Below, one piece after another: positions 1-61,183 of a stretch of DNA of 61,183 bases. Every line of letters starts with the position of its first letter. Within the stretch, counting starts at the first letter, position 1. The notes under the pieces were generated by a model that saw only the letters and a list, made by a program, of their open reading frames with translations, made no database searches and was not told where the DNA came from. Made by a program: the position numbers and the translations under genes. Location of the stretch: IMG/VR virus record IMGVR_UViG_3300023179_000113, positions 1 to 61,183 of that record; one strand, 5' to 3'. This DNA comes from a virus.

Positions 1-1510
1 AAGCAGAGTTCAAAGAAATCTTCTTTGCCATCTGAATATTATTACATCGGGCAATTTCTTTAAGTAATTGTTTATCTTTGGTTTTTTCGTATTGTTTTTT
101 TGCCTCAATCATCTTCTTCTTAAAGATAACACGTTCATTATACATTTTTTCCATCAATTCAGGAAGAAATCCACGAACATCCTTGCGATACATTGCACCA
201 TTTGCACATACTGCATAATCCTTATATTCTTCAAAATCAAGTTTTTGATTTAAAATTTTATCTACCGAAACTGTTGGATGACGTTTATCAATTAAAGTTT
301 CAGGTGAAATATTAAATTGCATAATCAAATGTGGATATAGAGAGTTTAAGTCAAAATTGACAACCCAATCATATATTCCCGGTTTTGGTTCTTTTACATA
401 AGCACCGGCATATTTTTCATTCTTGGAAGAACGATTTTTTTGAGGAATGACAATATTTCTTTTCTTCAGGTAATTATAAATGATATTGTCCCACATACGA
501 ACCTGATAGAATACATCAGTAAAATTGACTCGGGCATCAAATGCCATCGTCAGTGCCAATTCAATCAGTTTCATCTTGTCTTCCAATCGGTCAACAAGTT
601 CCACGTCAACAATATTATACTCAATAAACTTCTGCCAGTTTTTGGTATAAAACTCTTTGAAGGTTTCATACTCGGAGTGATCTAGTTTTTTCTGTCCGAG
701 TTCAACTTCGGCAATATAATCCAACCGATAAGATTCTTGTGCCTTATAAGTAAATTTCTTATAAAGATCCATATAATCAAGTTGAGTCACTCCACCAATA
801 TCAAATATCGTATGTTTACGTCCATCAATAAAGACCTCACCTTCACTCACAAGTCCCCAAAGAGACATTCTCTTCATCAACTTTTCACCAAGAATACGAT
901 TTAGTCGTTTACAAATATAAGGAATATCATAGAGTTGTAGATTCCATCCAGTCACAATTTCGGGAGTATTATCCATCCAATATTGAATAAAAGTGTTTAG
1001 AAGAGCAAACTCAGATTCACAATAATGATAAATCAAATCACTACGATTATGAGTAAATGGTTTGATTCCCCAACTTACAATCTTCTTTGTGGCATAATCT
1101 TGTAATGTAATCGCAAGAATTTCTTCCGAGCAGGACTCAACATCAGGGAATCCATTTTCAGACGCAACCTCAATGTCTATAGTTACAAGTTTGATTTTGT
1201 TAATATCAAACTTTATCTCTTCCTCAGAATACTTATCTGAGATGTATTGATAAATGTATCTTTCATTTCCATAGATTTCAAATCCATCTACATTCTCATA
1301 CTTCTTCAGAAACTCACGACAATCTTTTACAGTTCCCGGTTGAACCGCATCAACAACCTCACCAGATAATGTTCTGTATTTGCTTTCCTTTTTGGATTTT
1401 ACAAAAAGAGTTGGTTTAAATTCTTCTCTAAATTCAATGTGCTTCCCATCTTCATATGCCCGAACCAAGAAATAATTTCCAATTAACTGAACATTAGTAT
1501 ACCAACGCAT
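1..1510 (-). CDS. 43: DNA polymerase gp43 (family B), C-terminus cut by window edge
   Basis: Replicative family B DNA polymerase with 3'-5' exonuclease. I translated about 503 residues from the ATG at 1510; the frame stays open to base 1, so the palm/thumb C-terminus lies outside the window. Visible motifs: Exo I near residues 113-118 (TIDIEVAS), Exo II-type WNLQLYDIP, Exo III-type YNIVDVEL, and polymerase motif A as DLNSLYPHLI near residue 400. The window ends just as motif B begins (KKISLNSA). The start codon overlaps the stop of the upstream Sm-like gene (TAATG), implying translational coupling. Upstream lie two Sm-like genes, a consensus sigma-70 promoter and hsp20. Identification is secure; only the C-terminus is unseen. 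Confidence 0.97.
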   Translation of the reverse strand, partial: MRWYTNVQLIGNYFLVRAYEDGKHIEFREEFKPTLFVKSKKESKYRTLSGEVVDAVQPGTVKDCREFLKKYENVDGFEIYGNERYIYQYISDKYSEEEIKFDINKIKLVTIDIEVASENGFPDVESCSEEILAITLQDYATKKIVSWGIKPFTHNRSDLIYHYCESEFALLNTFIQYWMDNTPEIVTGWNLQLYDIPYICKRLNRILGEKLMKRMSLWGLVSEGEVFIDGRKHTIFDIGGVTQLDYMDLYKKFTYKAQESYRLDYIAEVELGQKKLDHSEYETFKEFYTKNWQKFIEYNIVDVELVDRLEDKMKLIELALTMAFDARVNFTDVFYQVRMWDNIIYNYLKKRNIVIPQKNRSSKNEKYAGAYVKEPKPGIYDWVVNFDLNSLYPHLIMQFNISPETLIDKRHPTVSVDKILNQKLDFEEYKDYAVCANGAMYRKDVRGFLPELMEKMYNERVIFKKKMIEAKKQYEKTKDKQLLKEIARCNNIQMAKKISLNSA

Positions 1511-1770
1511 TATTTAATTAAATCCTCGTATTTTTCAAGAAGAGTAGGAGTTGGATCTGCAAGAGTTAAGATTTTATCAGAACTTATCATAAAGGTGTTT
1601 TGCTTCGTAACTTTGTGTAAAAGTGCTTGTAGTGTGTGTTCACCTTCTTTATATTCAGTTACAATATGTGGATTTATCAGTTTACAATCTGGTTCTCCAA
1701 TGTCAGCACCAACTTCTTCAATCTGTGAGACCAATATTTGATTGTTCACCATCAACAGAATCTTTATCAT
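1510..1770 (-). CDS. Sm-like (LSm/Hfq-fold) small protein, copy 1
   Basis: Small protein of about 86 residues resembling its neighbour at 1718-2098 and a third gene at 15272-15664: a short first strand (IKILLMVNNQILVSQI), an 'INPHIVTEY' segment matching 'NKPCIV' and 'SNPIVISEY' in the others, then a 'DKILTLADP' strand. A crystal structure of an Sm-like protein of putative cyanophage origin is known from the literature, and I infer the same fold here. I chose the ATG at 1770 because GGA lies a few bases upstream; an in-frame ATG at 1779 has no such site. It overlaps the preceding gene by about 53 bases in another frame and shares TAATG with gp43. An RNA-binding role is inference only. Confidence 0.6.
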   Translation of the reverse strand: MIKILLMVNNQILVSQIEEVGADIGEPDCKLINPHIVTEYKEGEHTLQALLHKVTKQNTFMISSDKILTLADPTPTLLEKYEDLIK

Positions 1771-2098
1771 CTTTTCCATAATTCATTACATCCTCAATGT
1801 ACATTTGTGTTAGTCGGGCAATTGGTTCAACAATCGTCACAACCCAATCCGAAGGAACTGGTATGACTTTATCAACCGTTAATGGCATCCAAGGATATAA
1901 AGATACTTGAAATGCTGATTTTTTTTGTTCTTCCGTAGATTCTTCGGTCAGAAGAGTCGGTTCTCGCATTTTTACAATACAAGGTTTATTTAGAAAATAT
2001 CCGATTACGTGACGATTTTCATCTTCTCCAGAAACCATCTCTGAAATATCTGCGATCAAATCTTCTCCAGATTTTAAAAGCAAAAGTTTTACTGTCAT
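1718..2098 (-). CDS. Sm-like (LSm/Hfq-fold) protein, copy 2
   Basis: 126-residue protein starting 'MTVKLLLLKSGEDLIADI', a typical first LSm strand-turn-strand, followed by 'FLNKPCIVKM' and a 'SLYPWMPLT..KVIPVPSDWVVTI' barrel half, with an acidic tail from about residue 108. It is the first gene of the unit that ends in gp43. It lies just behind a consensus sigma-70 promoter (2120-2148) and has GGAG upstream of its ATG. Its 3' end overlaps the next Sm-like gene out of frame. The fold is inferred from similarity to cyanophage Sm-like proteins and to the two paralogues in this window. Whether it forms rings or binds RNA cannot be told from sequence. Confidence 0.65.
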   Translation of the reverse strand: MTVKLLLLKSGEDLIADISEMVSGEDENRHVIGYFLNKPCIVKMREPTLLTEESTEEQKKSAFQVSLYPWMPLTVDKVIPVPSDWVVTIVEPIARLTQMYIEDVMNYGKDDKDSVDGEQSNIGLTD

Positions 2099-2119
2099 TT
2101 ACACTCCACATCTCTTCTT

Positions 2120-2148
2120 ATTATACACAAAAAAAGGGGAGGTGTCAA
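2120..2148 (-). promoter_or_regulatory. Consensus sigma-70 promoter for the Sm-like/gp43 unit
   Basis: On the minus strand TTGACA (2148-2143) is followed by exactly 17 bases and TATAAT (2125-2120), a perfect match to the bacterial vegetative promoter. The expected start of transcription is near 2113, about 15 bases before the ATG at 2098. The -35 box lies inside the loop-proximal 3' arm of the hsp20 terminator. Confidence 0.8.
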
Positions 2149-2173
2149 TCTGGGTTTTGCCAGATTACCTCCC
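2129..2173 (-). terminator. Rho-independent terminator after hsp20
   Basis: Minus strand: a stem built from GGGAGGT plus AATCTGG, loop CAAAAC, then CCAGATT and ACCTCCC with a 3-base bulge (GAC), followed by C and seven T. It lies 44 bases past the hsp20 stop. Confidence 0.88.
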
Positions 2174-2216
2174 TTATAGGCAAAAATAGTTAATGGGTGG
2201 CCCCACGCAATACTAT

Positions 2217-2651
2217 TTAGAACCAGACTTTCTTTTTCTGATGCTCTGGAATAATGCGTGTGAGTTTGATCATAAGAAGTCCATCATCAAACTCAACTCC
2301 GGTGACTTCTACATCATCAGAAATCGTCCATACTCTTGTGAATGACCTTTTTGCAAGTCCCTGATGTAAATATTCACCATTTTCTGTGGAATCTTTTTGG
2401 CCCTCCACAAATAACTTATTATTTTCTGTATAAACAGAGATTTCTTTTTTACTAAATCCTGCCAGAGCAATCTCAACTCTTGTGGCAGTATTACTTTCTT
2501 TGATTACATTATATGGTGGGTAGTTTGACTCTGTTTGATGTAGAGAGTTAAACCGATGAATCCATTCATCCATACCAATCGAATATTTGTCAATATCATT
2601 GAGAAACTTCTCAATGTTTCCAGCATTATATTTTGCGAGTGTCGTGTACAT
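2217..2651 (-). CDS. hsp20: Hsp20 / alpha-crystallin-type small heat shock protein
   Basis: 144-residue small heat-shock chaperone, an ATP-independent holdase known in most cyanomyoviruses. The alpha-crystallin domain runs from about residue 35: 'YPPYNVIKES..TRVEIALAGFSKKEISVYTENNKLFVEGQK', then 'LAKRSFTRVWTISDDVEVTGVEFDDGLLMIKL' and a C-terminal extension 'IIPEHQKKKVWF'. The ATG at 2651 has AAGGAG upstream. A TTG seven codons earlier lies ahead of that site and is rejected. It is a single-gene unit: a terminator precedes it (2729-2753) and another follows (2129-2173), and its leader contains a UUCG hairpin. In cyanophages it is usually thought to help folding of virion or host photosystem proteins; this is not shown by the sequence. 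Confidence 0.95.
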   Translation of the reverse strand: MYTTLAKYNAGNIEKFLNDIDKYSIGMDEWIHRFNSLHQTESNYPPYNVIKESNTATRVEIALAGFSKKEISVYTENNKLFVEGQKDSTENGEYLHQGLAKRSFTRVWTISDDVEVTGVEFDDGLLMIKLTRIIPEHQKKKVWF

Positions 2652-2683
2652 AATCGTTCTCCTTAAAAGCAAGAGTGTGTAAA

Positions 2684-2706
2684 TATCAGACCCGAAGCAT
2701 CTGATA
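2684..2706 (-). promoter_or_regulatory. C(UUCG)G-type hairpin in hsp20 leader, with -10-like box upstream
   Basis: Minus strand: TATCAGA and TCTGATA pair (7 bp) around a C(TTCG)G apex with one wobble pair and one bulged G. This matches the hyperstable tetraloop known from T4 mRNAs. A TATAAT lies just upstream (plus strand near 2714-2719), but I find no good -35 box at 17 bases. The hairpin would be near the 5' end of hsp20 mRNA. It has no U-run, so it is not a terminator. Confidence 0.5.
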
Positions 2707-2728
2707 CTAATAATTATACAATAATCAT

Positions 2729-2753
2729 AAAAAAACGGGGTAGTGAACCCCGT
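2729..2753 (-). terminator. Rho-independent terminator after regA
   Basis: Minus strand: ACGGGG, 7-base loop TTCACTA, CCCCGT, then a run of T. It begins 7 bases past the regA stop and separates the replication unit from hsp20. Confidence 0.88.
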
Positions 2754-2759
2754 ATGATT

Positions 2760-3194
2760 TTATTCGGTTTCTGCTGTCTTTCCCTTTTTACCAATATTAT
2801 ATTTCTGTTCTAAAATCCAGTCTCCTTTATCTTTATATGCTAGTACTTTGATTTGATTGAGTGGTGCGATATCCAAAATTCTGTCTTCATCTACGACTGT
2901 CACAAGTCCCCAATCTAGAAGTAAACGAACAATACGATTTCTTCTCTGAACATCATTTACAGTCAGATTTGCGTGTTTACCATCCAGAGCAAACAACTCT
3001 TTGAAATGAACAATAAAGTATCTACCTTGCTTATGAAGAATATGACAAGATTGATAGAGTTTTTTCTCTTTACGAGATGCCACTCCAATACGTGTCAAAG
3101 TCTCACGAACCTTTAAGAAGTCGTCAGGCTCATTCAAAATCACTTCTACCATTTGGTCTTGAGACCATTCAACAGTAGGTTCTACCGTATTCAT
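2760..3194 (-). CDS. regA: RegA translational repressor
   Basis: 144 residues; T4 RegA has 122. RegA binds early mRNAs near their start codons and blocks translation, including its own and clamp-loader messages in T4. The match is clear: 'MVEVILNEPDDFLKVRETLTRIGVASRKEKKLYQSCHILHKQGRYFIVHFKELFALDG' parallels the T4 protein almost residue by residue, followed by 'RRNRIVRLLLDWGLV'. An N-terminal extension of about 14 residues precedes the T4-type start; a start at Met15 is possible. The gene begins inside the gp62 stop region (4-base overlap) and ends at a strong terminator. The order 62-regA is conserved with T4, but hsp20 and two Sm-like genes separate regA from gp43. Confidence 0.95.
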   Translation of the reverse strand: MNTVEPTVEWSQDQMVEVILNEPDDFLKVRETLTRIGVASRKEKKLYQSCHILHKQGRYFIVHFKELFALDGKHANLTVNDVQRRNRIVRLLLDWGLVTVVDEDRILDIAPLNQIKVLAYKDKGDWILEQKYNIGKKGKTAETE

Positions 3195-3574
3195 TTTGTT
3201 CCTCCAGTATCAAGTCGTTGTTTAATAAAGTTAATCTGATCTTTTGATAAAATTTTCAGTGCCTGAGATGCTTTTTCATTACTATATCCATAGTATTGTT
3301 TGATACACTCCAAGTCCTTGACTTTATCTTTATGGATCCAGGGAGAAAATCTCTTCCGTTTCCTTACAGTATTTAGATAAAATGAATATTGCATATCTTT
3401 ATCTAAAGAATGATGAAGATTCATTTCATTTGTAAAAAGAATACAATCAATACTTCCAGATAAACATTTGTTGATAATGTATGGCAAATACTCACGGACA
3501 CTATCAGAATCAGTTTCCATAATATTGTTTTTTGTCTGATTGATAGAGTTCAACCAATCTTTGAGTTCAATCAT
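3191..3574 (-). CDS. 62: Clamp loader small subunit gp62
   Basis: 127 residues from the ATG at 3574 (MIELKDWLNSINQTKNN). A GTG five codons upstream is less likely because GAGGGG sits between the two. gp62 pairs with gp44 in the 4:1 clamp loader that places gp45 on DNA. Cyanophage gp62 is shorter than the T4 protein (187). The 'FYLNTVRKRKRFSPW' segment parallels the 'VPRGKRYGKW' region of T4 gp62, and the order with regA and gp44 agrees. Its start overlaps the end of the methylase gene by 8 bases, so it appears translationally coupled to an inserted gene rather than to gp44 as in T4. Confidence 0.85.
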   Translation of the reverse strand: MIELKDWLNSINQTKNNIMETDSDSVREYLPYIINKCLSGSIDCILFTNEMNLHHSLDKDMQYSFYLNTVRKRKRFSPWIHKDKVKDLECIKQYYGYSNEKASQALKILSKDQINFIKQRLDTGGTK

Positions 3575-4469
3575 CAACGAGCCCCTCACTTTTTAATTTA
3601 TTATAATTATAGCATCCATCAAAAGCAAATTGGATTTTTGGATTTTTGTTGTAATTAAAAAGAAGAAGTTCTTTACGTTGTTTTTGGTCTCTCATATATT
3701 CACCCACAGAACGCATCGTATAAGTCAAATCAAACTCGGCAGCATTCCAGTTTTTAAATCTATCTTTTACCAACTGATCTGAATTATAACTTATCAATTG
3801 ATCCATATTATTATTATCGCAATCAACAGCAAACTTATCGTGATCAAATCCTTTGTGCATTGATCCTTTGTTGCCATAGAGATTATCCTTAATGTCATAA
3901 GGAGGATCAAGATACATAAAAACATTTCTGTTTCCATCCATCATATAATCATAAGAATAGTTAGTTATACGCCATTTAGAAATAAGTTGTGAATAATCCG
4001 GCAGTTTCTCAATACCACGCATACTGAAATTTGCATTAGATGCCTGTGGTGAAAATGATGAACTTTCGGTAAGACCACTAAAAGAACACTTATTTACAAT
4101 ATAAAATGCAACGGCACGATCAAAATTATTCACAGAAATATCACCAACCTTAACTTTACTTGAAAGAAATAATATCTTTGCCGATACCGGATCATTATAA
4201 CTTGATTTTAAATCTGACAAAGCATTCTTCAAATCTGTTCCAAACATCTGAAGTTGTTGCCAGAAGTTTACAAGAGGTTCATAAAGATCATTTGCCCAAA
4301 TAGTTAAGTCTGGATATTTTTTGGTAATATAAATTGCCACAGATCCACCACCAAGAAATGGTTCCCGAAACTCCTTATAATTTCTAAGATCTGGAAAGTA
4401 TGGATCCATCTTTGTGACCGCCCTACTTTTGCCCCCAGGATATCTTAAACAAGTCTTAAGAGATTTCAT
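3567..4469 (-). CDS. dam: D12-class N6-adenine DNA methyltransferase (Dam-like)
   Basis: 300-residue DNA adenine methylase. N-terminal 'LRYPGGKSRAV' and 'EPFLGGGSVAIYI' (residues 9-19 and 36-47) form the AdoMet-binding region; 'WANDL' at 58-62 is motif II-like; the catalytic DPPY is at 188-191 (YLDPPYDIKD). The C-terminal 'YTMRSVGEYMRDQKQRKELLLFNY' completes the D12 class. The target site cannot be read from sequence, though GATC is common for this class. It sits between clamp-loader genes 44 and 62, overlapping gp44 by 4 bases (ATGA) and gp62 by 8, so it is fully built into the operon. Likely roles are protection from host restriction or marking of phage DNA. Confidence 0.93.
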   Translation of the reverse strand: MKSLKTCLRYPGGKSRAVTKMDPYFPDLRNYKEFREPFLGGGSVAIYITKKYPDLTIWANDLYEPLVNFWQQLQMFGTDLKNALSDLKSSYNDPVSAKILFLSSKVKVGDISVNNFDRAVAFYIVNKCSFSGLTESSSFSPQASNANFSMRGIEKLPDYSQLISKWRITNYSYDYMMDGNRNVFMYLDPPYDIKDNLYGNKGSMHKGFDHDKFAVDCDNNNMDQLISYNSDQLVKDRFKNWNAAEFDLTYTMRSVGEYMRDQKQRKELLLFNYNKNPKIQFAFDGCYNYNKLKSEGLVDD

Positions 4470-5410
4470 TTAAAGTTACTCTCAATCATTATTTCTGTTA
4501 ATGCTGCTAAAAGATTTATCTCTTGGTCTGCTACAAATGCCGATTGATATTGATATTTCGCCACAATAAGAACACAAGCAGCAATACTGGGACCATCCAG
4601 ATGTTCATATAGAGCATCATACACCATACGAAGAATACTAGTGGCATCATTATCAAGGTTTGCCACAATCCATTTACGAACTTCCGGAAAGTTCTTTTCT
4701 TTGAGATATTTAATGAGATCATTTACTTTAACGTCAGAGAAAGTAGCAAGAATGGCAGAATCAATGCCACCAGATACGGAATAACGTTGGCATTCATTTA
4801 GGACTCTTCTCCAATCAGGAAAATGCTTATTTATCAGTTGAACGAGAACCTTATCATCTGCCTCAACTTTTTCTTGATCCAGAATCTTTTTGAGCCTTTC
4901 AAAGAACTTTGCTGCGATTTTTGGTCGTTCTTTGGACTTAACACCAAATTCGATAACGGCACATCGGGAATGAAGAGGTTCGATGATTTTGTTTTTGTAG
5001 TTACAAGTGAAGATAAATCGGCAGTTGCTATAAAATGCCTCAATATTCGCCCGTAAGAGGAGTTGAACATCGTTCCCTGTGTTATCACACTCGTCAATAA
5101 TGATAACTTTGTGTTTGCCAGTTGCTTGAAGTGATACGGTCGAAGCAAAGTTCTTTGCCTGGTTCCGTACTGTGTCGAGAAATCTTCCCTCATCAGATCC
5201 ATTAATGACATAAAAATCAACTCCTAATTCATTACAAAGTGCTTTGGCAACTGTTGTCTTACCAATCCCAGGAGGACCAGCAAGTAACAGATTTGGTATT
5301 TGTCCTTGATTCACAAAATCCTGAAATGTTTTTTTAATACTTTCAGGAAGAATGCAATCTTCAATTTTCTTCGGTGCGTATTTTTCTACCCACAAGAAAT
5401 CATTATTCAT
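4466..5410 (-). CDS. 44: Clamp loader ATPase subunit gp44
   Basis: 314-residue AAA+ ATPase of the sliding-clamp loader. Visible: 'WVEKYAPKKIED' box at residues 7-18, Walker A GPPGIGKTT (45-53), Walker B IIIDECDN (about 103-110), sensor 1 'RFIFTCNYKNKI' and the SRC arginine-finger motif 'HSRC' near 148. Length matches T4 gp44 (319). It is preceded by a 40-codon gene and followed by the methylase with an ATGA overlap. ATP-driven opening and loading of gp45 is known for the family. Confidence 0.97.
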   Translation of the reverse strand: MNNDFLWVEKYAPKKIEDCILPESIKKTFQDFVNQGQIPNLLLAGPPGIGKTTVAKALCNELGVDFYVINGSDEGRFLDTVRNQAKNFASTVSLQATGKHKVIIIDECDNTGNDVQLLLRANIEAFYSNCRFIFTCNYKNKIIEPLHSRCAVIEFGVKSKERPKIAAKFFERLKKILDQEKVEADDKVLVQLINKHFPDWRRVLNECQRYSVSGGIDSAILATFSDVKVNDLIKYLKEKNFPEVRKWIVANLDNDATSILRMVYDALYEHLDGPSIAACVLIVAKYQYQSAFVADQEINLLAALTEIMIESNFK

Positions 5411-5413
5411 AAT

Positions 5414-5536
5414 TTAGATCCATTCAGGTTTTTTCAATTCAGAACTTGGGATAATTTCCCACCACTCATTCCCATCAAAAATATACAATTTAAGTGTATC
5501 CTTGTCAAGAAAAAAGTCACCTTTTTTATACGTCAT
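5414..5536 (-). CDS. 40-residue conserved-type small protein between gp45 and gp44
   Basis: Short frame starting MTYKKGDFFLDKDTLKLYIF and ending in ELKKPEWI. Its ATG overlaps the TGA of the upstream gene as ATGA, and its stop is 3 bases before the gp44 start, filling the gap exactly. Aromatic-rich (WW near residue 26). I do not recognise a family. The perfect fit between neighbours and coding-like composition support a real gene. Confidence 0.6.
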   Translation of the reverse strand: MTYKKGDFFLDKDTLKLYIFDGNEWWEIIPSSELKKPEWI

Positions 5537-6045
5537 ACCCATTCTGGACGCCTTTGAGGCATACGAAGATAGTTATCCTTCACCCAAGGTTTAGATGCGA
5601 TGTATCTTTTGTAAGCAGTAAAAGTGTCAATGCTATCGTCAAGTTTATATTCATCAGGCATAGCACGAACAAATGGAGTCACTTTATCAATCTTACCTTT
5701 AGGAAAGATGTAATAGGCATCTACAAGAGTTTTGTAGCACGAATGAGTTTTATTATACCGCAAAGTATATTCATCACACAAGTTCATTCCCCACTTGATT
5801 AACCAATAGGCATTATCAATAGTCTTTGCTGCCCATTGAGTACAAGGGTGATTACGGAAGGCACCCTTCTCTGTCTTGTAGGGGGTTCCATCGGTCTTGG
5901 GAAGAGTTCCATATCCGTGCCCCCATTTTTCTGATGCCACGATGGAGAGCATTTGGCAGCACTCTAAGGGCATCTTAACTACGTGTTTATCTGGAAGACA
6001 AGTGGCACTCTCGGCAGGAAATGGAGATGTGACGAAGATATTCAT
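5533..6045 (-). CDS. Conserved T4-like phage protein, possibly pyrimidine-dimer-glycosylase-like
   Basis: 170 residues. N-terminus 'MNIFVTSPFPAESATCLPDKHVVKMPLECCQML', then 'FRNHPCTQWAAKTIDNAYWL', 'NLCDEYTLRY' and a C-terminal 'YIASKPWVKDNYLRMPQRRPEW'. This pattern (a 'D-K/R-H/R..K' helix, then an 'NHP..W' helix) reminds me of the Pyr_excise-type family (PF03013), usually labelled pyrimidine dimer DNA glycosylase; this is a weak, remembered resemblance. It is unlike T4 DenV in sequence. It sits between clamp gp45 (ATGA overlap) and the clamp loader, which suits a DNA repair role, but function is unproven. Confidence 0.6.
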   Translation of the reverse strand: MNIFVTSPFPAESATCLPDKHVVKMPLECCQMLSIVASEKWGHGYGTLPKTDGTPYKTEKGAFRNHPCTQWAAKTIDNAYWLIKWGMNLCDEYTLRYNKTHSCYKTLVDAYYIFPKGKIDKVTPFVRAMPDEYKLDDSIDTFTAYKRYIASKPWVKDNYLRMPQRRPEWV

Positions 6046-6707
6046 TCAAAAGTAGAATCAGGCTCCATAGCAATATAATACTTCAAATCTCTGTCGGTGC
6101 TTGTAAATCGTGATAAAAGTTTTTGTGAAATGACAACCTCATAGGCACCAGGAAGAATCTTGATATTCTCTACTTTAAAGTTAAATGTAAAGACACTATC
6201 GGTTTCTCCAACTACTATAGAAAAATTGTTTGACGTGTCATTCTTTTTATCTCTTACTACTAGTTTGATCACACCTGCATCACCAACAGCAGAAAGGTCG
6301 GGAAGTTGATAAATCGCAGATGCCTTGAGTAACTTATCTAACTGTTGAGTATTCAACTCAAAGCACACATCCTCACTCGGAAGAGTAATTTCTTTATCTG
6401 GTGGAATCACGATTACACTTGGATCAGCAAAGAAATACTTAGATCGCATTTTACCTTCACGAATCACCACATAACCATCATTATCAAAATCCAATTCGGC
6501 ATTTTGGTGAAGATTAAGTCCATTTAGGAATTGGTTTAGATCGTAAATACCAAAGTCCTTTGGAAACTCTTCGGTAATCTCTGCTTCGGCAAGAATATTC
6601 TTCATCACAGAAATAGTGCGAAGTTTGTTTCCTTGCTTGAACAAAATTGATTGATTAATACCAGAAAAATTCTTCAGCAATGACAATGTTTTATCAGAAA
6701 GTTTCAT
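6042..6707 (-). CDS. 45: Sliding clamp gp45
   Basis: About 221 residues from ATG 6707 (MKLSDKTLSLLKNFSGINQSILF), which lines up with the T4 gp45 start 'MKLSKDTTALLKNFATINSGIM'. Further upstream ATGs (6728 MKLKNQ and 6761) would lengthen it and overlap the preceding gene more. gp45 is the trimeric DNA clamp for gp43 and, with gp55, the mobile activator of T4-type late promoters. 'FGIYDLNQFLNGLNL' and 'GAYEVVISQKLLSRF' are typical. Its 5' end lies in the 3' end of the DUF3310 gene and its stop overlaps the next start (ATGA). No strong ribosome site is visible, so coupling is likely. Confidence 0.93.
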   Translation of the reverse strand: MKLSDKTLSLLKNFSGINQSILFKQGNKLRTISVMKNILAEAEITEEFPKDFGIYDLNQFLNGLNLHQNAELDFDNDGYVVIREGKMRSKYFFADPSVIVIPPDKEITLPSEDVCFELNTQQLDKLLKASAIYQLPDLSAVGDAGVIKLVVRDKKNDTSNNFSIVVGETDSVFTFNFKVENIKILPGAYEVVISQKLLSRFTSTDRDLKYYIAMEPDSTFE

Positions 6708-7263
6708 AGTTTGATTTTTGAGTTTCATTATTAAATCCGGCAAAATGATATAAAAGAACACCGTAATGTATAATCTTCAGAGCATCAAGTTTTGACATTC
6801 CATCCTTCTTACCAAAACGAGAAGAATACTTAATGAGATTATCGCGGCAGAAGGGAACTCCATCGTCAATCGCATCAATCATATCCAGAACCTGAACCTT
6901 TGACTTATCAGAGGCATAGTGTCCACGGTAAGTTCCCTTAATATATTCTTCTACTACTTTCAGAGTCTTTCCTTCACCAAACTTCCAGAAATGATCTGAA
7001 TTTAGTGATGGTTTTACCTCATAAGAAGTGGGAATAGTGTGGGAATTTAAAGAAAGAACATCTGGAGATGCATATGGATTTCCAGTTATACTAAAACCAT
7101 CATCTTCCCAGTAGTTATCATAGTTAAAGGAAATGTGGTCTTCTCCCATACCACCAAGAAGATGACTTCCAGTAACAGATCCAGTAACAGAAGATCCAGC
7201 TGCTACTGCCGAATAACCTTCGGGAATAAGACTTTCATAATCGGTTTCAAAATTTTCAGTCAT
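6694..7263 (-). CDS. DUF3310-domain protein (T7 gp1.7-type family)
   Basis: 189 residues in two parts. Residues 1 to about 105 are a low-similarity, Ser/Gly/Asp-rich region. Residues about 110-180 ('GHYASDKSKVQVLDMIDAIDDGVPF', 'IKYSSRFGKKDGMSKLDALKIIHYG') match the DUF3310 pattern 'HY...EVIDVI....F..GNAIKYL.R.GKKDG..DL.KA..Y'. Phage T7 gp1.7, a nucleotide kinase, carries this domain, so a nucleotide-metabolism role is possible; catalysis is not shown here. It is the first gene of the gp45 unit, behind a sigma-70 promoter (7300-7328), and overlaps gp45 by 14 bases. Confidence 0.75.
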   Translation of the reverse strand: MTENFETDYESLIPEGYSAVAAGSSVTGSVTGSHLLGGMGEDHISFNYDNYWEDDGFSITGNPYASPDVLSLNSHTIPTSYEVKPSLNSDHFWKFGEGKTLKVVEEYIKGTYRGHYASDKSKVQVLDMIDAIDDGVPFCRDNLIKYSSRFGKKDGMSKLDALKIIHYGVLLYHFAGFNNETQKSNYETF

Positions 7264-7299
7264 AAAGTTTCACAATCAAAGAGAGTTTTATCTTTTAGT

Positions 7300-7328
7300 A
7301 TTATATCAGTTTGTTTTCATTTTGGCAA
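7300..7328 (-). promoter_or_regulatory. Sigma-70-type promoter for the gp45 replication unit
   Basis: Minus strand TTGCCA (7328-7323), 17 bases, TATAAT (7305-7300): one mismatch in the -35 box. The -35 lies inside the end of the cobS-like gene. The start would fall near 7293, about 30 bases before the ATG at 7263. Confidence 0.7.
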
Positions 7329-8460
7329 CATAATCACGAAGAGCTTGCCGTTCTGCCAGAATTTCTTCATCGACTTCATCAACAGGCATCTTGAAATCCA
7401 CATCAATCTTATCATAAAGTTCCAAGAATGCCTGTTTGGTTTCATCATCAAAACGATTTATACAAACCTGTATTGCCTTTGCTTTATCACCAAAAATGCT
7501 GTAGGCACGAATGATGTGAACGAGACGGCGGGTGCTGATGATTTCCTCAATACCACCATCATAGAAGGTCTTACGGATTACATCACCCCAATCAACAAGT
7601 CTCTTACAGAAATCACGATCCTCAAGACCAAGATCCAAAGAAATACCCTCTAAAATCTTTTGCTCAACAGCAGGAGCAGGATAAGATTGTTCAAAGGTCA
7701 CAGGAAATCTTTCTAAGAATGCTTCGTTGAGCACATTAGTTCCGATAAACCTACCATCCTCAGAACCTTTACCTTTGGTATTTGCAGTTGCAAAAACATT
7801 AAATCCAACAGAGGGTTTTACAAACTTACCAATCTTTTTCAGAAAGACACCTTTACCTTCCAATACAGATTGAAGACAGAGGATTTTATTGGAGGCAAGA
7901 TCAATCTCATCCAAAAGTAAAATAGCACCACGTTCAAGTGCTTCAATCACAGGGCCATTATGCCAGACAGTTGCACCGTCCACAAGACGAAAACCACCAA
8001 TCAGATCATCTTCATCAGTTTCAATCGTAATATTTACACGAATCAATTCACGTCCAGTCTGAGCACAAGCTTGCTCCACAGAGAACGTTTTACCATTACC
8101 CGATAGACCCGTAATAAACGTTGGGTAAAAAATACGGGACTGAATAATTTTTTTAATATCGTTGAAGTTACCAAACTTGACGAAAGTATCATCTTTATCA
8201 GGAATAAGATTTTGCTCCAAAGCAGGAAGAGCAGCAGGAGAAGAAAAACTACGTTCTATTTCTTGAACCTTTTCTTGCGTCACTTCCAAGTTCCACTTAC
8301 CACGAGAGGTTTTATATTTCTCAAGATTTTTTGTAACGGTTTGATAAGCACTTCCATTACTAGCACACCAACCACGAATGTCGGCACCAGTAATTTCCGA
8401 TCCAAAAAGTGTTTTGAGAGAAGAAACGATATAATCGGGAGTCATTTTGAGACGGAGCAT
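7306..8460 (-). CDS. cobS: CobS/MoxR-type AAA+ ATPase
   Basis: 384 residues. An N-terminal region of about 70 residues ('IRGWCASNGSAYQTVTKNLEKY', possibly nucleic-acid- or protein-binding) precedes a MoxR-class AAA+ module: Walker A GLSGNGKT (118-125), Walker B LLLDEID (181-187), sensor 'NVFATANTKG', 'FLERFP' arginine-finger area near 250 and the CobS-like C-terminal helical part. Cyanophages almost always carry this gene and it is usually named cobS after the ATPase of cobaltochelatase. The partner here is a VWA protein with a zinc-peptidase motif (9391-11562); no CobN-type chelatase gene lies in the window. The family call is secure; the substrate is not. Confidence 0.9.
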   Translation of the reverse strand: MLRLKMTPDYIVSSLKTLFGSEITGADIRGWCASNGSAYQTVTKNLEKYKTSRGKWNLEVTQEKVQEIERSFSSPAALPALEQNLIPDKDDTFVKFGNFNDIKKIIQSRIFYPTFITGLSGNGKTFSVEQACAQTGRELIRVNITIETDEDDLIGGFRLVDGATVWHNGPVIEALERGAILLLDEIDLASNKILCLQSVLEGKGVFLKKIGKFVKPSVGFNVFATANTKGKGSEDGRFIGTNVLNEAFLERFPVTFEQSYPAPAVEQKILEGISLDLGLEDRDFCKRLVDWGDVIRKTFYDGGIEEIISTRRLVHIIRAYSIFGDKAKAIQVCINRFDDETKQAFLELYDKIDVDFKMPVDEVDEEILAERQALRDYVAKMKTN

Positions 8461-8487
8461 AGTGAGTAGTTTGTTTCAACTTTAGTC

Positions 8488-8496
8488 ATTATAACA
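8488..8496 (-). promoter_or_regulatory. Extended -10 promoter candidate upstream of cobS-like gene
   Basis: Minus strand TGTTATAAT (8496-8488) is a perfect extended -10. No convincing -35 hexamer at 16-18 bases. It lies 28 bases before the ATG at 8460. Confidence 0.5.
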
Positions 8497-8519
8497 GCAA
8501 TCAGAGTCTCAAAACCAAC

Positions 8520-8714
8520 CTACTGGACGGTTTCTAAACTGTCTCTGATTTCACTCAAACGATTTAGACTTACTAAATGTCCTTTATATCCAGGATAATA
8601 TTTTTCTACAAGAGCACCAATACCCATCGCAGTAATGGCACTGTCACACTTCAAATAAACTCTTTTATTCTTGTGATCTATTGCACAGGGCATTCCCCAA
8701 ATTTCCTTTTTCAT
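8520..8714 (-). CDS. Small conserved-type protein, unknown function
   Basis: 64 residues: 'MKKEIWGMPCAIDHKNKRVYLKCDSA' then a hydrophobic helix 'ITAMGIGALVEKYYPGY' and a charged end. Not a signal peptide or clear membrane segment. Its ATG overlaps the stop of the 49-codon upstream gene (ATGA), giving a three-gene chain with 8711-8860 and 8860-9372. I recognise no domain. Confidence 0.65.
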   Translation of the reverse strand: MKKEIWGMPCAIDHKNKRVYLKCDSAITAMGIGALVEKYYPGYKGHLVSLNRLSEIRDSLETVQ

Positions 8715-8860
8715 TTTAATTGATATTCAGGATACTTTTCTCTAACCTTAGATCTAAACCTTCCATTAAATGATGGGGGGTTTAGTTCTCTTTTTTGAGT
8801 GATCACTTTAGCATTATGATCAATAATCAAAAGTTTATCAATACTGTTAGGTTTTTTCAT
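8711..8860 (-). CDS. 49-residue small protein
   Basis: Frame MKKPNSIDKLLIIDHNAKVI ending in VREKYPEYQLK. Start overlaps the upstream stop (TAATG) and stop overlaps the downstream start (ATGA), so it fits exactly into the chain. Basic, no recognised family. Confidence 0.6.
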   Translation of the reverse strand: MKKPNSIDKLLIIDHNAKVITQKRELNPPSFNGRFRSKVREKYPEYQLK

Positions 8861-9372
8861 TAGGGTTCAATTGTAAATGTTTTGTTTTTAACTTTAGTAT
8901 CAAACTCACCAGTTCTACCTGGTTTCATACCTCCTATACTAACATTCTTTCCCTTGCCTGGCCAAGATGTTTTAGAAGTTCCTTTTAGAGTTGAACTTCC
9001 TCCTGGTTTGCGTTGAATCAAAACAGAATCTTGATCGTATTTTTTACCTAACTTTTCTATTGCTTTTTTAAATTTTCTTTTACCTTTCTTTCCAGGAGTA
9101 ATAATGTGTGATTTTTCTCCTACTTTTTTTTCTTCTGGAGTGCCCGGATTTTCTGTATATCTACCAGCAACTTTTGTAGGTCCTGGAAGACCGGCACCCC
9201 TAATATCTTTTTCAAGTTGTTTTGAACGTGCTTTATTTTCTGCCTTTGATTTGTCTCCTCTTTGAGCAGACATAATCGCCATTCCACCTTTCTTTGACTT
9301 ACTCATCACACGAGTAAGAGAAGTCTCTTGAATAGAGTAGCATTCTAGCACAAATTCTTGAAAAGTCTTCAT
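8860..9372 (-). CDS. Basic protein with capsid-targeting-like N-terminus (candidate internal head protein)
   Basis: 170 residues, strongly basic (Lys/Gly-rich between residues 25 and 160). The first residues, MKTFQEFVLECYSIQE, closely match the capsid-targeting sequence of T4 internal proteins, which begin MKTYQEFIAEA. IQE at residues 14-16 fits the (I/L)-x-E rule of the gp21 prohead protease. In T4 such proteins enter the prohead core, are clipped, and are injected with the DNA. The C-terminal part ('KYDQDSVLIQRKPG' to 'RTGEFDTKVKNKTFTIEP') looks like a folded domain I cannot name. A TCTAAATA box lies 16 bases upstream. Internal-protein status is inference from the N-terminus, charge and promoter. 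Confidence 0.6.
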   Translation of the reverse strand: MKTFQEFVLECYSIQETSLTRVMSKSKKGGMAIMSAQRGDKSKAENKARSKQLEKDIRGAGLPGPTKVAGRYTENPGTPEEKKVGEKSHIITPGKKGKRKFKKAIEKLGKKYDQDSVLIQRKPGGSSTLKGTSKTSWPGKGKNVSIGGMKPGRTGEFDTKVKNKTFTIEP

Positions 9373-9387
9373 TTTAATCTTTTTAGG

Positions 9388-9395
9388 TATTTAGA
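9388..9395 (-). promoter_or_regulatory. Late-promoter-like octamer TCTAAATA
   Basis: Minus strand TCTAAATA overlaps the stop of the VWA gene and lies 16 bases before the ATG at 9372. It differs from the T4 late consensus TATAAATA at one base. The same variant precedes the tail-tube-like gene (18166-18173). Confidence 0.4.
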
Positions 9396-11562
9396 CAACA
9401 AGTTCCATAAACTGTCCTAGAACTTTCTTATTCAATTTTTTGATCTTAAGACTTTTTACAAAGGCACTTTTAATCTGTGACTTTGTGGCATCTTCGGCAA
9501 CTTCAAATTCAGAATCTTGTGAGAGAGTGGATGCAGAAAGTCCAAAGTAGGCATCATAACTTGATTCTAAAATATTCAGACTCCGATTCTTCTTCCAATC
9601 AGATAAAATTTTATTATATTGAGGAGATAATTTGTTGTAATAAAGACTCACAAAATTTGATGTATCACGATTCTGAAGCACACGAATACCGATCATATTG
9701 ACTGTCGGAAACTTATCCTTAAGATTTGATATCAAAACTTCAGTAAATTTATGATATTCATACTCAAACTTGTAAGTCGTTCCGATCTTACGATCACGAA
9801 GAAAAGTTTGTCCAGGAGAAATACCACGAACACCAATATAAGGTTCAGATCCACGTTTGACTTCAATATGATAAGGAAGACAATTTGCCTCACCATCAGT
9901 CAGAACTACACACTGAACTTTTTGAAGTTTATTTTCTCTCTGAAAATTGGGAAGAATTTGGTGTAGGGCAATCAGTGCCTCATTCAGTGGAGTGCTGGAA
10001 AGATATAATCGAGTTGGAGCAACATATCTACATCCACACCCATATGGATTACGAAGAGCAATAGTCAGTCTCCAAATATTGAGCATCTGATGCTCCAGAG
10101 TTTTCATATTCACTTTACTTGTAAGAAGATTCAATAAAGAAAAATCATCGGCAACATAAATCAATCCTTCTCGTTTTTCATAATGTGAAGAATAAACTTC
10201 TTGTGACGTTTTTGGACTTCTCCATTCATTTGTAAAGGCATAAACCTCAAAAGGAATTGAGACTTTTTTACAAAACCAGATTAGATTGAAAAGTTGCTTA
10301 CAGGTGTCCTGAATAACTTCATTCATCGACCCACTCCAATCAAGAATAAAAATCAACCCGTGATTTTTACCATCAGGAATCACATTTATTTTCTTAAATA
10401 AATCCTCATTATACTTGTAGGTATGAAGACGTGCAGTATCAAGAACTCCTGTGCGAGCAGTTGATGTTCTGGCATAAGAATCTGCTGCCTTACGACACTC
10501 AAATTCCTTTACGAGATAATTGACTTCTTTTTGAGCAGAAGTCTTAAATTGCTTATATGACCTATCTACCTCTTCATATAAATCAAAGTTATGAGTTGTA
10601 TCATTATTAGCATCAATATATTTTTTTTGTCTTTCGAAATTTTCATCAATATATTGATGAATCTCTGAATTTTTGGCAATTATAGTTTCTAGATTGAGAT
10701 GTGGAAGTTCAACATAAACATTATCTCGGTTATCACTACTTACAAGACTCTCAATTTTTTCACGAAGAGCATCGGCAGTGCGAACTTCAGGTTCTTGTGA
10801 AGAAAGATCTGGTATTGTTTGATTTCCACTAGAATTTCCGGAAGATTCTTCTGGTTGCTGTAATTGTGGGGATTCTTGTTGATCGTTCTCACTTTCTTCG
10901 GTTTCTCCCATCTGTTCACCAGAAGAGGAATTACCTTGTTGTTCGGAATCGTGAGAATCTAGATTAGCAACCTTTTGTTGTTTCTGTTGTTCTTCCTTAC
11001 AATACTCATAAAGTTTCTCTGCGGCAATAATCACATCTGTAAAAGTTTCACAGGAATCAATACACTCAATAATTTCTTTCTCTTTGGAATTAAAATTTAG
11101 AGGAGAAAGAAAATTACCAACCTTAAAGTAAAGGTTTGTTTTATCAGCAAGATTTAAGGTTTCTAAATCTTCGTCAGCAATCTGAAAGAAGTCTTCATCA
11201 TTTAATTCTTTATATCCATTATAAAAAGTCTTTGCAAGTCCTGCATACTTACGTTTCATTAATTTTTCAATGCGGGCATCTTCTACAATATTCACAAACT
11301 GTTGAGGAATTGTAGTGCTTTCAAACCAGTCATCATCGGGAGTAAAGAGGGCATGTCCAACTTCATGTCCTACAAGCAAATCATATACGGTATTACTTGC
11401 TTTATCCCACAGAGGCAGAGTCAAAACACGAGTATGAACATTAAAACAAGCAGTCGCAACTTTCTTGTGCTCAACCACAAGATCTTCGGTAGCAAGCAGT
11501 TTTGCAAGTTGAGACTTGATTTCGTGACTAACTGGCATGAGTTTTGTTTTGTATACACTCAT
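9391..11562 (-). CDS. HExxH zinc-peptidase plus VWA protein, partner of CobS-like ATPase
   Basis: 723 residues with three parts. The N-terminal part has a zinc metallopeptidase motif HEVGH (66-70, in DLLVGHEVGHALF) and a downstream Glu (VEDARIEK, about 93-100) as possible third ligand. Residues about 190-265 are a Gln/Ser/Glu-rich linker. The C-terminal part is a von Willebrand A domain with MIDAS DWSGSM (408-413) and 'VVLTDGEAN'. CobT of cobaltochelatase also has an acidic linker and a C-terminal VWA, and MoxR ATPases act with VWA partners. A pair with the AAA+ gene at 7306-8460 is therefore likely, perhaps remodelling or processing a protein. Cyanophage homologues are often just called peptidase. 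It is not clearly a cobalamin gene. Confidence 0.85.
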   Translation of the reverse strand: MSVYKTKLMPVSHEIKSQLAKLLATEDLVVEHKKVATACFNVHTRVLTLPLWDKASNTVYDLLVGHEVGHALFTPDDDWFESTTIPQQFVNIVEDARIEKLMKRKYAGLAKTFYNGYKELNDEDFFQIADEDLETLNLADKTNLYFKVGNFLSPLNFNSKEKEIIECIDSCETFTDVIIAAEKLYEYCKEEQQKQQKVANLDSHDSEQQGNSSSGEQMGETEESENDQQESPQLQQPEESSGNSSGNQTIPDLSSQEPEVRTADALREKIESLVSSDNRDNVYVELPHLNLETIIAKNSEIHQYIDENFERQKKYIDANNDTTHNFDLYEEVDRSYKQFKTSAQKEVNYLVKEFECRKAADSYARTSTARTGVLDTARLHTYKYNEDLFKKINVIPDGKNHGLIFILDWSGSMNEVIQDTCKQLFNLIWFCKKVSIPFEVYAFTNEWRSPKTSQEVYSSHYEKREGLIYVADDFSLLNLLTSKVNMKTLEHQMLNIWRLTIALRNPYGCGCRYVAPTRLYLSSTPLNEALIALHQILPNFQRENKLQKVQCVVLTDGEANCLPYHIEVKRGSEPYIGVRGISPGQTFLRDRKIGTTYKFEYEYHKFTEVLISNLKDKFPTVNMIGIRVLQNRDTSNFVSLYYNKLSPQYNKILSDWKKNRSLNILESSYDAYFGLSASTLSQDSEFEVAEDATKSQIKSAFVKSLKIKKLNKKVLGQFMELVV

Positions 11563-11571
11563 AATACAACG

Positions 11572-11592
11572 AAAAGTTGTCCTCTGGACAAC
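11572..11592 (-). terminator. Short hairpin with T-run after gp46, in leader of VWA gene
   Basis: Minus strand GTTGTCC, loop AGA, GGACAAC (perfect 7-bp stem), then TTTT. It lies about 29 bases past the gp46 stop and ends 10 bases before the ATG at 11562. It could terminate weakly or shape the leader of the VWA mRNA. Confidence 0.4.
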
Positions 11593-11620
11593 TGCTGTGC
11601 CACCTTATAAAGTGTTTATA

Positions 11621-13333
11621 TTATGATCCGATCCGACTAAATCCTTTTACTTTTTCAAATTTTATAACATTATCAAACTTATCATCTAAACCAGTTTTAT
11701 GAGAGATTACAAATATATTAGCATCCTTTATTGTATATTTAATAATCTTAAGAAATTCTTCTGTTCCAAATCCATCTAAAGAACTATCAAATACTTCATC
11801 TAATATCAGAAGATTTGTATTTACAGAATTTTTAAATCCAGCAACTTCTCTCCAAGTAAAAAGAAGTGCCAAATCTATTCTCATCTTTTCACCCTCACTA
11901 AAGGAAGCATAAGAAAAATCTTCGTGAATTGGTGACTGAACTGTCTCATTAAACTCTTCATCAAGAGTAAAATTAATATAAAAGTCCATCATTTGTAAAT
12001 ACCGATTTACCTGCTGATTTATCAGGGGAAGATATTTCTTAATGATTTTAGACTTAACACCACCATCCTTCAGTAATCCATATGCAAAATCATAATAGTT
12101 AATGGAGTCTTTTTTAACTGCCAATTCATCATAGGTTTTCTGAAGAGTTTCTCTGAAAGACTCTAGTTTTTCGTGTTCAGTATTTTTATTTTTAAGTTGG
12201 TTGGTAAGTGTTTGAATTTCTGATTCAAAGTCTCTGATTTGTCTTTGACATCCAGAGATTTTAGTATTGTTTTGAGAAACTTCATGCGTGAGTTTTGTAA
12301 TCTCCTTGGAAAGAATATTAAATTGACGCTCTCTTTCTTCTTCTGATTTGATAGTTTCCTCAAGTTCTTGATAACCCGATTGTAACTCCTTTGCTTTATT
12401 TTGAGCGTCTGTAATTCTATGTAGTCTAAATGTCTCATCAATCTCTTGAGTACAAGTAGGGCATACCGTATTTTCAGTAAAAAACTTGTGCTCTGTGGTA
12501 ATCGTAAGAACCTTTTGTGAGATTTTACCTTTGAGATTTCCAAGTTTACGAAGTTTATCTGCGGCACCTGTGACTTCTTCTTGCTCTTTGATATACTTAA
12601 AAATACTTTCTTCAAGTGAAGAATTTTCTCTCATATAAATGCCAACTTCAGTATCTAAATTGGCAATCTTTTTTTGATTGTCATTTATCTTGGCATTTCC
12701 ACGATTTTCCAACTCCTCAATAAAGTTTCTTTGCATTTCAACCTTATCAAAGAGAGATTCTTTTTTGAGTTCTAAAGTCTTTACTTCTTCACGAATCTGA
12801 CGAATTTTTTCTTTAATTACTGTATTCATAGAAGAAAAAATCTTTATGTCTAAAAGATCTTCAATCACTTCTCTTCTGTGAGCCGCAGGAAGTTGCATAA
12901 AAGGAACAAAAGTACTGCTACCCAAAATTACAATTTGAGTAAAGGACTTATAGTTCATTTTAAGAATTGTTTGTTCTAACCACTTCTGCTGATCGACAGA
13001 TGCGGATGCCTGATCCAAAACTTCACCATTTCGATAAATTTCAAAAATATTTGGTTTGATTCCACGAACAACCTTCCACTCGGTAGTTCCAATAGTAAAC
13101 TCAACTTCTACAATACAGTCCTTTTCATTTACGGTATTGATGAGTTGTGGTTTATTAATTTTCCGAAATGGTCTTCCAAATAAAGAAAAAGTAAGGGCAT
13201 CTAAAATTGTACTTTTACCAGCGCCATTTGTACCGACAATCAAATTAGTCGAATTTAGAGTAAAATCTATTTCCGTGAAATGCTGTCCTGTAGATAAAAA
13301 ATTCTTCCATTTTATAGTTTTGAATAATATCAT
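11621..13333 (-). CDS. 46: Recombination endonuclease subunit gp46 (Rad50-like)
   Basis: 570-residue SMC/Rad50-type ATPase (T4: 560). Walker A GTNGAGKST (34-42), a long coiled-coil from about 170 to 420 interrupted by the zinc-hook CPTC near residue 290, signature 'YASFSEGEKMRIDLALL' and Walker B/D-loop 'LLILDEVFDSSLD', then 'FVISHK'. It works with gp47 to resect DNA ends for recombination-dependent replication and host DNA degradation. The order 55-47-(DUF3110)-46 follows T4 apart from the inserted small gene. Confidence 0.97.
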   Translation of the reverse strand: MILFKTIKWKNFLSTGQHFTEIDFTLNSTNLIVGTNGAGKSTILDALTFSLFGRPFRKINKPQLINTVNEKDCIVEVEFTIGTTEWKVVRGIKPNIFEIYRNGEVLDQASASVDQQKWLEQTILKMNYKSFTQIVILGSSTFVPFMQLPAAHRREVIEDLLDIKIFSSMNTVIKEKIRQIREEVKTLELKKESLFDKVEMQRNFIEELENRGNAKINDNQKKIANLDTEVGIYMRENSSLEESIFKYIKEQEEVTGAADKLRKLGNLKGKISQKVLTITTEHKFFTENTVCPTCTQEIDETFRLHRITDAQNKAKELQSGYQELEETIKSEEERERQFNILSKEITKLTHEVSQNNTKISGCQRQIRDFESEIQTLTNQLKNKNTEHEKLESFRETLQKTYDELAVKKDSINYYDFAYGLLKDGGVKSKIIKKYLPLINQQVNRYLQMMDFYINFTLDEEFNETVQSPIHEDFSYASFSEGEKMRIDLALLFTWREVAGFKNSVNTNLLILDEVFDSSLDGFGTEEFLKIIKYTIKDANIFVISHKTGLDDKFDNVIKFEKVKGFSRIGS

Positions 13334-13334
13334 T

Positions 13335-13592
13335 TTAATATTTTGGTGGAATTACAATATCATTTTCAGTAATAACAATATAGTTATATTCATATTGTTC
13401 GCAGGTCTTTATTATTACTTCATCTTCAACTTCAATTACATGCATTTCTGGATAATCTTGCTCCTCCAACATCATAGCATATCTAACTGCATCATCTTCT
13501 TCTTCAAAAATATAGATGATTTTATCTCCGTTAGGGTTAAGTACAGAATAGACACCCTCATCCTCTTGTCCCAGAATTGTAAGTATAAACAT
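13335..13592 (-). CDS. DUF3110 protein of cyanobacterial type
   Basis: 85 residues: 'MFILTILGQEDEGVYSVLNPNGDKIIYIFEEEDDAVRYAMMLEEQDYPEMHVIEVEDEVI' and 'CEQYEYNYIVI'. This matches the DUF3110 pattern of small acidic cyanobacterial proteins ('EGIHTL...VVLMFE.EDDA.RFA..LEAQDFP'). Function unknown. It is packed between gp46 and gp47 with gaps of 1-2 bases, so it is expressed with the recombination genes. Its presence supports a cyanobacterial host and suggests capture from one. Confidence 0.8.
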   Translation of the reverse strand: MFILTILGQEDEGVYSVLNPNGDKIIYIFEEEDDAVRYAMMLEEQDYPEMHVIEVEDEVIIKTCEQYEYNYIVITENDIVIPPKY

Positions 13593-13594
13593 TT

Positions 13595-14629
13595 TTAGAC
13601 TAACTCACAGGCTTCCTGATATATTTCTTTAAACATTTTTTGAATTATTTTTTTGTCTAGATTTATTTCTGATTCTTCAATATATCTGTTCAGAACAGAA
13701 AGAGTATCTTCTGATTCAAATGCCTCAAAATTTTCATTTTCTTCAATTTGAAAGTTTTCAACAATTTTGAGTTCTGCCACATTTGAAGTATAAAGTTTAT
13801 CAATAAATTTTTCAAACTTTTTAGTATTTGTTTTTTTACGAACAATCACTTTTACAATTTTATTTTCATATTCACGAGTATCAAATGTCTGATAGTTTGT
13901 ATCTTCATAGTGAATAATATAATAAATTCGATAAGGATTATTTACAGGAGTATGTTCTAGTGTTTCGGTATCAAAAATATGAAATCCACGAGTATCATTT
14001 ACATCATTCCAATACATTTCATAAGGATTTCCCAAATAAAAAACGACACCATTAGTAGAACGAGTATGATAATGCCCAGAAAATACTTTTGTAAACCCAT
14101 CAAAAACTATAGAATCCATACCATCATCCATCGTATGTCCACGATAGGCTTCAAATCCATTCAATTCCAAATGTCCCATCGCAACCTTACATCCACTTTT
14201 TTTGATAAGACGTAAAGTTTTTTCTTCGTTATCGGCACATATCCAAGGAATCAAAAGAGTATTTAAATTCCCAATTTTAATTACCTCAGGATCACTATAA
14301 GTTTTGATATTAGAGTAATTTTGAAGTAGAAGAGATGGAGAATTTACATTATTCGTGTTCTTATAGTATGCATCGTGATTTCCCACTAACATATGAACAT
14401 TATATTTTGAAAGAGGATCTAAAACAACTCTTTTTGTCCATTCTAAACTTTGATAATCAATTGACTTGCGACTATCAAAAGCATCTCCCATATGAATAAC
14501 AGTTGTAATCCCGTGCTGTTCCAGTGTCGGGAAAAAAATGTTTTTATAAAATGTCTCAAAATAATCCTGAAAAAGTTTAGAACCTTTTCGGCAACCATAA
14601 TGAGTGTCAGTGATGATTGCGACTTTCAT
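13595..14629 (-). CDS. 47: Recombination endonuclease subunit gp47 (Mre11-like)
   Basis: 344-residue calcineurin-like metallophosphoesterase (T4: 339). Metal-binding motifs: 'AIITDTHYG' (D8, H10), 'VIHMGDAFDSR', 'MLVGNHDAYY', 'AMGHLEL' and 'FSGHYHTRS'. It is the nuclease subunit of the gp46/gp47 complex. The start is 1 base from the gp55 stop. Confidence 0.97.
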   Translation of the reverse strand: MKVAIITDTHYGCRKGSKLFQDYFETFYKNIFFPTLEQHGITTVIHMGDAFDSRKSIDYQSLEWTKRVVLDPLSKYNVHMLVGNHDAYYKNTNNVNSPSLLLQNYSNIKTYSDPEVIKIGNLNTLLIPWICADNEEKTLRLIKKSGCKVAMGHLELNGFEAYRGHTMDDGMDSIVFDGFTKVFSGHYHTRSTNGVVFYLGNPYEMYWNDVNDTRGFHIFDTETLEHTPVNNPYRIYYIIHYEDTNYQTFDTREYENKIVKVIVRKKTNTKKFEKFIDKLYTSNVAELKIVENFQIEENENFEAFESEDTLSVLNRYIEESEINLDKKIIQKMFKEIYQEACELV

Positions 14630-15169
14630 TCAATAACGAAGTTTAGAGTGAATTCCATCCTTGATGCTATTGTAGTCTGAATAGTTTCCTATGTCAACTG
14701 TATTGTCATCGGTAAAGACCTCAGAGTACTCAGAACGTTCAAGAATTTTATTTTTAATTTCTAACTGACGTTTTTCTTTTTGAATACGACGAAGAAAAGC
14801 ATAATGAATAATCTGTGTAAAATACGCAAATGGGTTCTGTGATTTCTCTGGGTCAAAGTTATGAATATACTGAACACAGTTTTCAATACCATCAGAAATC
14901 ATATCTTCCTTGAACATATAGTTTACGAAGTTTGGTTTGAAAGAAAGATGATTTGCAATCTTCAAAAAACACTCACCAATATATCTTGGTATTTCTGATT
15001 TTGTATCCCATCCTTTTGATCTATCTTCTCTTGTTGGTTCTCTACCATACTTTCTAATAAAACTGATTTCAACATCCTCACGATACTTTGTGAGAGCAGC
15101 AAGAAACTCTTTATTATTGACATAATGTTCTGACCTTTTTCTTTTGGTCATAATGTTTGTGGTTATCAT
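14630..15169 (-). CDS. 55: Late sigma factor gp55
   Basis: 179 residues from ATG 15169, or 173 from ATG 15151 (MTKRKRSEHYV), the more T4-like start. gp55 is the minimal sigma that directs host RNA polymerase to TATAAATA late promoters, coupled to gp45. Core: 'FLAALTKYREDVEISFIRKYGREPT', 'IGECFLKIANHLSFKPNFVNYMFKEDMISDGIENC' and 'NPFAYFTQIIHYAFLRRIQKEKRQ', a region 2-type helix set. It is preceded by a strong host-type promoter, so it is likely expressed early to middle. Confidence 0.95.
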   Translation of the reverse strand: MITTNIMTKRKRSEHYVNNKEFLAALTKYREDVEISFIRKYGREPTREDRSKGWDTKSEIPRYIGECFLKIANHLSFKPNFVNYMFKEDMISDGIENCVQYIHNFDPEKSQNPFAYFTQIIHYAFLRRIQKEKRQLEIKNKILERSEYSEVFTDDNTVDIGNYSDYNSIKDGIHSKLRY

Positions 15170-15194
15170 AAGTTTTACTCATTATTATGTAGAT

Positions 15195-15223
15195 ATTATA
15201 ACACTTTTAAAAATAGTTGACAA
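15195..15223 (-). promoter_or_regulatory. Sigma-70-type promoter for gp55-gp47-gp46
   Basis: Minus strand TTGTCA (15223-15218), 17 bases, TATAAT (15200-15195), with an extended -10 TGT directly before TATAAT. One mismatch in the -35 box. The start would lie near 15188, about 20 bases before the first gp55 ATG. Confidence 0.8.
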
Positions 15224-15271
15224 GTTTCTCAAATCTGATAGAATAACCTTTGTGAGGGTTGAAAAGTTATA

Positions 15272-15664
15272 TTAGCTACTTTCATAGAGCTTCTCTAAGA
15301 TATCTTTAGCATCATTCACACTTGAAAGATATCCCATTTGACGATTAATGTTTGATTCATTATTTTTTCTCTTATAAGATTGTCTCAAATAAGATTGATA
15401 CATTGCAATCATTTCAATATCATAAGATTCAGAAAGAGTCAAAACATCATCAAGTTTGATAATAAACATATCTTCTGTTGTCGTCTTTAACCAGGGTTCT
15501 ATCTTATATCCAGATTCACCACTTCTACTTTTATATTCAGAGATTACAATTGGGTTTGAGACAATCAAAAAAGTTCTCTCTTCCTCTTCTGAGGCTGCGA
15601 CTTTGGCAAAAACTTCTTCACCAGACTTAAGTTTGAGAGTGCAGTAAAAATCTTCCTCTATCAT
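15272..15664 (-). CDS. Sm-like (LSm/Hfq-fold) protein, copy 3
   Basis: 130 residues: 'FYCTLKLKSGEEVFAKVAASEEEERTFLIVSNPIVISEYKSRSG' then 'EPWLKTTTEDMFIIKLDDVLTLSES', an LSm-type strand order, followed by a helical basic tail of about 45 residues. The segments 'LKSGEEVFAKV' and 'NPIVISEY' align with the two Sm-like genes before gp43. It overlaps uvsW by 4 bases (ATGA). It could bind RNA or be a protein-interaction ring; the fold is inferred. Confidence 0.65.
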   Translation of the reverse strand: MIEEDFYCTLKLKSGEEVFAKVAASEEEERTFLIVSNPIVISEYKSRSGESGYKIEPWLKTTTEDMFIIKLDDVLTLSESYDIEMIAMYQSYLRQSYKRKNNESNINRQMGYLSSVNDAKDILEKLYESS

Positions 15665-17136
15665 TTTTTTAGTTTTATTGTGACTATTTCATAATTAAAG
15701 TTTTCTTCATTATATATTTTGATTCGTTCTATCAAATGATTGAGTGTATAATTCTTTTTTGAGTTATAAGTACAATCATCGGCAATATCATAAAGTGTTG
15801 CTTTGACTTTATCTTTACCTTTACGAAGAACTCTTCCAATACTCTGAAGATTTCGTATTCTTGATTTACTTGGTGAGGCAAAAATTACATTATGTAGATT
15901 TTTGATATTAATACCAGTGGAAAATGTTCCATAGGAAGCAACTATAATCGCATTTTTTTCTTTTTCAGTAATCTCACGAACTAATTCTCTTTCTTCAGCA
16001 TTCACTCCACCGTGAATAAAAAAGACTTTACGATCACTTTGCTTATTTTTATTTATATTTTCGTAAAGTATTGCTCCATGTGTTTCTACTCTTGAATATA
16101 ATACCAAAGTGTTTCCCTTTAGATCTAAAGTCAAGTTTGTGATAAACCTATTTCTTTGTTCGTGAGAAATGAGATATTGTATTTCATCTTCATAGACATC
16201 AAACTTTTGAGGAGGATGTTTAAGGACAATACACTGAATATCTAACTGTGAAAGATGACCTTGTTTCATTAACTCATCAGTTCTCGTAACTTTATAAGAA
16301 GGACCAAACAATCCCTCTAAAACCCATTTGTGAGTCTGAGTACCATCAAGAGTACCGGTAAATCCAAAACGATATTTTGCGTGATGAAGTTTAGTCATAA
16401 TCTGAATCAATGACTTGCTCTTGAATAAATGAGCTTCATCACCTATAATGACATTATAATCCTCAAAGAAAGATCTTTCTAATTTATAAATAGACTGCCA
16501 GGTTGTAATTGTGACTGAGTGTTCATTTGTCTTTTCTCTACCAGAATAAATCTTGTGACAGTATGATTCAGAATCCCAACCATAATCCTCAAAGTCCTTA
16601 TACATCTGCTCTACAAGAGATGTCGTTGGAACAACTAAAAGAATTTTTTGCCCTTTATCTACATAGTATCTTACGATTGAATAAATCATCAGAGATTTTC
16701 CTGAGGCAGTGGGTGATATCAGCAGTTTTCGATTATATTTTAGTGCATCGTATACTCCATTTACTTGATAATCACGAGGAGTATGAGAGCAAATAGAACT
16801 CATATAATCTTTTACACCCTCTAATGATATTCCTTCATTTATCTCAAAAGGTTGCCCATAAAATTTATTATTTTCAAATTTATATGTGTAATTGAATTGT
16901 TCACAAAAATTTATAACTTTATCTAAAAGACCCACATATATTTGCTTACTTCTAATATCGAATAAGTGTATTTCACCATTCCAATTTCTTCCCCGATACT
17001 GGGGCATAAATTTTGCACCGGGAACTTCAAATTTGAAATGATCTCTCAGTTCATATTCAATATGAGGTTCTGTTTTTATTTTTAAAAATACTTCGTTAGA
17101 CTTAGATATAATGAGATTTTCTGTAGTATCTGTCAC
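15661..17136 (-). CDS. uvsW: RNA-DNA helicase UvsW
   Basis: 491-residue SF2 helicase (T4: 503). Residues about 1-110 form the N-terminal substrate-binding part. Then come 'RDYQVNGVYDAL' Q-like motif (121-132), Walker A SPTASGKS (141-148), DEAH (233-236), 'FGFTGT' motif III, and C-terminal 'YGTFSTGINIKNLHNVIFA' and 'QSIGRVLRKG' (motifs V and VI). In T4, UvsW unwinds R-loops and branched DNA, ending origin-initiated replication late in infection, and is made late. Here too an AATAAATA late box lies 22 bases upstream. Confidence 0.96.
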   Translation of the reverse strand: MTDTTENLIISKSNEVFLKIKTEPHIEYELRDHFKFEVPGAKFMPQYRGRNWNGEIHLFDIRSKQIYVGLLDKVINFCEQFNYTYKFENNKFYGQPFEINEGISLEGVKDYMSSICSHTPRDYQVNGVYDALKYNRKLLISPTASGKSLMIYSIVRYYVDKGQKILLVVPTTSLVEQMYKDFEDYGWDSESYCHKIYSGREKTNEHSVTITTWQSIYKLERSFFEDYNVIIGDEAHLFKSKSLIQIMTKLHHAKYRFGFTGTLDGTQTHKWVLEGLFGPSYKVTRTDELMKQGHLSQLDIQCIVLKHPPQKFDVYEDEIQYLISHEQRNRFITNLTLDLKGNTLVLYSRVETHGAILYENINKNKQSDRKVFFIHGGVNAEERELVREITEKEKNAIIVASYGTFSTGINIKNLHNVIFASPSKSRIRNLQSIGRVLRKGKDKVKATLYDIADDCTYNSKKNYTLNHLIERIKIYNEENFNYEIVTIKLKK

Positions 17137-17157
17137 AAAGATTCATATGTCTATAAG

Positions 17158-17165
17158 TATTTATT
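17158..17165 (-). promoter_or_regulatory. Late promoter octamer AATAAATA before uvsW
   Basis: Minus strand AATAAATA overlapping the uvsY stop, 22 bases before the uvsW ATG. This matches the late control known for T4 uvsW. Confidence 0.55.
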
Positions 17166-17602
17166 TACCCCAATCCAGCATTAAATCGTAAAAATTCTAT
17201 TGAATTTTTAATTTGATATGTGCGATTTTGAATGACTTTTAATATGCTTTCAAGATAATATAGTATTGTATCATAATAACAAATTTTCATATTAATAGAT
17301 GAAAGTTTATCATCTGCATCAAGATATTTTTGCATAGTTTCCTTATCCCGAATTTTCTTTGGAAATGGATTCTCTATATAAACATCCGGGTCTGCTTTTC
17401 CAGAGAAATATTCATACCTTTCGTGATAAATATTTTTCTTTTGTTGCTCTGCTTTTTTTCTTAAAAGAAAAATTGTATTATAAAGATCAAAATATTTTGC
17501 GTGAAGAACTGGTATATTTAAAGATTCTGTATGAAGATTATCTGGATCTATTTTTGCGTCCTTTTCCCACATCTCTTGAATTTTTTCAAGATCAATACTC
17601 AT
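17165..17602 (-). CDS. uvsY: Recombination mediator UvsY
   Basis: 145 residues (T4: 137). 'IDLEKIQEMWEKDAKIDPDNLHTESLNIPVLHAKYFDLYN' and 'AEQQKKNIYHERYEYFSGKADPDV' parallel T4 UvsY ('EDLQEELKKDVFIDSTKL', 'LDYYSGRGDGDEF'). The C-terminal helix 'IQNRTYQIKNSIEFLRFNAG' matches 'IKSRGFAIKHIQDMRAFEAG'. UvsY loads UvsX recombinase onto gp32-covered ssDNA. It overlaps the upstream structural gene by 4 bases (ATGA), so it may be made late as well. Confidence 0.93.
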   Translation of the reverse strand: MSIDLEKIQEMWEKDAKIDPDNLHTESLNIPVLHAKYFDLYNTIFLLRKKAEQQKKNIYHERYEYFSGKADPDVYIENPFPKKIRDKETMQKYLDADDKLSSINMKICYYDTILYYLESILKVIQNRTYQIKNSIEFLRFNAGLG

Positions 17603-18156
17603 AATGGAGTTCCACTTAAATCAGTTATATTGTAGATAGTATACTTGAAACTCACCTCTGCTGTAAAGTACTGAATGTCAGAATCAGTAGCAGTAAATGC
17701 TAATGTTGTCAACGAATATGGAAATAAATCATTAAATCTAATTTGAAAATTTGGAACAAAATTGCTGTTTAATATTTGAAGTGTTCCATCAGAATATATA
17801 TCCATCGATTTTTGAACATACTTTGAATTCGTAAATCCATTATTTTGAAGATTATAAATCTCTTCCAATTTTTCTGGATATCCCAAACCACGAATCCAAT
17901 TTTGAATCTCCATATAATTTTCAAGATTTTCATCTACCATAAAACGCAGATTCAAGTCCCCAAAAACAATTTTATCTCCTGGAGTATCAATATCTTTTAA
18001 ATATGTTGGTTGAATTGCAATTCCAAGAGTTAAATCTGGAATATTTGCTTCATTACAAAAAAATGCAACTTTGGGACTTCTTTTTAATGTGAACTTAAAT
18101 CCACTTGGTGAAAGAAAATTGCGATTTTCAATTTGACCTGATGTAGTAGATGCCAT
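17599..18156 (-). CDS. Tail-tube-fold protein (gp19-like paralogue)
   Basis: 185 residues with the layout of T4-type tube proteins: 'SPSGFKFTLKRSPKVAFFCNEANIPDLTLG', then 'FGDLNLRFMVDENLENYMEIQNWIRGLG', and a C-terminal 'FNDLFPYSLTTLAFTATDSDIQYFTAEVSFKYTIYNI'. The gp19 gene in this window shows the same order ('FVVLCKAANLPASNVASIDV', 'NDNDFAIRKVMEDWMQ', 'FEDIFPTNISAIDLSF...FTVEFQVNYWY'). It may be a baseplate tube initiator or tail completion protein (gp54-, gp48- or gp3-like role); I cannot choose. It sits between gp23 and uvsY behind a terminator and a TCTAAATA box. Confidence 0.7.
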   Translation of the reverse strand: MASTTSGQIENRNFLSPSGFKFTLKRSPKVAFFCNEANIPDLTLGIAIQPTYLKDIDTPGDKIVFGDLNLRFMVDENLENYMEIQNWIRGLGYPEKLEEIYNLQNNGFTNSKYVQKSMDIYSDGTLQILNSNFVPNFQIRFNDLFPYSLTTLAFTATDSDIQYFTAEVSFKYTIYNITDLSGTPL

Positions 18157-18165
18157 TTTTTTAAA

Positions 18166-18173
18166 TATTTAGA
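18166..18173 (-). promoter_or_regulatory. Late-promoter-like octamer TCTAAATA
   Basis: Minus strand TCTAAATA directly after the gp23 terminator and 9 bases before the ATG at 18156. One mismatch to the T4 consensus. Confidence 0.45.
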
Positions 18174-18174
18174 T

Positions 18175-18203
18175 AAAAAAAAGGGACCCATATAGGTCCC
18201 TTT
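18175..18203 (-). terminator. Rho-independent terminator after gp23
   Basis: Minus strand: AAAGGGACC, loop of about 6, GGTCCCTTT and a run of T. A second 6-bp hairpin (TGTGAG/CTCACA, 18211-18227) overlaps the gp23 stop. It closes the capsid unit. Confidence 0.88.
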
Positions 18204-18222
18204 GAAAATTTGTGAGAAAGAC

Positions 18223-19653
18223 TCACATTAAATTCTTAACTGCAACTCTACGATAATAACGGTTGGCATTAACTAGAAGTCTTCCTAGACCCTGATCAGT
18301 TCCTTCTGCGAATGGGTTAGCAACGAGACCATAACGGGTCTTGAAACCAATTTTTGGTTGGAAGGAATTCTCACCAACGGCACGAACCATTTGGAGAGGT
18401 ACATAAGGGCAATAGAAGAGTCCGGCATCATAAGGAGAAGAACCCTTATAACCAACCACATAATACTGGTTACCTGGAGTTGCGTTAGCAGAAGTCAGGT
18501 TAGCAGAATATGGGTCAATATATACACGGAATTTGCCCATCAAAGTACCAGCAAAAGTATTGCCAGTGTCATCAACGTTTAGGTTAGAATTCAGAGCAGG
18601 AGTATAATCGAGCACACCTGCCATTGTGAGTGCTGAAGCAACGTCAGCAGAACACATTACGATGTTGCCCTTTCCACGACGAGTTCTTTGTGCGATTGCG
18701 TTAGCATCACGCTCGATTTGGAATAGTAGACCCTTGAACTTCTCAACTGACCAACGACCGTTGGAATCAACGTCAAGGTCAAAGATACCAGCAGTTGCTG
18801 TATTTTGAACAGCGCCTTGCTCAGCAACCTTGTAGATGGTTCTGATAACTTCGCGGTTGATTTCGGCAAGAATCTCTGTTGAAAGAATGTTTGCCAATTC
18901 CGCTTCGGCATTCAGACCGTGGATTGCCTTGAGGTCTTGTGCGAGTTCTAATGAATACTCAGCCTTGAGTGCTCTGGATTTCGCAGTCACAGTTACTTTC
19001 TCGATCGAGAAAGCCATTTGATTGAAGGCATCGTTGCCTGTACCGTCAAGGTTTTCTGCATCACCAGTAACCATTCCCTGACCTACGTTATAGGCAGTAG
19101 AAGTTGCAGTACCAACGGGGTTGAGAACTGAAGGGTTAGTTCCACTTTGAGCAGTGGTACCAATACCAGCAGCAGTATCACTGAATCCTGCAGATTCGTC
19201 ACGACCAGCATCCTGACCAGAGAATGCGGAATCTACTTCATTGAAGAATGTTTCGGTTCCAGACTGGTTGGTATAGCGTGAACGCATTGCGAAAATGAGT
19301 CCAGTAGGACCACTCATTGGTTGTACACCAGCAAGGTCATATGCGACCAGGTTGGGCATTGAACGACGGATGAGTGAAATCAATACGGGATCAAAACCAG
19401 CAGTAGGTCCGCCAGCAGCAGCACTACCACCAAAAGCACCAGAAGCACCAGCAGCATTGCCACTGTTGGTTGGTGACTCCATCAACATTGATAATGAACC
19501 ATTATCAAATGAGGATTGCTCTCTTAAAAATCTTTCTTGGTTTTCTAGCAGAACTGCGGTTACTGCTCTACGATGAGAATCTTTGATTGAATCAAGACCT
19601 TCATAGTCGAGAAGTGGTGCCCACTTGTTCTGCAATTGTTCGGATTGGAACAT
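18223..19653 (-). CDS. 23: Major capsid protein gp23
   Basis: 476 residues (T4: 521). N-terminal 'NKWAPLLDYEGLDSIKDSHRRAVTAVLLENQERFLRE' is the classic gp23 propeptide. LME at residues 57-59 fits the gp21 cleavage rule, giving a mature start at Ser60. Core: 'FDPVLISLIRRSMPNLVAYDLAGVQPMSGPTGLIFAMRSRY', 'VTAKSRALKAEYSLELAQDLKAIHGLNAEAELANILSTEI' and 'FYCPYVPLQMVRAVGENSFQPKIGFKTRYG'. HK97-type fold, main shell subunit. AAGG lies upstream of the ATG. I see no late octamer just upstream, so it probably shares the gp22 transcript. Confidence 0.98.
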   Translation of the reverse strand: MFQSEQLQNKWAPLLDYEGLDSIKDSHRRAVTAVLLENQERFLREQSSFDNGSLSMLMESPTNSGNAAGASGAFGGSAAAGGPTAGFDPVLISLIRRSMPNLVAYDLAGVQPMSGPTGLIFAMRSRYTNQSGTETFFNEVDSAFSGQDAGRDESAGFSDTAAGIGTTAQSGTNPSVLNPVGTATSTAYNVGQGMVTGDAENLDGTGNDAFNQMAFSIEKVTVTAKSRALKAEYSLELAQDLKAIHGLNAEAELANILSTEILAEINREVIRTIYKVAEQGAVQNTATAGIFDLDVDSNGRWSVEKFKGLLFQIERDANAIAQRTRRGKGNIVMCSADVASALTMAGVLDYTPALNSNLNVDDTGNTFAGTLMGKFRVYIDPYSANLTSANATPGNQYYVVGYKGSSPYDAGLFYCPYVPLQMVRAVGENSFQPKIGFKTRYGLVANPFAEGTDQGLGRLLVNANRYYRRVAVKNLM

Positions 19654-19706
19654 TTGCTTTTACCTTTTGTAAGTGAATGTTTGTGTTTGAATTATGTTAA
19701 ATTCAA

Positions 19707-20867
19707 TTATTTGCTAAATTTTGAAAGTGTGTTTAGATATGCAGACATAGAACCTGAGACAGATTCTGGTGCTGAATCTAACCCCTCAGAAAGGGTTTCG
19801 GTTTTAGCATATGGAGAAATCATTTTTGTTGGAAAATAAGATTCCTTTAGTGTCTCCAGTTTTTCACGATATTCTGCTTCACTTTCAAACTCTACACTTT
19901 CGGCAAGTGAGGCGAGCTTCTCTTTCTGAGTGTACGCAAGACCCTCAGAAATTTGATCTAAGATTCCATCAGCAACCGACTCTGCGAGACGACTGTTGAG
20001 TAAAACGTTTTTCTCAATCTGCTCGTTGAGTTTCGTCTCCATATCATCAAGTTTGTTTACCATGCTCTCTAGAACATCATATTTATCGTCAGGGATTGAT
20101 ACATAATGTTCTTCAAAAAGTCCTTTCAGACCAGTCAAGAAGGACTCGGTGAGTTCTTCTTTCAGACCCTTTTCAATTGAGAGTGTGTTTTCAGCAAACC
20201 ACTCATCAGCAACATATTCAAGATAAGAATCTACACGATCGTTTAGTGCTTCTTTAATTTCTTCAATTTCTTCTACAAGTGCCTCAGCATATCTGATCTC
20301 AAGAGATTCTTTGATTTCACTAATTTTTGATCTGAGTGCAGATTCAAAAACAAGTTTTGCCTTTTCTCTAAACTCTTCGGAGAGTTCTTCTCCACCAAGC
20401 AGAGCATTTACATCTTCTTCAAGATCAAACTCTTCTTCTAGGTCCTCATCATCTTCCTCTTCTTCATCTTCTTCCTTTTTACTTTTCTTACCATTTTTCT
20501 TGGTATCTTCCTCTTCTTCATCCTCTTCATCTTCTTCTTCTTTGGCTTCTAGAAGTTCTTCATCTTCTTCATCATAATCAGCATCTTCTTTTGCCATACT
20601 CTTCATAGGATCTGCACTTTTGGCACCCTTGTTAACAACATCTCTAACTTGCTTGAGTGTTTCACCAGGGGTCTTAAGTTTTGCAGAATCATCATCAGAA
20701 CGATAATTTTCGGGTGTAGGACCACCTAAATCTTCCCAACTACCAGTTTGACCGGGTGTTGAACCACTCAAGTGACTCATTGAGTCTGGTGCCGATGCAT
20801 TAGCATTCACAGCAGTTTTGGATTGCTTTGTGCCTACTTCCATTTCTTGTAAATCTCCACGAGACAT
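19707..20867 (-). CDS. 22: Prohead scaffold (core) protein gp22
   Basis: 386 residues (T4: 269). Residues about 95-155 are almost all Glu/Asp with a Lys patch, then a long helical region (about 155-320) typical of the core scaffold. The end 'SGSMSAYLNTLSKF' is conserved among T4-like gp22. In T4 the scaffold is degraded by gp21 before packaging; LLE-type sites (for example ELLEAKEEE) are present. The start has GGAGAG at good spacing. A double late box lies at 20901-20912. The acidic DNA tract (20400-20590) is simple in sequence but in frame. Confidence 0.93.
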   Translation of the reverse strand: MSRGDLQEMEVGTKQSKTAVNANASAPDSMSHLSGSTPGQTGSWEDLGGPTPENYRSDDDSAKLKTPGETLKQVRDVVNKGAKSADPMKSMAKEDADYDEEDEELLEAKEEEDEEDEEEEDTKKNGKKSKKEEDEEEEDDEDLEEEFDLEEDVNALLGGEELSEEFREKAKLVFESALRSKISEIKESLEIRYAEALVEEIEEIKEALNDRVDSYLEYVADEWFAENTLSIEKGLKEELTESFLTGLKGLFEEHYVSIPDDKYDVLESMVNKLDDMETKLNEQIEKNVLLNSRLAESVADGILDQISEGLAYTQKEKLASLAESVEFESEAEYREKLETLKESYFPTKMISPYAKTETLSEGLDSAPESVSGSMSAYLNTLSKFSK

Positions 20868-20900
20868 TTGAACTCTCCGATTTTCTTTTTATGAAATCTA

Positions 20901-20912
20901 TATTTATTTATA
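20901..20912 (-). promoter_or_regulatory. Two overlapping late promoter octamers before gp22
   Basis: Minus strand TATAAATA (20912-20905) overlaps AATAAATA (20908-20901), 34 bases before the gp22 ATG; the first is a perfect T4 late consensus. Likely drives gp22 and gp23. Confidence 0.7.
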
Positions 20913-20922
20913 ATTTAATAAT

Positions 20923-21573
20923 TTACAACGAATTTAGAAAATCGTTGAAAATCTTCAATCTATTTTCTTCTAGTTGTTTTTGTGAAACTAATGTATTTAT
21001 TCTTTTATAAGTTTTCTTTGCAAATTGCTCACGAAGCACTCCACCGTCCCATACCCATTCTTTACCTTCCATAATCCCCTGAACAAAAGCATCAGGTGCA
21101 GATGGATCTGCTACGATATCAGCGGCAGTTGCGAGCATAAAATCTTCACCAACTTCACTATAACCATTTTGAGTTGGTCTTAGTGAACCAATACCACGAG
21201 AAGAAACACCGAGCATCACACCTTCTTTGAGAAGTGCTTCGGCAATCTTACCCATAGGAGTGGAAAGAATTTGTGCTTTACCAATAAAATTATTACCCTC
21301 ACGATAAAGTTCTGTAATTTTATGAGAAACTCTATCCAGATTGACTGTTGGACCATCTGGATGTCCGAGTTCACCAAGAGCACGACCTTTATTTACATAT
21401 TGTTCTGTATATCTTTTGACCTCACGTTCCATCACTGGCATACGATAAATTCTTTTATTCCGATTTGGTTGTTCGGTCTGAAGAAATGGTCCTTTGATAT
21501 AGAGAGTTTTTTTACCGTTTCTTTCTTCGGTAATTACTTCTACTGATTCAATCTCTTCGGTAATAAGTTTCAT
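20923..21573 (-). CDS. 21: Prohead core protease gp21
   Basis: 216 residues (T4: 212). Serine-type prohead protease: His71 in 'ALGELGHPDGP', Ser124/Ser125 in 'GVMLGVSSRGIGSL', and 'ADIVADPSAPDAFV' with the conserved Asp-Pro-Ser. It clips gp23, the scaffold and internal proteins after (I/L)-x-E. GGAG lies in the end of the preceding gene, and stop and start overlap as TGATG. Confidence 0.96.
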   Translation of the reverse strand: MKLITEEIESVEVITEERNGKKTLYIKGPFLQTEQPNRNKRIYRMPVMEREVKRYTEQYVNKGRALGELGHPDGPTVNLDRVSHKITELYREGNNFIGKAQILSTPMGKIAEALLKEGVMLGVSSRGIGSLRPTQNGYSEVGEDFMLATAADIVADPSAPDAFVQGIMEGKEWVWDGGVLREQFAKKTYKRINTLVSQKQLEENRLKIFNDFLNSL

Positions 21574-22118
21574 CAGGCATCTCCGGAAATTTGTACTTGT
21601 TGATAATAAAGAGTTCCTGCACCAACTCCATACGCAGAAACTTTATTTGATGTAGTCACGGACGCATCTGCAGATGAGAATGCTGTTACAATACCACTTG
21701 AGTTATAATTAACGGTCATTCTTGACTGAAAATACCCAGCAACTCCAGCAGAAGTATCAACCGAAAGAACTTGTTGATGTGTAAAGTTGTGGTATGTTGA
21801 ACCACTCAAAGTTATATAATCTCCAACACCAAAAGGAACTTGAGTTCCTTCAGGCACAGTCACGATTGTTGTAGTTCCTGTTGTGACTCCAACAACACGA
21901 TTAGATGCCTTTGTAAGTGCAAGTGTTGCAGTTCCACCAGAGGGAACATAGTAATCAGCATTAGTAGCAGAGGGAGTTGCTCCAACGGCAACAAATGCAG
22001 CACCACCTACAGCAACGATTCTTACAACACTTGATTGAACCGAAAATGCTGAAGATGTTGATGCAGTTCCTGCTGTGAAGTTGAATGAGGATCCAGCCCC
22101 AACTGGTCTATGAGCCAT
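21573..22118 (-). CDS. Virion-type protein between portal and protease genes, unknown
   Basis: 181 residues, Ser/Thr/Gly/Ala/Val-rich with few charges: 'RPVGAGSSFNFTAGTASTSSAFSVQSSVVRIVAVGGAAFVAVG', 'VPEGTQVPFGVGDYITLSGSTYHNFTHQQVLSV' and a C-terminal 'VGAGTLYYQQVQISGDA'. This is all-beta composition, as in decoration or fibre-like proteins. Lying in the head cluster between gp20 and gp21, it may decorate the head or neck. A perfect late promoter (22143-22150) precedes it. No known family is recognised. Confidence 0.75.
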   Translation of the reverse strand: MAHRPVGAGSSFNFTAGTASTSSAFSVQSSVVRIVAVGGAAFVAVGATPSATNADYYVPSGGTATLALTKASNRVVGVTTGTTTIVTVPEGTQVPFGVGDYITLSGSTYHNFTHQQVLSVDTSAGVAGYFQSRMTVNYNSSGIVTAFSSADASVTTSNKVSAYGVGAGTLYYQQVQISGDA

Positions 22119-22142
22119 TATTTTATGAGATACACTTTTAGT

Positions 22143-22150
22143 TATTTATA
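22143..22150 (-). promoter_or_regulatory. Late promoter TATAAATA
   Basis: Perfect T4 late octamer on the minus strand, 25 bases before the ATG at 22118. Likely drives this gene and gp21. Confidence 0.7.
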
Positions 22151-22171
22151 AATTAACAATTATAACGTCTT

Positions 22172-22243
22172 TTATACTGACACTACATTCACAATAACTG
22201 ATGGTATTGCTGAAACCACACCTATTACAATATAAGCAATCAT
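22172..22243 (-). CDS. Candidate 23-residue hydrophobic micro-ORF
   Basis: ATG 22243 to TAA 22172: starts MIAYIVIGVVSAIPSVIV and ends in VSV, almost wholly apolar. It fills the 131-base gap between two virion genes. GGAG lies about 15 bases upstream, farther than usual. It may be chance; no family known. Confidence 0.25.
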   Translation of the reverse strand: MIAYIVIGVVSAIPSVIVNVVSV

Positions 22244-22249
22244 TAATAT

Positions 22250-23077
22250 TTACGCTAACTCCTTACAGGTAAAGGCAAACCACACATCTAACTTAGTGCT
22301 ATTATCAACTCTTTTCATACAAAGTGTAAGCATATTTGGATTTGCTCCACCATACATAGTTGACGGTCCTTCATCATTTGAAGTATTTTTTCCAATAATA
22401 ACTCCACTATGTCTCATAACAGAAGTATTTTGTGTGAAGGTATTTCCCGCATTACTACTATACTTATCTTGATATACTCTATATTGTAATTTTGTTCCTA
22501 GTGAACTCCAAGCCGGAATTGCTGCTCCAGCAATATTAATATCACCCTCATACCACTCATAGATAATGGTGCTTTGATTGGCATTATTATTTCCAATTTC
22601 ATATTCTATAATTTCTGCCAAGTCTGATGTAGTGGTTCCAGAACTATTCACTCTAATACTCATCACAGGTCTCATAGTATCATCCATAGTCCAACCACGA
22701 TTTGTATTTGTTGCGTGATTGTTAAATGAATATAAACTACCTTCAGATTGTTTGATAACTATAATATTATTGAAAGTTGATATACCTACTGGAAGATATG
22801 AAAGATTTAGATTTACTGTTCCAATGCCAATTGGAAGATAAGGAACACCAAGATTTTCTAAAATACCACTCGAACCAACTTCTGTAATGTGATTGTGAAT
22901 TGGATTTTGAGGAGAACTTGTAACACTTACAGTTGTTCCTACATTTACATCACCAGTAATTGTAATATTAGAAGAACCTAATGAAACTGGAAATGGATTA
23001 GAAAAACTTACTAATGTATTCCCCGCCCCCGTAAGGATTACAGATTGTGATGGTTGTGGAAGAGGATTATAAGACAT
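22250..23077 (-). CDS. Predicted virion structural protein, unknown
   Basis: 275 residues from ATG 23077 (MSYNPLPQPSQSVILTGAGN), whose A overlaps the upstream stop as TAATG; an earlier in-frame start would overlap more. Residues about 1-95 are short beta repeats ('SLGSSNITITGDVNVGTTVSVTSSP', 'YLPIGIGTVNLNLSYLPVGIST'). Residues about 100-275 look like a jelly-roll-type C-terminal domain ('MRPVMSIRVNSSGTTTSDLAEIIEYEIGNN...', 'KLDVWFAFTCKELA'). Paired with the fibre-like gene upstream. A head or neck fibre or receptor-binding role is possible but unproven. Confidence 0.75.
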   Translation of the reverse strand: MSYNPLPQPSQSVILTGAGNTLVSFSNPFPVSLGSSNITITGDVNVGTTVSVTSSPQNPIHNHITEVGSSGILENLGVPYLPIGIGTVNLNLSYLPVGISTFNNIIVIKQSEGSLYSFNNHATNTNRGWTMDDTMRPVMSIRVNSSGTTTSDLAEIIEYEIGNNNANQSTIIYEWYEGDINIAGAAIPAWSSLGTKLQYRVYQDKYSSNAGNTFTQNTSVMRHSGVIIGKNTSNDEGPSTMYGGANPNMLTLCMKRVDNSTKLDVWFAFTCKELA

Positions 23078-23976
23078 TATACTAAGAACCAATTTTGACT
23101 ATTATAAAAATAAGTTAGGGATTGGTGATTGATATTCATAATCACTGAAGTATCATTTTCAACACTTTTACCAATACCTGCCTGAACTGTAATACTATAT
23201 GTAGATATATTATTTCCCTCATCTTTGACGATGATTTTTTTTCCTATACTTGGAGATGTTGGAAGAACTATTGTTACAGGAACACTTGCATTTACTCCAA
23301 TATAATCATCAGTATCTGTTGCCTGATAGTATGTAGTAACTCCTGTGATGGATACAATACTTGTAATACCAACACCATCAGCAGGGTCTCCTACCCACTT
23401 ATTCAGAGACGCATTATATTTGAGAAAATAATTATCGGTCTTTGCAGTATTTCTATCAACATCATCAAGAAACTCTAAACGAGTTTCACCACCTCCACCT
23501 AATGTAGAAAGTTGCTGTTGAATACGATTGAGAAAAAGTTTATAATGATTTTGTAAGTCATCAAGTGTTGCAAAGTTTTGATTAAGAGGAGTAAGATGGT
23601 CTGATGTTTTTTCTTGGGGTAGAATATTTAAGAGACCTTCTGTAAGAACTTCTTCTTTAACTGATTTCTTTTCTGCTTTTGATAAACGATCATAATAATC
23701 TGGCAACTCATCAATATGTTGAGATGCTATGGTAGTTGCTAATTCTATATTTTTTGTATGTTCTTTCTCTACTTTTGTTCCTTTTTTGAGTTGATTTTTA
23801 ATTTGAGATAAAGGAACTTTATGCTTCTTTGCTAATTGCTCTGGAGTTTTATGTGGTTTAAGTTGTTCATTAAAAATTTCATCAAAGAAATTATCTCCAA
23901 CAAGAGATTTAAATTCTTCTTCTTTTTGTATCTTTGCTTCTACAACTACGTTAAAAAAGTCTGATAGACTTGCCAT
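23077..23976 (-). CDS. DUF5661-like protein with fibre-type C-terminus
   Basis: 299 residues. Residues about 40-105 ('HKTPEQLAKKHKVPLSQIKNQLKKGTKVEKEHTKNIELATTIASQHIDELPDYYDRL') match the DUF5661 pattern ('GIKVE.EHT....A..IA.DHL.E.PDYY..L'). Residues about 140-185 ('HYKLFLNRIQQQLSTLGGGGETRLEFLDDVDR', 'YNASLNKWV') match a segment seen in cyanophage fibre proteins, and the end is a beta domain. So it appears to join a core-type N-terminus to a fibre-type C-terminus. It is coupled to the next gene (TAATG). Probably virion-associated, location unknown. Confidence 0.7.
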   Translation of the reverse strand: MASLSDFFNVVVEAKIQKEEEFKSLVGDNFFDEIFNEQLKPHKTPEQLAKKHKVPLSQIKNQLKKGTKVEKEHTKNIELATTIASQHIDELPDYYDRLSKAEKKSVKEEVLTEGLLNILPQEKTSDHLTPLNQNFATLDDLQNHYKLFLNRIQQQLSTLGGGGETRLEFLDDVDRNTAKTDNYFLKYNASLNKWVGDPADGVGITSIVSITGVTTYYQATDTDDYIGVNASVPVTIVLPTSPSIGKKIIVKDEGNNISTYSITVQAGIGKSVENDTSVIMNINHQSLTYFYNSQNWFLV

Positions 23977-23979
23977 TTA

Positions 23980-24174
23980 TCACTCTTCATCGTACTCTTC
24001 ATCTTCACTCTCGTCATCACCAAACATTGCGGATGATACAACGGGACGAAAAGCATCAATTCTTTCTGCTGACTTGGAAAATAGCATATCTTTGATCTTA
24101 TCACTGATTTGTGATGGTGACTCATCAGCAACAATCATATCCATTAAATCATCCATTTTATTACCATTAGACAT
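23980..24174 (-). CDS. Small acidic prohead core protein, gp67-like
   Basis: 64 residues: helical 'DDLMDMIVADESPSQISDKIKDMLFSKSAERIDAFRPVVSSAMFG' ending in an acid tail DDESEDEEYDEE. T4 gp67 has the same design (short helix with 'LFAEAMAARTIDLI', acid tail) and the same place between portal and protease. I infer a prohead core role. A perfect late octamer (24184-24191) lies only 10 bases before ATG 24174, so the true start may be the ATG at 24156. Confidence 0.6.
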   Translation of the reverse strand: MSNGNKMDDLMDMIVADESPSQISDKIKDMLFSKSAERIDAFRPVVSSAMFGDDESEDEEYDEE

Positions 24175-24183
24175 AACTGCTTC

Positions 24184-24191
24184 TATTTATA
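24184..24191 (-). promoter_or_regulatory. Late promoter TATAAATA
   Basis: Perfect T4 late octamer overlapping the gp20 stop; drives the gp67-like gene and downstream genes. The leader would be very short if ATG 24174 is used. Confidence 0.65.
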
Positions 24192-25875
24192 TCTCTCCAC
24201 CCTTCGGCATTTCCATTGCTTTTTGCCTTGGTGAAACGATTTGTTCGTCACCTTTTAAATCTGGCTCCATCACCGGTTGACCCAAATCCATTTGAGATGT
24301 TGAATCCATTGGCATTCCTGTTGCTGGATCTATAGGTTGATTTGGATCGGGAATAATACCATTTTCAATTTCTTTTTTAATTAAATTGTCCTGTTCAATA
24401 ATCTCAATATCAGTTTGACGAAGAATATTTCTTCTTACGTAATCCTGTGAGAAATACTTACCAACATATGGTTCTGCTGTTGCGACCATCGCAAGTCTTT
24501 CATTTAACAATTCCGCATTCTTTAATTCGGCAAAATGATTATCATATAGGAAATCATACTGAATATGTTCATTCATTATTTCCCAATCTTCTGGAGTAAT
24601 AATGTTCTTTAAAATCAATTGAGTCTTAAGCATATCACTAAACATTACAGAAAATCTTTTTCTTAAACGAGCAACAAATTTACTAAATTTAACTTCATCT
24701 CTTAAGATTTCTGATGAACGACCAAGATTAAATCCACCTTCTCCATCCATTCTTGATGTGGGAACATTAAGAGAACGGAAAAGTTTTTTCTTAAAATACT
24801 CAATATCTGTGATTTCACCAAGATTCTGTCCACCAGGAAGTGTAGTGATTTCAGTTCCTCTACCACCTTCACGACGAGGTAACCAGAAATCTTCAAGCAT
24901 TGCCATAAACTTCTTATCATCACGAATTTCTCCAGTTGCAGAATCATACACTTGCTTATTACGATATCGATTCATTACATCACGAAGATATTGCTCTGCC
25001 TTTACCTTTGGAAGATTACCAACATCAATATAAAATATTCTTCTTTCAGGAGCACGAGAGAGACGATATATTACGAGACTATCCTCAATCATTCTCAATT
25101 GATTAAGAGACTTGATTGCCTTATGAAGATATGAGAGAGTTGACCCTTTATTGCGATCTACTAAACCAGAAGTACAGTAAGTAATGGAATCTTTTGACAT
25201 CTTGATTCCACTAGAAGAACCTCCAAGTGCTCCTGGTGCTGGAGTACCTGTTGGATATGTCATTTTTGGATTATATATGAAATATTCCTCAATTTCAGGA
25301 AACTCATAGTCCATTGGATTATCAACATTTCTGTTTGATAATTTATACTTATCATTATCTGTCTTTTTTGCCTGACGAACATATCTCATCTTAAGTGAAT
25401 CAATATATCTCATCTCCTGAATTCCCAATTCAGGTCTCTTTAAATCAATTACTTTGTGATAATATAATCTCCCATCAATATACCAATTTCTATAAATTTC
25501 GTGAGATTTTTTATCAAAATCTAAAAGTTCTAAAATGTATTTAAATTCTTTTCGTATTTTGTTTTTAATTCCATCACTTGCGCTTAAATTTGAAAGTTCA
25601 ATTGTAATAGGACTATCATCTGTGTCTGATACAATTGCTTCATTTACAACATCTTCAATTGCACTATCACATTCCGGGTGTAGTGCCATCTCACGATATC
25701 TTTTGATTAAATCATATTCTGTGCGATATACTCCCTCAATATCTACATAAGAACCAAAAAAACCACTAGTCAAATAATGATCAACCCCGTCCTCATTGTT
25801 AGGAGGAACGGGGGAAACTACAGTGGGAGATACTGGTTCACTATTTTCAATTGAGAATCCAAATAACCTTGCCAT
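24187..25875 (-). CDS. 20: Portal vertex protein gp20
   Basis: 562 residues (T4: 524). Portal ring subunit at the unique head vertex, through which DNA is packaged and ejected. Typical stretches: 'YREMALHPECDSAIEDVVNEAIV', 'YHKVIDLKRPELGIQEMRYIDSLKMRYVRQ', 'ITYCTSGLVDRNKGSTLSYLHKAIKSLNQLRMIEDSLVIYRLSRAPERRIFYIDVGNLPK', 'EIRDDKKFMAMLEDFWLPRREGGRGTEITTLPGGQNLGEI' and 'LNVPTSRMDGEGGFNLGRSSEI'. The last 60 residues are Pro-rich. A late box lies 23 bases upstream. Confidence 0.98.
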   Translation of the reverse strand: MARLFGFSIENSEPVSPTVVSPVPPNNEDGVDHYLTSGFFGSYVDIEGVYRTEYDLIKRYREMALHPECDSAIEDVVNEAIVSDTDDSPITIELSNLSASDGIKNKIRKEFKYILELLDFDKKSHEIYRNWYIDGRLYYHKVIDLKRPELGIQEMRYIDSLKMRYVRQAKKTDNDKYKLSNRNVDNPMDYEFPEIEEYFIYNPKMTYPTGTPAPGALGGSSSGIKMSKDSITYCTSGLVDRNKGSTLSYLHKAIKSLNQLRMIEDSLVIYRLSRAPERRIFYIDVGNLPKVKAEQYLRDVMNRYRNKQVYDSATGEIRDDKKFMAMLEDFWLPRREGGRGTEITTLPGGQNLGEITDIEYFKKKLFRSLNVPTSRMDGEGGFNLGRSSEILRDEVKFSKFVARLRKRFSVMFSDMLKTQLILKNIITPEDWEIMNEHIQYDFLYDNHFAELKNAELLNERLAMVATAEPYVGKYFSQDYVRRNILRQTDIEIIEQDNLIKKEIENGIIPDPNQPIDPATGMPMDSTSQMDLGQPVMEPDLKGDEQIVSPRQKAMEMPKGGEI

Positions 25876-25897
25876 AATTTATTTAATCAGTTTATAC

Positions 25898-25905
25898 TAT
25901 TTATT
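25898..25905 (-). promoter_or_regulatory. Late promoter AATAAATA before gp20
   Basis: Minus strand AATAAATA, 23 bases before the gp20 ATG and 8 bases past the gp19 stop. Confidence 0.6.
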
Positions 25906-25912
25906 GACCCTA

Positions 25913-26482
25913 TCAATTGGTCTTTTCTGCAGGATACCAGTAATTCACTTGGAATTCAACAGTAAATTCTTCAATCGTATCTGATGTATCAAAGGAAAGA
26001 TCAATTGCAGAAATGTTAGTTGGAAAAATATCTTCAAATATATATTGTTTGGCATCGGCAACACCACTAGTGCTTGATGCTGTAATTGTTGATGCACTTC
26101 TGCTCAACTGAGTCACTGTTGCATTTGCCATATATGTGGCAGGATCGGTAGTACCACTTGCATCCTTATATTGAGCAATATGTTGCATCCAATCTTCCAT
26201 AACTTTTCTAATCGCAAAATCGTTGTCATTAATGACGGTAATTTGCCAGGTATCAAAGGTTCTATCACCAGCAACCTTAAAAATTCTTCCACGAAAAGGA
26301 ACATCAATAGATGCAACGTTTGATGCAGGTAGGTTAGCTGCCTTACATAGTACTACAAATTTTTCAGGAAGAATTCCTGCTGGTGTTGGAATGTTGCCAA
26401 TTGAAACTTCAAACAGATTAGGACGAGCACCACCACCAACGAGTGCCGTTTTAAAATCAGTGATAGTCTTTTGTGTTGCCAT
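25913..26482 (-). CDS. 19: Tail tube protein gp19
   Basis: 189 residues (T4: 163). 'ARPNLFEVSIGNIP', 'FVVLCKAANLPASNVASIDVPFRGRIFKVAGDRTFDTWQITVINDNDFAIRKVMEDWMQHI', then a variable Ser/Thr/Ala segment (about 115-150) and 'YIFEDIFPTNISAIDLSFDTSDTIEEFTVEFQVNYW'. Forms the inner tube of the contractile tail. AAGGAG upstream of the ATG and an AATAAATA late box at 26504-26511. Confidence 0.96.
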   Translation of the reverse strand: MATQKTITDFKTALVGGGARPNLFEVSIGNIPTPAGILPEKFVVLCKAANLPASNVASIDVPFRGRIFKVAGDRTFDTWQITVINDNDFAIRKVMEDWMQHIAQYKDASGTTDPATYMANATVTQLSRSASTITASSTSGVADAKQYIFEDIFPTNISAIDLSFDTSDTIEEFTVEFQVNYWYPAEKTN

Positions 26483-26503
26483 TTTTGGATTCTCCTTTTA
26501 ATT

Positions 26504-26511
26504 TATTTATT
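26504..26511 (-). promoter_or_regulatory. Late promoter AATAAATA before gp19
   Basis: Minus strand AATAAATA, 22 bases before the gp19 ATG, with AAGGAG between. Confidence 0.6.
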
Positions 26512-26515
26512 TTAA

Positions 26516-28714
26516 TTAAACAGTTCCAGCAACTTCTTCAAAACTAACACCAGTACGAGTCGCAACAAAAGTGAGAGTTACATAATTAATTGACTTTGTT
26601 GGTTTTAGGAAGATATCAGCACGGAATTCATTGTTATCAATCACATCAGGAGTGTTGTTTGAGGTATCGCAAACAACCAGGAATCCGTAGAGACCTCTCT
26701 TTGCTTCTACATCACGAAGGTATGGTTCAACAATATTCTTAAAGTTTGCTCTGGTAAGTTCATCATTCAATTCGAAGAGTTGTGCCTGTGCAGCTCTTTG
26801 TAATGTTTGTTCAATTGTAAGGAACAAACGACGAACATTAATTCTATCAAACGCAGATGCATATGAAAGAGCAGTCTTGTCTCCAAAAAGAAGAGTTCCA
26901 ACTCCAGGTTGAGTTATGATTGAGTTAATTCTTTGTGGATAAAGTTGGTCTCTTTGTGCCTTATTTGGATTATATGCTAGTTTAACTACATTATTTAAAA
27001 TTCCTCTTTGCTGACCCGCAGGAGAGAACCAAGGATATGCAACAATATTAGTGCGAGTCATCAGACCGGCAATATCAGCATTACAAGGAATATAACGGAA
27101 CTGATTGTTGAATCTATCATAGGTATACTTATATCCACTATCAAAGATTGCATAAGATGATGATTGAAGTGAACTGAAATATTGAATCAGATTTGTTGTT
27201 TGAGTCGTAGTATTTGTGATATTAACCAAGTTTGCTCTGTGTGGACCAATACAAGCAACAGCATCTCCTCTTGAACCTGCAAGAGAAATTAAATAATTTG
27301 CCTTTGCCTGTGAATCAACTTCATTTGTAAGACCTGGACCCATAATGAAATAATCAACTTGAATCTCATCCTTATTACTAAAGAGTTGATATGAATCAAT
27401 CAAATCTCCAAGAGATGCCTGCATTCCATTAGAAGCAGAATAATCAACACCTCCCGCAAGAGTATATGATACATTTCCGATTGAAGAAAAGGTGATTCCC
27501 TGTGCATTTTGTCCCCAGAGACCTTGTGAGGTTGTATATGGAGTAAATGCTGTACTGAACCCTACTGCTCTTGGAGCAGTTCCGTAATATAAATCAGCAG
27601 CACTGGAAGGATTGCTTCCTGCATAAATTTGAGAAGAGAAGTCGGCAAGAAACTGTTTATACCAAATTTTTTGAGGAGAATTTACCGCAGAAATTGAATC
27701 AAATGCCTTGGAAAGACCTACAAATTTTTCAATAATTGTTCCCGAATTTCCTGTAATTGTTCCTTTGTCATCAACAATTGCAATATTGAGAGCATCGTTT
27801 TTACCAGCTCTATCGAGTGAATATTGGTTTGTAACTGGTTTTGGTGCAATCGACTTCCAATAAATTGTGGAATTTGTGAGACCAAGAGTTTGTTGTCCGT
27901 ACCAATCAACAACTGTAGAAGGAGTAATCGGAGAAGATGCAGATGTTCCAGTATTGATTCCAGAATTATTAACGAAACGAAGAGAACTTGAAGTTGAATA
28001 TGATGCAGTGGAAGAATTTTCTGCATAATCAATTAAAGTTTCTGTATTACCAGAAGAAACTCTAGAAACAATTCTTACATTAATCGTACTATTTCCATTC
28101 GTAGCATCAGTAGTAACACCGGTAATAATACCCTTCAAATACCCATTAAAGAGTGATGTTGTTCCTGATCCGGCAAGAGCAATATTTGTGAGTGCAGTCG
28201 TAACACCAAAACCAATAGTTGCTCCAGCATTTGATGGGTTGGTTGTGGCAATACCAATTGTCTGATCTGCTAAATTATCAATAAAACAAACTTTTAAATT
28301 ATTTGCCCAAGTACCTGGATTCTTTGCTGCATAAGTGAAATTATTTCCGTCCGAATGATTATTTGTATAATCGTCATAATTTTCAATTTTTAATGCTGAA
28401 GTAGAAGCAGCTCCAACTCCGGCATTTGCATTATTCAAAGTTGATCCATCGGTTCTTACAACCTTAAGAACACCACCATAAGAAAGGTATGAGGAAGCAC
28501 TCATCCAATATTCATACTGGGAATCTGTTGAGAGTGGTTTTCCAAATACGTTGATTAAATCTTGTTCTGTTGAAATATCAATTGGATAATCTACTGGTCC
28601 AATTGGAAAGGGTCCTGCAATTGCACCAATATTATCAAGTACATTATCAGCTCTTCCTACCGTTAAATCAACCTCTCTGACGAGTACGCCTGGAGATAAT
28701 TGAGGAGTCGCCAT
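26516..28714 (-). CDS. 18: Tail sheath protein gp18
   Basis: 732 residues (T4: 659). N-terminal 'LSPGVLVREVDLTVGRADNVLDNIGAIAGPFPIGPVDYPIDISTEQDLINVFGKPL' and C-terminal 'LYPQRINSIITQPGVGTLLFGDKTALSYASAFDRINVRRLFLTIEQTLQRAAQAQLFELNDELTRANFKNIVEPYLRDVEAKRGLYGF' are the conserved sheath parts; the middle (about 130-400) is variable surface. GGAG before the ATG, late box at 28750-28757. Confidence 0.97.
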   Translation of the reverse strand: MATPQLSPGVLVREVDLTVGRADNVLDNIGAIAGPFPIGPVDYPIDISTEQDLINVFGKPLSTDSQYEYWMSASSYLSYGGVLKVVRTDGSTLNNANAGVGAASTSALKIENYDDYTNNHSDGNNFTYAAKNPGTWANNLKVCFIDNLADQTIGIATTNPSNAGATIGFGVTTALTNIALAGSGTTSLFNGYLKGIITGVTTDATNGNSTINVRIVSRVSSGNTETLIDYAENSSTASYSTSSSLRFVNNSGINTGTSASSPITPSTVVDWYGQQTLGLTNSTIYWKSIAPKPVTNQYSLDRAGKNDALNIAIVDDKGTITGNSGTIIEKFVGLSKAFDSISAVNSPQKIWYKQFLADFSSQIYAGSNPSSAADLYYGTAPRAVGFSTAFTPYTTSQGLWGQNAQGITFSSIGNVSYTLAGGVDYSASNGMQASLGDLIDSYQLFSNKDEIQVDYFIMGPGLTNEVDSQAKANYLISLAGSRGDAVACIGPHRANLVNITNTTTQTTNLIQYFSSLQSSSYAIFDSGYKYTYDRFNNQFRYIPCNADIAGLMTRTNIVAYPWFSPAGQQRGILNNVVKLAYNPNKAQRDQLYPQRINSIITQPGVGTLLFGDKTALSYASAFDRINVRRLFLTIEQTLQRAAQAQLFELNDELTRANFKNIVEPYLRDVEAKRGLYGFLVVCDTSNNTPDVIDNNEFRADIFLKPTKSINYVTLTFVATRTGVSFEEVAGTV

Positions 28715-28749
28715 TTTTTTCTCCGTAAATTCTCAGTTTATCTAAGAAA

Positions 28750-28757
28750 TATTTATC
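28750..28757 (-). promoter_or_regulatory. Late promoter GATAAATA before gp18
   Basis: Minus strand GATAAATA, 36 bases before the gp18 ATG. Confidence 0.6.
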
Positions 28758-28768
28758 AAATCTTTTAT

Positions 28769-30415
28769 TTACATATAATTCCACATAAAGGATCGATCAC
28801 CATACTCATCAGTAAACCAACGATCACCATCAACATCAGTGAAACTTGTTTCATCCAATCCATCAGAAACAAAACCAAACGGAGCCATATCCTGTTCTAT
28901 TTGATTTTTTTGCTCTTCATAAAGTCTTTTTCTTACATCTTGATCTGTGAGTTCTTTAAAATAGTCTTGTGCTACTAACCAGGCATAAATGACTAAACAC
29001 ATTGCTAAGTCATCGTTACATCCTTCTTCTGCCTCAAATGAATTATGTTTTTGAATAAATGTGGTAAGTTCACTCATAATTTCATAATCATTAAAGTTTA
29101 ACTTATCTTCTTCAATCATAGTTTTGAGATTTAAGCACCCAATTTTTTTAACAGTTTTAGACATTTTTACTCCAAGTTGAGTTTTCTTTCCAGAAAATCC
29201 CTGTCCTACAATTTGACCTGCTCTTCCTCTCATAGAGCACATCAACAAATTACTATACTCCAAATCATACTGAAGAATACTTGCAACTTGATCTCCAACA
29301 TCATTAACTTCACATAATATAAACGCATTATTATAATTTTTTGCTACCTCATAAATGATATTTGGAAACATCATCGGTTTAATTTCGTTGTTTCGGTATT
29401 TTGCAACAACTTTATGAGGAAACTGTGTAATATCAACAACTACAAATGCCGAATAATCAACTCCTACTCCTCTAGCAACGTCTACAGTGATGACGTAATC
29501 ACATTCCTCATTCGCATCCACATAAACATCTAAACCAGCATTGCGGGTCTTAGGATGCTCATAGACGAGTGATCTGAGTTTGCTTGGTGCAATCAAAGTA
29601 TCAACTGAACCAAGAAACTCACACTCGAATTCAACTTTGAATTGTTGCTCACTTGTGTTAGCAATTGTCTGTGCCTTCCAGGCAGAATCTCTACCAGGAA
29701 CTTCACTCCAGTGAACATCTGTAAAAATATATTCATTCTTTCCTTTTTCAGCATCGTGCCACATACGGTAGAAATGATTCATACCATGTGGTGTTGAAAC
29801 TATGATGACTTTTGTATTTTTACCCGCAGTAATCGTAGGATAAACCGACGCAAAAAATGAATCTGCAATATGATTTGGGACGAACGCAAATTCATCCAAA
29901 AAGAGAATATTAAAAGACATACCACGAACCGCAGAAGCAGAAGTAGAAGCAGCCAAGATTTTACTTCCATTCTCCAATTCCAGAGAACCTTTGTTCCAGG
30001 AGATAATTCCTTGTTGCATCCATTTTGGTAGATTTTCATATGCTGTTTGTAATCTATCTAAGAGTTCTCTTGCTGTTGCTGCCTTGTTTGCAAGAATACC
30101 TATGTTTACATTATCATTAAATACTGCATAATGAAGAAGATATGATACGACAGTAGTGCTCTTACCGGTCTGTCGCGGCATCTTACATATATTAAATCGA
30201 TGTTTATGAAACCTTTCAACAAGTTTTTCTTGAAATGGATACATTTTAAATGGTTGTAAACCATGGTCCAAAGTCACAATTTTTACATAATTTTTTGCAA
30301 AAAATACAGGGTCTTCTTTACATTTGATAAATTCAAGAATTTGATCCTCTGTAAATTCAATTGGTGTATTTGCCTTTTTAAGTAAAGGATTACCAAGATA
30401 AACGTCAGCACTCAT
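28769..30415 (-). CDS. 17: Terminase large subunit gp17
   Basis: 548 residues (T4: 610). Packaging ATPase and headful nuclease. Walker A MPRQTGKST (79-87), Walker B 'NILFLDEFAFVP' (about 168-179), C-motif 'KVIIVSTPHGMNHFY', nuclease Asp in 'YVITVDVARGVGVDYSAFVVVD', then 'ILCEVNDVGDQV' and 'GCNDDLAMCLVIYAW'. Works with the portal gp20 and the small subunit gp16. Three bases separate it from the mosaic gene upstream. Confidence 0.97.
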   Translation of the reverse strand: MSADVYLGNPLLKKANTPIEFTEDQILEFIKCKEDPVFFAKNYVKIVTLDHGLQPFKMYPFQEKLVERFHKHRFNICKMPRQTGKSTTVVSYLLHYAVFNDNVNIGILANKAATARELLDRLQTAYENLPKWMQQGIISWNKGSLELENGSKILAASTSASAVRGMSFNILFLDEFAFVPNHIADSFFASVYPTITAGKNTKVIIVSTPHGMNHFYRMWHDAEKGKNEYIFTDVHWSEVPGRDSAWKAQTIANTSEQQFKVEFECEFLGSVDTLIAPSKLRSLVYEHPKTRNAGLDVYVDANEECDYVITVDVARGVGVDYSAFVVVDITQFPHKVVAKYRNNEIKPMMFPNIIYEVAKNYNNAFILCEVNDVGDQVASILQYDLEYSNLLMCSMRGRAGQIVGQGFSGKKTQLGVKMSKTVKKIGCLNLKTMIEEDKLNFNDYEIMSELTTFIQKHNSFEAEEGCNDDLAMCLVIYAWLVAQDYFKELTDQDVRKRLYEEQKNQIEQDMAPFGFVSDGLDETSFTDVDGDRWFTDEYGDRSFMWNYM

Positions 30416-30418
30416 ATA

Positions 30419-32284
30419 TTAATTACAGTTCCAACGACGAAGTGCTTTATTTATTCTTGAATCTGGATCTCGTGCAGTTTTTGCAGAAGTAAGTTTTGAC
30501 TTCATTCCTTTCATACGACGGCAAAATGAAGCACGACGTTTTGCTCTTTTACCAGTAGGATTCTTTTCAGTTACTGCAGTTTGTAGTTTTGAACCTGGAT
30601 TCTCACGACGATATGCATTCACTGCTGCTTGACTCAATCCATCAGTTTTATCTTGACGATTAACTTTTTGCCAATCTTCTTCAATCTCAACTTCCTCACC
30701 AATTGTTTTAGAATTAAGAAGATAGTTTTTTGATTTTGAATTTACAACTTGAATTAGTGGCATTCCAGGTTCAATTGTTGAAACTTTATATTGAAGAACT
30801 TGAGAACCTGGATAAATTTTTTGTATCTCTGTTGTAACATCTTTCCTGCTGGGCATTCCAATTTGTGGAAAGAACATTCTGATTGAATATGTCTTTCCCC
30901 TCCAGTTCAAAATTACAGCAAGAATGTTTCCTGTTTCTGCTTGTAAACGAGTTGACTCATCAATCAATTCACCATCTGGTTCATAAGAATTATTGAGACC
31001 TCTTTGACGTTTATTCCAATCCATATAAGATTCACCGGGACGTAACTTCTTAGGATCTGATTTTGGTTTAGGATAATCTTCACGAGCACGTTGATTTGGT
31101 CCAGGACCACCAAGTCTTCTATCTATTTTTGGATCTGGATGCCAAAAATCACCTTCATAAACAATCTCTTCATTATTGACTTCACCACTATCAAGATAAT
31201 CTGCTGCAGTATCAATATAATCTGCTGCTTTAGTAATTTTAGATTGTACCCAGGCTTCAATATTTCCTTCGCCTCTACCCACCTTTGCTTGAAGTCTTTT
31301 TACAGCATTAGCAATAGTTTTAAGTTCAGATCTTGCCATTGAATATTCATGATCTTTAATAGAAACTTTATCCCATGCCTTTCCACCATAAGAACATTCA
31401 GATCTTGATTCTTTTTTATCACATAATGGACAGTATCTTTCTTCTTCTTGCATAGTTGCCTCCGACGTTGTTCCCCAATTTGCAGCACCAACTTTACGAC
31501 ATTTGACAAGTGCTCCCGATGCATATGCACTTGGCCAAACACTATATCTTGATTTTACTTTAGTATAACAGGCATCTTTTTTACCACTTCCTTTGCCTGG
31601 TTTGTCTTTTTGTGCTTCGTTGAGTTCCATTGCTTCTTTAATTCCGGGTTCTGCTTTAATGTAATTTTTATCTTTTTTACCTTTAGCAAAGGTTGGAACA
31701 TTAGTTGGTGCCGATGCTCCAGTTTTTTGTTGTTGCCCTTTATCTTTTTCTCTTTTTCTTCTAACTGCTGATTTAATCAAAGCAAGTCCTTTTTTACCTT
31801 TTCTTTTTAATGCTCTTAATCTTCCACTACTAAAACATTTAGGTGTTTTAGTTTCTCCTGGTTCATTTGCACATGGAGAACCATCTGGTTGAACCCACCC
31901 CGGTTTTCCTTTTTTTGATTTTGATCCATGATACCAAAAATGAAGAGTTCCTTCATTTATCCAATCATCGGGAGTTTTATTGTGCTTATCAACAAAAGCA
32001 TTATGAAGTTGTTTTGCGGTCATATCATGTTTTTTCATAATATTTCTCATAAGTCTATCAATAGAATCATAAGAAGTATTATTCAATTTTTTTAATCCAG
32101 TCTCAAGTTCTTTGACTGCATCATCTTCACATCCACAATGTTCCATCATCTCATTAAAAGGAGATTTCGATTTAGTTGGTTTGCCGTTTGCTCTTTTTTT
32201 GCGAGCATCACAATGAGCTTTCTGAGAAAATCCTTTAGGATTATTGCAGTCAATTGATTTTTTGTATTTGTCGGACCAACTCAT
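30419..32284 (-). CDS. Cys-rich basic mosaic protein between gp16 and gp17
   Basis: 621 residues made of modules that I recognise as recurring in cyanophage proteins: 'IDCNNPKGFSQKAHC' (11-25); 'GWVQPDGSPCANEPGETKTPKC' (129-150) followed by a Lys/Arg tract; 'ACYTKVKSRYSVWPSAYASGALVKCRK' (238-264, DUF5872-type region); a CPLC..C zinc-ribbon-like piece (285-297); helical 'ARSELKTIANAVKRL...WVQSKITKAADYIDTAADYL' (317-364); and a C-terminal 'FCRRMKGMKSKLTSAKTARDPDSRINKALRRWNC' (about 588-620). The function of these modules is unknown. In T4, 16 and 17 are adjacent, so this is an insertion into the packaging operon. A DNA-binding or internal-head role is a guess from charge. Confidence 0.8.
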   Translation of the reverse strand: MSWSDKYKKSIDCNNPKGFSQKAHCDARKKRANGKPTKSKSPFNEMMEHCGCEDDAVKELETGLKKLNNTSYDSIDRLMRNIMKKHDMTAKQLHNAFVDKHNKTPDDWINEGTLHFWYHGSKSKKGKPGWVQPDGSPCANEPGETKTPKCFSSGRLRALKRKGKKGLALIKSAVRRKREKDKGQQQKTGASAPTNVPTFAKGKKDKNYIKAEPGIKEAMELNEAQKDKPGKGSGKKDACYTKVKSRYSVWPSAYASGALVKCRKVGAANWGTTSEATMQEEERYCPLCDKKESRSECSYGGKAWDKVSIKDHEYSMARSELKTIANAVKRLQAKVGRGEGNIEAWVQSKITKAADYIDTAADYLDSGEVNNEEIVYEGDFWHPDPKIDRRLGGPGPNQRAREDYPKPKSDPKKLRPGESYMDWNKRQRGLNNSYEPDGELIDESTRLQAETGNILAVILNWRGKTYSIRMFFPQIGMPSRKDVTTEIQKIYPGSQVLQYKVSTIEPGMPLIQVVNSKSKNYLLNSKTIGEEVEIEEDWQKVNRQDKTDGLSQAAVNAYRRENPGSKLQTAVTEKNPTGKRAKRRASFCRRMKGMKSKLTSAKTARDPDSRINKALRRWNCN

Positions 32285-32307
32285 TAGAAATAAGAACTAT
32301 CATCTTA

Positions 32308-32315
32308 TATTTATT
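32308..32315 (-). promoter_or_regulatory. Late promoter AATAAATA
   Basis: Minus strand AATAAATA at the gp16 stop, 24 bases before the ATG of the mosaic gene. Confidence 0.5.
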
Positions 32316-32763
32316 ATTCTTCAGTTTTTTTAGATTGTTTCTTTAAAAGTTTTGACAATTCTGCTGTTGACCCAACAAATAATGCATTTGTGACATTTGT
32401 TGGTCCACGAGGTTGTTTGTCTTCCTCAATATTTTTGAGTTTCTTTTGTAGGTCCATTAATTTATCGGTTGCATCTGCCACATTTTTAATTAATTGTCCG
32501 GCAACTTCATATGCACGAGGCATCTCACTTTCTTGAGCTAATTGAAGAATTCCATTAATTGCTTCCTGACCCTTCTCAATCAAAGAATATAAATTTCCTC
32601 TTGTATACTCATAATCTTTTTTAATATCTTGAATTGAATTCGAAATCTCACCAATTTTATTTTCGTGAGTTTCTTTTATAATTTCAGTTTCCACTACCTC
32701 TCCCGAAACATTAAAAGTTTCATTTAATTTATCAAATTTTTTCGACTCACTCTTCTCTGTCAT
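32314..32763 (-). CDS. 16: Terminase small subunit gp16
   Basis: 149 residues (T4: 164). 'IKKDYEYTRGNLYSLIEKGQEAINGILQLAQESEMPRAYEVAGQLIKNVADATDKLMDLQKKLKNIEED' parallels T4 gp16 '[63 protein letters not shown]', and 'NVTNALFVGSTAELSKLL' parallels 'NIQNATVFMGSPTELMDEI'. The ring-forming central coiled coil lies at about 45-115. It regulates gp17 and DNA recognition. Start and upstream stop overlap (TAATG). Confidence 0.88.
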   Translation of the reverse strand: MTEKSESKKFDKLNETFNVSGEVVETEIIKETHENKIGEISNSIQDIKKDYEYTRGNLYSLIEKGQEAINGILQLAQESEMPRAYEVAGQLIKNVADATDKLMDLQKKLKNIEEDKQPRGPTNVTNALFVGSTAELSKLLKKQSKKTEE

Positions 32764-33770
32764 TATGGTGATGTTGTAGATCCACTAAATCCAAAATCAT
32801 CTCCTTCTTCTATTAATAAATCATCCGCACTTGTGATTGATTTGACCTGGGCACCAGCAAGATGAGATGTAATTGTTGTATCATCTTTTCCTCTTTCCAC
32901 AGTAAGAACATTACCAGATTTCAATTTTACATATACTTCTTCACCCTCAATATCAAGATAAGTATTTACAGAAATAGAAGATGCATTATTTACAGTAATT
33001 AAAACATCTTCGGTTGTAATATCATTTGTAATATTTGTAATCACAGTGCCAGTATAATTTTTGATAGCTCTCGGTTCTGCAGAATATACAACTTCTCTTT
33101 TGGGAGTGTTTGTGGTATCTCCAGTAATGTAATTGACAGATACTTTCTTGACAATATCTTTTGTTGCTGTTGAAGTTGGACCAAAGAGATATAACTTTGC
33201 AGTAAATCTCAAAGTATAAATTAAGACTCTTCTCTTATCAAAATTTCCCTCGTACTCATCTTGCATCGTGACATTTTCAAGAATAATTGGAATATCTCTT
33301 TTCTCATTAATTTCATCAACAAGTTCAACTGTAAGATTATAAGATGGTTGGAAATATGGTAGAATTTGTTCAATGATTTGAAGAGCATCGTCGTTCAACT
33401 TTGACATTATAGACAGTTCAAATTGTAAATTATATGGAACTGGCATATAAGTTTTTTTAGTTTCAGTTCCGTCAATAACTGATTTTGATAAAAATGTTTG
33501 AGTCGTAGTTAATTTTCTTGCAGTATCATATGTCAATCCAGTAAACTCAAAAGACATTCTTGGTAATGTAATTTGAATTGGATTGCTTAAATCTGGAGAC
33601 TGTTCTAATCTTGCCAAAAACTTTTGCGTTGGTCCATATGCAAGAGGAACTTTTATAACACTTACAATTTCATCTGCAGAATTTGTGTGTTTAATTGTAA
33701 TATCATTAAAGAGAGAACCAAACGCAATAACAGTTTTTCTTAAGATTTGGTGGTAAAAATACTCAAACAT
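32763..33770 (-). CDS. 15: Proximal tail sheath stabiliser gp15, with extra C-terminal module
   Basis: 335 residues (T4: 272). 'MFEYFYHQILRKTVIAFGSLFNDITIKH', 'VPLAYGPTQKFLARL', 'LPRMSFEFTGLTYD', 'VPYNLQFELSIMSKLNDDALQIIEQILPYFQPSYNLTVEL' follow T4 gp15 closely. After about residue 230 there is an added beta module ('LDIEGEEVYVKLKSGNVLTVERGKDDTTITSHLAGAQV') that recurs in the gp7-like and DUF4815 proteins here. gp15 caps the tail and joins it to the head. A degenerate GTTAAATA box lies at 33792-33799. Confidence 0.93.
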   Translation of the reverse strand: MFEYFYHQILRKTVIAFGSLFNDITIKHTNSADEIVSVIKVPLAYGPTQKFLARLEQSPDLSNPIQITLPRMSFEFTGLTYDTARKLTTTQTFLSKSVIDGTETKKTYMPVPYNLQFELSIMSKLNDDALQIIEQILPYFQPSYNLTVELVDEINEKRDIPIILENVTMQDEYEGNFDKRRVLIYTLRFTAKLYLFGPTSTATKDIVKKVSVNYITGDTTNTPKREVVYSAEPRAIKNYTGTVITNITNDITTEDVLITVNNASSISVNTYLDIEGEEVYVKLKSGNVLTVERGKDDTTITSHLAGAQVKSITSADDLLIEEGDDFGFSGSTTSP

Positions 33771-33810
33771 ATGATAAGTAACATATAGTACTATTTAACC
33801 ATCTGATAAT

Positions 33811-35238
33811 TTATGGGACACCAAACGGATTTCTTTCACTAAAATCTATAATTTGATCTGCTTCATTCTCTATTTCTTTATTTGAAGAATAACCATTATC
33901 TGGTGGATAAACATTAATCAAACGAAGTTTATGAGAAGAACTTGAGGCAGCACCTACAATATTTTCCCCAACTTCAAATGTGCCGGTGACATTTGATACT
34001 TCAAGTATATTAGTTATAGAATTCCAAGATTTGACTCTTGCTGTAGTTGAACTTGCAGATCCAATAATAACCTCATTAAAAATAAAGTCTCCAGTAGAGG
34101 TTAATGATGGATTTCCAATTGTAATTGTAGGAGATAGTGTGTATCCCAATCCTGCATTTGTGATTCGAATTTGAGTAATCGTTCCTGCAGAACTTACTAT
34201 GGCAGTTGCAGCAGCAGAAACGGTTGAAATACCCGTAAATGTAATCGTAGGTGTGGATACATATCCAGAACCACCACTTGTAATGGTAATAATGCCAACT
34301 ACACCATCACCAATCGTACAAGTTGCTGCTGCTCCTACACCATCTCCAAAAAATGCAACCTTTGGTGCTACAGTATATCCAAAACCAGAATTAATAACCT
34401 CAACTGACTGAACGGATTTTAAATTTGGATTTGTATTATCAGTGCAGACAACAATTCCTCCAATCATTGTTGCAGATCCAATACCAGTCATTCCTCCTGC
34501 TGGTGCAGATGATATTGCAACTCTAGGAGCACCTGAATAACCACCTCCCCTATTTGTAACGGTAAAGAATCGAATTCCTCCAGACACAATGTTTGTTATT
34601 GCAGTTGCAGTTACTCCAGTTCCAACAAGAGTTAGTGTTTGAATTGGTCCAATAGGAACAAAAGAATTATCTGGATCATTATTATCAGATCCTCCAATAG
34701 TATCATCAATTTCATTAACTCCAGTGTCAATAACCTCATCCTCATATTGAAAGAGTTCACAAGTTAATTGATATGTGTAGTTTCCTTGCAATTGATAAAA
34801 TGGTTTTTCGTGCTCTACATATTTAATTTCAAATAAACGATCCCCGAGAGGGAAATATATCAAATCTCCTTCTTTAGGTCGATTTGATAATTTGATATTG
34901 CTCAAATTTTTTATTAATGGTGAAATATAGGTTTCAAATCTTTCTCTGGAAATTTCTAAAGTCAATTCATTTAAATTTTGAATTCCAAATTTAGAAAGTA
35001 TTGTAGGATTATCTCCATATCCATCATAACTACTAATATATGCTTCAATTGGATATGCATTATCAAAAACTGACTCAATAACTTCTCTCAATACTGTCTT
35101 TTCTGTAATATATTTTCTGGGCAAATAATGAACTTCAACACCATAAATTTGAATTGATTCATTAATCAAATCTTGCATTAAGTTTTTTTCACTTGCAGAT
35201 CCCTGTAGAAAAAATGGATTTAGCATCTGATTATCCAA
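33811..35238 (-). CDS. 14: Neck protein gp14, with repeat extension
   Basis: 475 residues (T4: 256). Residues about 20-200 match T4 gp14: 'MQDLINESIQIYGVEVHYLPRKY', 'AYISSYDGYGDNPTILSKFGIQNLNELTLEIS', 'RPKEGDLIYFPLGDRLFEIKYVEHEKPFYQL'. Residues about 200-420 are an insert with four Gly-Tyr repeats (GGGYSGAP, GFGYTVAP, GSGYVSTP, GLGYTLSP near 231, 286, 324 and 363) that also occur in baseplate proteins of this window. The end 'IIDFSERNPFGVP' returns to neck type. It overlaps gp13 by 8 bases. Confidence 0.93.
   Translation of the reverse strand: MDNQMLNPFFLQGSASEKNLMQDLINESIQIYGVEVHYLPRKYITEKTVLREVIESVFDNAYPIEAYISSYDGYGDNPTILSKFGIQNLNELTLEISRERFETYISPLIKNLSNIKLSNRPKEGDLIYFPLGDRLFEIKYVEHEKPFYQLQGNYTYQLTCELFQYEDEVIDTGVNEIDDTIGGSDNNDPDNSFVPIGPIQTLTLVGTGVTATAITNIVSGGIRFFTVTNRGGGYSGAPRVAISSAPAGGMTGIGSATMIGGIVVCTDNTNPNLKSVQSVEVINSGFGYTVAPKVAFFGDGVGAAATCTIGDGVVGIITITSGGSGYVSTPTITFTGISTVSAAATAIVSSAGTITQIRITNAGLGYTLSPTITIGNPSLTSTGDFIFNEVIIGSASSTTARVKSWNSITNILEVSNVTGTFEVGENIVGAASSSSHKLRLINVYPPDNGYSSNKEIENEADQIIDFSERNPFGVP
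34110..34570 (-). repeat. Four Gly-Tyr beta repeats within gp14
   Basis: In-frame protein repeats of about 40-55 residues: 'x-G-x-G-Y-(S/T)-x-x-P-x-(V/I)' followed by an Ala-rich strand (for example 'GAAATCTIGDGVVGIITI'). Degenerate at DNA level, clear at protein level. Confidence 0.75.
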
Positions 35239-36079
35239 TCATATCGAGAGGAGGCAACTCATAAGTATTTGACATTTTTTCCATAATTACATCAATTTCC
35301 TTTTGAGCATCATCATAAATTTGTCTACCATTCAACTCAACTCCACCCGGCAATTTAAGTCCTTGAAACTTAATTAAATTCTGTCCCCATTGACGTTTGA
35401 TAAGTGATGTTAAATATGGTTTTAAAAATGAATCATTCCAAACTCTAGAAAAATCATTTGGATCTAATAGTCTCCAACAATCAATTACCAAATAATCTCC
35501 AACATTTAAACTTGCCCAGTCAATATCTAAATATAATCTATCCATTCTCTGATTGAATCTGATTTGTTTTTCTGTATTGAGAAGAAAATCAATATCTTCC
35601 AAATAAGTTTTTACCATTGCATATGATAAAAGTTCAGTTGAACCCCAGTAGTAAATATCATTCAAAAATAATTGATATTTTACACTAAACATATTATTTG
35701 TAGCAGTATTAGATCCATCAAATTTAAAAATTTTATTAATTCCAATAATTGATGATGGTATTTGTAGATAATTACTATTTTCTCGATATGTAAAAGTAGT
35801 TGCGGTTCCAACTATATTCGTTGTTGCTGTTGTAGTAACTATTCCTGCCGTTGTGCTATTTCCTGCAGGTGCTCTACCACGATCAATATCTCCTTGAGTA
35901 ATTTGATATTTTAAGTATATTTGAGTCACTCCGTCAAAATGTCTTTCATTAAAAAATTGAAGGGCATCATCAACCAAATCATCAATTTGTTCGTCTGCAA
36001 CGTTAATTTCTAAAACTGGTGCTCCCAATTTTCTTTTGCAGTAATCAATCAAACTTTGTCTTGATGATGGTTGTGCCAT
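35231..36079 (-). CDS. 13: Neck protein gp13
   Basis: 282 residues (T4: 309). 'SRQSLIDYCKRKLGAPVLEINVADEQIDDLVDDALQFFNERHFDGVTQIYLKYQ', 'YWGSTELLSYAMVKTYLEDIDFLLNTEKQIRFNQRMDRLYLDIDW', 'DYLVIDCWRLLDPNDFSRVWNDSFLKPYLTSLIKRQWGQNLIKFQGLKLPGGVELNGR' are conserved gp13 segments. Binds the portal and gp14 to close the filled head. A perfect late octamer lies 21 bases upstream. Confidence 0.95.
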   Translation of the reverse strand: MAQPSSRQSLIDYCKRKLGAPVLEINVADEQIDDLVDDALQFFNERHFDGVTQIYLKYQITQGDIDRGRAPAGNSTTAGIVTTTATTNIVGTATTFTYRENSNYLQIPSSIIGINKIFKFDGSNTATNNMFSVKYQLFLNDIYYWGSTELLSYAMVKTYLEDIDFLLNTEKQIRFNQRMDRLYLDIDWASLNVGDYLVIDCWRLLDPNDFSRVWNDSFLKPYLTSLIKRQWGQNLIKFQGLKLPGGVELNGRQIYDDAQKEIDVIMEKMSNTYELPPLDMIG

Positions 36080-36099
36080 TTATTTTTTGCTCTTTTAAA

Positions 36100-36107
36100 T
36101 ATTTATA
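36100..36107 (-). promoter_or_regulatory. Late promoter TATAAATA before gp13
   Basis: Perfect T4 late octamer on the minus strand; likely drives gp13, gp14, gp15 and gp16. Confidence 0.7.
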
Positions 36108-36131
36108 GCAATGTCTTTATATCTATAGTTA

Positions 36132-36308
36132 TTATTTGATAGAGCCTAAAGAGGAAATAACTTCTTGTTGCTTCAAATATAATTTACAATAACATTTTGC
36201 AAAAGCTTTTACAGTTTCAATATCACTAATACTATCTATTTCTGTGCTTATTTTAAAATATTCAAAATTTTTACTTAAATTTTCAAGTTTAATTTCATCG
36301 GGATTCAT
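36132..36308 (-). CDS. 58-residue conserved-type small protein
   Basis: Frame starting MNPDEIKLENLSKNFEYFKI, continuing 'STEIDSISDIETVKAFAKCYCKLYLKQQEVISSL', helical. I recall similar short proteins at this place in cyanophages. It overlaps the upstream gene by 14 bases. Function unknown. Confidence 0.7.
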   Translation of the reverse strand: MNPDEIKLENLSKNFEYFKISTEIDSISDIETVKAFAKCYCKLYLKQQEVISSLGSIK

Positions 36309-36522
36309 TGACTAAACTCCTCAATAAAGATTTTATTTCACTAAGATCATCTTTTATATTAGCAACATCAGATTCTAGATTTTGTATCTTTTGATTCTGA
36401 TCTGCCTTTACATTACGTCTATTTAAATACTCTTGATATTCTACCATATTTGTATTAATAATTGAATTTGTCTTTGAATCACGTAAAAGGTGAGAATGCC
36501 CTTCAACTTTTGTATATTCCAT
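36295..36522 (-). CDS. Small protein with coiled-coil C-terminus
   Basis: 75 residues from ATG 36522 (MEYTKVEGHSHLLRDSKTNS), just past the stop of the 2495-residue gene. Residues about 5-25 are a conserved-looking 'EGHSHLLRDSKTNSIINTN' motif. Residues about 38-72 form a heptad-like coiled coil ('NQKIQNLESDVANIKDDLSEIKSLLRSL'). An upstream ATG at 36537 would overlap the previous gene. Similar proteins occur between neck and baseplate genes in cyanophages; role unknown, perhaps an assembly adaptor. Confidence 0.7.
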   Translation of the reverse strand: MEYTKVEGHSHLLRDSKTNSIINTNMVEYQEYLNRRNVKADQNQKIQNLESDVANIKDDLSEIKSLLRSLVNESR

Positions 36523-36523
36523 A

Positions 36524-39500
36524 TTATGCCAATGCAATTACTCTCAGATCTTTCAATCTTGGAACATATACCTGACTTGTAGAAGTCATAATGATTTTGA
36601 TCCGATACGATCTAAATGCCGGTAATTGATCTGCAGTAAATGTATATTCGGCAAATGAAACATCAGTTGGTGAAAATCCAGTATTTGATGTTAATGGAAC
36701 AAAAGCATCTGGATGACCATTATTATTTTGAATATCGATTATTTGTCCCCTACTATCAAGATTTTCGTATCCGGGAAATGGAACAAAAATTGGATTGAAG
36801 TTTTGATTTTCACTGATTGCATAAAATGCACGAATATCTGAATATAGATTATTATATGCACTAAGTAATATTTTAATCGATGTTCCTGGATTTTCAAGAG
36901 TAATTTCTTTTGAAATATATTGGAATGCCGTTGGATCATTTGAAATACTATTAACTCTTGAATCTTCTGCATAATTTGTAATCACACTATTAACTCGATT
37001 TGAAGTTAATATTACACTTACTCTTTGAGTGTCAATAACTGGGCTCAATCTACTATCAATTGTGTTTAAGAAGACTCTTAAATTCATTGACTTATTACCA
37101 GGAAGTGTAGAGAGGTATTGAGTCTCATTCACTTTTGATGCAATCATTCTTGGACTATCAAGATAATTTACTTGATTTAATGTAATATTATCAAATCCGG
37201 TATCAATAAATGGAATTTCATTTCCACTAATACTGGATGCAGATATTGTTCTGATTTCTGAGCTGAGTGAAGTACCGGTCACAGTAACATTTTGTACCAT
37301 TGGAGTAATGATTTCAAAAGGCATATTTTGAGATGCCTTTATATTATATCCTCCTGCTGATTTTGTTTGATTTAAATAAAGAGTCGGATATCCAGATGAG
37401 GTACTTCTTGCTATTCCAGTATTTGCTGATGTATCCAATTTGATTATATAAGAATCAAAAGTAATTGAATCTTCTGTAGTTACGTCTGATAAATTATGAG
37501 TTTTATTAATTCTTCTCAAAGAAACTCCATTTAACTCATACTTATAAACTGGTGTTCCAGTTGAATAGTTAATTGGATTTGAACCTCTTACAATTTGCCC
37601 ACCAATTGAACCAGAAGAAGTTGATGTATAAGAAATAATCTCATTTCCAATCAAAAGATATCCTGGATTTGTTGTTCCGACACCAACATTTTCAAAAGTT
37701 GAGAATGCAGACGAGTCATCAACAAGAATTGCTGACGTAGAATCAAAAGTATATCCTGACGTTAATTTTGTTGGTTTTACATCAGAAATTGCTCCAGAAA
37801 TGGACACAAGATTTGTATTTGAATACATTCCGTGATTCTTATGATTCACTACAATACTCAAACCATCACTTACTACATTAATTGCGGAAATTGTGACATT
37901 ACCACCAACAGAAGAATTTAATGTTGTTGTAAGACCGGAGTTATTAATGTATTGAATAGTTTTACCAGCACCAGTTAAAAAATCTCCCTGAACATTATCA
38001 AGAATTAATTCATTAATTCCTGTAATATTACCAACAGAAAATCTTGCATTTTGTCCAATCGTAAGACTTCCAATCGTTGTAATTCCAAGAACATCACCAA
38101 CTTGATATCCAGAACCACCAGACGCAATTGTAACTCCAGTGGATACAACTGAACCATTTGATATTGTTATATTTGCAGTTGCTCCTTGACCACTTCCAGT
38201 TATTGTATTTAAAGTTACAGAACTATAAGTAGCAGATCCTGATGATGGAGTATATCCAATACCTGCATTAATTACACTCAGTGCTCCTGTTGATATTCCT
38301 GCACTTCCAACAAAATTACCAGTTGCATTACTTCCCTGCTGGAGAACGGTATTTCCAAGAGTTAATCCACTATCTTGTACTGTGGTGCCCAATCCCACTC
38401 TAATTTTTCTAGAATTTAGATTTAGTGAATCTGGAAGTAAAGTTGCAATTTGATTGTTGCCCTCTGTTAGTTCTGGACTGTAGAATTCTGCAGATCCAGA
38501 TTGAATAAAATCAGCTCTATAGAGTGTGAACTTTAAATCTTCCCACTGACTTGGTTCCCAAGTAGAGGCATTTTGAGATTTAAATAAAGATCCTAAAGTG
38601 GGTTGATTTGAAATAAATGTTTGTGTCAAAAGATCATTTTCACCAATTCTACAAATATACACACTATATTTTGTGGAATTTGATGCGATACAGACACAAT
38701 ATTCCTGCCCCCCTTCAAGATATACTGGTGCCTTAAATACAAAGGAAGTTGCAACAGAACCATCACCCGACGTAGAAACTTGATTTGGTTCTAATATAAT
38801 TTCAGAAAATGGAAGAACTTTTCTTGTTGGGAATCCTCCTTGCATAGTTCTGATTTGAAAAGTTACAGGAATATCAGTATCATCTTTTGATCTGAAAAAT
38901 ACATCACACCTTGTTAAAAATACTCCTGTGCTGTCTTCTACTAAGAATGATTGTGCTAATGGGTCATACCAAACAATATTAACATTTTGTGAAGTTGATT
39001 GAGAAACTGTTTGTGTTGAAATTACTTGTGTTCCTGTTGTTCTTGAAACAGATCTATTTTCAAATTCTTGTTTGTTTTCAATTCGTGCATTTCTTACAGA
39101 AATAATATTTTCTTGAACAGTTTCTAAAGTTCCACTTGAAGTAAATCCTTCTTCAGCAATTGTTGTTGCTGCGTTTTGATCATTTGAATCATTGTTTATC
39201 AAGGTAAAAACTTTAGATCCCGTTTCAAATTTTGGATGAACATTAATATTTGGATTGGGTACATTAAAACTTCCTATTAGAGTTGCAGATAGATCAGAAA
39301 TCAATCTCACATTTGTAATTATTGCCTGTGCTCCACTTGTCCCTCCAATAAGAACCATTCCACTTTCAACTCTTCCACTAAATTGTCCTTGAGGTTCATT
39401 TGATAGTGAAAATGTATCAACATTCAAAATGGTTGATGTTGATGAATATGTTCCTTGAAGAACTTGACTTGTGTAAGGATTCAACGAAAAAGTTGTTACT

Positions 39501-42500
39501 GCTGCATTATAAGGACCTTCTTTATGGTTTGGTTGAGCAACTCTAAAAGTTATTTTTGAGTTTGTATCTGCATTATTTGGTCCCAATCCAGTATTTGAAA
39601 TTGATCCAGTTACAGTCTCTCCGGTTTGAAAGACACCAGATATCATATTAATTTCTAAAAGTTTTGGAACACAATATTTTGTGACATCAACTCCATCAAA
39701 AAAAGCATACATCTGAGTGAGTGGTTTTATTTTTTTAGAAATGAATTGAATATTTCTTGACCTCATAAACGAAATTAGATTTCGACTTACAACTCTATCA
39801 CCAACAGATGATGCATCAAATTGCTCGGTAACAATAGTTCTATTTCCTGTTCTTGTCTGAACTCCAGTATCTCTTACCTCTCTTAGAGTATCTCTAAGAA
39901 CGGTAGTTGTTGTATCAGTTATAAATTGTCCTCCAGTTAAATCACCATTTCCACGAAGTCCCCTTTGACCCCATCTTCCACCACTGGTAGTAGTTTCAGT
40001 TCTTTCTCTTGTATTTTGAGTGACTTCCTGACCGGTCCAATTTGTTTCCCAAGAATTCCATATTGTTGGCGAAAATCCTGTCTGTGGGTCTACATTTAAA
40101 GTTCTACTTGCAGTAGCAAGGGTTTCTGCATAATTTCCTTCAGTATTAATGATTTTTGCTCTGATTCTTGTAGTGTCTACCCAGTTATCAGATGAGGGGG
40201 TAAGTTCTACGGTTCCTTGCCAAAAACTAACCAAAAATGGAGTCACACTTTCAGATCTTGTTGCAAAGGTTTGTTTAAACCATTCACGTTCTGCATAATC
40301 TAAAGTAATAATATCTGAAGATTTTCTAATATTGACTCCTTCTGGAGGTAAAAATTGAAGATCGGCATTTGGATCAACATTAATTACAGGTCCTACAATT
40401 AAATCTACAGAATTTGTATAATGTTGAGGTCTCAATTCCTTATTTTTTAAATCAATACTATTTTTATAAGAAACACCATCTTCTTGTGCAAGAAGTGAAG
40501 TAAAGTTGTCTACAAAAAATCCAGATTTAAATCTATTCAAACCATTTGAGTCTGGAACAAAAAGTCCTGCAGTATTTGTTTCCAATAATGAAAGTGAAGT
40601 ATAATACTCTAAATTTTTAATACGATTTTCAAGTTGTTTGATATCAACCATTCTATATCTTTTATGATCCAAAAATTCTATGGAAGATTGTGAAACATTA
40701 TAAAGATATGCTGGTAAAAATACTGTAGCAATTTCTATTGCATCATCAACAGATACTGGTTTTTCTGGTCTTTCTGCAGGGGTACCATATTTAACTTGCA
40801 ACTTTCCATCTTTTGAAAGATAAATTCGGTCAATTCTCCCCAAATAGAAAGAAAATGTTGTAAGAATAGATTCATCCGAGGCAAGAACATTTGCTGCAGA
40901 ATTTCCAGATGTATTAAAATTTCGACCATAAAACTCTAGTGGTGATCTGGAATTTTCAGATACGGTATATGAAGAAGTTCTTGGTCGAATATCAATAATA
41001 TCTGAATTTGAAATTCCATTCACACTTTGTATTTCTTTACTATAATCAAAAGTATCATATGAGTTTACTGTTGTAATATCTCCATTGTCTGATGATTGAT
41101 AATATCCACTTTGAAAATAAATTTTTAATCTTTTAGTTGGTTCATCAGAATCTGATTTTCTATTAATTACACCAAAATCATAAAATGTTCCTTCTTGTCC
41201 AGTAGAAAATGTATAATTTGAAGAAATATTGAAACTATTAATATTTAATGTTACAATAACTGCACGAATATTTGATTCTTCAAATACTAATGTTTCTCCT
41301 TCTTTAAAAGTATTTTGATTTTTGTATATAAAGGAAATTTGAGTATTTGTTAATTTTTCTGCACAGATTGCAATTGCGCCACTTGTTTGTCCCGTGATTT
41401 TTTCACCAACAATCAACTCAGAAGTTGTTGTGGATGGGCTTGTAATTGAGAATAAAACAGCAGTTGGTGCTGATGGATTTGTTGTATCTAATGATTCATA
41501 AATTGAATGAATTTCAATCACATCGGGGACATTTAGACATATATTTTCATCTTGAACTCTTGTGCCATAAGGATAGTTTCCAAAAGTTAATCCATCGTTA
41601 ATTGTAGTTCCACCGATTCCCGAATAATTATATTTTGATTTATCTACAATAACACTATTCACTCTATTTTTGAGTTTTGATTTTGCTTTTGGTTTTATTT
41701 TTGTAAGTGTCGTGACTAATGTTGCACCAGTGTCATTTGATCCAAGATTATAAATTTGAAGTTGAGTTGATCCAGATGTGAATGAGAACTTATCAGAAGT
41801 CAAAACTTCTGTGGATCCATCAGACCGAATCAATGAATATCTTTCTTCATCAAAAGGCAAAAAGGTTTCATTAGATCCGGCAACTGCTGCTGTTGAAAGT
41901 TGATTATTTAAAATATTTACTGTATAGGATTTTCTAATCGTTAAACTTGCATTTGTAAGATCAACAGAGGATATATTATTCTTTGGAAGTTTTGTATAAA
42001 GAGTGTTATCTGTGGAGTTTTCTAAATTTGTAGTCAATATTTGCAAATCTGTTACTGATAATGTTGTGGTTGGTAGTTTTCCTTGGGCAATTCCAGTAAC
42101 AGTAGTAACACCAGAGATTGTAATCGTAGTATTTCCCACACTAACAACTTTTGCAAAAACCGGATTTGATAATGAGGAATCACTATATGAGATTAAATTA
42201 TCTTTCTTAACACTATTTCCAGGAAACAATATATTTGGACTTGTGACAGTGCTAATTCCAGAAGAAAATGCTGAAATTGTAGCAATTCCAACAAAAAATG
42301 CAGTTGATTGAAGAACATCAGCCGTAAATGTAGATCCAGATCCCACAACACCATAAACAGACTTAACATCAGAAATTCCATATGATGTAATTGCAGTTGC
42401 TACTCTTCCATTTGCAATTCCATCAATTGTAAAAGACTCATTTGTTATGAATTCCCCTGTTTTTTCATAAACAGTTAATAGTGAAGAATTTGAAACAGAT

Positions 42501-44011
42501 TCTTTTAGGAATGCAGTTGCACCACTATTATTTCCTTTAATAAAAGTCGGAACGGAAAGAGTGATAGGTTCGTTTAAACTAATCTCAGTAATTGTTTGAA
42601 TATCATAGAGTGAAATATACCATTGATTAATATTTGAATTTGATGCATTATAAGATCCGGACTCTAATCTAAAATCATAAACTCTTGATAAACCAATTTC
42701 TTTCCCTGGAGCAGTTGTGCTTGCAATACCAACTCTTTCATTTCTCAAACTTAATACATAAGTATTTCCAATCCCAATTACAGGAGATCCATAAACTCTA
42801 TTTAAAATTAAAGTTGGTCCAGTATTATAATTAATTGCCTGATTTTCTAAAGTTTTTGTTGTTCTTGGTTTTGGTACGTCAAGAAATGTTGGACTGATAG
42901 TTTCAATTTCATATCCTCGAACAAATGCCTTTCCCGGAGAAATTTGGTAAACTGCCAAATCATCAGTCGGAACTGATCCACCATAAGTAAACTGACCAAC
43001 ATTAAAGATGCCACGGTTTCCAAGTTGATCATTTAGTGACTCTTTAACAGATACGTCAAATGGAGATACATAATAGTCTCCAGATTCTGCATAGGTTCTT
43101 CTTGCTAATTCATCTGTTAAATTGCTATAATCTGTAGTAGTTTTTTGAGATTTTAAAACACCTGCACTTACAGATGCAAGTTCTACAAAATTATTATCAT
43201 TAAAATCGTCTAAACTTTTTTTAAAAAGTGATACTGATATTCTAAATCTATCTGCTCCTGGTGCAGAATAATTATTAAATCCCTGAGAATTATCATTTAA
43301 ACTTTCATCAATATCTGGTGTTATAATTTCTTCGTTTACAAATAATCCAACTCTATAATTTGGAGTGTTACTATATTGATCTAAAATTAAAGTTTCTGTT
43401 GCTACTCTTACAAACTGCCCTCTTACAAAATAAACACCTTCAGTAATTGTAAATGCAGAACCAATAGAAGTTGCATTGTTTGCAAGAGTAATTGCAAATG
43501 TTTGTCCTGCCTGAATTGTACTATTTCCTAAGAGACCAGAATTTATTGTTGATCCGGCAAGAAGTCCTTCTCCATCAGAAAAAGTTTTTGTGGAATTATT
43601 TGCAGTACTTGAAGAAAGATAATTTACATAGAGAGTGAGATTACCTCTCTCAGAATTTGCTGCAAATAGTACATTATCAACAACAGCAGTTACACCAGAA
43701 GTTTGTCCTGTAATTTTTGTTCCAATTAATTGTGATACGTATGCCTCAACAGGAACTCCCAAATAAGAATTATTTAATTCAACCGCATAATATTGTGCAT
43801 TATATCCAGTATTTCCTGGAATAACTTTTGCACCCTCTTTGAAAAAATGCTGCCCAAATTTTTCAATCTGATTTTGTAAAATTGATTGTAAGGTTGTGAG
43901 TTCTCTTGCCTGTACGGGATATCCAGGTTTAAATAGAACCTTAGAATAATTGTTGTCAGAATTAAAATCATCAAAGTATGGAGATACGTTGAGATTAGTT
44001 TGTTGAGGCAT
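36524..44011 (-). CDS. DUF4815-type giant baseplate/fibre structural protein
   Basis: 2495 residues. N-terminus 'NLNVSPYFDDFNSDNNYSKVLFKPGYPVQARELTTLQSILQNQIEKFGQHFFKEGAKVIPG' is the DUF4815 signature. Conserved central part near 1420-1450: 'RSRNIQFISKKIKPLTQMYAFFDGVDVTKYCVP'. Also 'TFQIRTMQGGFPTRKVLPFSEI' near 1710. Residues about 1915-1990 hold two Gly-Tyr repeats, and 'LLIGNEIISYTS...IVRGSNPINYSTGTPVYKYE' near 2110-2150 is a second shared module. It lies directly after gp8, the place of T4 gp9/gp10, and gp9-gp12 are not otherwise visible. A baseplate periphery or fibre-anchoring role is inferred. Confidence 0.88.
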   Translation of the reverse strand: MPQQTNLNVSPYFDDFNSDNNYSKVLFKPGYPVQARELTTLQSILQNQIEKFGQHFFKEGAKVIPGNTGYNAQYYAVELNNSYLGVPVEAYVSQLIGTKITGQTSGVTAVVDNVLFAANSERGNLTLYVNYLSSSTANNSTKTFSDGEGLLAGSTINSGLLGNSTIQAGQTFAITLANNATSIGSAFTITEGVYFVRGQFVRVATETLILDQYSNTPNYRVGLFVNEEIITPDIDESLNDNSQGFNNYSAPGADRFRISVSLFKKSLDDFNDNNFVELASVSAGVLKSQKTTTDYSNLTDELARRTYAESGDYYVSPFDVSVKESLNDQLGNRGIFNVGQFTYGGSVPTDDLAVYQISPGKAFVRGYEIETISPTFLDVPKPRTTKTLENQAINYNTGPTLILNRVYGSPVIGIGNTYVLSLRNERVGIASTTAPGKEIGLSRVYDFRLESGSYNASNSNINQWYISLYDIQTITEISLNEPITLSVPTFIKGNNSGATAFLKESVSNSSLLTVYEKTGEFITNESFTIDGIANGRVATAITSYGISDVKSVYGVVGSGSTFTADVLQSTAFFVGIATISAFSSGISTVTSPNILFPGNSVKKDNLISYSDSSLSNPVFAKVVSVGNTTITISGVTTVTGIAQGKLPTTTLSVTDLQILTTNLENSTDNTLYTKLPKNNISSVDLTNASLTIRKSYTVNILNNQLSTAAVAGSNETFLPFDEERYSLIRSDGSTEVLTSDKFSFTSGSTQLQIYNLGSNDTGATLVTTLTKIKPKAKSKLKNRVNSVIVDKSKYNYSGIGGTTINDGLTFGNYPYGTRVQDENICLNVPDVIEIHSIYESLDTTNPSAPTAVLFSITSPSTTTSELIVGEKITGQTSGAIAICAEKLTNTQISFIYKNQNTFKEGETLVFEESNIRAVIVTLNINSFNISSNYTFSTGQEGTFYDFGVINRKSDSDEPTKRLKIYFQSGYYQSSDNGDITTVNSYDTFDYSKEIQSVNGISNSDIIDIRPRTSSYTVSENSRSPLEFYGRNFNTSGNSAANVLASDESILTTFSFYLGRIDRIYLSKDGKLQVKYGTPAERPEKPVSVDDAIEIATVFLPAYLYNVSQSSIEFLDHKRYRMVDIKQLENRIKNLEYYTSLSLLETNTAGLFVPDSNGLNRFKSGFFVDNFTSLLAQEDGVSYKNSIDLKNKELRPQHYTNSVDLIVGPVINVDPNADLQFLPPEGVNIRKSSDIITLDYAEREWFKQTFATRSESVTPFLVSFWQGTVELTPSSDNWVDTTRIRAKIINTEGNYAETLATASRTLNVDPQTGFSPTIWNSWETNWTGQEVTQNTRERTETTTSGGRWGQRGLRGNGDLTGGQFITDTTTTVLRDTLREVRDTGVQTRTGNRTIVTEQFDASSVGDRVVSRNLISFMRSRNIQFISKKIKPLTQMYAFFDGVDVTKYCVPKLLEINMISGVFQTGETVTGSISNTGLGPNNADTNSKITFRVAQPNHKEGPYNAAVTTFSLNPYTSQVLQGTYSSTSTILNVDTFSLSNEPQGQFSGRVESGMVLIGGTSGAQAIITNVRLISDLSATLIGSFNVPNPNINVHPKFETGSKVFTLINNDSNDQNAATTIAEEGFTSSGTLETVQENIISVRNARIENKQEFENRSVSRTTGTQVISTQTVSQSTSQNVNIVWYDPLAQSFLVEDSTGVFLTRCDVFFRSKDDTDIPVTFQIRTMQGGFPTRKVLPFSEIILEPNQVSTSGDGSVATSFVFKAPVYLEGGQEYCVCIASNSTKYSVYICRIGENDLLTQTFISNQPTLGSLFKSQNASTWEPSQWEDLKFTLYRADFIQSGSAEFYSPELTEGNNQIATLLPDSLNLNSRKIRVGLGTTVQDSGLTLGNTVLQQGSNATGNFVGSAGISTGALSVINAGIGYTPSSGSATYSSVTLNTITGSGQGATANITISNGSVVSTGVTIASGGSGYQVGDVLGITTIGSLTIGQNARFSVGNITGINELILDNVQGDFLTGAGKTIQYINNSGLTTTLNSSVGGNVTISAINVVSDGLSIVVNHKNHGMYSNTNLVSISGAISDVKPTKLTSGYTFDSTSAILVDDSSAFSTFENVGVGTTNPGYLLIGNEIISYTSTSSGSIGGQIVRGSNPINYSTGTPVYKYELNGVSLRRINKTHNLSDVTTEDSITFDSYIIKLDTSANTGIARSTSSGYPTLYLNQTKSAGGYNIKASQNMPFEIITPMVQNVTVTGTSLSSEIRTISASSISGNEIPFIDTGFDNITLNQVNYLDSPRMIASKVNETQYLSTLPGNKSMNLRVFLNTIDSRLSPVIDTQRVSVILTSNRVNSVITNYAEDSRVNSISNDPTAFQYISKEITLENPGTSIKILLSAYNNLYSDIRAFYAISENQNFNPIFVPFPGYENLDSRGQIIDIQNNNGHPDAFVPLTSNTGFSPTDVSFAEYTFTADQLPAFRSYRIKIIMTSTSQVYVPRLKDLRVIALA

Positions 44012-44017
44012 AATTTC

Positions 44018-45574
44018 TTAGAATTGCAAAATAACTTTGATATCTTCTTTTTGATTTGATGATCTGGTGATTGACGGTCTATTGTCAACGTAAATTATAT
44101 TGCCAGAATATTTTTTAACTTCAGGATTTGCCAGACCATTTGTAAAAGATTGACCTAAGTAATATGTTCTATTATTTATTACAGTAGAAATACCCGTAAA
44201 TGTTGTACTAATTGAAAGAGTTGTAGTGCCATTAGTTGGTACAATTGACAAACTTCCACCCGTAGATGGAGAACTTGTAAAACGATTTAAGTTAAATCCA
44301 TATGGAGGAGTGGTCTGTTCTGTTCCGACTGTATTAAATCCTGCAACTGACCGATCTTGCCAATACTTTAAAACTCCGGTTGTTTGATCATAATTTATAA
44401 CTCTTCCAGAAGCAGTAACACCAGTTCCAATTGTCTGAGTAATATAACTATCTGCCACAAAAGTTGCCGAATCATATCCAATTCCTGTGAGTCTTAGGGC
44501 ATAAACTGCACTTGCCTTATCCAAGGACATAATTTGTGTAGATCCAAATGATTTTGGATTCTGAACAATTCCAATTCTTGCAATTTGATTTCCTGTTATA
44601 AAATCTGGATTTTGAACGTCATTTTCAATTCTTGAATATAAAAGAACGTTAATTGCACCGAGTTCTCGATAGATGTCATATCCGTGACCTCCTTGAGGTG
44701 GAATAATGACATTAAAGGTAGGTCTTGTGGTTCCTGTCGGAAATCCACCAGAAATCAAATCAACATTTCCATAAGTATATCCAGATCCTTGATTAGATAC
44801 TGTAATTGACTGGACTTTTTGATCATTATCAACTACAATCGTACACTCTGCTCCACTCCCATCACCTTTAATGGGGACTCTTGTATAAGTTCTATTTGCT
44901 GTTCCTAAACCAACTCCCCTATTTGTAATTGTTATAATTTTAACAGACCCATCTATTGCATTATTTCTAACTGCCGCACTTTCAGAACTTGTTTCCCAAT
45001 CTGAAGGAACGGGTATAAAGTCTGTGGACTCAAATTTTACAATTTCACTTGGTTTAATAGTATAAAGGTATTTCCATATATACTCATCTCCAGAAGAACC
45101 AGCAGACCTTGGTTCCAAATCTGTGAATGTTGGTTCGTCAAGAGATGGTTTCCCTGTAGGATTATCTGGACTAATTCCGTTGTGAAGACAAATATAAACA
45201 CGATAATCACTATTGATTACATAATAATTTGCTGAGTATAAATTAGTTGCTCCTGATATTGGAGCCGTATTTGAACTGCTATAGTCGTGACGATACATAT
45301 CATAAACAGTTCCAGAAGACCAAAATCTTCTTTGAATCACCAATCGAACATCACTTGCATTAATTTTCTTTAATGCAATCATCGTATCCCAATAATTATT
45401 CTCCTCATTAAAATTATCCTTCGGTGAAGGAGGACTTGTATTCCAATCTGATTGAAAATCTGTTGGATTTGGAAGACCAATAAAAGTATAATAAGAGTTT
45501 GTTCCAGTGCTTATTCCAGAAACAAAATTCTTTGCATTTAATATTCTAATTTGATCAGTTATGATTGCTGCCAT
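44018..45574 (-). CDS. 8: Baseplate wedge protein gp8
   Basis: 518 residues (T4: 334). Matches T4 gp8 at several points: 'YWDTMIALKKINASDVRLVIQRRFWSSGTVYD', 'YRVYICLHN', 'DEYIWKYLYTIKPSEIVKFESTDFIPVPSDW' and the C-terminal 'IIYVDNRPSITRSSNQKEDIKVILQF' (T4 'MIYMENRPPIIMAMDQTEEINILFTF'). The extra length is an insert at about 205-275 with Gly-Tyr repeats ('NRGVGLGTANRTYTRVP', 'NQGSGYTYGNV') and another segment at about 365-460. A CATAAATA late box lies 18 bases upstream. Confidence 0.92.
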   Translation of the reverse strand: MAAIITDQIRILNAKNFVSGISTGTNSYYTFIGLPNPTDFQSDWNTSPPSPKDNFNEENNYWDTMIALKKINASDVRLVIQRRFWSSGTVYDMYRHDYSSSNTAPISGATNLYSANYYVINSDYRVYICLHNGISPDNPTGKPSLDEPTFTDLEPRSAGSSGDEYIWKYLYTIKPSEIVKFESTDFIPVPSDWETSSESAAVRNNAIDGSVKIITITNRGVGLGTANRTYTRVPIKGDGSGAECTIVVDNDQKVQSITVSNQGSGYTYGNVDLISGGFPTGTTRPTFNVIIPPQGGHGYDIYRELGAINVLLYSRIENDVQNPDFITGNQIARIGIVQNPKSFGSTQIMSLDKASAVYALRLTGIGYDSATFVADSYITQTIGTGVTASGRVINYDQTTGVLKYWQDRSVAGFNTVGTEQTTPPYGFNLNRFTSSPSTGGSLSIVPTNGTTTLSISTTFTGISTVINNRTYYLGQSFTNGLANPEVKKYSGNIIYVDNRPSITRSSNQKEDIKVILQF

Positions 45575-45591
45575 TTTACACTGTTTTTATC

Positions 45592-45599
45592 TATTTATG
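45592..45599 (-). promoter_or_regulatory. Late promoter CATAAATA before gp8
   Basis: Minus strand CATAAATA across the end of the gp7-like gene, 18 bases before the gp8 ATG. Confidence 0.55.
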
Positions 45600-48500
45600 A
45601 AATATATTTCAAATATTTTAATGGAATTTTTCTAGATGCAATTGATCCTGTTGAAATTCCAGTAAATCCATTATTAGTGTATGCACTATACAAATTTTCT
45701 TTGGATCTAGATGAAAGGTTGATTTTTCCCCAACTAAATTCACCATAAAAATTGCTATAACCAATTCCAGATAGTCCATTATAACTAGAAACACTTACTG
45801 TTACTTTTGCAACATAAGTGACTCCAAAACCAATTGTGGAAGTTTGTGCTATTGAAACTGCTGCTACCTGATACACATTGTCTAAGAAAGTTGATCCAAT
45901 TCCAACAGTTGATCCTAAACAATTAAGTGAAGTCACACCTCTACCGACATTGGAGTTATAGATCGTAAAATAATAACCAGTTTGAATTCCACTAATAGTT
46001 GTAACTCCAGTTATTGATGAATTTCTTAAAAATGAATTTGGTGAAATTAACATATCAAATACTAATCCAGTTGAAGCAACCCCAACAGAAGTTGTCGAAA
46101 TTCCGGATATAATTCCAAAATCTCCTTGATAAGAAATTACAGCATTATCTTCATAAACAAATGTTGGTGGTTCAATTAATACTTGTGGAACAGAAGTAGA
46201 TATGTACCCACTTCCACTATATGTAACTGCAATTCCTGTTACAACTCCACCAGATATGGTTGCAGTTGCAAGAGCAGTATTTTGTGCTGCTGTTGTTCCA
46301 AATCCAATTGGTTGAGAAATTGATACTGTTGGTGTGGTCGTATATCCAACTCCACCATCATTAATGACAATGGAAGTGACCGTTCCTCCAGAAGAAACTA
46401 TACAAGTTGCAGTTGCTCCAACTCTACCTTCTTGAGAAATTAATGTAATATTTTTTTGGAAGTTTAGAGATACATTATTTTCATTTATTGGATTAAAGAA
46501 TGGACGAATATTATCCACATAAATGACAGTAGAACCAATTCCAACAGATTGAATTAAATATGCCGTTGGATAAATTAGAGGTTCATATAAAATTCTACTC
46601 TTTCCAATTATTTGTTCATTAATAATTTTATCTTCGGTTTGTCGGCACCAAACAACAGGTCTTAATAAGTTTGAATCGTTTATATTGCCAGGACCAAAAT
46701 ATGGAAGTGTATCAACAGTATTTGTGGATGTAACACTAGTAACGGTTCTTTCATCCTCTTGGAAAGTTGCCGGTTGTCCAATAGAAGAATCATAACCAAT
46801 AGTTAAATCATCACCCTCCTTCACGGTTTCTAAAATATTTCTCTCTATTACATCAATAGAACCACTCCCCCTATAGAAAAGTATTTTTGAAGTATCTCCT
46901 GATTTTGGTGCCTCTGTAAATGTAATTACACTTCCACCATTAAAGGTATAACCACCACCAGGTATTTGTAAAGTATCATTAATAAAAATCAATAAAACAT
47001 CCTGAACATCTACAGGTGACCCCGGTGCAGAACGAATTGAAATAAGACTTCCAGAAACTGTGATTGGAAATTCTGTTCTAGATCCATCAAACAATGCATC
47101 ATAATTATCAAGAACTTGTAATTCACCAATTGACCATCCAGAAAATTCATCAGTGTATGTTTCTTGAATTGAAAGTTGAAATTCTTTAAAAGAAGCAGAC
47201 CCTGTAGTCGGAATTCCTGTTGTTCCACCAATTGCAACAGTTAAAATTTGTTCCTGACCATATCCATATCCAAGATTTGTAATTTCAAAATCAATTACAC
47301 TTGAACCTTGTCCCACCACAATACTTGCAGTTGCATTACCACCATTTCCAGAAACTGAAGAAGCACTATAAACTAATGGTATGTCTGAATATGAGAGTGG
47401 TGCATCAATAATTACTTCCGGTGGATTGGTTGAAGTATAACCTGTTCCTGGATTTGTAATTGCAATACTCACAATATTCCCATTATTTACCGCAGCTGTT
47501 CCAATATATTGAATACTCGGTGTTCCTGTGGATGAAGTTGTCACACCAACTCTTATACTAGTTTGTATTCCAGGTCTATATCCAGAACCACTATTTCCAA
47601 TGCTAATTGCAGAAATTGTTCCTGCAATAGAAACTGTAACGGTTGCACCAGCAGAAACAAGTGGTTGATATCCAAACCCTCCAGTTGATCCAACAGACAC
47701 AATAATTCCACCTCTTGGAAGAGTTGAGGCGTTCACATCATATGAAACTGATGATGCTGTTCCGGTAAAAGTAATACTTGTAATTCCTACATTTTCTGAT
47801 AAAGTGTAATCTGCATTTAATCCTGGTCCTTGAAAAATATCATTAATTAAAATGACCGCATTTTCATTACTAATTCCAGTCACACTAGATCCACTGGAAG
47901 TAAGAGTGAAATCTTTTTCACTACCATTGAAATTGTTTGAAATGTCATCAAAAACATAGTTTTTAGAATATGTTTCATCACTTGAGTTAGGAGTTCCTGA
48001 CCTTAAAAATACTCTTCCTTGAAAGGTTGAAGATACTGATATTCCAGTCCAATCTATTTCGTCAGGTTCGTTTGTAGGTGAACTTAATGGAATATTTCCG
48101 TATGGAGCTTCGGAGAAGTTTAGAGTATTGTCTACAATATTATAATTTCCAAATACTTTGGTAATCAGAGTTCCAGTAGAGTGTCCTACAACAGTAGTCC
48201 CCAACCAAGGTCTCTTAAGAAGAATTGAATTTGTGGATCCAATTCCTACACCATCAATTCTCATAATTTCATCATCAATTTTAATTAAATCTCCACCAAA
48301 AAATGATGTGATTCCTGTAAAATATGCAATATTTTCAGATATTAAAAGTTGTTTAGATAATGAAGACGTAATCGCACTGGATACAACAGGAGATTGAATT
48401 AAATTATCAATAGCAACAATAACCTTTGCATTTTGGTTGGTTGCATTAAAAGTATGAGAAGATCCGATACCAACGGAAGTAAAATTGAGAACTTCTGGAA

Positions 48501-51500
48501 TTGACTTTAGTGCATTTTGAGCACTCGAAGCTAGTTTAATTAAATTGTTACTTATTTTTACAACATAAACCGTTGCGGGTAACTTATCAGTGCTACCAAT
48601 ACCTACAAAACTAGTTGTTGCAATTCCAATTGCCTGAGTTGATCCTGCCCCTGCGTGTGAATATACAATTTCTTCTCCACTTACCAGAAAATGGTTTGGA
48701 ATTGTTATTGTATTGTTCAGTACATTCACAATCTGAGAATCACTTCCATCAAAATTTCTTCGAAATATATCATCATTTTTATGTTGGAGATTAAAATCTT
48801 TCTTTATGCTTCGTTCAGTTCCTTCATAAGTATTGCTATCTGTAACTATAGAAGAATTTGTCAAATCAATTTCTGTAATATCACTTGCTTCATCTGCAAT
48901 TTGCAATGCATTCATAAATGATTTTACCTGAACTTCAATATTTGGATTTGGAGTGAAGGTAATTTTTGTATATGTGTCTGTTCTAGATACACCTACTGTT
49001 CCAAGTCCAGATGCAGTTTCTATATTTGCAAATTCAGTAATAAAAGTATCTGTAGAATTGTGAAGAACTATAACCTCAGATAACTGATGATGATTGTTTA
49101 TAGGATCTGATACTTGAATTAAGAAATGAGCACAGTCATAATCAAAATTATCACTATTAATGTTAATATATTGTCCAACCGGAGTCGCAATCGGAGATGT
49201 TGATGATGCAATTGAAGTTGTTCTTGCTTCTAACAATGAATACTTCATATCAAAAGTTCCTACACCAGTATATGATGTATTTGCAATTGATATGTTGAGT
49301 GTGTTGCAAGTAACTGCTAATCCAGAATTTGGAATAAAATCTACAATTATATTTGAACCAGAAAAATATGGGTTGTAGGTTCCCAATCCAGCACTTGAAT
49401 ATGGAAGAGTAGAATTATTTGTCAATTGTCCATATTCTAAAAATTGAATATTTGATCCATCGTGAATGATATTCAATTCATCAAATTCATATTGTCCATT
49501 GCTTGCACTAATTTCAACTAAAACCTTTGCCGAAGTATATGTATTTGCGATGCTTACAATTGTACAAGTGGATCCTGCCGAAACTGAGGATCCACTTGTT
49601 CCTACTATGTTTACAATTCCACCATAATTAGCACTGCTAACACCAGACAGAACTCCCTTTACATCATAAGCAATAATAGAGACATTATAATCGTTTATAA
49701 TATATTTTATTGGATAAAATTCTAATATTCCTTCGGTTCCTTGAATTCTAAAATCGAATGATCCCAAATCATTAGTACTATAAACCTTTGCATATTGATT
49801 TAAAAATCCAGTTGCATCATTATGTAAAAGTGTGACAAATTCACACTGTCTTTCGTCAGCATATCTTTGATCTTTTGTGTATATAAAATATTTTTGTACT
49901 CTTGCATCTGATAATTTAAATCTATGAATATCTGAATAACGAGTTGCTCTTGGATTACTATTAAATTGTGAACTAATATCATCAATTGAGAGCACTCTAT
50001 TTCCCACAGATTCTTGATAATCCTGAAGAATTCGACTTGCAAATATAATTTCGTCAGAAAATGATGAATTACCAATTTGTAAAGAATTTTCTTTTACTAA
50101 ATCAAAATCATAAACACAGTTTAAATTTGCACTACCAACAATATTATTCAAAATTTCAAAAGATGTTAAATCTGTAGAAATTCCTACAGACAAAGATTGT
50201 GGAGAAGATGATTCTAATTGGTAATCAGCAAATTTTGTAAATCCTGCAGTATGATTCAGTGTACTTACTACATCATTCCAAGTATCATAATCTATTTTTG
50301 ATTTTATTGAATATGAAAAATTTTGATAGTAAAAACTATCTTGTATTTTTTGTAAATTATCGTTTAGAAATCCTGCATTAATCTGCCAACCCTTTTCAAC
50401 TTTAGAAGTCGCACCGGTTTCAAAGAAAGAATCTGTTCTTTCAATAGAAGTTATATTTCCTTGAGTTTTAGAAGTAAACCCTTTAATAATAGATCCAGAA
50501 TAAAAGTTATCATTTGAACTTACAGTAAGTAAATTGTTTTTTGGGTCCCAATTTTCAATTATTCCTGTAGAAGAATCTGATGTTACTGTTTCACCGGTTA
50601 AAAAATTATTTTTAGATAAAATTGGATTGAAAGTTGGGAAATATTTTTGTGGGATAATTCTTCCGGATGAATTGGTTGAACTATAATTTCCAGGAATTTC
50701 TGATGTATCTAAAAATTCGGCAAGACTATAACTTACAGATCCTATTCCACCTAAATTTGGAGTTACAGAAGTAAGTGTGAACAAATTATAATTATAGTCT
50801 TTAGAATTATATCCCCTTCCAGTAGATCCGACTCCCACACTTACATTTTCAATTAAAACTTTATCATTGACTTGAAATGGGAATGAATTTGCCGTACTAA
50901 ATCCAACAGATAATCTAACAGTTACACTTTTAGTTGAATTGTTAAAACTAATAGAATTGATGCCGACACCATTTGTATTTTCTGTAGGAAGAATTGTCGG
51001 TAAAGAATTATTAATTCCAAAAGTATTTCTTAAAATAGTAACTTGAGTATCACCCAATGAATATCTCAAATCAACTTCTGGAATAACATTTTGAGTTTTA
51101 CCATCAATAACAATTAATTTTGGTGCAGAACTATATCCTCTTCCAGCTGAAGAAATTCCAATTGAAGCAAATGATGCCAAGGGATCTACTTTTATGATTT
51201 GTGGCAGATATACTGTAGGTCTAACGGTATTATCTGAGGAAAAATCAAATCCAATATCAGATATTTTTGTTTTTTTGATTTTGCCAATACTGTTGCTAGA
51301 AGGTTCTAAGATTGCATTTGATCCAGAAACACTCACAATTGTTGTGATTCCTGGTAGTGAATAATAATTTTGTCCCCTATTCTTGATTTCAAATTTTGCA
51401 ATTGGTCCAAATGCCGAAGAAGATGTTGTTTCATAACTTATTACTGATGTTGAAGATCCATATGAAACAGATTCTGGAAATTCTGGCAAATTATAAGTAA

Positions 51501-54500
51501 AAGAACTTGGTGTGGCAACAGAAATTTGATGTTCTCCATTATATTTGCTAAATTGAATTTGCAATTCATTATGATCTTGAATCAAAGTATCAATAACAAT
51601 TTCTCTTTTTATTTGTGGAGTGTTGTTATCATATATTGGAATGAGATTATAATATAATTTTTCCGGAGTATTTTCATTTACGTTTAAAATTACCTTTGCG
51701 GTTGTAGTTACACCAATTGTTCCAATTTTTTGAACTTCAAAGACATTAGAAGTTTTTGAAGTTGTAAATTCTTCGATAAAATTTGAATCTCTATAAAATT
51801 TAAATTCAAATGCTGGATATAATGCAAATTGATCCGTATATGATAAAGAGGAATCGGACAGATCAAATGTTATGGTAGAATTTTTATATAATTGAATTGC
51901 TGGGTTAATTGGTGATAATGTGCCGCTGGAAGCACTCGTGATTCCAACAATTTCTGGAATCAGACTTGTAGCACTATAATAAGTATTTGAAAGTTTGAGT
52001 GTATTATTATCTACAATTACTACATAATAGATTTGATTATTCTGAAGACCTCCGGATGGAGAACTTGAGATATGAATAATTTTTTGTCCATTAATAAATC
52101 CGTGATTAACAATACTAATAGAACTGGTATAAGTATTTACTCCTGCTGAAATAAAATCTTTGGAATTAATAACCAATCTTCTATTATAATCATTATATTT
52201 TACAACAAACGTTGTGCTAATAGATGGATTTACAGAAATATAAACAGAATCTTCTGTTGTTAATCCGTGTGTTTGTGAAGTAGAAACTGTGACTAAATTT
52301 CTAGAAATATTTCCAATAATTGAATCATAATTTGTTTCAAAACTGTGATATGTTCCCGTTCCAATTCCAGTAAAGAAGAGAGTACTCAGATCTCTTGTTG
52401 TGGATGCAATTCCTACAAAAATTCCTGTAGAACCTAAACCAACTCTTACTGTGGAAATACCAATCAAATCTTCTGAAATTTTTGCAACAAATACTTGTGA
52501 TTGATTTGCAAGAGTAACTGATGTTGAAATTCCATTTGTAGAAACTCCGATTGAAGATCCAGTATTTGGAGAATATGTGAGTATATCTCCAGTCTCTAAT
52601 TTGTGATTTGGAAGATAAATTGTTTTTGTTGGAATAAAAATTTGAGTTATTCCTGCTCCAGGATTTGATATTGTAAGAGTAGTTCCGATTCCAACTCCTG
52701 CAGTTGTTCCGAGTCCAACTGAATCTGAAGGATTAAAGTATATTTGACGGTTTAATTTGTAATCATATGAGGTTGTAATTCCAGTAGTAATTTTTAGTTT
52801 TCTCGGATTTTCATACAAAATTTCTGTTGCAGTATGAGAAATACCAACGGTTCCATCAATTTGTCTTAGAACTCTAATTCTAGAATTGAGTGGATCTACA
52901 TTTAATATTTTTATTTTTTCTGTGGATACTGTAAAAATATCATTTTCACGAATACTTGTCGGACTTAAATCACCAGTAACAGAAAAATAAGTAACAATTC
53001 CTGTTGCAACGGCAGTTCCGACTCCCACATTGAGTGTCAAAATTTTTGATGTTGTAACTCCAATAGGATATGAACTTAATTGAAGAGATGTTGATGTTGT
53101 GTTTAGTCCAGAAATACTGATAACATCATTATTGTTCAAATTGTGAGGATTTTCAGCATATATTGTAAATGAATTTTTTTCTTCACCGGAGAAAAATTCT
53201 ACATTATTAATTGTGCTTGTTGCGGTACTAACCAAAGTTACAGATTTTCCTTTTATTCTAGAAACGTTTGCTGCTGCACCATATCCTCTCGTTCCACTTT
53301 CGTCAAACACAATAGAATTATTTACTTTATAACCATTTCCACCACTATTGATTCCAATATTTTCAACTGAACCCGGAAGTGCATACTTAACATCAACCGT
53401 CTGATTTAGATTATTTGGAGTTGGTAAATATGAATATGATGCAGTGCCATTGATAATATTATATGGAGTCGTAAATCTTAACCAATTTGTTTGATTTAAA
53501 TCTAAATCATCTTGATTTGATGCGGTTTTGAAATTAAATTCGTTTGGAATTGATTTGAAGGCATCTCCAATCAAATATGGAAAAACAGGTCTTCTATAAT
53601 TTACAAATGGTCCAGAATTGTCCGAAGAAGTGTAATTTATAGTTGCAAAATATGCATAAGTTCCATTTGGAAATTCTGGAGTAACACAAAATCTTCCATT
53701 ATTTTGATCCAGAACAGTTTCATCACTTTTTTCAGAATATGTGTAATCTTCCACAAAAAATCCAAGTGGAAAATTTGGTCTTTGTTGTGAGGAATTTAAT
53801 TCATATCCAGATTTCATAGGAGAAATGACTCCTCCTTGTTTGGTTATGTATCCATATGGTCCATAAATCGGATTTCCATCATATGCCCAACCAATGATCG
53901 GAGAATGTTTTGTTGATAATTGTTCTGTGTTATTAACTTTAATGAGATCTGGACTTCCATATAAAACTTTTCCGTTCTGATTTACAGAATAAACTGCTTC
54001 TCTTAATTTTCTTGGAGCATATAAATGTGAATATTCTAATTGATAGTTTTTATTGAGACCTTTTGAGAGAATTCCATCATCATCTGTAATATTATTAAAA
54101 TATTTTTCAAATAAATTCACTCTCCAAGTTTGTATTTTTGGATCAAATTTGCAAGAAGATCCTGATGATGTGATTGTAATAAAAGTTGATCTTTGTGAAT
54201 ATCCAATTCCACCGTTAATAATTTTAACCGAAGTTATTGCACCATTTTGAACTATTGGGGTGATGGAAGCACCAGATCCACTTCCAGTAATAGAAATATT
54301 GGGAGAAGAATAATTGACTCCAGAATTGTTAATAATAACGTCAACAATTTTTCCATTTTCAATAATAGGAGTCAATTGTGCGTTTGATCCACTATCTAAT
54401 GTTATGCTTGGTTGACGATTATAATTTAAAATTTCTGAAGATCCATATCCAATTCCATTATCTGATAGATGAACAGAAGTAATCTGTCCTCTAAATATTG

Positions 54501-57500
54501 GTTTAATTATAGATTTAAAGGTTTCTGACCCCACGGACGAAATTCCAACATCTCCAACAATTTCAACATTGATTTCTGGGTAATTAAAAATATGTGTTCC
54601 AGATCCAACAGAATTAAAGTTGACAAATTGTTTCGTATTGTAATAAAAATCTTGATTTGTGGATCCTACACCCACTTGAGACAGTCTAAATTTATCACTA
54701 TCAACTACTGTAACATAATATGAAGTGTTTGTTGTAAGACCATTCACAGCAGTCCCATTAACATTATAAACTACAACTTCTCCTGATTTGTAATCGTGAT
54801 TTTTAATTTCAACAATATTTAATGCTGTACTGATTCCTGAAGACTTTGATGTTCTTTTTTTGTTTTCATATCCACTTCCAGAATTGATAACATTAATAGA
54901 TCCAACTACAGATTTTTTATTGTATGATTGAAGAGTATGATTTCCAACACCATAAGAAGATAAAATGACAGTATTAATTCCAGAAACTGCATCATCTAAG
55001 GTTTTATGTAATTTAACAACATATGGAGAAATAGTAGACACATAATATGAAGAATCTGTTGAGAGACCTCCGACCGCAGTTTGTCCGTTTGTTTTATAAA
55101 TGATTCTTTCAGAATTTCTAAATTTATGATAAGTTCCAAATCCAATTGTTGAAACAGTGCTTCCTATACCAACAAGAGCGGAAGGACTTTCCGAATTAAA
55201 TGACGACTCGTGATCAATGAGTTTCATATTCACACTGGCATTCGCACCAATACCATTTCCTCCAGTTATGTTTATTTTTGGAGTGCTCTGATAATCAAAT
55301 CCAGGATCAATAATTTTAATTTCAGATAGAAATCCTTTTACTGCACAGTAACCAGTAGCTCCATATCCAACAGCATCAGATATAATCAGAGTTGGAGGAG
55401 TAATGACATCATATCCAGATCCAGGTGCAATTACATCAATATTTTGAAGTGCTCCGTAATAAACTAAATCTGATGATTTATAATTTAATATTTCAACACC
55501 ATTAATTAAAATTCCTGTAAATCCTGGATTTGTTGAATATGTTTGACCATCACTTATTGGAGCAGATACTTCTCTTAATAGTTTTTGTGGAAGAAGAGTT
55601 TTTGATTTGAAATTATAAAGTTCAATTTTATTATTACTTACAGATGTTACATCATTCACATATTCAAAATTTGAATAATAAATACTGTCTTTACTATTTG
55701 CAAATTGTATTTTGTTTTGATCAATTCTTTTAACATAATAAATTCCCTTATCAAAGAGTGAACTTATAACAGTTTTTTCTTCTTCTAATGTATCTGGATT
55801 GATAGATGTTTGTATTTCTGGAGTATAATAAACAATATCTCCTGTATAAAATCCGTGATCTTTTGTTGAAGTGATGTTGAATATATTAGTCGATCCAACT
55901 CCAGAAGATGGAAATGTTCCGGAAAATGTTACAGATTTATTGTATAGTTCTAAAGATTGATTATAATATGTGGGTATGGATGAAGAAGCAATCAGTAATT
56001 TTTCATTCAGTTTATATAAATTTTGAACATTTGAATTTATATTTGCTAAATTTGGAAAAGTGTTTGAATTTACTTTTAATAAATTTCTTCTTATAATATA
56101 TTGATCGTTTGAAAGAACTCCCTGCCCAGATATTGAAAATGATGTAGAAGAATCAACATTACTAACCGTAGATAATTTTTCAGATCCACTCGAATTTATA
56201 ATTTTAACAGAGTCTCCAATTTTAAAAATATGTGGAGTTTTAACTGTAATATTGTAGGTATAATCAAAAGTATTTTGTAGAGATATTGAAGTAATTTCAT
56301 ATGATGATGCAATATTTAAAAACCAATTATTGAACAAATAATTGTCTATATCTACACCAAGTGTTCTTATTTGCGCAGTATCTCCGACATGATAATAACG
56401 AGTATCACTGCTAATTGAACAAGATTTAATCACAGAATTAATTCTTACTTTAATTAATTCGTTAGATACATTCGCATATGCATAAGTATTGATTCCAATT
56501 TGAGATTTATCTTCAATGATTCCAACTATTCCAGAACAATCAAAAAATTGAGTCAGTGATTTATGAGAATATGAGACTATTCCTGTGGTATTATCGTTGT
56601 AAGTTACTGAAAGTTCACCACTTTGTGGAAACCCAACTGTGGAATCTACTGATAATGTTGTAGTTCCTGTTGAAACAGATTCAATTAATTGTGTTTTCGA
56701 ATGAACTACAAAGTTTCCATAAATTGCACCATCAACTCTAATATCACGACTATATCCAGAATCTAAACTTAATTTATAATAAGTATTCCCAAGTTCAGAA
56801 ATTACAACTTCAACATCTGCAATTGGTGCATATGCTTTTGAAATATTGTGATATTCATCTTGAAATAATGTTGCATTTAGTAAATTTAATGGATCACCTT
56901 CAATTCTTTCTACAACTAAATCGTCAGTGACTTGGTAATTTGCATCTGATGGTCTAAACAAATAATCTTTTGGTCGAATAATAACAGCACTTTCACCATA
57001 TAATGCATTGAATAGAATTTTAAATGACTCATCAGTTCCTTTACTCAAATAAAAATCCTTTGCCTGCTTGATAAAAAGAGATTGGTTTATATTTGAACTT
57101 AGAGTTCTATTTTCAAGTCCTGGCAATAACTGATATTTTGTTTTAAGTAAAAATTCTTTTAAAAATAAAGAACTTAAGTTTTTAATTACTGCTCCGGATG
57201 TATGTTCTGCCGACTCACTTTCTGAGAAAACTAATTGATCCGGATAATTTTTTTTTGTAAAAGAAGTAATTCCAACAAATCCTCTAACACAACCGGTAAA
57301 GGAACTTGACGTTTTTCCTGTATATGTAATAATTTCATCATCAATTTGCAAAACACCATAAGAATCTGGAAAATCTTCTATTCCAACACCAGTTTGATTT
57401 ATAATAATAGTTGTATCAAAAAATGAAATATCTTGTCCAAGAACTGTAGAATCTGTTTGGTTTGTTAGTTCATCAATTTTTACATATCTATCAATGTTTT

Positions 57501-57645
57501 GAATTAAATCCGCAGGAGATCCTTTAAATTCTTGAGAAATGTAGTATTGTGATAAGAATTCAGAAATTAATGGAAATTCTTCTATTACATAATTTGGAAG
57601 TTGATTTTGTACAATGTTACTAAACTGAATTCTTTTTTCTGTCAT
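45595..57645 (-). CDS. 7: 4016-residue gp7-like baseplate wedge giant
   Basis: Largest gene here, between gp6 and gp8 exactly where T4 has gp7 (1032 residues). N-terminal 'LPNYVIEEFPLISEFLSQYY' and 'IKQAKDFYLSKGTDESFKILFNALYGESAVI' (about 190-220) parallel T4 gp7 'SYDFYSTKGIEASYKFLFKVLYNEEVEI'. 'QDSFYYQNFSYSIKSKIDYDTWNDVVSTLNHTAGF' (about 2430-2465) parallels the T4 'YINRSRSYYVMKIKSNLPSSRWKSDVIRFVHPVGF'. Between and after these lie thousands of residues of beta modules: Gly-Tyr repeats, 'NH.l..GD.v.Y' units, 'IDDEI..Y....RG' units, and a YHYH-like domain (IIGWAYDGNPIYGPYGY, about 1249-1268). No membrane segments. The gp7 role is inferred from place and these two matches. Confidence 0.85.
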   Translation of the reverse strand: MTEKRIQFSNIVQNQLPNYVIEEFPLISEFLSQYYISQEFKGSPADLIQNIDRYVKIDELTNQTDSTVLGQDISFFDTTIIINQTGVGIEDFPDSYGVLQIDDEIITYTGKTSSSFTGCVRGFVGITSFTKKNYPDQLVFSESESAEHTSGAVIKNLSSLFLKEFLLKTKYQLLPGLENRTLSSNINQSLFIKQAKDFYLSKGTDESFKILFNALYGESAVIIRPKDYLFRPSDANYQVTDDLVVERIEGDPLNLLNATLFQDEYHNISKAYAPIADVEVVISELGNTYYKLSLDSGYSRDIRVDGAIYGNFVVHSKTQLIESVSTGTTTLSVDSTVGFPQSGELSVTYNDNTTGIVSYSHKSLTQFFDCSGIVGIIEDKSQIGINTYAYANVSNELIKVRINSVIKSCSISSDTRYYHVGDTAQIRTLGVDIDNYLFNNWFLNIASSYEITSISLQNTFDYTYNITVKTPHIFKIGDSVKIINSSGSEKLSTVSNVDSSTSFSISGQGVLSNDQYIIRRNLLKVNSNTFPNLANINSNVQNLYKLNEKLLIASSSIPTYYNQSLELYNKSVTFSGTFPSSGVGSTNIFNITSTKDHGFYTGDIVYYTPEIQTSINPDTLEEEKTVISSLFDKGIYYVKRIDQNKIQFANSKDSIYYSNFEYVNDVTSVSNNKIELYNFKSKTLLPQKLLREVSAPISDGQTYSTNPGFTGILINGVEILNYKSSDLVYYGALQNIDVIAPGSGYDVITPPTLIISDAVGYGATGYCAVKGFLSEIKIIDPGFDYQSTPKINITGGNGIGANASVNMKLIDHESSFNSESPSALVGIGSTVSTIGFGTYHKFRNSERIIYKTNGQTAVGGLSTDSSYYVSTISPYVVKLHKTLDDAVSGINTVILSSYGVGNHTLQSYNKKSVVGSINVINSGSGYENKKRTSKSSGISTALNIVEIKNHDYKSGEVVVYNVNGTAVNGLTTNTSYYVTVVDSDKFRLSQVGVGSTNQDFYYNTKQFVNFNSVGSGTHIFNYPEINVEIVGDVGISSVGSETFKSIIKPIFRGQITSVHLSDNGIGYGSSEILNYNRQPSITLDSGSNAQLTPIIENGKIVDVIINNSGVNYSSPNISITGSGSGASITPIVQNGAITSVKIINGGIGYSQRSTFITITSSGSSCKFDPKIQTWRVNLFEKYFNNITDDDGILSKGLNKNYQLEYSHLYAPRKLREAVYSVNQNGKVLYGSPDLIKVNNTEQLSTKHSPIIGWAYDGNPIYGPYGYITKQGGVISPMKSGYELNSSQQRPNFPLGFFVEDYTYSEKSDETVLDQNNGRFCVTPEFPNGTYAYFATINYTSSDNSGPFVNYRRPVFPYLIGDAFKSIPNEFNFKTASNQDDLDLNQTNWLRFTTPYNIINGTASYSYLPTPNNLNQTVDVKYALPGSVENIGINSGGNGYKVNNSIVFDESGTRGYGAAANVSRIKGKSVTLVSTATSTINNVEFFSGEEKNSFTIYAENPHNLNNNDVISISGLNTTSTSLQLSSYPIGVTTSKILTLNVGVGTAVATGIVTYFSVTGDLSPTSIRENDIFTVSTEKIKILNVDPLNSRIRVLRQIDGTVGISHTATEILYENPRKLKITTGITTSYDYKLNRQIYFNPSDSVGLGTTAGVGIGTTLTISNPGAGITQIFIPTKTIYLPNHKLETGDILTYSPNTGSSIGVSTNGISTSVTLANQSQVFVAKISEDLIGISTVRVGLGSTGIFVGIASTTRDLSTLFFTGIGTGTYHSFETNYDSIIGNISRNLVTVSTSQTHGLTTEDSVYISVNPSISTTFVVKYNDYNRRLVINSKDFISAGVNTYTSSISIVNHGFINGQKIIHISSSPSGGLQNNQIYYVVIVDNNTLKLSNTYYSATSLIPEIVGITSASSGTLSPINPAIQLYKNSTITFDLSDSSLSYTDQFALYPAFEFKFYRDSNFIEEFTTSKTSNVFEVQKIGTIGVTTTAKVILNVNENTPEKLYYNLIPIYDNNTPQIKREIVIDTLIQDHNELQIQFSKYNGEHQISVATPSSFTYNLPEFPESVSYGSSTSVISYETTSSSAFGPIAKFEIKNRGQNYYSLPGITTIVSVSGSNAILEPSSNSIGKIKKTKISDIGFDFSSDNTVRPTVYLPQIIKVDPLASFASIGISSAGRGYSSAPKLIVIDGKTQNVIPEVDLRYSLGDTQVTILRNTFGINNSLPTILPTENTNGVGINSISFNNSTKSVTVRLSVGFSTANSFPFQVNDKVLIENVSVGVGSTGRGYNSKDYNYNLFTLTSVTPNLGGIGSVSYSLAEFLDTSEIPGNYSSTNSSGRIIPQKYFPTFNPILSKNNFLTGETVTSDSSTGIIENWDPKNNLLTVSSNDNFYSGSIIKGFTSKTQGNITSIERTDSFFETGATSKVEKGWQINAGFLNDNLQKIQDSFYYQNFSYSIKSKIDYDTWNDVVSTLNHTAGFTKFADYQLESSSPQSLSVGISTDLTSFEILNNIVGSANLNCVYDFDLVKENSLQIGNSSFSDEIIFASRILQDYQESVGNRVLSIDDISSQFNSNPRATRYSDIHRFKLSDARVQKYFIYTKDQRYADERQCEFVTLLHNDATGFLNQYAKVYSTNDLGSFDFRIQGTEGILEFYPIKYIINDYNVSIIAYDVKGVLSGVSSANYGGIVNIVGTSGSSVSAGSTCTIVSIANTYTSAKVLVEISASNGQYEFDELNIIHDGSNIQFLEYGQLTNNSTLPYSSAGLGTYNPYFSGSNIIVDFIPNSGLAVTCNTLNISIANTSYTGVGTFDMKYSLLEARTTSIASSTSPIATPVGQYININSDNFDYDCAHFLIQVSDPINNHHQLSEVIVLHNSTDTFITEFANIETASGLGTVGVSRTDTYTKITFTPNPNIEVQVKSFMNALQIADEASDITEIDLTNSSIVTDSNTYEGTERSIKKDFNLQHKNDDIFRRNFDGSDSQIVNVLNNTITIPNHFLVSGEEIVYSHAGAGSTQAIGIATTSFVGIGSTDKLPATVYVVKISNNLIKLASSAQNALKSIPEVLNFTSVGIGSSHTFNATNQNAKVIVAIDNLIQSPVVSSAITSSLSKQLLISENIAYFTGITSFFGGDLIKIDDEIMRIDGVGIGSTNSILLKRPWLGTTVVGHSTGTLITKVFGNYNIVDNTLNFSEAPYGNIPLSSPTNEPDEIDWTGISVSSTFQGRVFLRSGTPNSSDETYSKNYVFDDISNNFNGSEKDFTLTSSGSSVTGISNENAVILINDIFQGPGLNADYTLSENVGITSITFTGTASSVSYDVNASTLPRGGIIVSVGSTGGFGYQPLVSAGATVTVSIAGTISAISIGNSGSGYRPGIQTSIRVGVTTSSTGTPSIQYIGTAAVNNGNIVSIAITNPGTGYTSTNPPEVIIDAPLSYSDIPLVYSASSVSGNGGNATASIVVGQGSSVIDFEITNLGYGYGQEQILTVAIGGTTGIPTTGSASFKEFQLSIQETYTDEFSGWSIGELQVLDNYDALFDGSRTEFPITVSGSLISIRSAPGSPVDVQDVLLIFINDTLQIPGGGYTFNGGSVITFTEAPKSGDTSKILFYRGSGSIDVIERNILETVKEGDDLTIGYDSSIGQPATFQEDERTVTSVTSTNTVDTLPYFGPGNINDSNLLRPVVWCRQTEDKIINEQIIGKSRILYEPLIYPTAYLIQSVGIGSTVIYVDNIRPFFNPINENNVSLNFQKNITLISQEGRVGATATCIVSSGGTVTSIVINDGGVGYTTTPTVSISQPIGFGTTAAQNTALATATISGGVVTGIAVTYSGSGYISTSVPQVLIEPPTFVYEDNAVISYQGDFGIISGISTTSVGVASTGLVFDMLISPNSFLRNSSITGVTTISGIQTGYYFTIYNSNVGRGVTSLNCLGSTVGIGSTFLDNVYQVAAVSIAQTSTIGFGVTYVAKVTVSVSSYNGLSGIGYSNFYGEFSWGKINLSSRSKENLYSAYTNNGFTGISTGSIASRKIPLKYLKYIS
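46190..47620 (-). repeat. Gly-Tyr beta repeats in C-terminal part of the gp7-like giant
   Basis: GSGYRPG, GTGYTST, GYGYGQE, GVGYTTTP and GSGYIST near residues 3355, 3402, 3460, 3765 and 3813, each followed by 'P.V.I' and an Ala/Thr strand. They are of the same kind as the gp14 insert. Confidence 0.75.
53830..53900 (-). other. YHYH-like domain core within the gp7-like giant
   Basis: Encodes 'HSPIIGWAYDGNPIYGPYGY', followed about 70 residues later by 'NNGRFCVTPEFPNGTYAYFATI'. Both are hallmarks of the YHYH domain (PF14240) found in marine bacteria and phages; function unknown. Confidence 0.65.
54190..55430 (-). repeat. Gly-Tyr beta repeats in N-terminal half of the gp7-like giant
   Basis: GSGYDVIT, GFDYQSTP, GSGYENK, GIGYGSSE, GVNYSSP and GIGYSQR near residues 742-1147, with intervening 'NH/DH' units. 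Confidence 0.7.
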
Positions 57646-57646
57646 T

Positions 57647-59572
57647 TTACACTCTTACCAAATTTCCGTTGTTATAACTTGAAGTTACAATATAGTTTGA
57701 TGCCGATGGATCCAATCCAGATGAAATTTCATCAATAACCATTTCAAATATACTATTATTAATATCTAGTTGTAAATATAAATCTTGTAATCCAATCACG
57801 TCATTTGATTGTGGAGTTGTAGAAATTTCAATTATTGATTGACCATCTTTGATTTTTGCAGATGTGATATTAATTGGGTTTAATGTGATAATTCCCTTTA
57901 TATAATCAATTCTTCCGATGCCCCTTTTTACAATCGTTGGATTTACGGAAGAAATATTTGGAATAGTAAACATAAAAATAGAACCAGTACTTCGATTTGT
58001 GTCTGGAATATCAGATATATAAACCTCTTCAGAAATTCCAGATACTCTAAATGCCGTAGATTTAATATTATATCCATTCATACTATTAATATGAAATTGA
58101 TTTCCAAATCCAATTGAATATTCTGCAAAAGAATTCAAAACTACACGTAAGTCTCTTCTCATTTGAATTGTTGTAATATTCGATGTTACTGCATCGTGAC
58201 TATCATCAATAATTTTTAAAAATTTACTATATTTAAATCGAGCACCATATTTGTTAAGTTCTGTAGATTCTGCATATTTAAGAGTATTTGATTGAACAAT
58301 GCTCGATATGTCAGATGCACTTGGTGCTAAATTTGAATTATAGTATACATTCGAAATCACTTCCAAGTAAAGATATTTTAGATCCAAAATTTCAGGAACA
58401 ATTCCTGCAACCGCATATTGTTTCAATTTTAATTTAATATTTTCCTTAATTAAATTTGGTAAAAAATCTCCTGTTCTTGGTTTAATACTAATAAAAACTT
58501 TTCCATACTGTGGAGGAATCAATTCTTCTCCACCAAAAACAGAAATAGATTCTGTCTCCGGATAAATTTTTGCAGGGATTAAAGTTTCATAATCATTAGA
58601 TGTAAGTGCCCGATTTTGAGATGCATAAATTCTAGGTGCAAATTTACGAATCGATTCTACTGGTTCAATCGATTCTCCACCTGAGGATATTAGACCTGTT
58701 GTAAGTAAAGAAATACCCGAAGTAATGTTATATGTAATTGAATTTCGAGTATATGAAAGTCTTCCTGAAAATGTAAATTGACCGATTCCATTTCCACTGT
58801 CACCATTTGATACGATATAAGAAACCTGAATATAATTTCCATCTTCAAGTGCTTTTCCAAAAACACCATCACCAAAAATTAATTCATATCTTTCATCTTC
58901 AATTTCTTGAATATAATAAACCTCTGACTCTGAATTTACATTAAACAAACTATCTTGAAGATTGTATTTAACTGAGATTGTAGAGGTTTCATTTGGTCTT
59001 ACAATTGCAGAAATCAAATCCGTATCAATTCCAGAGTTTGGAAGAATATATCTCTGATTTGGATTTCTTGGATTATATGTAAAATTGCTGGTTAAAAGAA
59101 CTCCCTCATAAATTTTAATTTCATCAAATGATGCAATATTATTAAAAACAGGAACTGTAATATCTTCGAGTATTGAAAATACAAATGATTGATTACCAAA
59201 GGACCCGGAAGTGCTTGCAATTGGTCCTTTGTGCAATGTAAGTGATACTGGAGGTGGAGTGATACTCGAAGTATCTACAAAAAAACTAACTGTCGAGGTT
59301 GCTGCCTTTCTTGACTTTGGAACATATCCAATATTTCTTGCAAGTGAAACAACATTTTCTCGGAGTGTTGCACTATCAATAAAAACTTCATTTGCAACCA
59401 TATTTGCATTATATGAAGTGATATAAGTGTTGTATGCCAAAACATCAAGAATTGTTGAGAGATTGGATCCCTCAAAGTCATAATCCGTAAAGTTGGAATT
59501 GGCTTTTAAGTAGTTTTTAAGAGTTGTCTTAATCTGGTCAAAATCCAGATTCGTAAAATTAACTAGTGGCAT
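57647..59572 (-). CDS. 6: Baseplate wedge protein gp6
   Basis: 641 residues (T4: 660). 'NFTNLDFDQIKTTLKNYLKANSNFTDYDFEGSNLSTILDVLAYNTYITSYNANMVANEVFIDSATLRENVVSLARNIGYVPKSRKAA' is the conserved gp6/GpJ-like N-terminus. 'FAPRIYASQNRALTSNDYETLIPAKIYPETESISVFGGEELIPPQYGKVFISIKPR' is the middle signature. gp6 forms the inner ring linking the wedges around the hub. It is packed between gp25 (8 bases) and gp7 (1 base). Confidence 0.96.
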   Translation of the reverse strand: MPLVNFTNLDFDQIKTTLKNYLKANSNFTDYDFEGSNLSTILDVLAYNTYITSYNANMVANEVFIDSATLRENVVSLARNIGYVPKSRKAATSTVSFFVDTSSITPPPVSLTLHKGPIASTSGSFGNQSFVFSILEDITVPVFNNIASFDEIKIYEGVLLTSNFTYNPRNPNQRYILPNSGIDTDLISAIVRPNETSTISVKYNLQDSLFNVNSESEVYYIQEIEDERYELIFGDGVFGKALEDGNYIQVSYIVSNGDSGNGIGQFTFSGRLSYTRNSITYNITSGISLLTTGLISSGGESIEPVESIRKFAPRIYASQNRALTSNDYETLIPAKIYPETESISVFGGEELIPPQYGKVFISIKPRTGDFLPNLIKENIKLKLKQYAVAGIVPEILDLKYLYLEVISNVYYNSNLAPSASDISSIVQSNTLKYAESTELNKYGARFKYSKFLKIIDDSHDAVTSNITTIQMRRDLRVVLNSFAEYSIGFGNQFHINSMNGYNIKSTAFRVSGISEEVYISDIPDTNRSTGSIFMFTIPNISSVNPTIVKRGIGRIDYIKGIITLNPINITSAKIKDGQSIIEISTTPQSNDVIGLQDLYLQLDINNSIFEMVIDEISSGLDPSASNYIVTSSYNNGNLVRV

Positions 59573-59580
59573 TTACCTAA

Positions 59581-59982
59581 TTACCGAGTAGGTTGCAAAA
59601 CAAATTCAAGTTGCTGAGGCAACACATCTGCACCAATAATTCGATATTGAATTAAAACATCAAATGATGCATTATCATAATCAGGAGTTGTTTGAACATC
59701 AATCAATTCAACTCGTGGTTCATAGTTTGTGATTGAATTTCGTATTTCATCTCGAATGATTGATGCAGAAATTTCATCTACATTTTCAAAAAGAGAATTT
59801 GAAATTCGAGATCCAAAATTTGAATCAAAGAATTTTTCTCCTGGAAGCGTAAATACAATATTACGAACTGAACGAGCAATTGCAGTTTCATTTTTCAGAG
59901 CAATTAAGTCTAGATTCAGGGGATTGACCTGAAAGGACATACTGATGTCTCTGAAACCTTGACTGACTCGCTCTAGAGGCAT
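59581..59982 (-). CDS. 25: Baseplate wedge protein gp25
   Basis: 133 residues (T4: 132). 'FRDISMSFQVNPLNLDLIALKNETAIARSVRNIVFTLPGEKFFDSNFGSRISNSLFENVDE' and 'IRNSITNYEPRVELIDVQTTPDYDNASFDVLIQYRII' are typical of gp25/GpW; the EPR motif near residue 93 is the conserved core. It joins gp6 and gp53 in the wedge and helps start the sheath. An AATAAATA late box lies 21 bases upstream. Confidence 0.97.
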   Translation of the reverse strand: MPLERVSQGFRDISMSFQVNPLNLDLIALKNETAIARSVRNIVFTLPGEKFFDSNFGSRISNSLFENVDEISASIIRDEIRNSITNYEPRVELIDVQTTPDYDNASFDVLIQYRIIGADVLPQQLEFVLQPTR

Positions 59983-60002
59983 TGAATATTATGAATCTAT
60001 AT

Positions 60003-60010
60003 TATTTATT
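60003..60010 (-). promoter_or_regulatory. Late promoter AATAAATA before gp25
   Basis: Minus strand AATAAATA, 21 bases before the gp25 ATG. Probable start of the 25-6-7 transcript. Confidence 0.6.
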
Positions 60011-60012
60011 CA

Positions 60013-60264
60013 CTAAAATTCGGTTAATGGAATGGGTTCGGTTCCATACTCCCAATCATCATAATCATCGTCATTTCGAATTTTTTCGTGAAGTTCTCTT
60101 TGTATTACAAAATCGTGTTTTTTGGGTGTAAGATCATCATTTGAGATCTCACGAAGCATCTTTTGTTTTTTAATTTTCTCTTCCCAACCATATTCGCTGG
60201 AGAGATATGATGTTCCCCATTGGTCTTTCATATAATTTGAGTCCTTATCCACCTTTTTGGTCAT
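60013..60264 (-). CDS. Small charged protein, unknown
   Basis: 83 residues, rich in Lys, Asp and Glu: 'DSNYMKDQWGTSYLSSEYGWEEKIKKQKMLREISNDDLTPKKHDFVIQRELHEKIRNDDDYDDWEYG'. AGGAG lies 7 bases before ATG 60264; the start overlaps the upstream gene by 20 bases. Not recognised. Its place next to gp25 suggests late expression but not necessarily a baseplate role. Confidence 0.7.
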   Translation of the reverse strand: MTKKVDKDSNYMKDQWGTSYLSSEYGWEEKIKKQKMLREISNDDLTPKKHDFVIQRELHEKIRNDDDYDDWEYGTEPIPLTEF

Positions 60265-60940
60265 GAGTTTGCTCCTGATTTGGTAAATCAGAACTTTTTA
60301 CGGGGTTTCTATCCCGAATTTCTTTGATTTCATACATAAAATCGTCTGATGTTTCAATTTTTCGAAGGTTTTCAACAGAATATTCAGTTAAATCAATTTC
60401 ATATCCAGGATTTTTAGTGATCCTATTACGTATCCAAGCATCATCGTACCATAAAATCTTGTTATTTGGATATGCATAAAAGTTTCCATTATCCATTTTA
60501 AAAAAATGAGCACATTTGTGTTCTGGAGTTTCACTAAAGTTTGTATTTAAAGTAGATTTTGATTCCCATGACCAATCAAGAGTGAACATGTAAGTTCCCT
60601 CATTTTTTTTTTCGCGATAATTGATAAGTTCTGCACGTAATCCAGCGAGACGAGAGCGAACCTGAACATCAATATAAGGAGAAAAGCAATCCCACCACAT
60701 ACATTCCTCTAATTTTGGAACTTGTGCATCTGGTTTCCAACAAAATGCATGAATGGGTCTTCTTGTCCAGTTTACTCCGTTCTCTAAAAACGCTTCAAAG
60801 AGGGGTACATGCTTCTCTAAGGATGCTACTGAGTGTACATCGCACAAAGTTACCTCTCCATGTCCTTTTTTATGATTATAAAGAAATTCGTTACGAATAT
60901 AACATGTAATCGTTGGAAGATTGTGATTTAGGTAAGACAT
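60245..60940 (-). CDS. Uncharacterised cyanophage-type protein
   Basis: 231 residues, mixed alpha/beta, rich in Trp, His and Cys: 'ITCYIRNEFLYNHKKGHGEVTLCDVHSVASLEKHVPLFEAFLENGVNWTRRPIHAFCWKP', 'LEECMWWDCFSPYIDVQVRSRLAGLRAEL', 'FTLDWSWESKSTLNTNFSETPEHKCAHFFKMDNGNFYAYPNNKILWYDDAW'. No catalytic motif known to me. It is a first gene after a terminator (61051-61078). No strong ribosome site or late octamer seen upstream, so its expression class is unclear. Confidence 0.75.
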   Translation of the reverse strand: MSYLNHNLPTITCYIRNEFLYNHKKGHGEVTLCDVHSVASLEKHVPLFEAFLENGVNWTRRPIHAFCWKPDAQVPKLEECMWWDCFSPYIDVQVRSRLAGLRAELINYREKKNEGTYMFTLDWSWESKSTLNTNFSETPEHKCAHFFKMDNGNFYAYPNNKILWYDDAWIRNRITKNPGYEIDLTEYSVENLRKIETSDDFMYEIKEIRDRNPVKSSDLPNQEQTHDQKGG

Positions 60941-61050
60941 TTACAGATTTCTTTTTTTTATTCTCTTCAAATTTGCTTCAAGCGAGAAGCGACGGACGCT
61001 CTATTTCAATTCTACAAAGTAAACAAAAGTCTTAACTAGTTATAAGAATT

Positions 61051-61078
61051 AAAAAAACACTTGAAGAGTCTTCAAATG
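61051..61078 (-). terminator. Rho-independent terminator
   Basis: Minus strand: CATTTGAAG, loop ACT, CTTCAAGTG (9-bp stem with one G-T pair), then seven T. It lies 17 bases past the stop at 61095. The rest of 60941-61094 holds no gene I can support. Confidence 0.78.
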
Positions 61079-61094
61079 CCTTGAGAAATATTAT

Positions 61095-61183
61095 CTACTT
61101 ACCTTGCCCTCTGCGTGGTTTACGAGGTTTATTTCTGCTGGTTGCAGAGTACTTTGTATTTCTTCCATCACCCTGTCGAGTAT
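61095..61183 (-). CDS. 3' end of an unidentified basic protein, cut by window edge
   Basis: The frame is open from the window end to a TAG at 61095 and gives 28 residues, including 'RQGDGRNTKYSATSRNKPR' and ending 'RRGQGK'. The Arg/Lys/Gly-rich tail and the terminator right behind it make a true C-terminus likely. Too little is visible to name it. Confidence 0.6.
   Translation of the reverse strand, partial: TRQGDGRNTKYSATSRNKPRKPRRGQGK

Follow-up and report, generated by a model that had tools for sequence, protein, structure and literature searches.

The 'cobS' gene of a T4-like cyanophage and its zincin-VWA partner probably encode an ATP-driven remodeling machine rather than cobaltochelatase subunits

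Does the gene annotated as cobS in T4-like cyanophages serve cobalamin synthesis? This gene has been given as a core cyanophage cobalamin-synthesis gene (PMC3037559), and a survey in which it doubles as a community marker lists it under "Vitamin B12 synthesis" (PMC9983427); the P-HM2 paper makes no mention of either cobS or the peptidase gene discussed here. In the window, i.e., the whole 61,183-nucleotide stretch of T4-like cyanophage DNA analyzed in this work (IMG/VR record IMGVR_UViG_3300023179_000113), 'cobS' codes for a 384-aa protein (positions 7306 to 8460, minus strand) and shares its strand with a gene annotated as 'peptidase' that codes for a 723-aa protein (9391 to 11562, minus strand; phrog_459, E = 2e-260). 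An earlier, sequence-only reading had placed the latter gene upstream of cobS; the two are not directly adjacent, since a 64-aa open reading frame (8520 to 8714) and a 170-aa SAM-lyase-family gene (8860 to 9372) lie in between. Gene pairs of this type were read in opposite ways in two 2021 papers: in jumbo phages they were described as MoxR and vWA-metallopeptidase pairs (Iyer et al. 2021, PMC7824862), so that the idea of such a pair is not new, whereas in cyanophages the CobT protein was held to have been "mistakenly annotated as a peptidase" (Liu et al. 2021, PMC8651126). The sequence tests described below favor a machine; the phage pair is very likely a MoxR/zincin-VWA system and not a chelatase.

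The 'cobS' product has the AAA_5-type core, the Walker A and B motifs, and the CbbQ/NorQ-like fold of a MoxR-class ATPase, with matches to AAA_5 (E = 4e-16) and CbbQ_C (E = 5e-5) in Pfam and to phrog_249 (E = 4e-137). The Walker A motif GLSGNGKT (8086 to 8109, minus strand; residues G118, G121, G123, K124, and T125) and the Walker B motif LLLDE (7906 to 7920, minus strand) are invariant in all 59 homologues. The predicted fold matches CbbQ2 (Z = 10.6) and NorQ (Z = 10.4), but the AlphaFold model is poor (pLDDT 61.5), so these matches are merely supportive; Midasin/Rea1 is matched at the sequence level. The N-terminal helical domain (residues 1 to 62; 8275 to 8460, minus strand), predicted at a pLDDT of 83 to 92 over most of its length, looks winged-helix-like by eye and has no Pfam match even at an E value of 10. 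The CobS equivalog family TIGR01650 scores 65.2 bits against a cut-off of 558.55. The view of the sequence-only reading, a MoxR-class product and not a cobalamin gene, is supported.

The 723-aa protein, to which neither Pfam nor NCBIfam assigns a family, consists of a putative N-terminal zincin domain, an acidic, Q-rich linker, and a VWA domain whose MIDAS is intact (AlphaFold2 model; mean pLDDT 80.4, pTM 0.73), and both reading frames, the HEVGH motif, the linker, and DWSGSM are found just where that reading had put them. The zincin motif HEVGH (residues 66 to 70; 11353 to 11367, minus strand) is followed by the NIVEDARIE segment (residues 91 to 99; 11266 to 11292, minus strand), which sits on helix 87-105 of the predicted model, has N91, E94, D95, and R97 invariant in 78 of 78 homologues, and includes Glu94 as a candidate third zinc ligand of a gluzincin-like site. 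The linker (residues 204 to 258; 10789 to 10953, minus strand) is predicted to be disordered (pLDDT about 30) and is rich in D/E (24%) and Q/N/S (47%), with no K/R. The VWA domain (residues 398 to 681; 9520 to 10371, minus strand) carries the MIDAS motif DWSGSM (residues 408 to 413; 10324 to 10341, minus strand) and the distal MIDAS aspartate D556 in LTDG (9892 to 9903, minus strand). The zinc-site and MIDAS residues H66, E67, H70, N91, E94, D95, D408, S410, S412, and D556 are identical in 110 of 110 close homologues and in 78 of 78 homologues at 28 to 70% identity, so the two motifs cannot be ascribed to chance. Even in ten phage proteins at 14 to 31% identity, the invariant columns are HExxH, D-x-SGS, and DG, besides M1, P42, and G400. 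In VIA-align comparisons the top match of the VWA domain is the MIDAS domain of Midasin (8ql1, Z = 15.9), followed by the VWA of NorD (9qh6, Z = 15.3), with other VWAs at about 12; judging from the model, it best resembles the VWAs of MoxR/Midasin-type co-chaperones. The PDB fold search with the whole protein was dominated by this domain and says little on the zincin fold.

The two genes co-occur on one strand, and their co-occurrence is near-obligate. Among phage records, 463 contain the peptidase and 460 a near-full cobS, with equal counts of the two in records named Synechococcus (365), "Cyanophage" (61), and Prochlorococcus (24). In IMG/VR loci with one gene missing, the absence falls no farther than 1.5 kb from the end of a sequence, and locus L323, seemingly unpaired, has its cobS 28 kb away. 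The pairing proposed from the sequence is upheld by these counts, and a common occurrence of cobS without the peptidase-VWA gene was looked for and not found. The lone ATPases of the Staphylococcus kayvirus SAM2 and the Acinetobacter phage Herod, whose records yielded no zincin-VWA protein, align at 25 to 26% identity over 52 to 59% of the query and are treated here as distant relatives, not as counter-examples.

Cobaltochelatase CobS/CobT (PDB 9uka, 9ujv) is built along the same lines, with a MoxR-class ATPase and a protein comprising an N-terminal domain, an acidic linker, and a MIDAS VWA, and its ATPase and VWA are related to those of the phage pair. However, the phage proteins do not reach the CobS and CobT family cut-offs. 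The 723-aa protein matches neither CobT_C (PF11775) nor the CobT N-terminal family (PF06213) at 0.01, the latter giving 15.7 bits over 19 residues (cut-off, 26.1); PF11775, which is found in true CobT and in the SSU5-type phage, is absent from the window record, HTVC008M, S-SRM01, and P-SSM4. Comparison of the cyanophage and CobT profiles gives a single 28-column match (E = 0.006), and on that basis alone no domain-level homology of the N-termini is claimed for the cyanophage branch. The degenerate, HExxH-less N-terminus of CobT in the clade of the solved chelatase is not seen in the phage homologues, all of which (110/110 and 78/78) keep HEVGH; in cellular CobT this motif is lost (RGLGDSMALR), leaving EQARVE as the sole echo of EDARIE, and HExxH is absent from 80 of 80 CobT proteins of Hyphomicrobiales and 20 of 20 from CobN-less Alphaproteobacteria. 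In phylogenetic trees of both the VWA (support, 100/99) and AAA (95/90) domains, the T4-like pair and the chelatases fall on separate branches. The earlier remark that CobN is missing holds for the window and extends beyond it, as no CobN (PF02514) was found in 12 whole phage records. On these grounds the chelatase reading (Liu 2021) is unlikely, and 'cobS' as a vitamin-metabolism gene of ocean viruses is probably mislabeled.

In the window, the pair lies between genes of DNA replication and recombination, with conserved neighbors coding for the gp45 sliding clamp (6042 to 6725, minus strand; phrog_223, E = 9e-90), the SbcC-like recombination nuclease subunit gp46 (11621 to 13333, minus strand; phrog_77, E = 7e-189), and the SbcD-like gp47 (13595 to 14629, minus strand; phrog_100, E = 5e-117). 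A similar setting was found in nearly every lineage examined, with about nine phage and plasmid lineages, unrelated to one another, showing it; the pair is spread over phages, phage-plasmids, and conjugative plasmids. A syntenic relative occurs in a Pelagibacter phage and more distant pairs in phages or elements of E. coli and V. cholerae, which are not known to have aerobic B12 synthesis; such hosts argue against a role in chelation.

The best explanation as a whole, which we consider likely, is a single ATP-driven remodeling machine that combines a motor with a zinc-protease arm and handles replication-module proteins or DNA-bound proteins of the host. The 'CobS' protein would be the motor, presumably a hexameric ring, and the 723-aa protein its co-chaperone, whose VWA/MIDAS domain would dock onto the ring and recruit the substrate, as in NorQ-NorD and Midasin, while the N-terminal zincin domain would cut or clamp the substrate presented to it. 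Such a machine would be active early to middle in infection and would insert no cobalt into corrin. Its targets could be phage replication and recombination proteins or DNA-bound host proteins, a part of the proposal to which we give slightly less than even credence. Midasin/Rea1 is likewise an AAA+ ring with a substrate-gripping MIDAS domain, but it is a single giant, peptidase-free protein of eukaryotic ribosome assembly. A comparable layout is seen in the AAA-DUF3150-VWA clusters of the conjugative plasmids pMAQU02, pW6G, and pAZI09, which adjoin RecT, exonuclease, ssb, and toprim genes and encode zincin-VWA proteins with HExxH..EDIRIE and a MIDAS; an AAA ATPase is present in two of these clusters, but they are very divergent and contain an additional DUF3150 gene. 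The zinc histidines are lost in three paired mobile-element proteins (SEISK, REVST, and QEVAK), so not every member of the wider family can be a protease and the machine can run without proteolysis. The pair's recurrence in replication modules of unrelated mobile elements points to a class of targets absent from both 2021 papers. More speculatively, a class of ATP-driven zinc-protease machines common to unrelated phages and plasmids might serve replication and recombination modules, for example by stripping proteins off DNA or remodeling the replisome, with chelatase CobS/CobT as a relative that has lost the protease site; if so, the 'cobS' auxiliary metabolic gene of T4-like cyanophages would not be metabolic at all.

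A less favored alternative, and a rather doubtful one, is virion assembly or maturation, in which the ATPase and VWA would remodel, and the zincin cleave, structural proteins late in infection. It was proposed for the same architecture in group 2.2 jumbo phages, where a MoxR gene stands beside a vWA gene with an N-terminal metallopeptidase (predicted chaperone and co-chaperone) and where the Acidianus two-tailed virus provided a MoxR-vWA precedent (Iyer et al. 2021, PMC7824862); there is also a weak fold match to ORF892 of that virus (E = 9e-4). The cyanophage pair agrees with the jumbo-phage one (ASV44728/ASV44729) at the level of architecture, but that paper does not mention cyanophage cobS, and the cyanophage pair is core to the T4-like cyanophages and lies within the replication module. 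In the lineages read, virion genes are absent from the 6 kb around the pair. The late promoter motif NATAAATA is found within 100 bp upstream of 10 of 19 virion genes of P-SSM4 vs 1 of 22 early/middle genes, and upstream of the pair's genes in 1 of 106 and 1 of 111 cases; this absence and the module position are indirect evidence of timing, and about half of the virion genes also lack the motif. In addition, the window already encodes the head protease gp21 (20923 to 21573), and related pairs reside on conjugative plasmids, which make no virions. Virion maturation, which the sequence-only reading had offered alongside a use in infection, is not supported as a likely role.

The pair could also be a chaperone for metalloenzyme activation, similar to NorQ-NorD and CbbQ-CbbO, opening a phage or host enzyme for metal insertion or inhibitor removal, with the zincin handling metal, not peptides. 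NorQ-NorD targets nitric oxide reductase and CbbQ-CbbO targets Rubisco; each joins a MoxR ring to a VWA partner, NorQ/CbbQ and NorD are, along with Midasin, among the closest folds, and many metalloenzymes are encoded by cyanophages, among them 2OG-Fe(II) oxygenases. NorD and CbbO are not known to have a comparable zincin domain, and this option appears quite unlikely given HExxH with the downstream invariant ED, a signature of catalytic zincins, and no metalloenzyme consistently linked to the pair across lineages. A protease that destroys host defense or regulatory proteins would fit the broad spread over unrelated mobile elements, but it is very unlikely for a pair that is core and invariant, not patchy, in one large phage family and lies between gp46 and gp45, whereas counter-defense genes usually occupy variable islands.

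The weakest alternative, that true CobS/CobT subunits take over a host CobN and thereby boost cobalamin (Sullivan 2010; Liu 2021), is highly improbable: the remote relationship of the two proteins to CobS/CobT of the chelatase and the CobN-family protein of Synechococcus elongatus, which indicates that a cyanobacterial host could supply CobN, are set against the failed CobS equivalog and CobT_C tests, a zincin motif that none of the 100 cellular CobT proteins checked has kept, phages without cobN, and hosts as distant as Pelagibacter. Even cellular CobT is found without CobN, in no fewer than 104 of the 289 Alphaproteobacteria, which also bears on the annotation of cellular cobST genes.

The two genes annotated as cobS (7306-8460, minus strand, 384 aa) and peptidase (9391-11562, minus strand, 723 aa) are a real, strongly conserved pair that probably encodes one machine, and its assignment to cobalamin metabolism is most probably wrong. 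The window belongs to a T4-like cyanophage, and its closest relative with a name is S-SRM01, a freshwater phage of Synechococcus. On its minus strand, the order by transcription is gp55 (late sigma), gp47, an 85-aa ORF, gp46, the peptidase, a 170-aa SAM-lyase-family gene, a 64-aa ORF, cobS, a DUF3310 protein gene, and gp45 (sliding clamp). Across T4-like phages, the arrangement is gp46-peptidase-(variable genes)-cobS-gp45. Re-reading of the sequence confirmed the coordinates and motifs that the sequence-only reading had given for the pair.

Among 50,697 phage records, the peptidase was detected in 463 and near-full-length cobS in 460 (totals, not matched record by record), with identical counts for the two genes within the Synechococcus, “Cyanophage,” and Prochlorococcus records. 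Both genes were present in 138 of the 160 loci of the first collection. Among the 22 exceptions, 15 are close relatives in which the absent partner would fall past a sequence edge less than 1.5 kb away; the other 7 are distant phages, 5 of which own a partner too divergent for the search used, leaving only SAM2 and Herod without one. Both genes were also found in 75 of 89 more divergent loci, where the sole locus with room for a neighbor but none in place carries cobS 28 kb off. The near-equal totals and both sets of loci support near-obligate co-occurrence of the two genes, and cobN, whose absence had been noted in the window, was not detected there or in any of 12 whole phage records (positive controls matched).

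The AlphaFold2 model of the 723-aa protein, built with 78 homologues as input, is good (pLDDT, 80.4; pTM, 0.73) and comprises an N-terminal alpha/beta domain with HEVGH on helix 57-73 and NIVEDARIE on helix 87-105, followed by a disordered acidic, Q/N/S-rich linker, a helical connector, the VWA domain, and a C-terminal helix. The best fold matches of the VWA domain are the substrate-bound Midasin MIDAS domain (Z, 15.9) and NorQ-bound NorD (Z, 15.3), against a general VWA background of ∼12. Fold comparison, in a low-confidence model, places the ATPase nearest to CbbQ, NorQ, and Midasin; its sequence is most similar to those of Midasin, CobS, NorQ, and CbbQ. The ATPase has an extra, confidently predicted N-terminal domain of ∼60 residues (8275-8460, minus strand), winged-helix-like in sequence and without a Pfam match, which is possibly a DNA- or partner-binding domain. 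The catalytic and MIDAS residues are invariant across the aligned T4-like homologues; one homologue was missed by a text search for the strict D-x-SGS pattern, yet its D, S, and S align. Among ten phage proteins only 14 to 31% identical to the reference, little more than HExxH, DxSGS, and DG is left invariant.

In the mechanism proposed here, a client would be recruited by the MIDAS-VWA arm, threaded or pulled by the MoxR ring, and cut or held by the zincin domain. The coupling of ring and VWA is modeled on the solved NorQ-NorD complexes, and the protease step is predicted from conserved residues. Because HExxH is replaced by SEISK, REVST, or QEVAK in three paired CobT-like proteins, from Pseudomonas phage nickie (L336, 4753-6837), Stenotrophomonas phage BUCTxx99 (L337, 4858-6843), and an Acinetobacter phage-like plasmid (L340, 4918-6840), the shared activity is probably remodeling, with cleavage retained by certain clades, cyanophages included.

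The opposite reading, a chelatase whose CobT was “mistakenly annotated as a peptidase” (Liu et al. 2021, PMC8651126), was made unlikely by the available tests. The window ATPase scored 65 bits with the CobS model (cut-off, 558 bits), and the CobT VWA model, which does match true CobT and a protein of the SSU5-type phage Cyrano, had no match in the window, HTVC008M, S-SRM01, or P-SSM4. HExxH is absent from all 80 Hyphomicrobiales CobT proteins picked using the sequence of the solved chelatase subunit, which have RGLGDSMALR or near variants at that site and, further downstream, an EQARVE that echoes the phage EDARIE; it is likewise absent from 20 of 20 CobT proteins of genomes without CobN. In both the VWA and the ATPase trees, the T4-like pair lies outside the branch with the chelatase subunits, which are nearest to the pairs of Roseobacter phage CRP-810 and a cobavirus, both with the motif still present. 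With many long branches and no fixed root, the trees suggest, but do not establish, a chelatase derived from a protease. Family models, motifs, and trees speak against cobalamin genes, and for the cyanophage branch the data uphold the label peptidase.

Unexpectedly, CobT itself is common without CobN in cells: among 289 alphaproteobacterial genomes, the CobT VWA (CobT_C) matched in 219 and any CobN in only 115, so that at least 104 carry CobT without CobN, and the Caulobacter control gave the same result. Incomplete genomes may account for some of these cases, yet the excess is too large for this to be the whole explanation, and in cells cobST may thus serve a further, B12-independent role.

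The pair belongs to the MoxR/vWA-metallopeptidase kind already described in jumbo phages, where MoxR occurs with a vWA protein carrying an N-terminal metallopeptidase and virion assembly with processing has been proposed (Iyer et al. 2021, PMC7824862); its placement in the replication module is new and testable. Virion maturation, also raised in the sequence-only reading, is disfavored, indirectly, by this placement among replication genes, by the lack of annotated virion genes within 6 kb of the pair in any element (many neighbors are hypothetical), and by the lack of a late motif. Replication or recombination genes surround the pair in unrelated elements as well: DNA polymerase, UvsX, and primase-helicase in DLP6; primase, helicase or ligase, and DNA polymerase III in SSU5/Cyrano, nickie, BUCTxx99, and Rhizobium phages; primase, helicase, and polymerase in ICP2 and a cobavirus; and endonuclease V and integrase in CRP-810. 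In three conjugative plasmids (L333, 2284-6734; L334, 1675-6947; L335, 3713-6767), DUF3150 and zincin-VWA genes lie beside RecT, exonuclease, ssb, and toprim genes, with an AAA ATPase annotated immediately upstream in L333 and L334. The context is less clear in a Gordonia phage (dUTPase, with endolysin at the end of the segment examined) and the Acinetobacter phage-like plasmid (integrase, sigma factor).

In P-SSM4, the T4-type late motif NATAAATA is found 25 to 86 bp before 10 of 19 virion genes versus 1 of 22 early/middle genes. In the window, such promoter-like motifs (15661-60940, minus strand) lie 25 to 45 bp upstream of ten genes from uvsW on, nearly all in the virion block (including gp22 and portal), and precede none of the genes from gp47 through gp45; upstream of the pair, the motif was found at 1 of 106 and 1 of 111 loci (∼2.4 expected). 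This distribution points, indirectly, to early/middle expression and speaks against virion maturation as a dedicated role.

The SAM-lyase-family gene between the two genes (8860-9372, minus strand; PF23780 match, E = 9e-14) encodes a protein beginning with MKTFQEFVLEC, and most homologues at the equivalent site of other cyanophages have a similar MKTFQ-type start, which resembles the sequence that targets internal proteins of T4 to the capsid. This putative SAM-degrading protein is possibly packaged and injected along with the DNA.

Follow-up and report, generated by a model that had tools for sequence, protein, structure and literature searches.

The best overall explanation of the 170-residue protein described here is that it is a packaged, gp21-trimmed and injected counter-defence S-adenosylmethionine (SAM) lyase, and as a whole this explanation is considered likely. 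That is to say, the head-loading tag of T4 and a phage SAM lyase would be joined in one protein, giving a catalytic counter-defence that is delivered with the DNA. Neither family is new, and the proteomics of S-CREM2 has already led once to the proposal of a SAM hydrolase carried in the virion (PMC10665884). What is new is the predicted loading signal and putative cut site on a SAM lyase, retained across 126 distinct homologues, together with an indication that the tag predicts non-structural virion cargo in cyanophages.

Gene and Genome Context

The window, i.e., the whole stretch of 61,183 nucleotides that was analysed, is 61 kb of a T4-like cyanophage; in the major capsid protein it shares 86% identity with Synechococcus phage S-B05 and 83% with P-TIM68. 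The initial annotation had placed an open reading frame (ORF) at 8860..9372 between an AAA+ gene and a peptidase gene; the ORF exists as claimed, with the omitted strand being minus (coding from 9372 to 8863, then the stop), and it is defined by its translation, the PF23780 profile and the 126 distinct homologues. The flanking genes are also as described: the downstream neighbour (7306..8460, minus) is an AAA+ gene of the CobS/MoxR type (PF07728; phrog_249), from which a 64-aa ORF separates the SAM lyase gene, and the upstream neighbour (9391..11562, minus) is a peptidase gene (phrog_459). This position is retained in most relatives: of 124 distinct loci, 88 have the CobS-type gene at most 900 nt downstream and 78 have the peptidase gene at most 900 nt upstream. 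No homologue was found in the plasmids searched, and a profile scan built on a narrow alignment returned the same close relatives only, nothing further. The slot itself (7306-11562) carries different cargo in different cyanophages, namely SAM lyase here, purM and SAM lyase in P-TIM68 and a methyltransferase in S-SCSM1, and is a possible insertion hot spot.

According to profile matches, the genome contains both the gp21 prohead protease, the presumed processing enzyme (20923..21573, minus; PF03420 Peptidase_S77, E=2e-36; phrog_207), and the gp22 scaffold, which by analogy with T4 is the presumed core partner bound by the tag (19707..20867, minus; phrog_237, E=2e-101). The phage also has a SAM-using enzyme of its own, a D12-class DNA adenine methylase (3567..4469, minus; PF02086, E=5e-26).

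The late-type box that had been noticed upstream is present as TCTAAATA at 9388..9395 (minus), 15 nt before the ATG, and has the form N[AC]TAAATA; CTAAATA and ATAAATA are described late promoters of T4-like phages (PMC1524935). In the window, boxes of this form lie close upstream of structural genes and uvsW, and no replication-type gene in the first 15 kb other than that of the SAM lyase starts within 60 nt of such a box. Among 103 distinct upstream regions of homologues, 88 contain the box, mostly 19–22 nt before the start; shuffles gave an expectation of 6. Transcription of the gene is probably late, from a gp55-type promoter.

Assignment of the Protein Body

The SAM lyase domain covers residues 33–152 (8917..9276, minus) and is indicated by profile, residue alignment and fold. 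PF23780 (S-adenosylmethionine lyase) matches with E=9e-14 and 51.9 bits against a cut-off of 28; the profile is matched by each of the 34 sequences in an alignment of diverse homologues, and the cyanophages P-SSM2, P-SSM4 and S-SZBM1 have remote versions above its cut-off. In Svi3-3, SAM is bound by G56, Y58, E69, S71 and Q104, among which G56, E69 and Q104 are strict in active SAMases (PMC7877911). The alignment places these five residues at G70, Y72, E86, S88 and Q114 here, and E105 of Svi3-3 at D115, a replacement that counts against the overall reading. Across the 34 sequences there is no variation at G70, E86 and Q114 and almost none at Y72 and S88, while the linkers vary.

Since a PDB sequence search with the window protein found no relative, fold comparison was used. 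The structure model, whose alignment excluded four rows from annotated phage records, is of moderate confidence (pLDDT 63), with residues 1–20 below 50. Its top match in the PDB is the T3 SAM lyase 8bb1 (E=1e-5, TM 0.71 by target); the next matches are 7ock, a complex of SAM synthase and SAM hydrolase, and then Svi3-3, and a PII/GlnB-like alpha–beta fold is predicted for the protein. Taken together, it is quite likely to be an active SAM lyase. Some relatives are longer fusions. DUF3293 was rejected as an identity; its match to the window protein is weak and below its cut-off, and it matches 10 of the 34 homologues.

The part of the protein behind the N-terminus had been described only as highly basic. 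The basic character stands (pI 10.15 for the full-length 170-aa protein; K+R 39 and D+E 17, computed), but the body is not that of an anonymous internal protein, given its assignment to SAM lyase by profile, residues and fold. The same composition bears on the idea of an inactive lyase retained as a basic DNA-condensing internal protein: the lysine content is high, the pI is above 10, and lysines of T4 internal proteins contact DNA (PMC3012670). Such a role is very unlikely, as an inactive enzyme does not agree with SAM-binding residues that are held so strictly in diverse homologues with variable linkers. A packaged SAM-AMP lyase, serving to silence the signalling of type III CRISPR systems, would share the PII-like fold family, and a phage-encoded SAM-AMP lyase exists, but the hallmark residues of that group are replaced: its strictly conserved C66, which precedes the catalytic E by five residues, corresponds to E81, and its T112, which follows the conserved Q by four residues and contacts the MTA adenine, corresponds to L118, a residue similar to the Ile found in SAM lyase. 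Membership of that group was therefore rejected, and silencing of this kind is highly improbable.

Capsid-Targeting Tag and Processing Site

First of all, the protein starts with MKTFQEFVLECYSIQE, in which residues 1–10, MKTFQEFVLE (9343..9372, minus), form the predicted capsid-targeting sequence (CTS) and IQE|T a gp21-type site. The initial annotation had called this N-terminus a near-copy of the T4 CTS with a gp21-type IQE at residues 14–16, and both statements are exact, the identity to MKTYQEFIAE being 7/10. In the T4 records, ipII bears MKTYQEFIAE, and residues −10 to −1 are annotated in X04567 as the part that is removed. The chance of a 7/10 match is 2.5e-6 per gene and 1.2e-4 over the window's 48 main genes, among which every other gene has at most 4/10 identity; a motif scan of this kind had been named as a check.

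In the internal proteins of T-even phages the tag is the sole conserved part (PMC3012670). Mutational work in T4 assigned targeting mainly to residues 4 and 7 and processing to residues 8 and 10; with aspartate at position 10, processing of the T4 tag is blocked and targeting unaffected, and the gp21 consensus is L/I-x-E (PMC9026906). The homologue set used here comprises 126 distinct sequences, 125 with a recognisable core and 120 with a complete 5′ end. The key residues are kept in them: the strict start M-[KR]-x-[FYL]-x-x-[FY] is found in 111 of the 120, and within these 111, F or Y stands at position 4 in 110 and F at position 7 in every one, while position 8 carries M, V, I or L in 109 and position 10 carries E in 97.

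Residues 11–16, CYSIQE (9325..9342, minus), lead up to E16, behind which gp21 is proposed, from the homologue pattern and the gp21 consensus, to cut the protein (between 9325 and 9324). In all 125 homologues with a recognisable core, the conserved [ST]SLxR is immediately preceded by E, and two positions ahead of this E there is I, M, L, V or F; this putative hydrophobic-x-E site fits the gp21 consensus if its first position is slightly relaxed. The spacing between Met and this E is 10 residues in about half of the homologues, which is the T4 layout (MKTYKEFMQE|SSL); other distances are 13, 16 (the window protein) and 62–287 in fusions, where the tag remains N-terminal and the lyase sits at the C-terminus. 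The homologues with D at position 10 carry IQE at 11–13 in 10 of 10 cases, that is, a cut site is kept where the T4 rules predict that the first one fails. E10 as the only cut site of the window protein was rejected, because the family-wide pattern favours a cut after E16 rather than E10; gp21 may cut after E10, and the conservation of E16 could partly reflect the enzyme's own fold. Cleavage by gp21 as such is probable, and the predicted mature protein consists of residues 17–170 (8863..9324, minus; 154 residues, computed pI 10.4 and 16.6 kDa). In summary, as far as sequence can tell, the window protein has what was looked for from T4 CTS-tagged internal proteins, i.e., the tag, the cut site, gp21 and gp22 in the genome and the late box.

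In some fusions (L025, L058 and L380), an internal relic of the SAM lyase tag (KSFKQFMLECNSIQE, ITYREFIAEG) lies inside the longer protein, an indication that another gene was fused onto a tagged lyase that had once been free.

Tagged Proteins with Other Bodies

The tag is not confined to SAM lyases. A scan of viral-contig DNA gave at least 87 matches, at least 86 of them opening an ORF of at least 40 residues, and among the matches listed for the viral contigs these ORFs fall into at least 51 body groups without detectable similarity to one another. Among the same listed matches, SAM lyase is the commonest tagged body (about 24), a share biased upward because the scan pattern resembles the SAM lyase tag; a GNAT acetyltransferase, a double-psi lytic transglycosylase domain and a cytidylyltransferase are also found. 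In contig L316 (6037-6813) the tagged body is a polyvalent-type ADP-ribosyltransferase (PF18760, E=1e-23), a candidate for an injected host-modifying enzyme like T4 Alt, and contig L310 (6400-9422) has four consecutive tagged genes with unrelated bodies, a possible cargo cassette.

Two further proteins of the window deserve description. The 621-aa protein beside the large terminase gene (30419-32284, minus) is matched over different segments by a dozen PHROGs of unknown function, has an upstream late box and several hydrophobic-x-E sites, and looks like a mosaic array protein, similar to the SAM-lyase-ended one of S-SZBM1. The N-terminus of the protein at 23077-23976 (minus), MASLSDFFNVVVEAK, resembles a divergent tag, and the HKTPEQLAKKHKVPLSQIKNQLKKG segment after it is similar to a segment of a 363-aa protein whose tag is clear (L294), a hint that this may be another head cargo.

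It is tentatively proposed that T4-like phages of seas and lakes load many unrelated enzymes as injected effectors by means of a portable 10-residue tag, SAM lyase most often, and that some SAM lyases form the end of a long precursor, from which gp21 would release several pieces of cargo. This proposal, which may or may not hold, also covers the ADP-ribosyltransferase, acetyltransferase and nucleotidyltransferase cargo.

Evidence from Virions

In S-CREM2, CsCl-purified virions contained the SAM hydrolase homologue (19 unique peptides, 26.3% coverage); its authors propose that the enzyme enters the cell and shields the DNA from restriction, with the caution that it may co-purify, carry-over being possible (PMC10665884). 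The strict motif tested, M-[KR]-x-[FYL]-x-x-[FY]-[ILMV]-x-E, occurs in four of the 219 S-CREM2 proteins (SAM lyase, kinase, cytidylyltransferase and a 78-aa protein), and all four are among its 52 virion proteins (p=0.003, an optimistic value because the motif was partly shaped after three of the four had been seen). In S-SCSM1, which was not inspected beforehand, two proteins have the motif: the NMNAT-type enzyme is a virion protein, and ORF30 was not detected in virions. Pooled over the two phages, five of six motif proteins are in virions (p=0.0015, the S-CREM2 share having partly shaped the motif). The motif has no match in P-TIM68, whose SAM lyase, beginning MKTYKEFIQD, misses it only through the D at residue 10. 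Cytidylyltransferases have been reported in S-SM1 and S-SZBM1 virions. On S-CREM2 OR473000.1 (3837-13331), a SAM lyase, an HNH/Cas9-like protein, a kinase and two small proteins form a cluster, all virion-detected, and several of them begin with tag-like F-x-x-F N-termini.

The prediction, already made in the initial annotation, that the protein is packaged in the head is thus supported, and packaging is now judged very likely, because it is precisely the targeting and processing residues that are conserved, the late box is conserved on a gene that lies among replication genes, the same tag is re-used on dozens of unrelated proteins and the S-CREM2 homologue has been published as detected in virions by mass spectrometry. 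The opposite reading is that the SAM lyase acts late in the producing cell, unpackaged, with the N-terminal helix being part of the fold and virion detection being carry-over. There is a precedent in the T3 SAM lyase, which is made early and works in the infected cell, not from the virion. The array protein of S-SZBM1 that ends in SAM lyase, a remote relative, was not detected in virions, and the S-CREM2 authors were unable to exclude carry-over (PMC10665884). However, since the same N-terminus opens at least 51 unrelated bodies, the tag is not part of the lyase fold; the model confidence below 50 for residues 1–20 and the fusions, in which the tag stays at the very N-terminus and the lyase is distant at the C-terminus, speak in the same direction, and late expression would be of little use for defending incoming DNA. 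An unpackaged SAM lyase is therefore rather improbable.

Proposed Mechanism

In the preferred reading, the gene would be transcribed late, and the N-terminal T4-type tag, on sequence-level support, would recruit the product into the prohead core. There gp21 would cut after E16 and leave a 154-residue basic SAM lyase inside the head, where it would stay with the DNA and be injected along with it. From the family and the conserved active site, host SAM would then be split into methylthioadenosine and homoserine lactone, and, to judge from known phage SAM lyases, loss of SAM at DNA entry would blunt defences that depend on SAM, restriction-modification and BREX among them, before phage gene expression. 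As a rough estimate, a few hundred enzyme molecules could in principle clear the SAM pool of a marine picocyanobacterium, a small cell, in about a minute. Because the phage has its own D12-type adenine methylase, SAM must recover or be spared later, and the limited number of delivered molecules would allow such recovery.

The purpose of injection could also be metabolic or regulatory, for example a block of host methylation or the release of methylthioadenosine and homoserine. Tagged virion proteins other than the lyase are metabolic or signalling ones (cytidylyltransferase, kinase), and in P-TIM68 speD, which putatively encodes SAM decarboxylase, lies only a few kb from the lyase gene. But a limited injected dose is best in the first minutes, while the incoming DNA is under attack; known phage SAM lyases defeat restriction-modification and BREX (PMC7877911 among the sources), and the tagged IPI of T4 is an injected anti-restriction protein (PMC3012670). 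A metabolic purpose is thus unlikely, and counter-defence is the fairly likely one.

If the preferred reading holds, the tag accounts for the SAM hydrolase in S-CREM2 virions, and a simple sequence rule becomes available to predict injected effectors in cyanophages, where most are annotated as hypothetical.

Comparison with Known Systems

The T3 SAMase and Svi3-3 (PF23780) share profile, fold and SAM-binding residues with the window protein. To our knowledge, neither carries a capsid-targeting tag. SAM-AMP lyases of type III CRISPR systems and phages belong to the same superfamily of PII-like lyases, in which the catalytic E and Q are conserved, but their substrate-specific C66 and T112 are absent from the window protein. 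DarA and Hdf of phage P1 and the polyvalent proteins are likewise head-carried counter-defence proteins delivered with DNA, but they are large, often multidomain, and use another loading route; polyvalent membership was rejected for the window protein, in which one domain was found against the two or more disparate domains required, and the terms SAMase and SAM hydrolase are absent from the polyvalent-protein survey.

A relative described in virions is ORF6 of S-CREM2 (Liu et al. 2023, PMC10665884), a homologue about 51% identical over the shared part, with the tag MKDFDSFLEE and the site LEE|SSL. It differs in about 240 extra C-terminal residues and in its genome context, where it adjoins an adenine methylase; the available part of that paper makes no mention of its targeting sequence and cut site.

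In mode of loading, the nearest systems are IPI, IPII and IPIII of T4, which likewise have a 10-residue N-terminal tag with the same key residues, a gp21-type site, a small basic body and late expression (predicted here from the conserved box). Their bodies are unrelated to that of the window protein, and their cut site is at 10, not 16. Moreover, T4 IPI blocks a single restriction enzyme by binding it, whereas the window protein is a predicted enzyme acting on a shared cofactor; unlike IPI, an injected enzyme that consumes such a cofactor could hit several defences at once.
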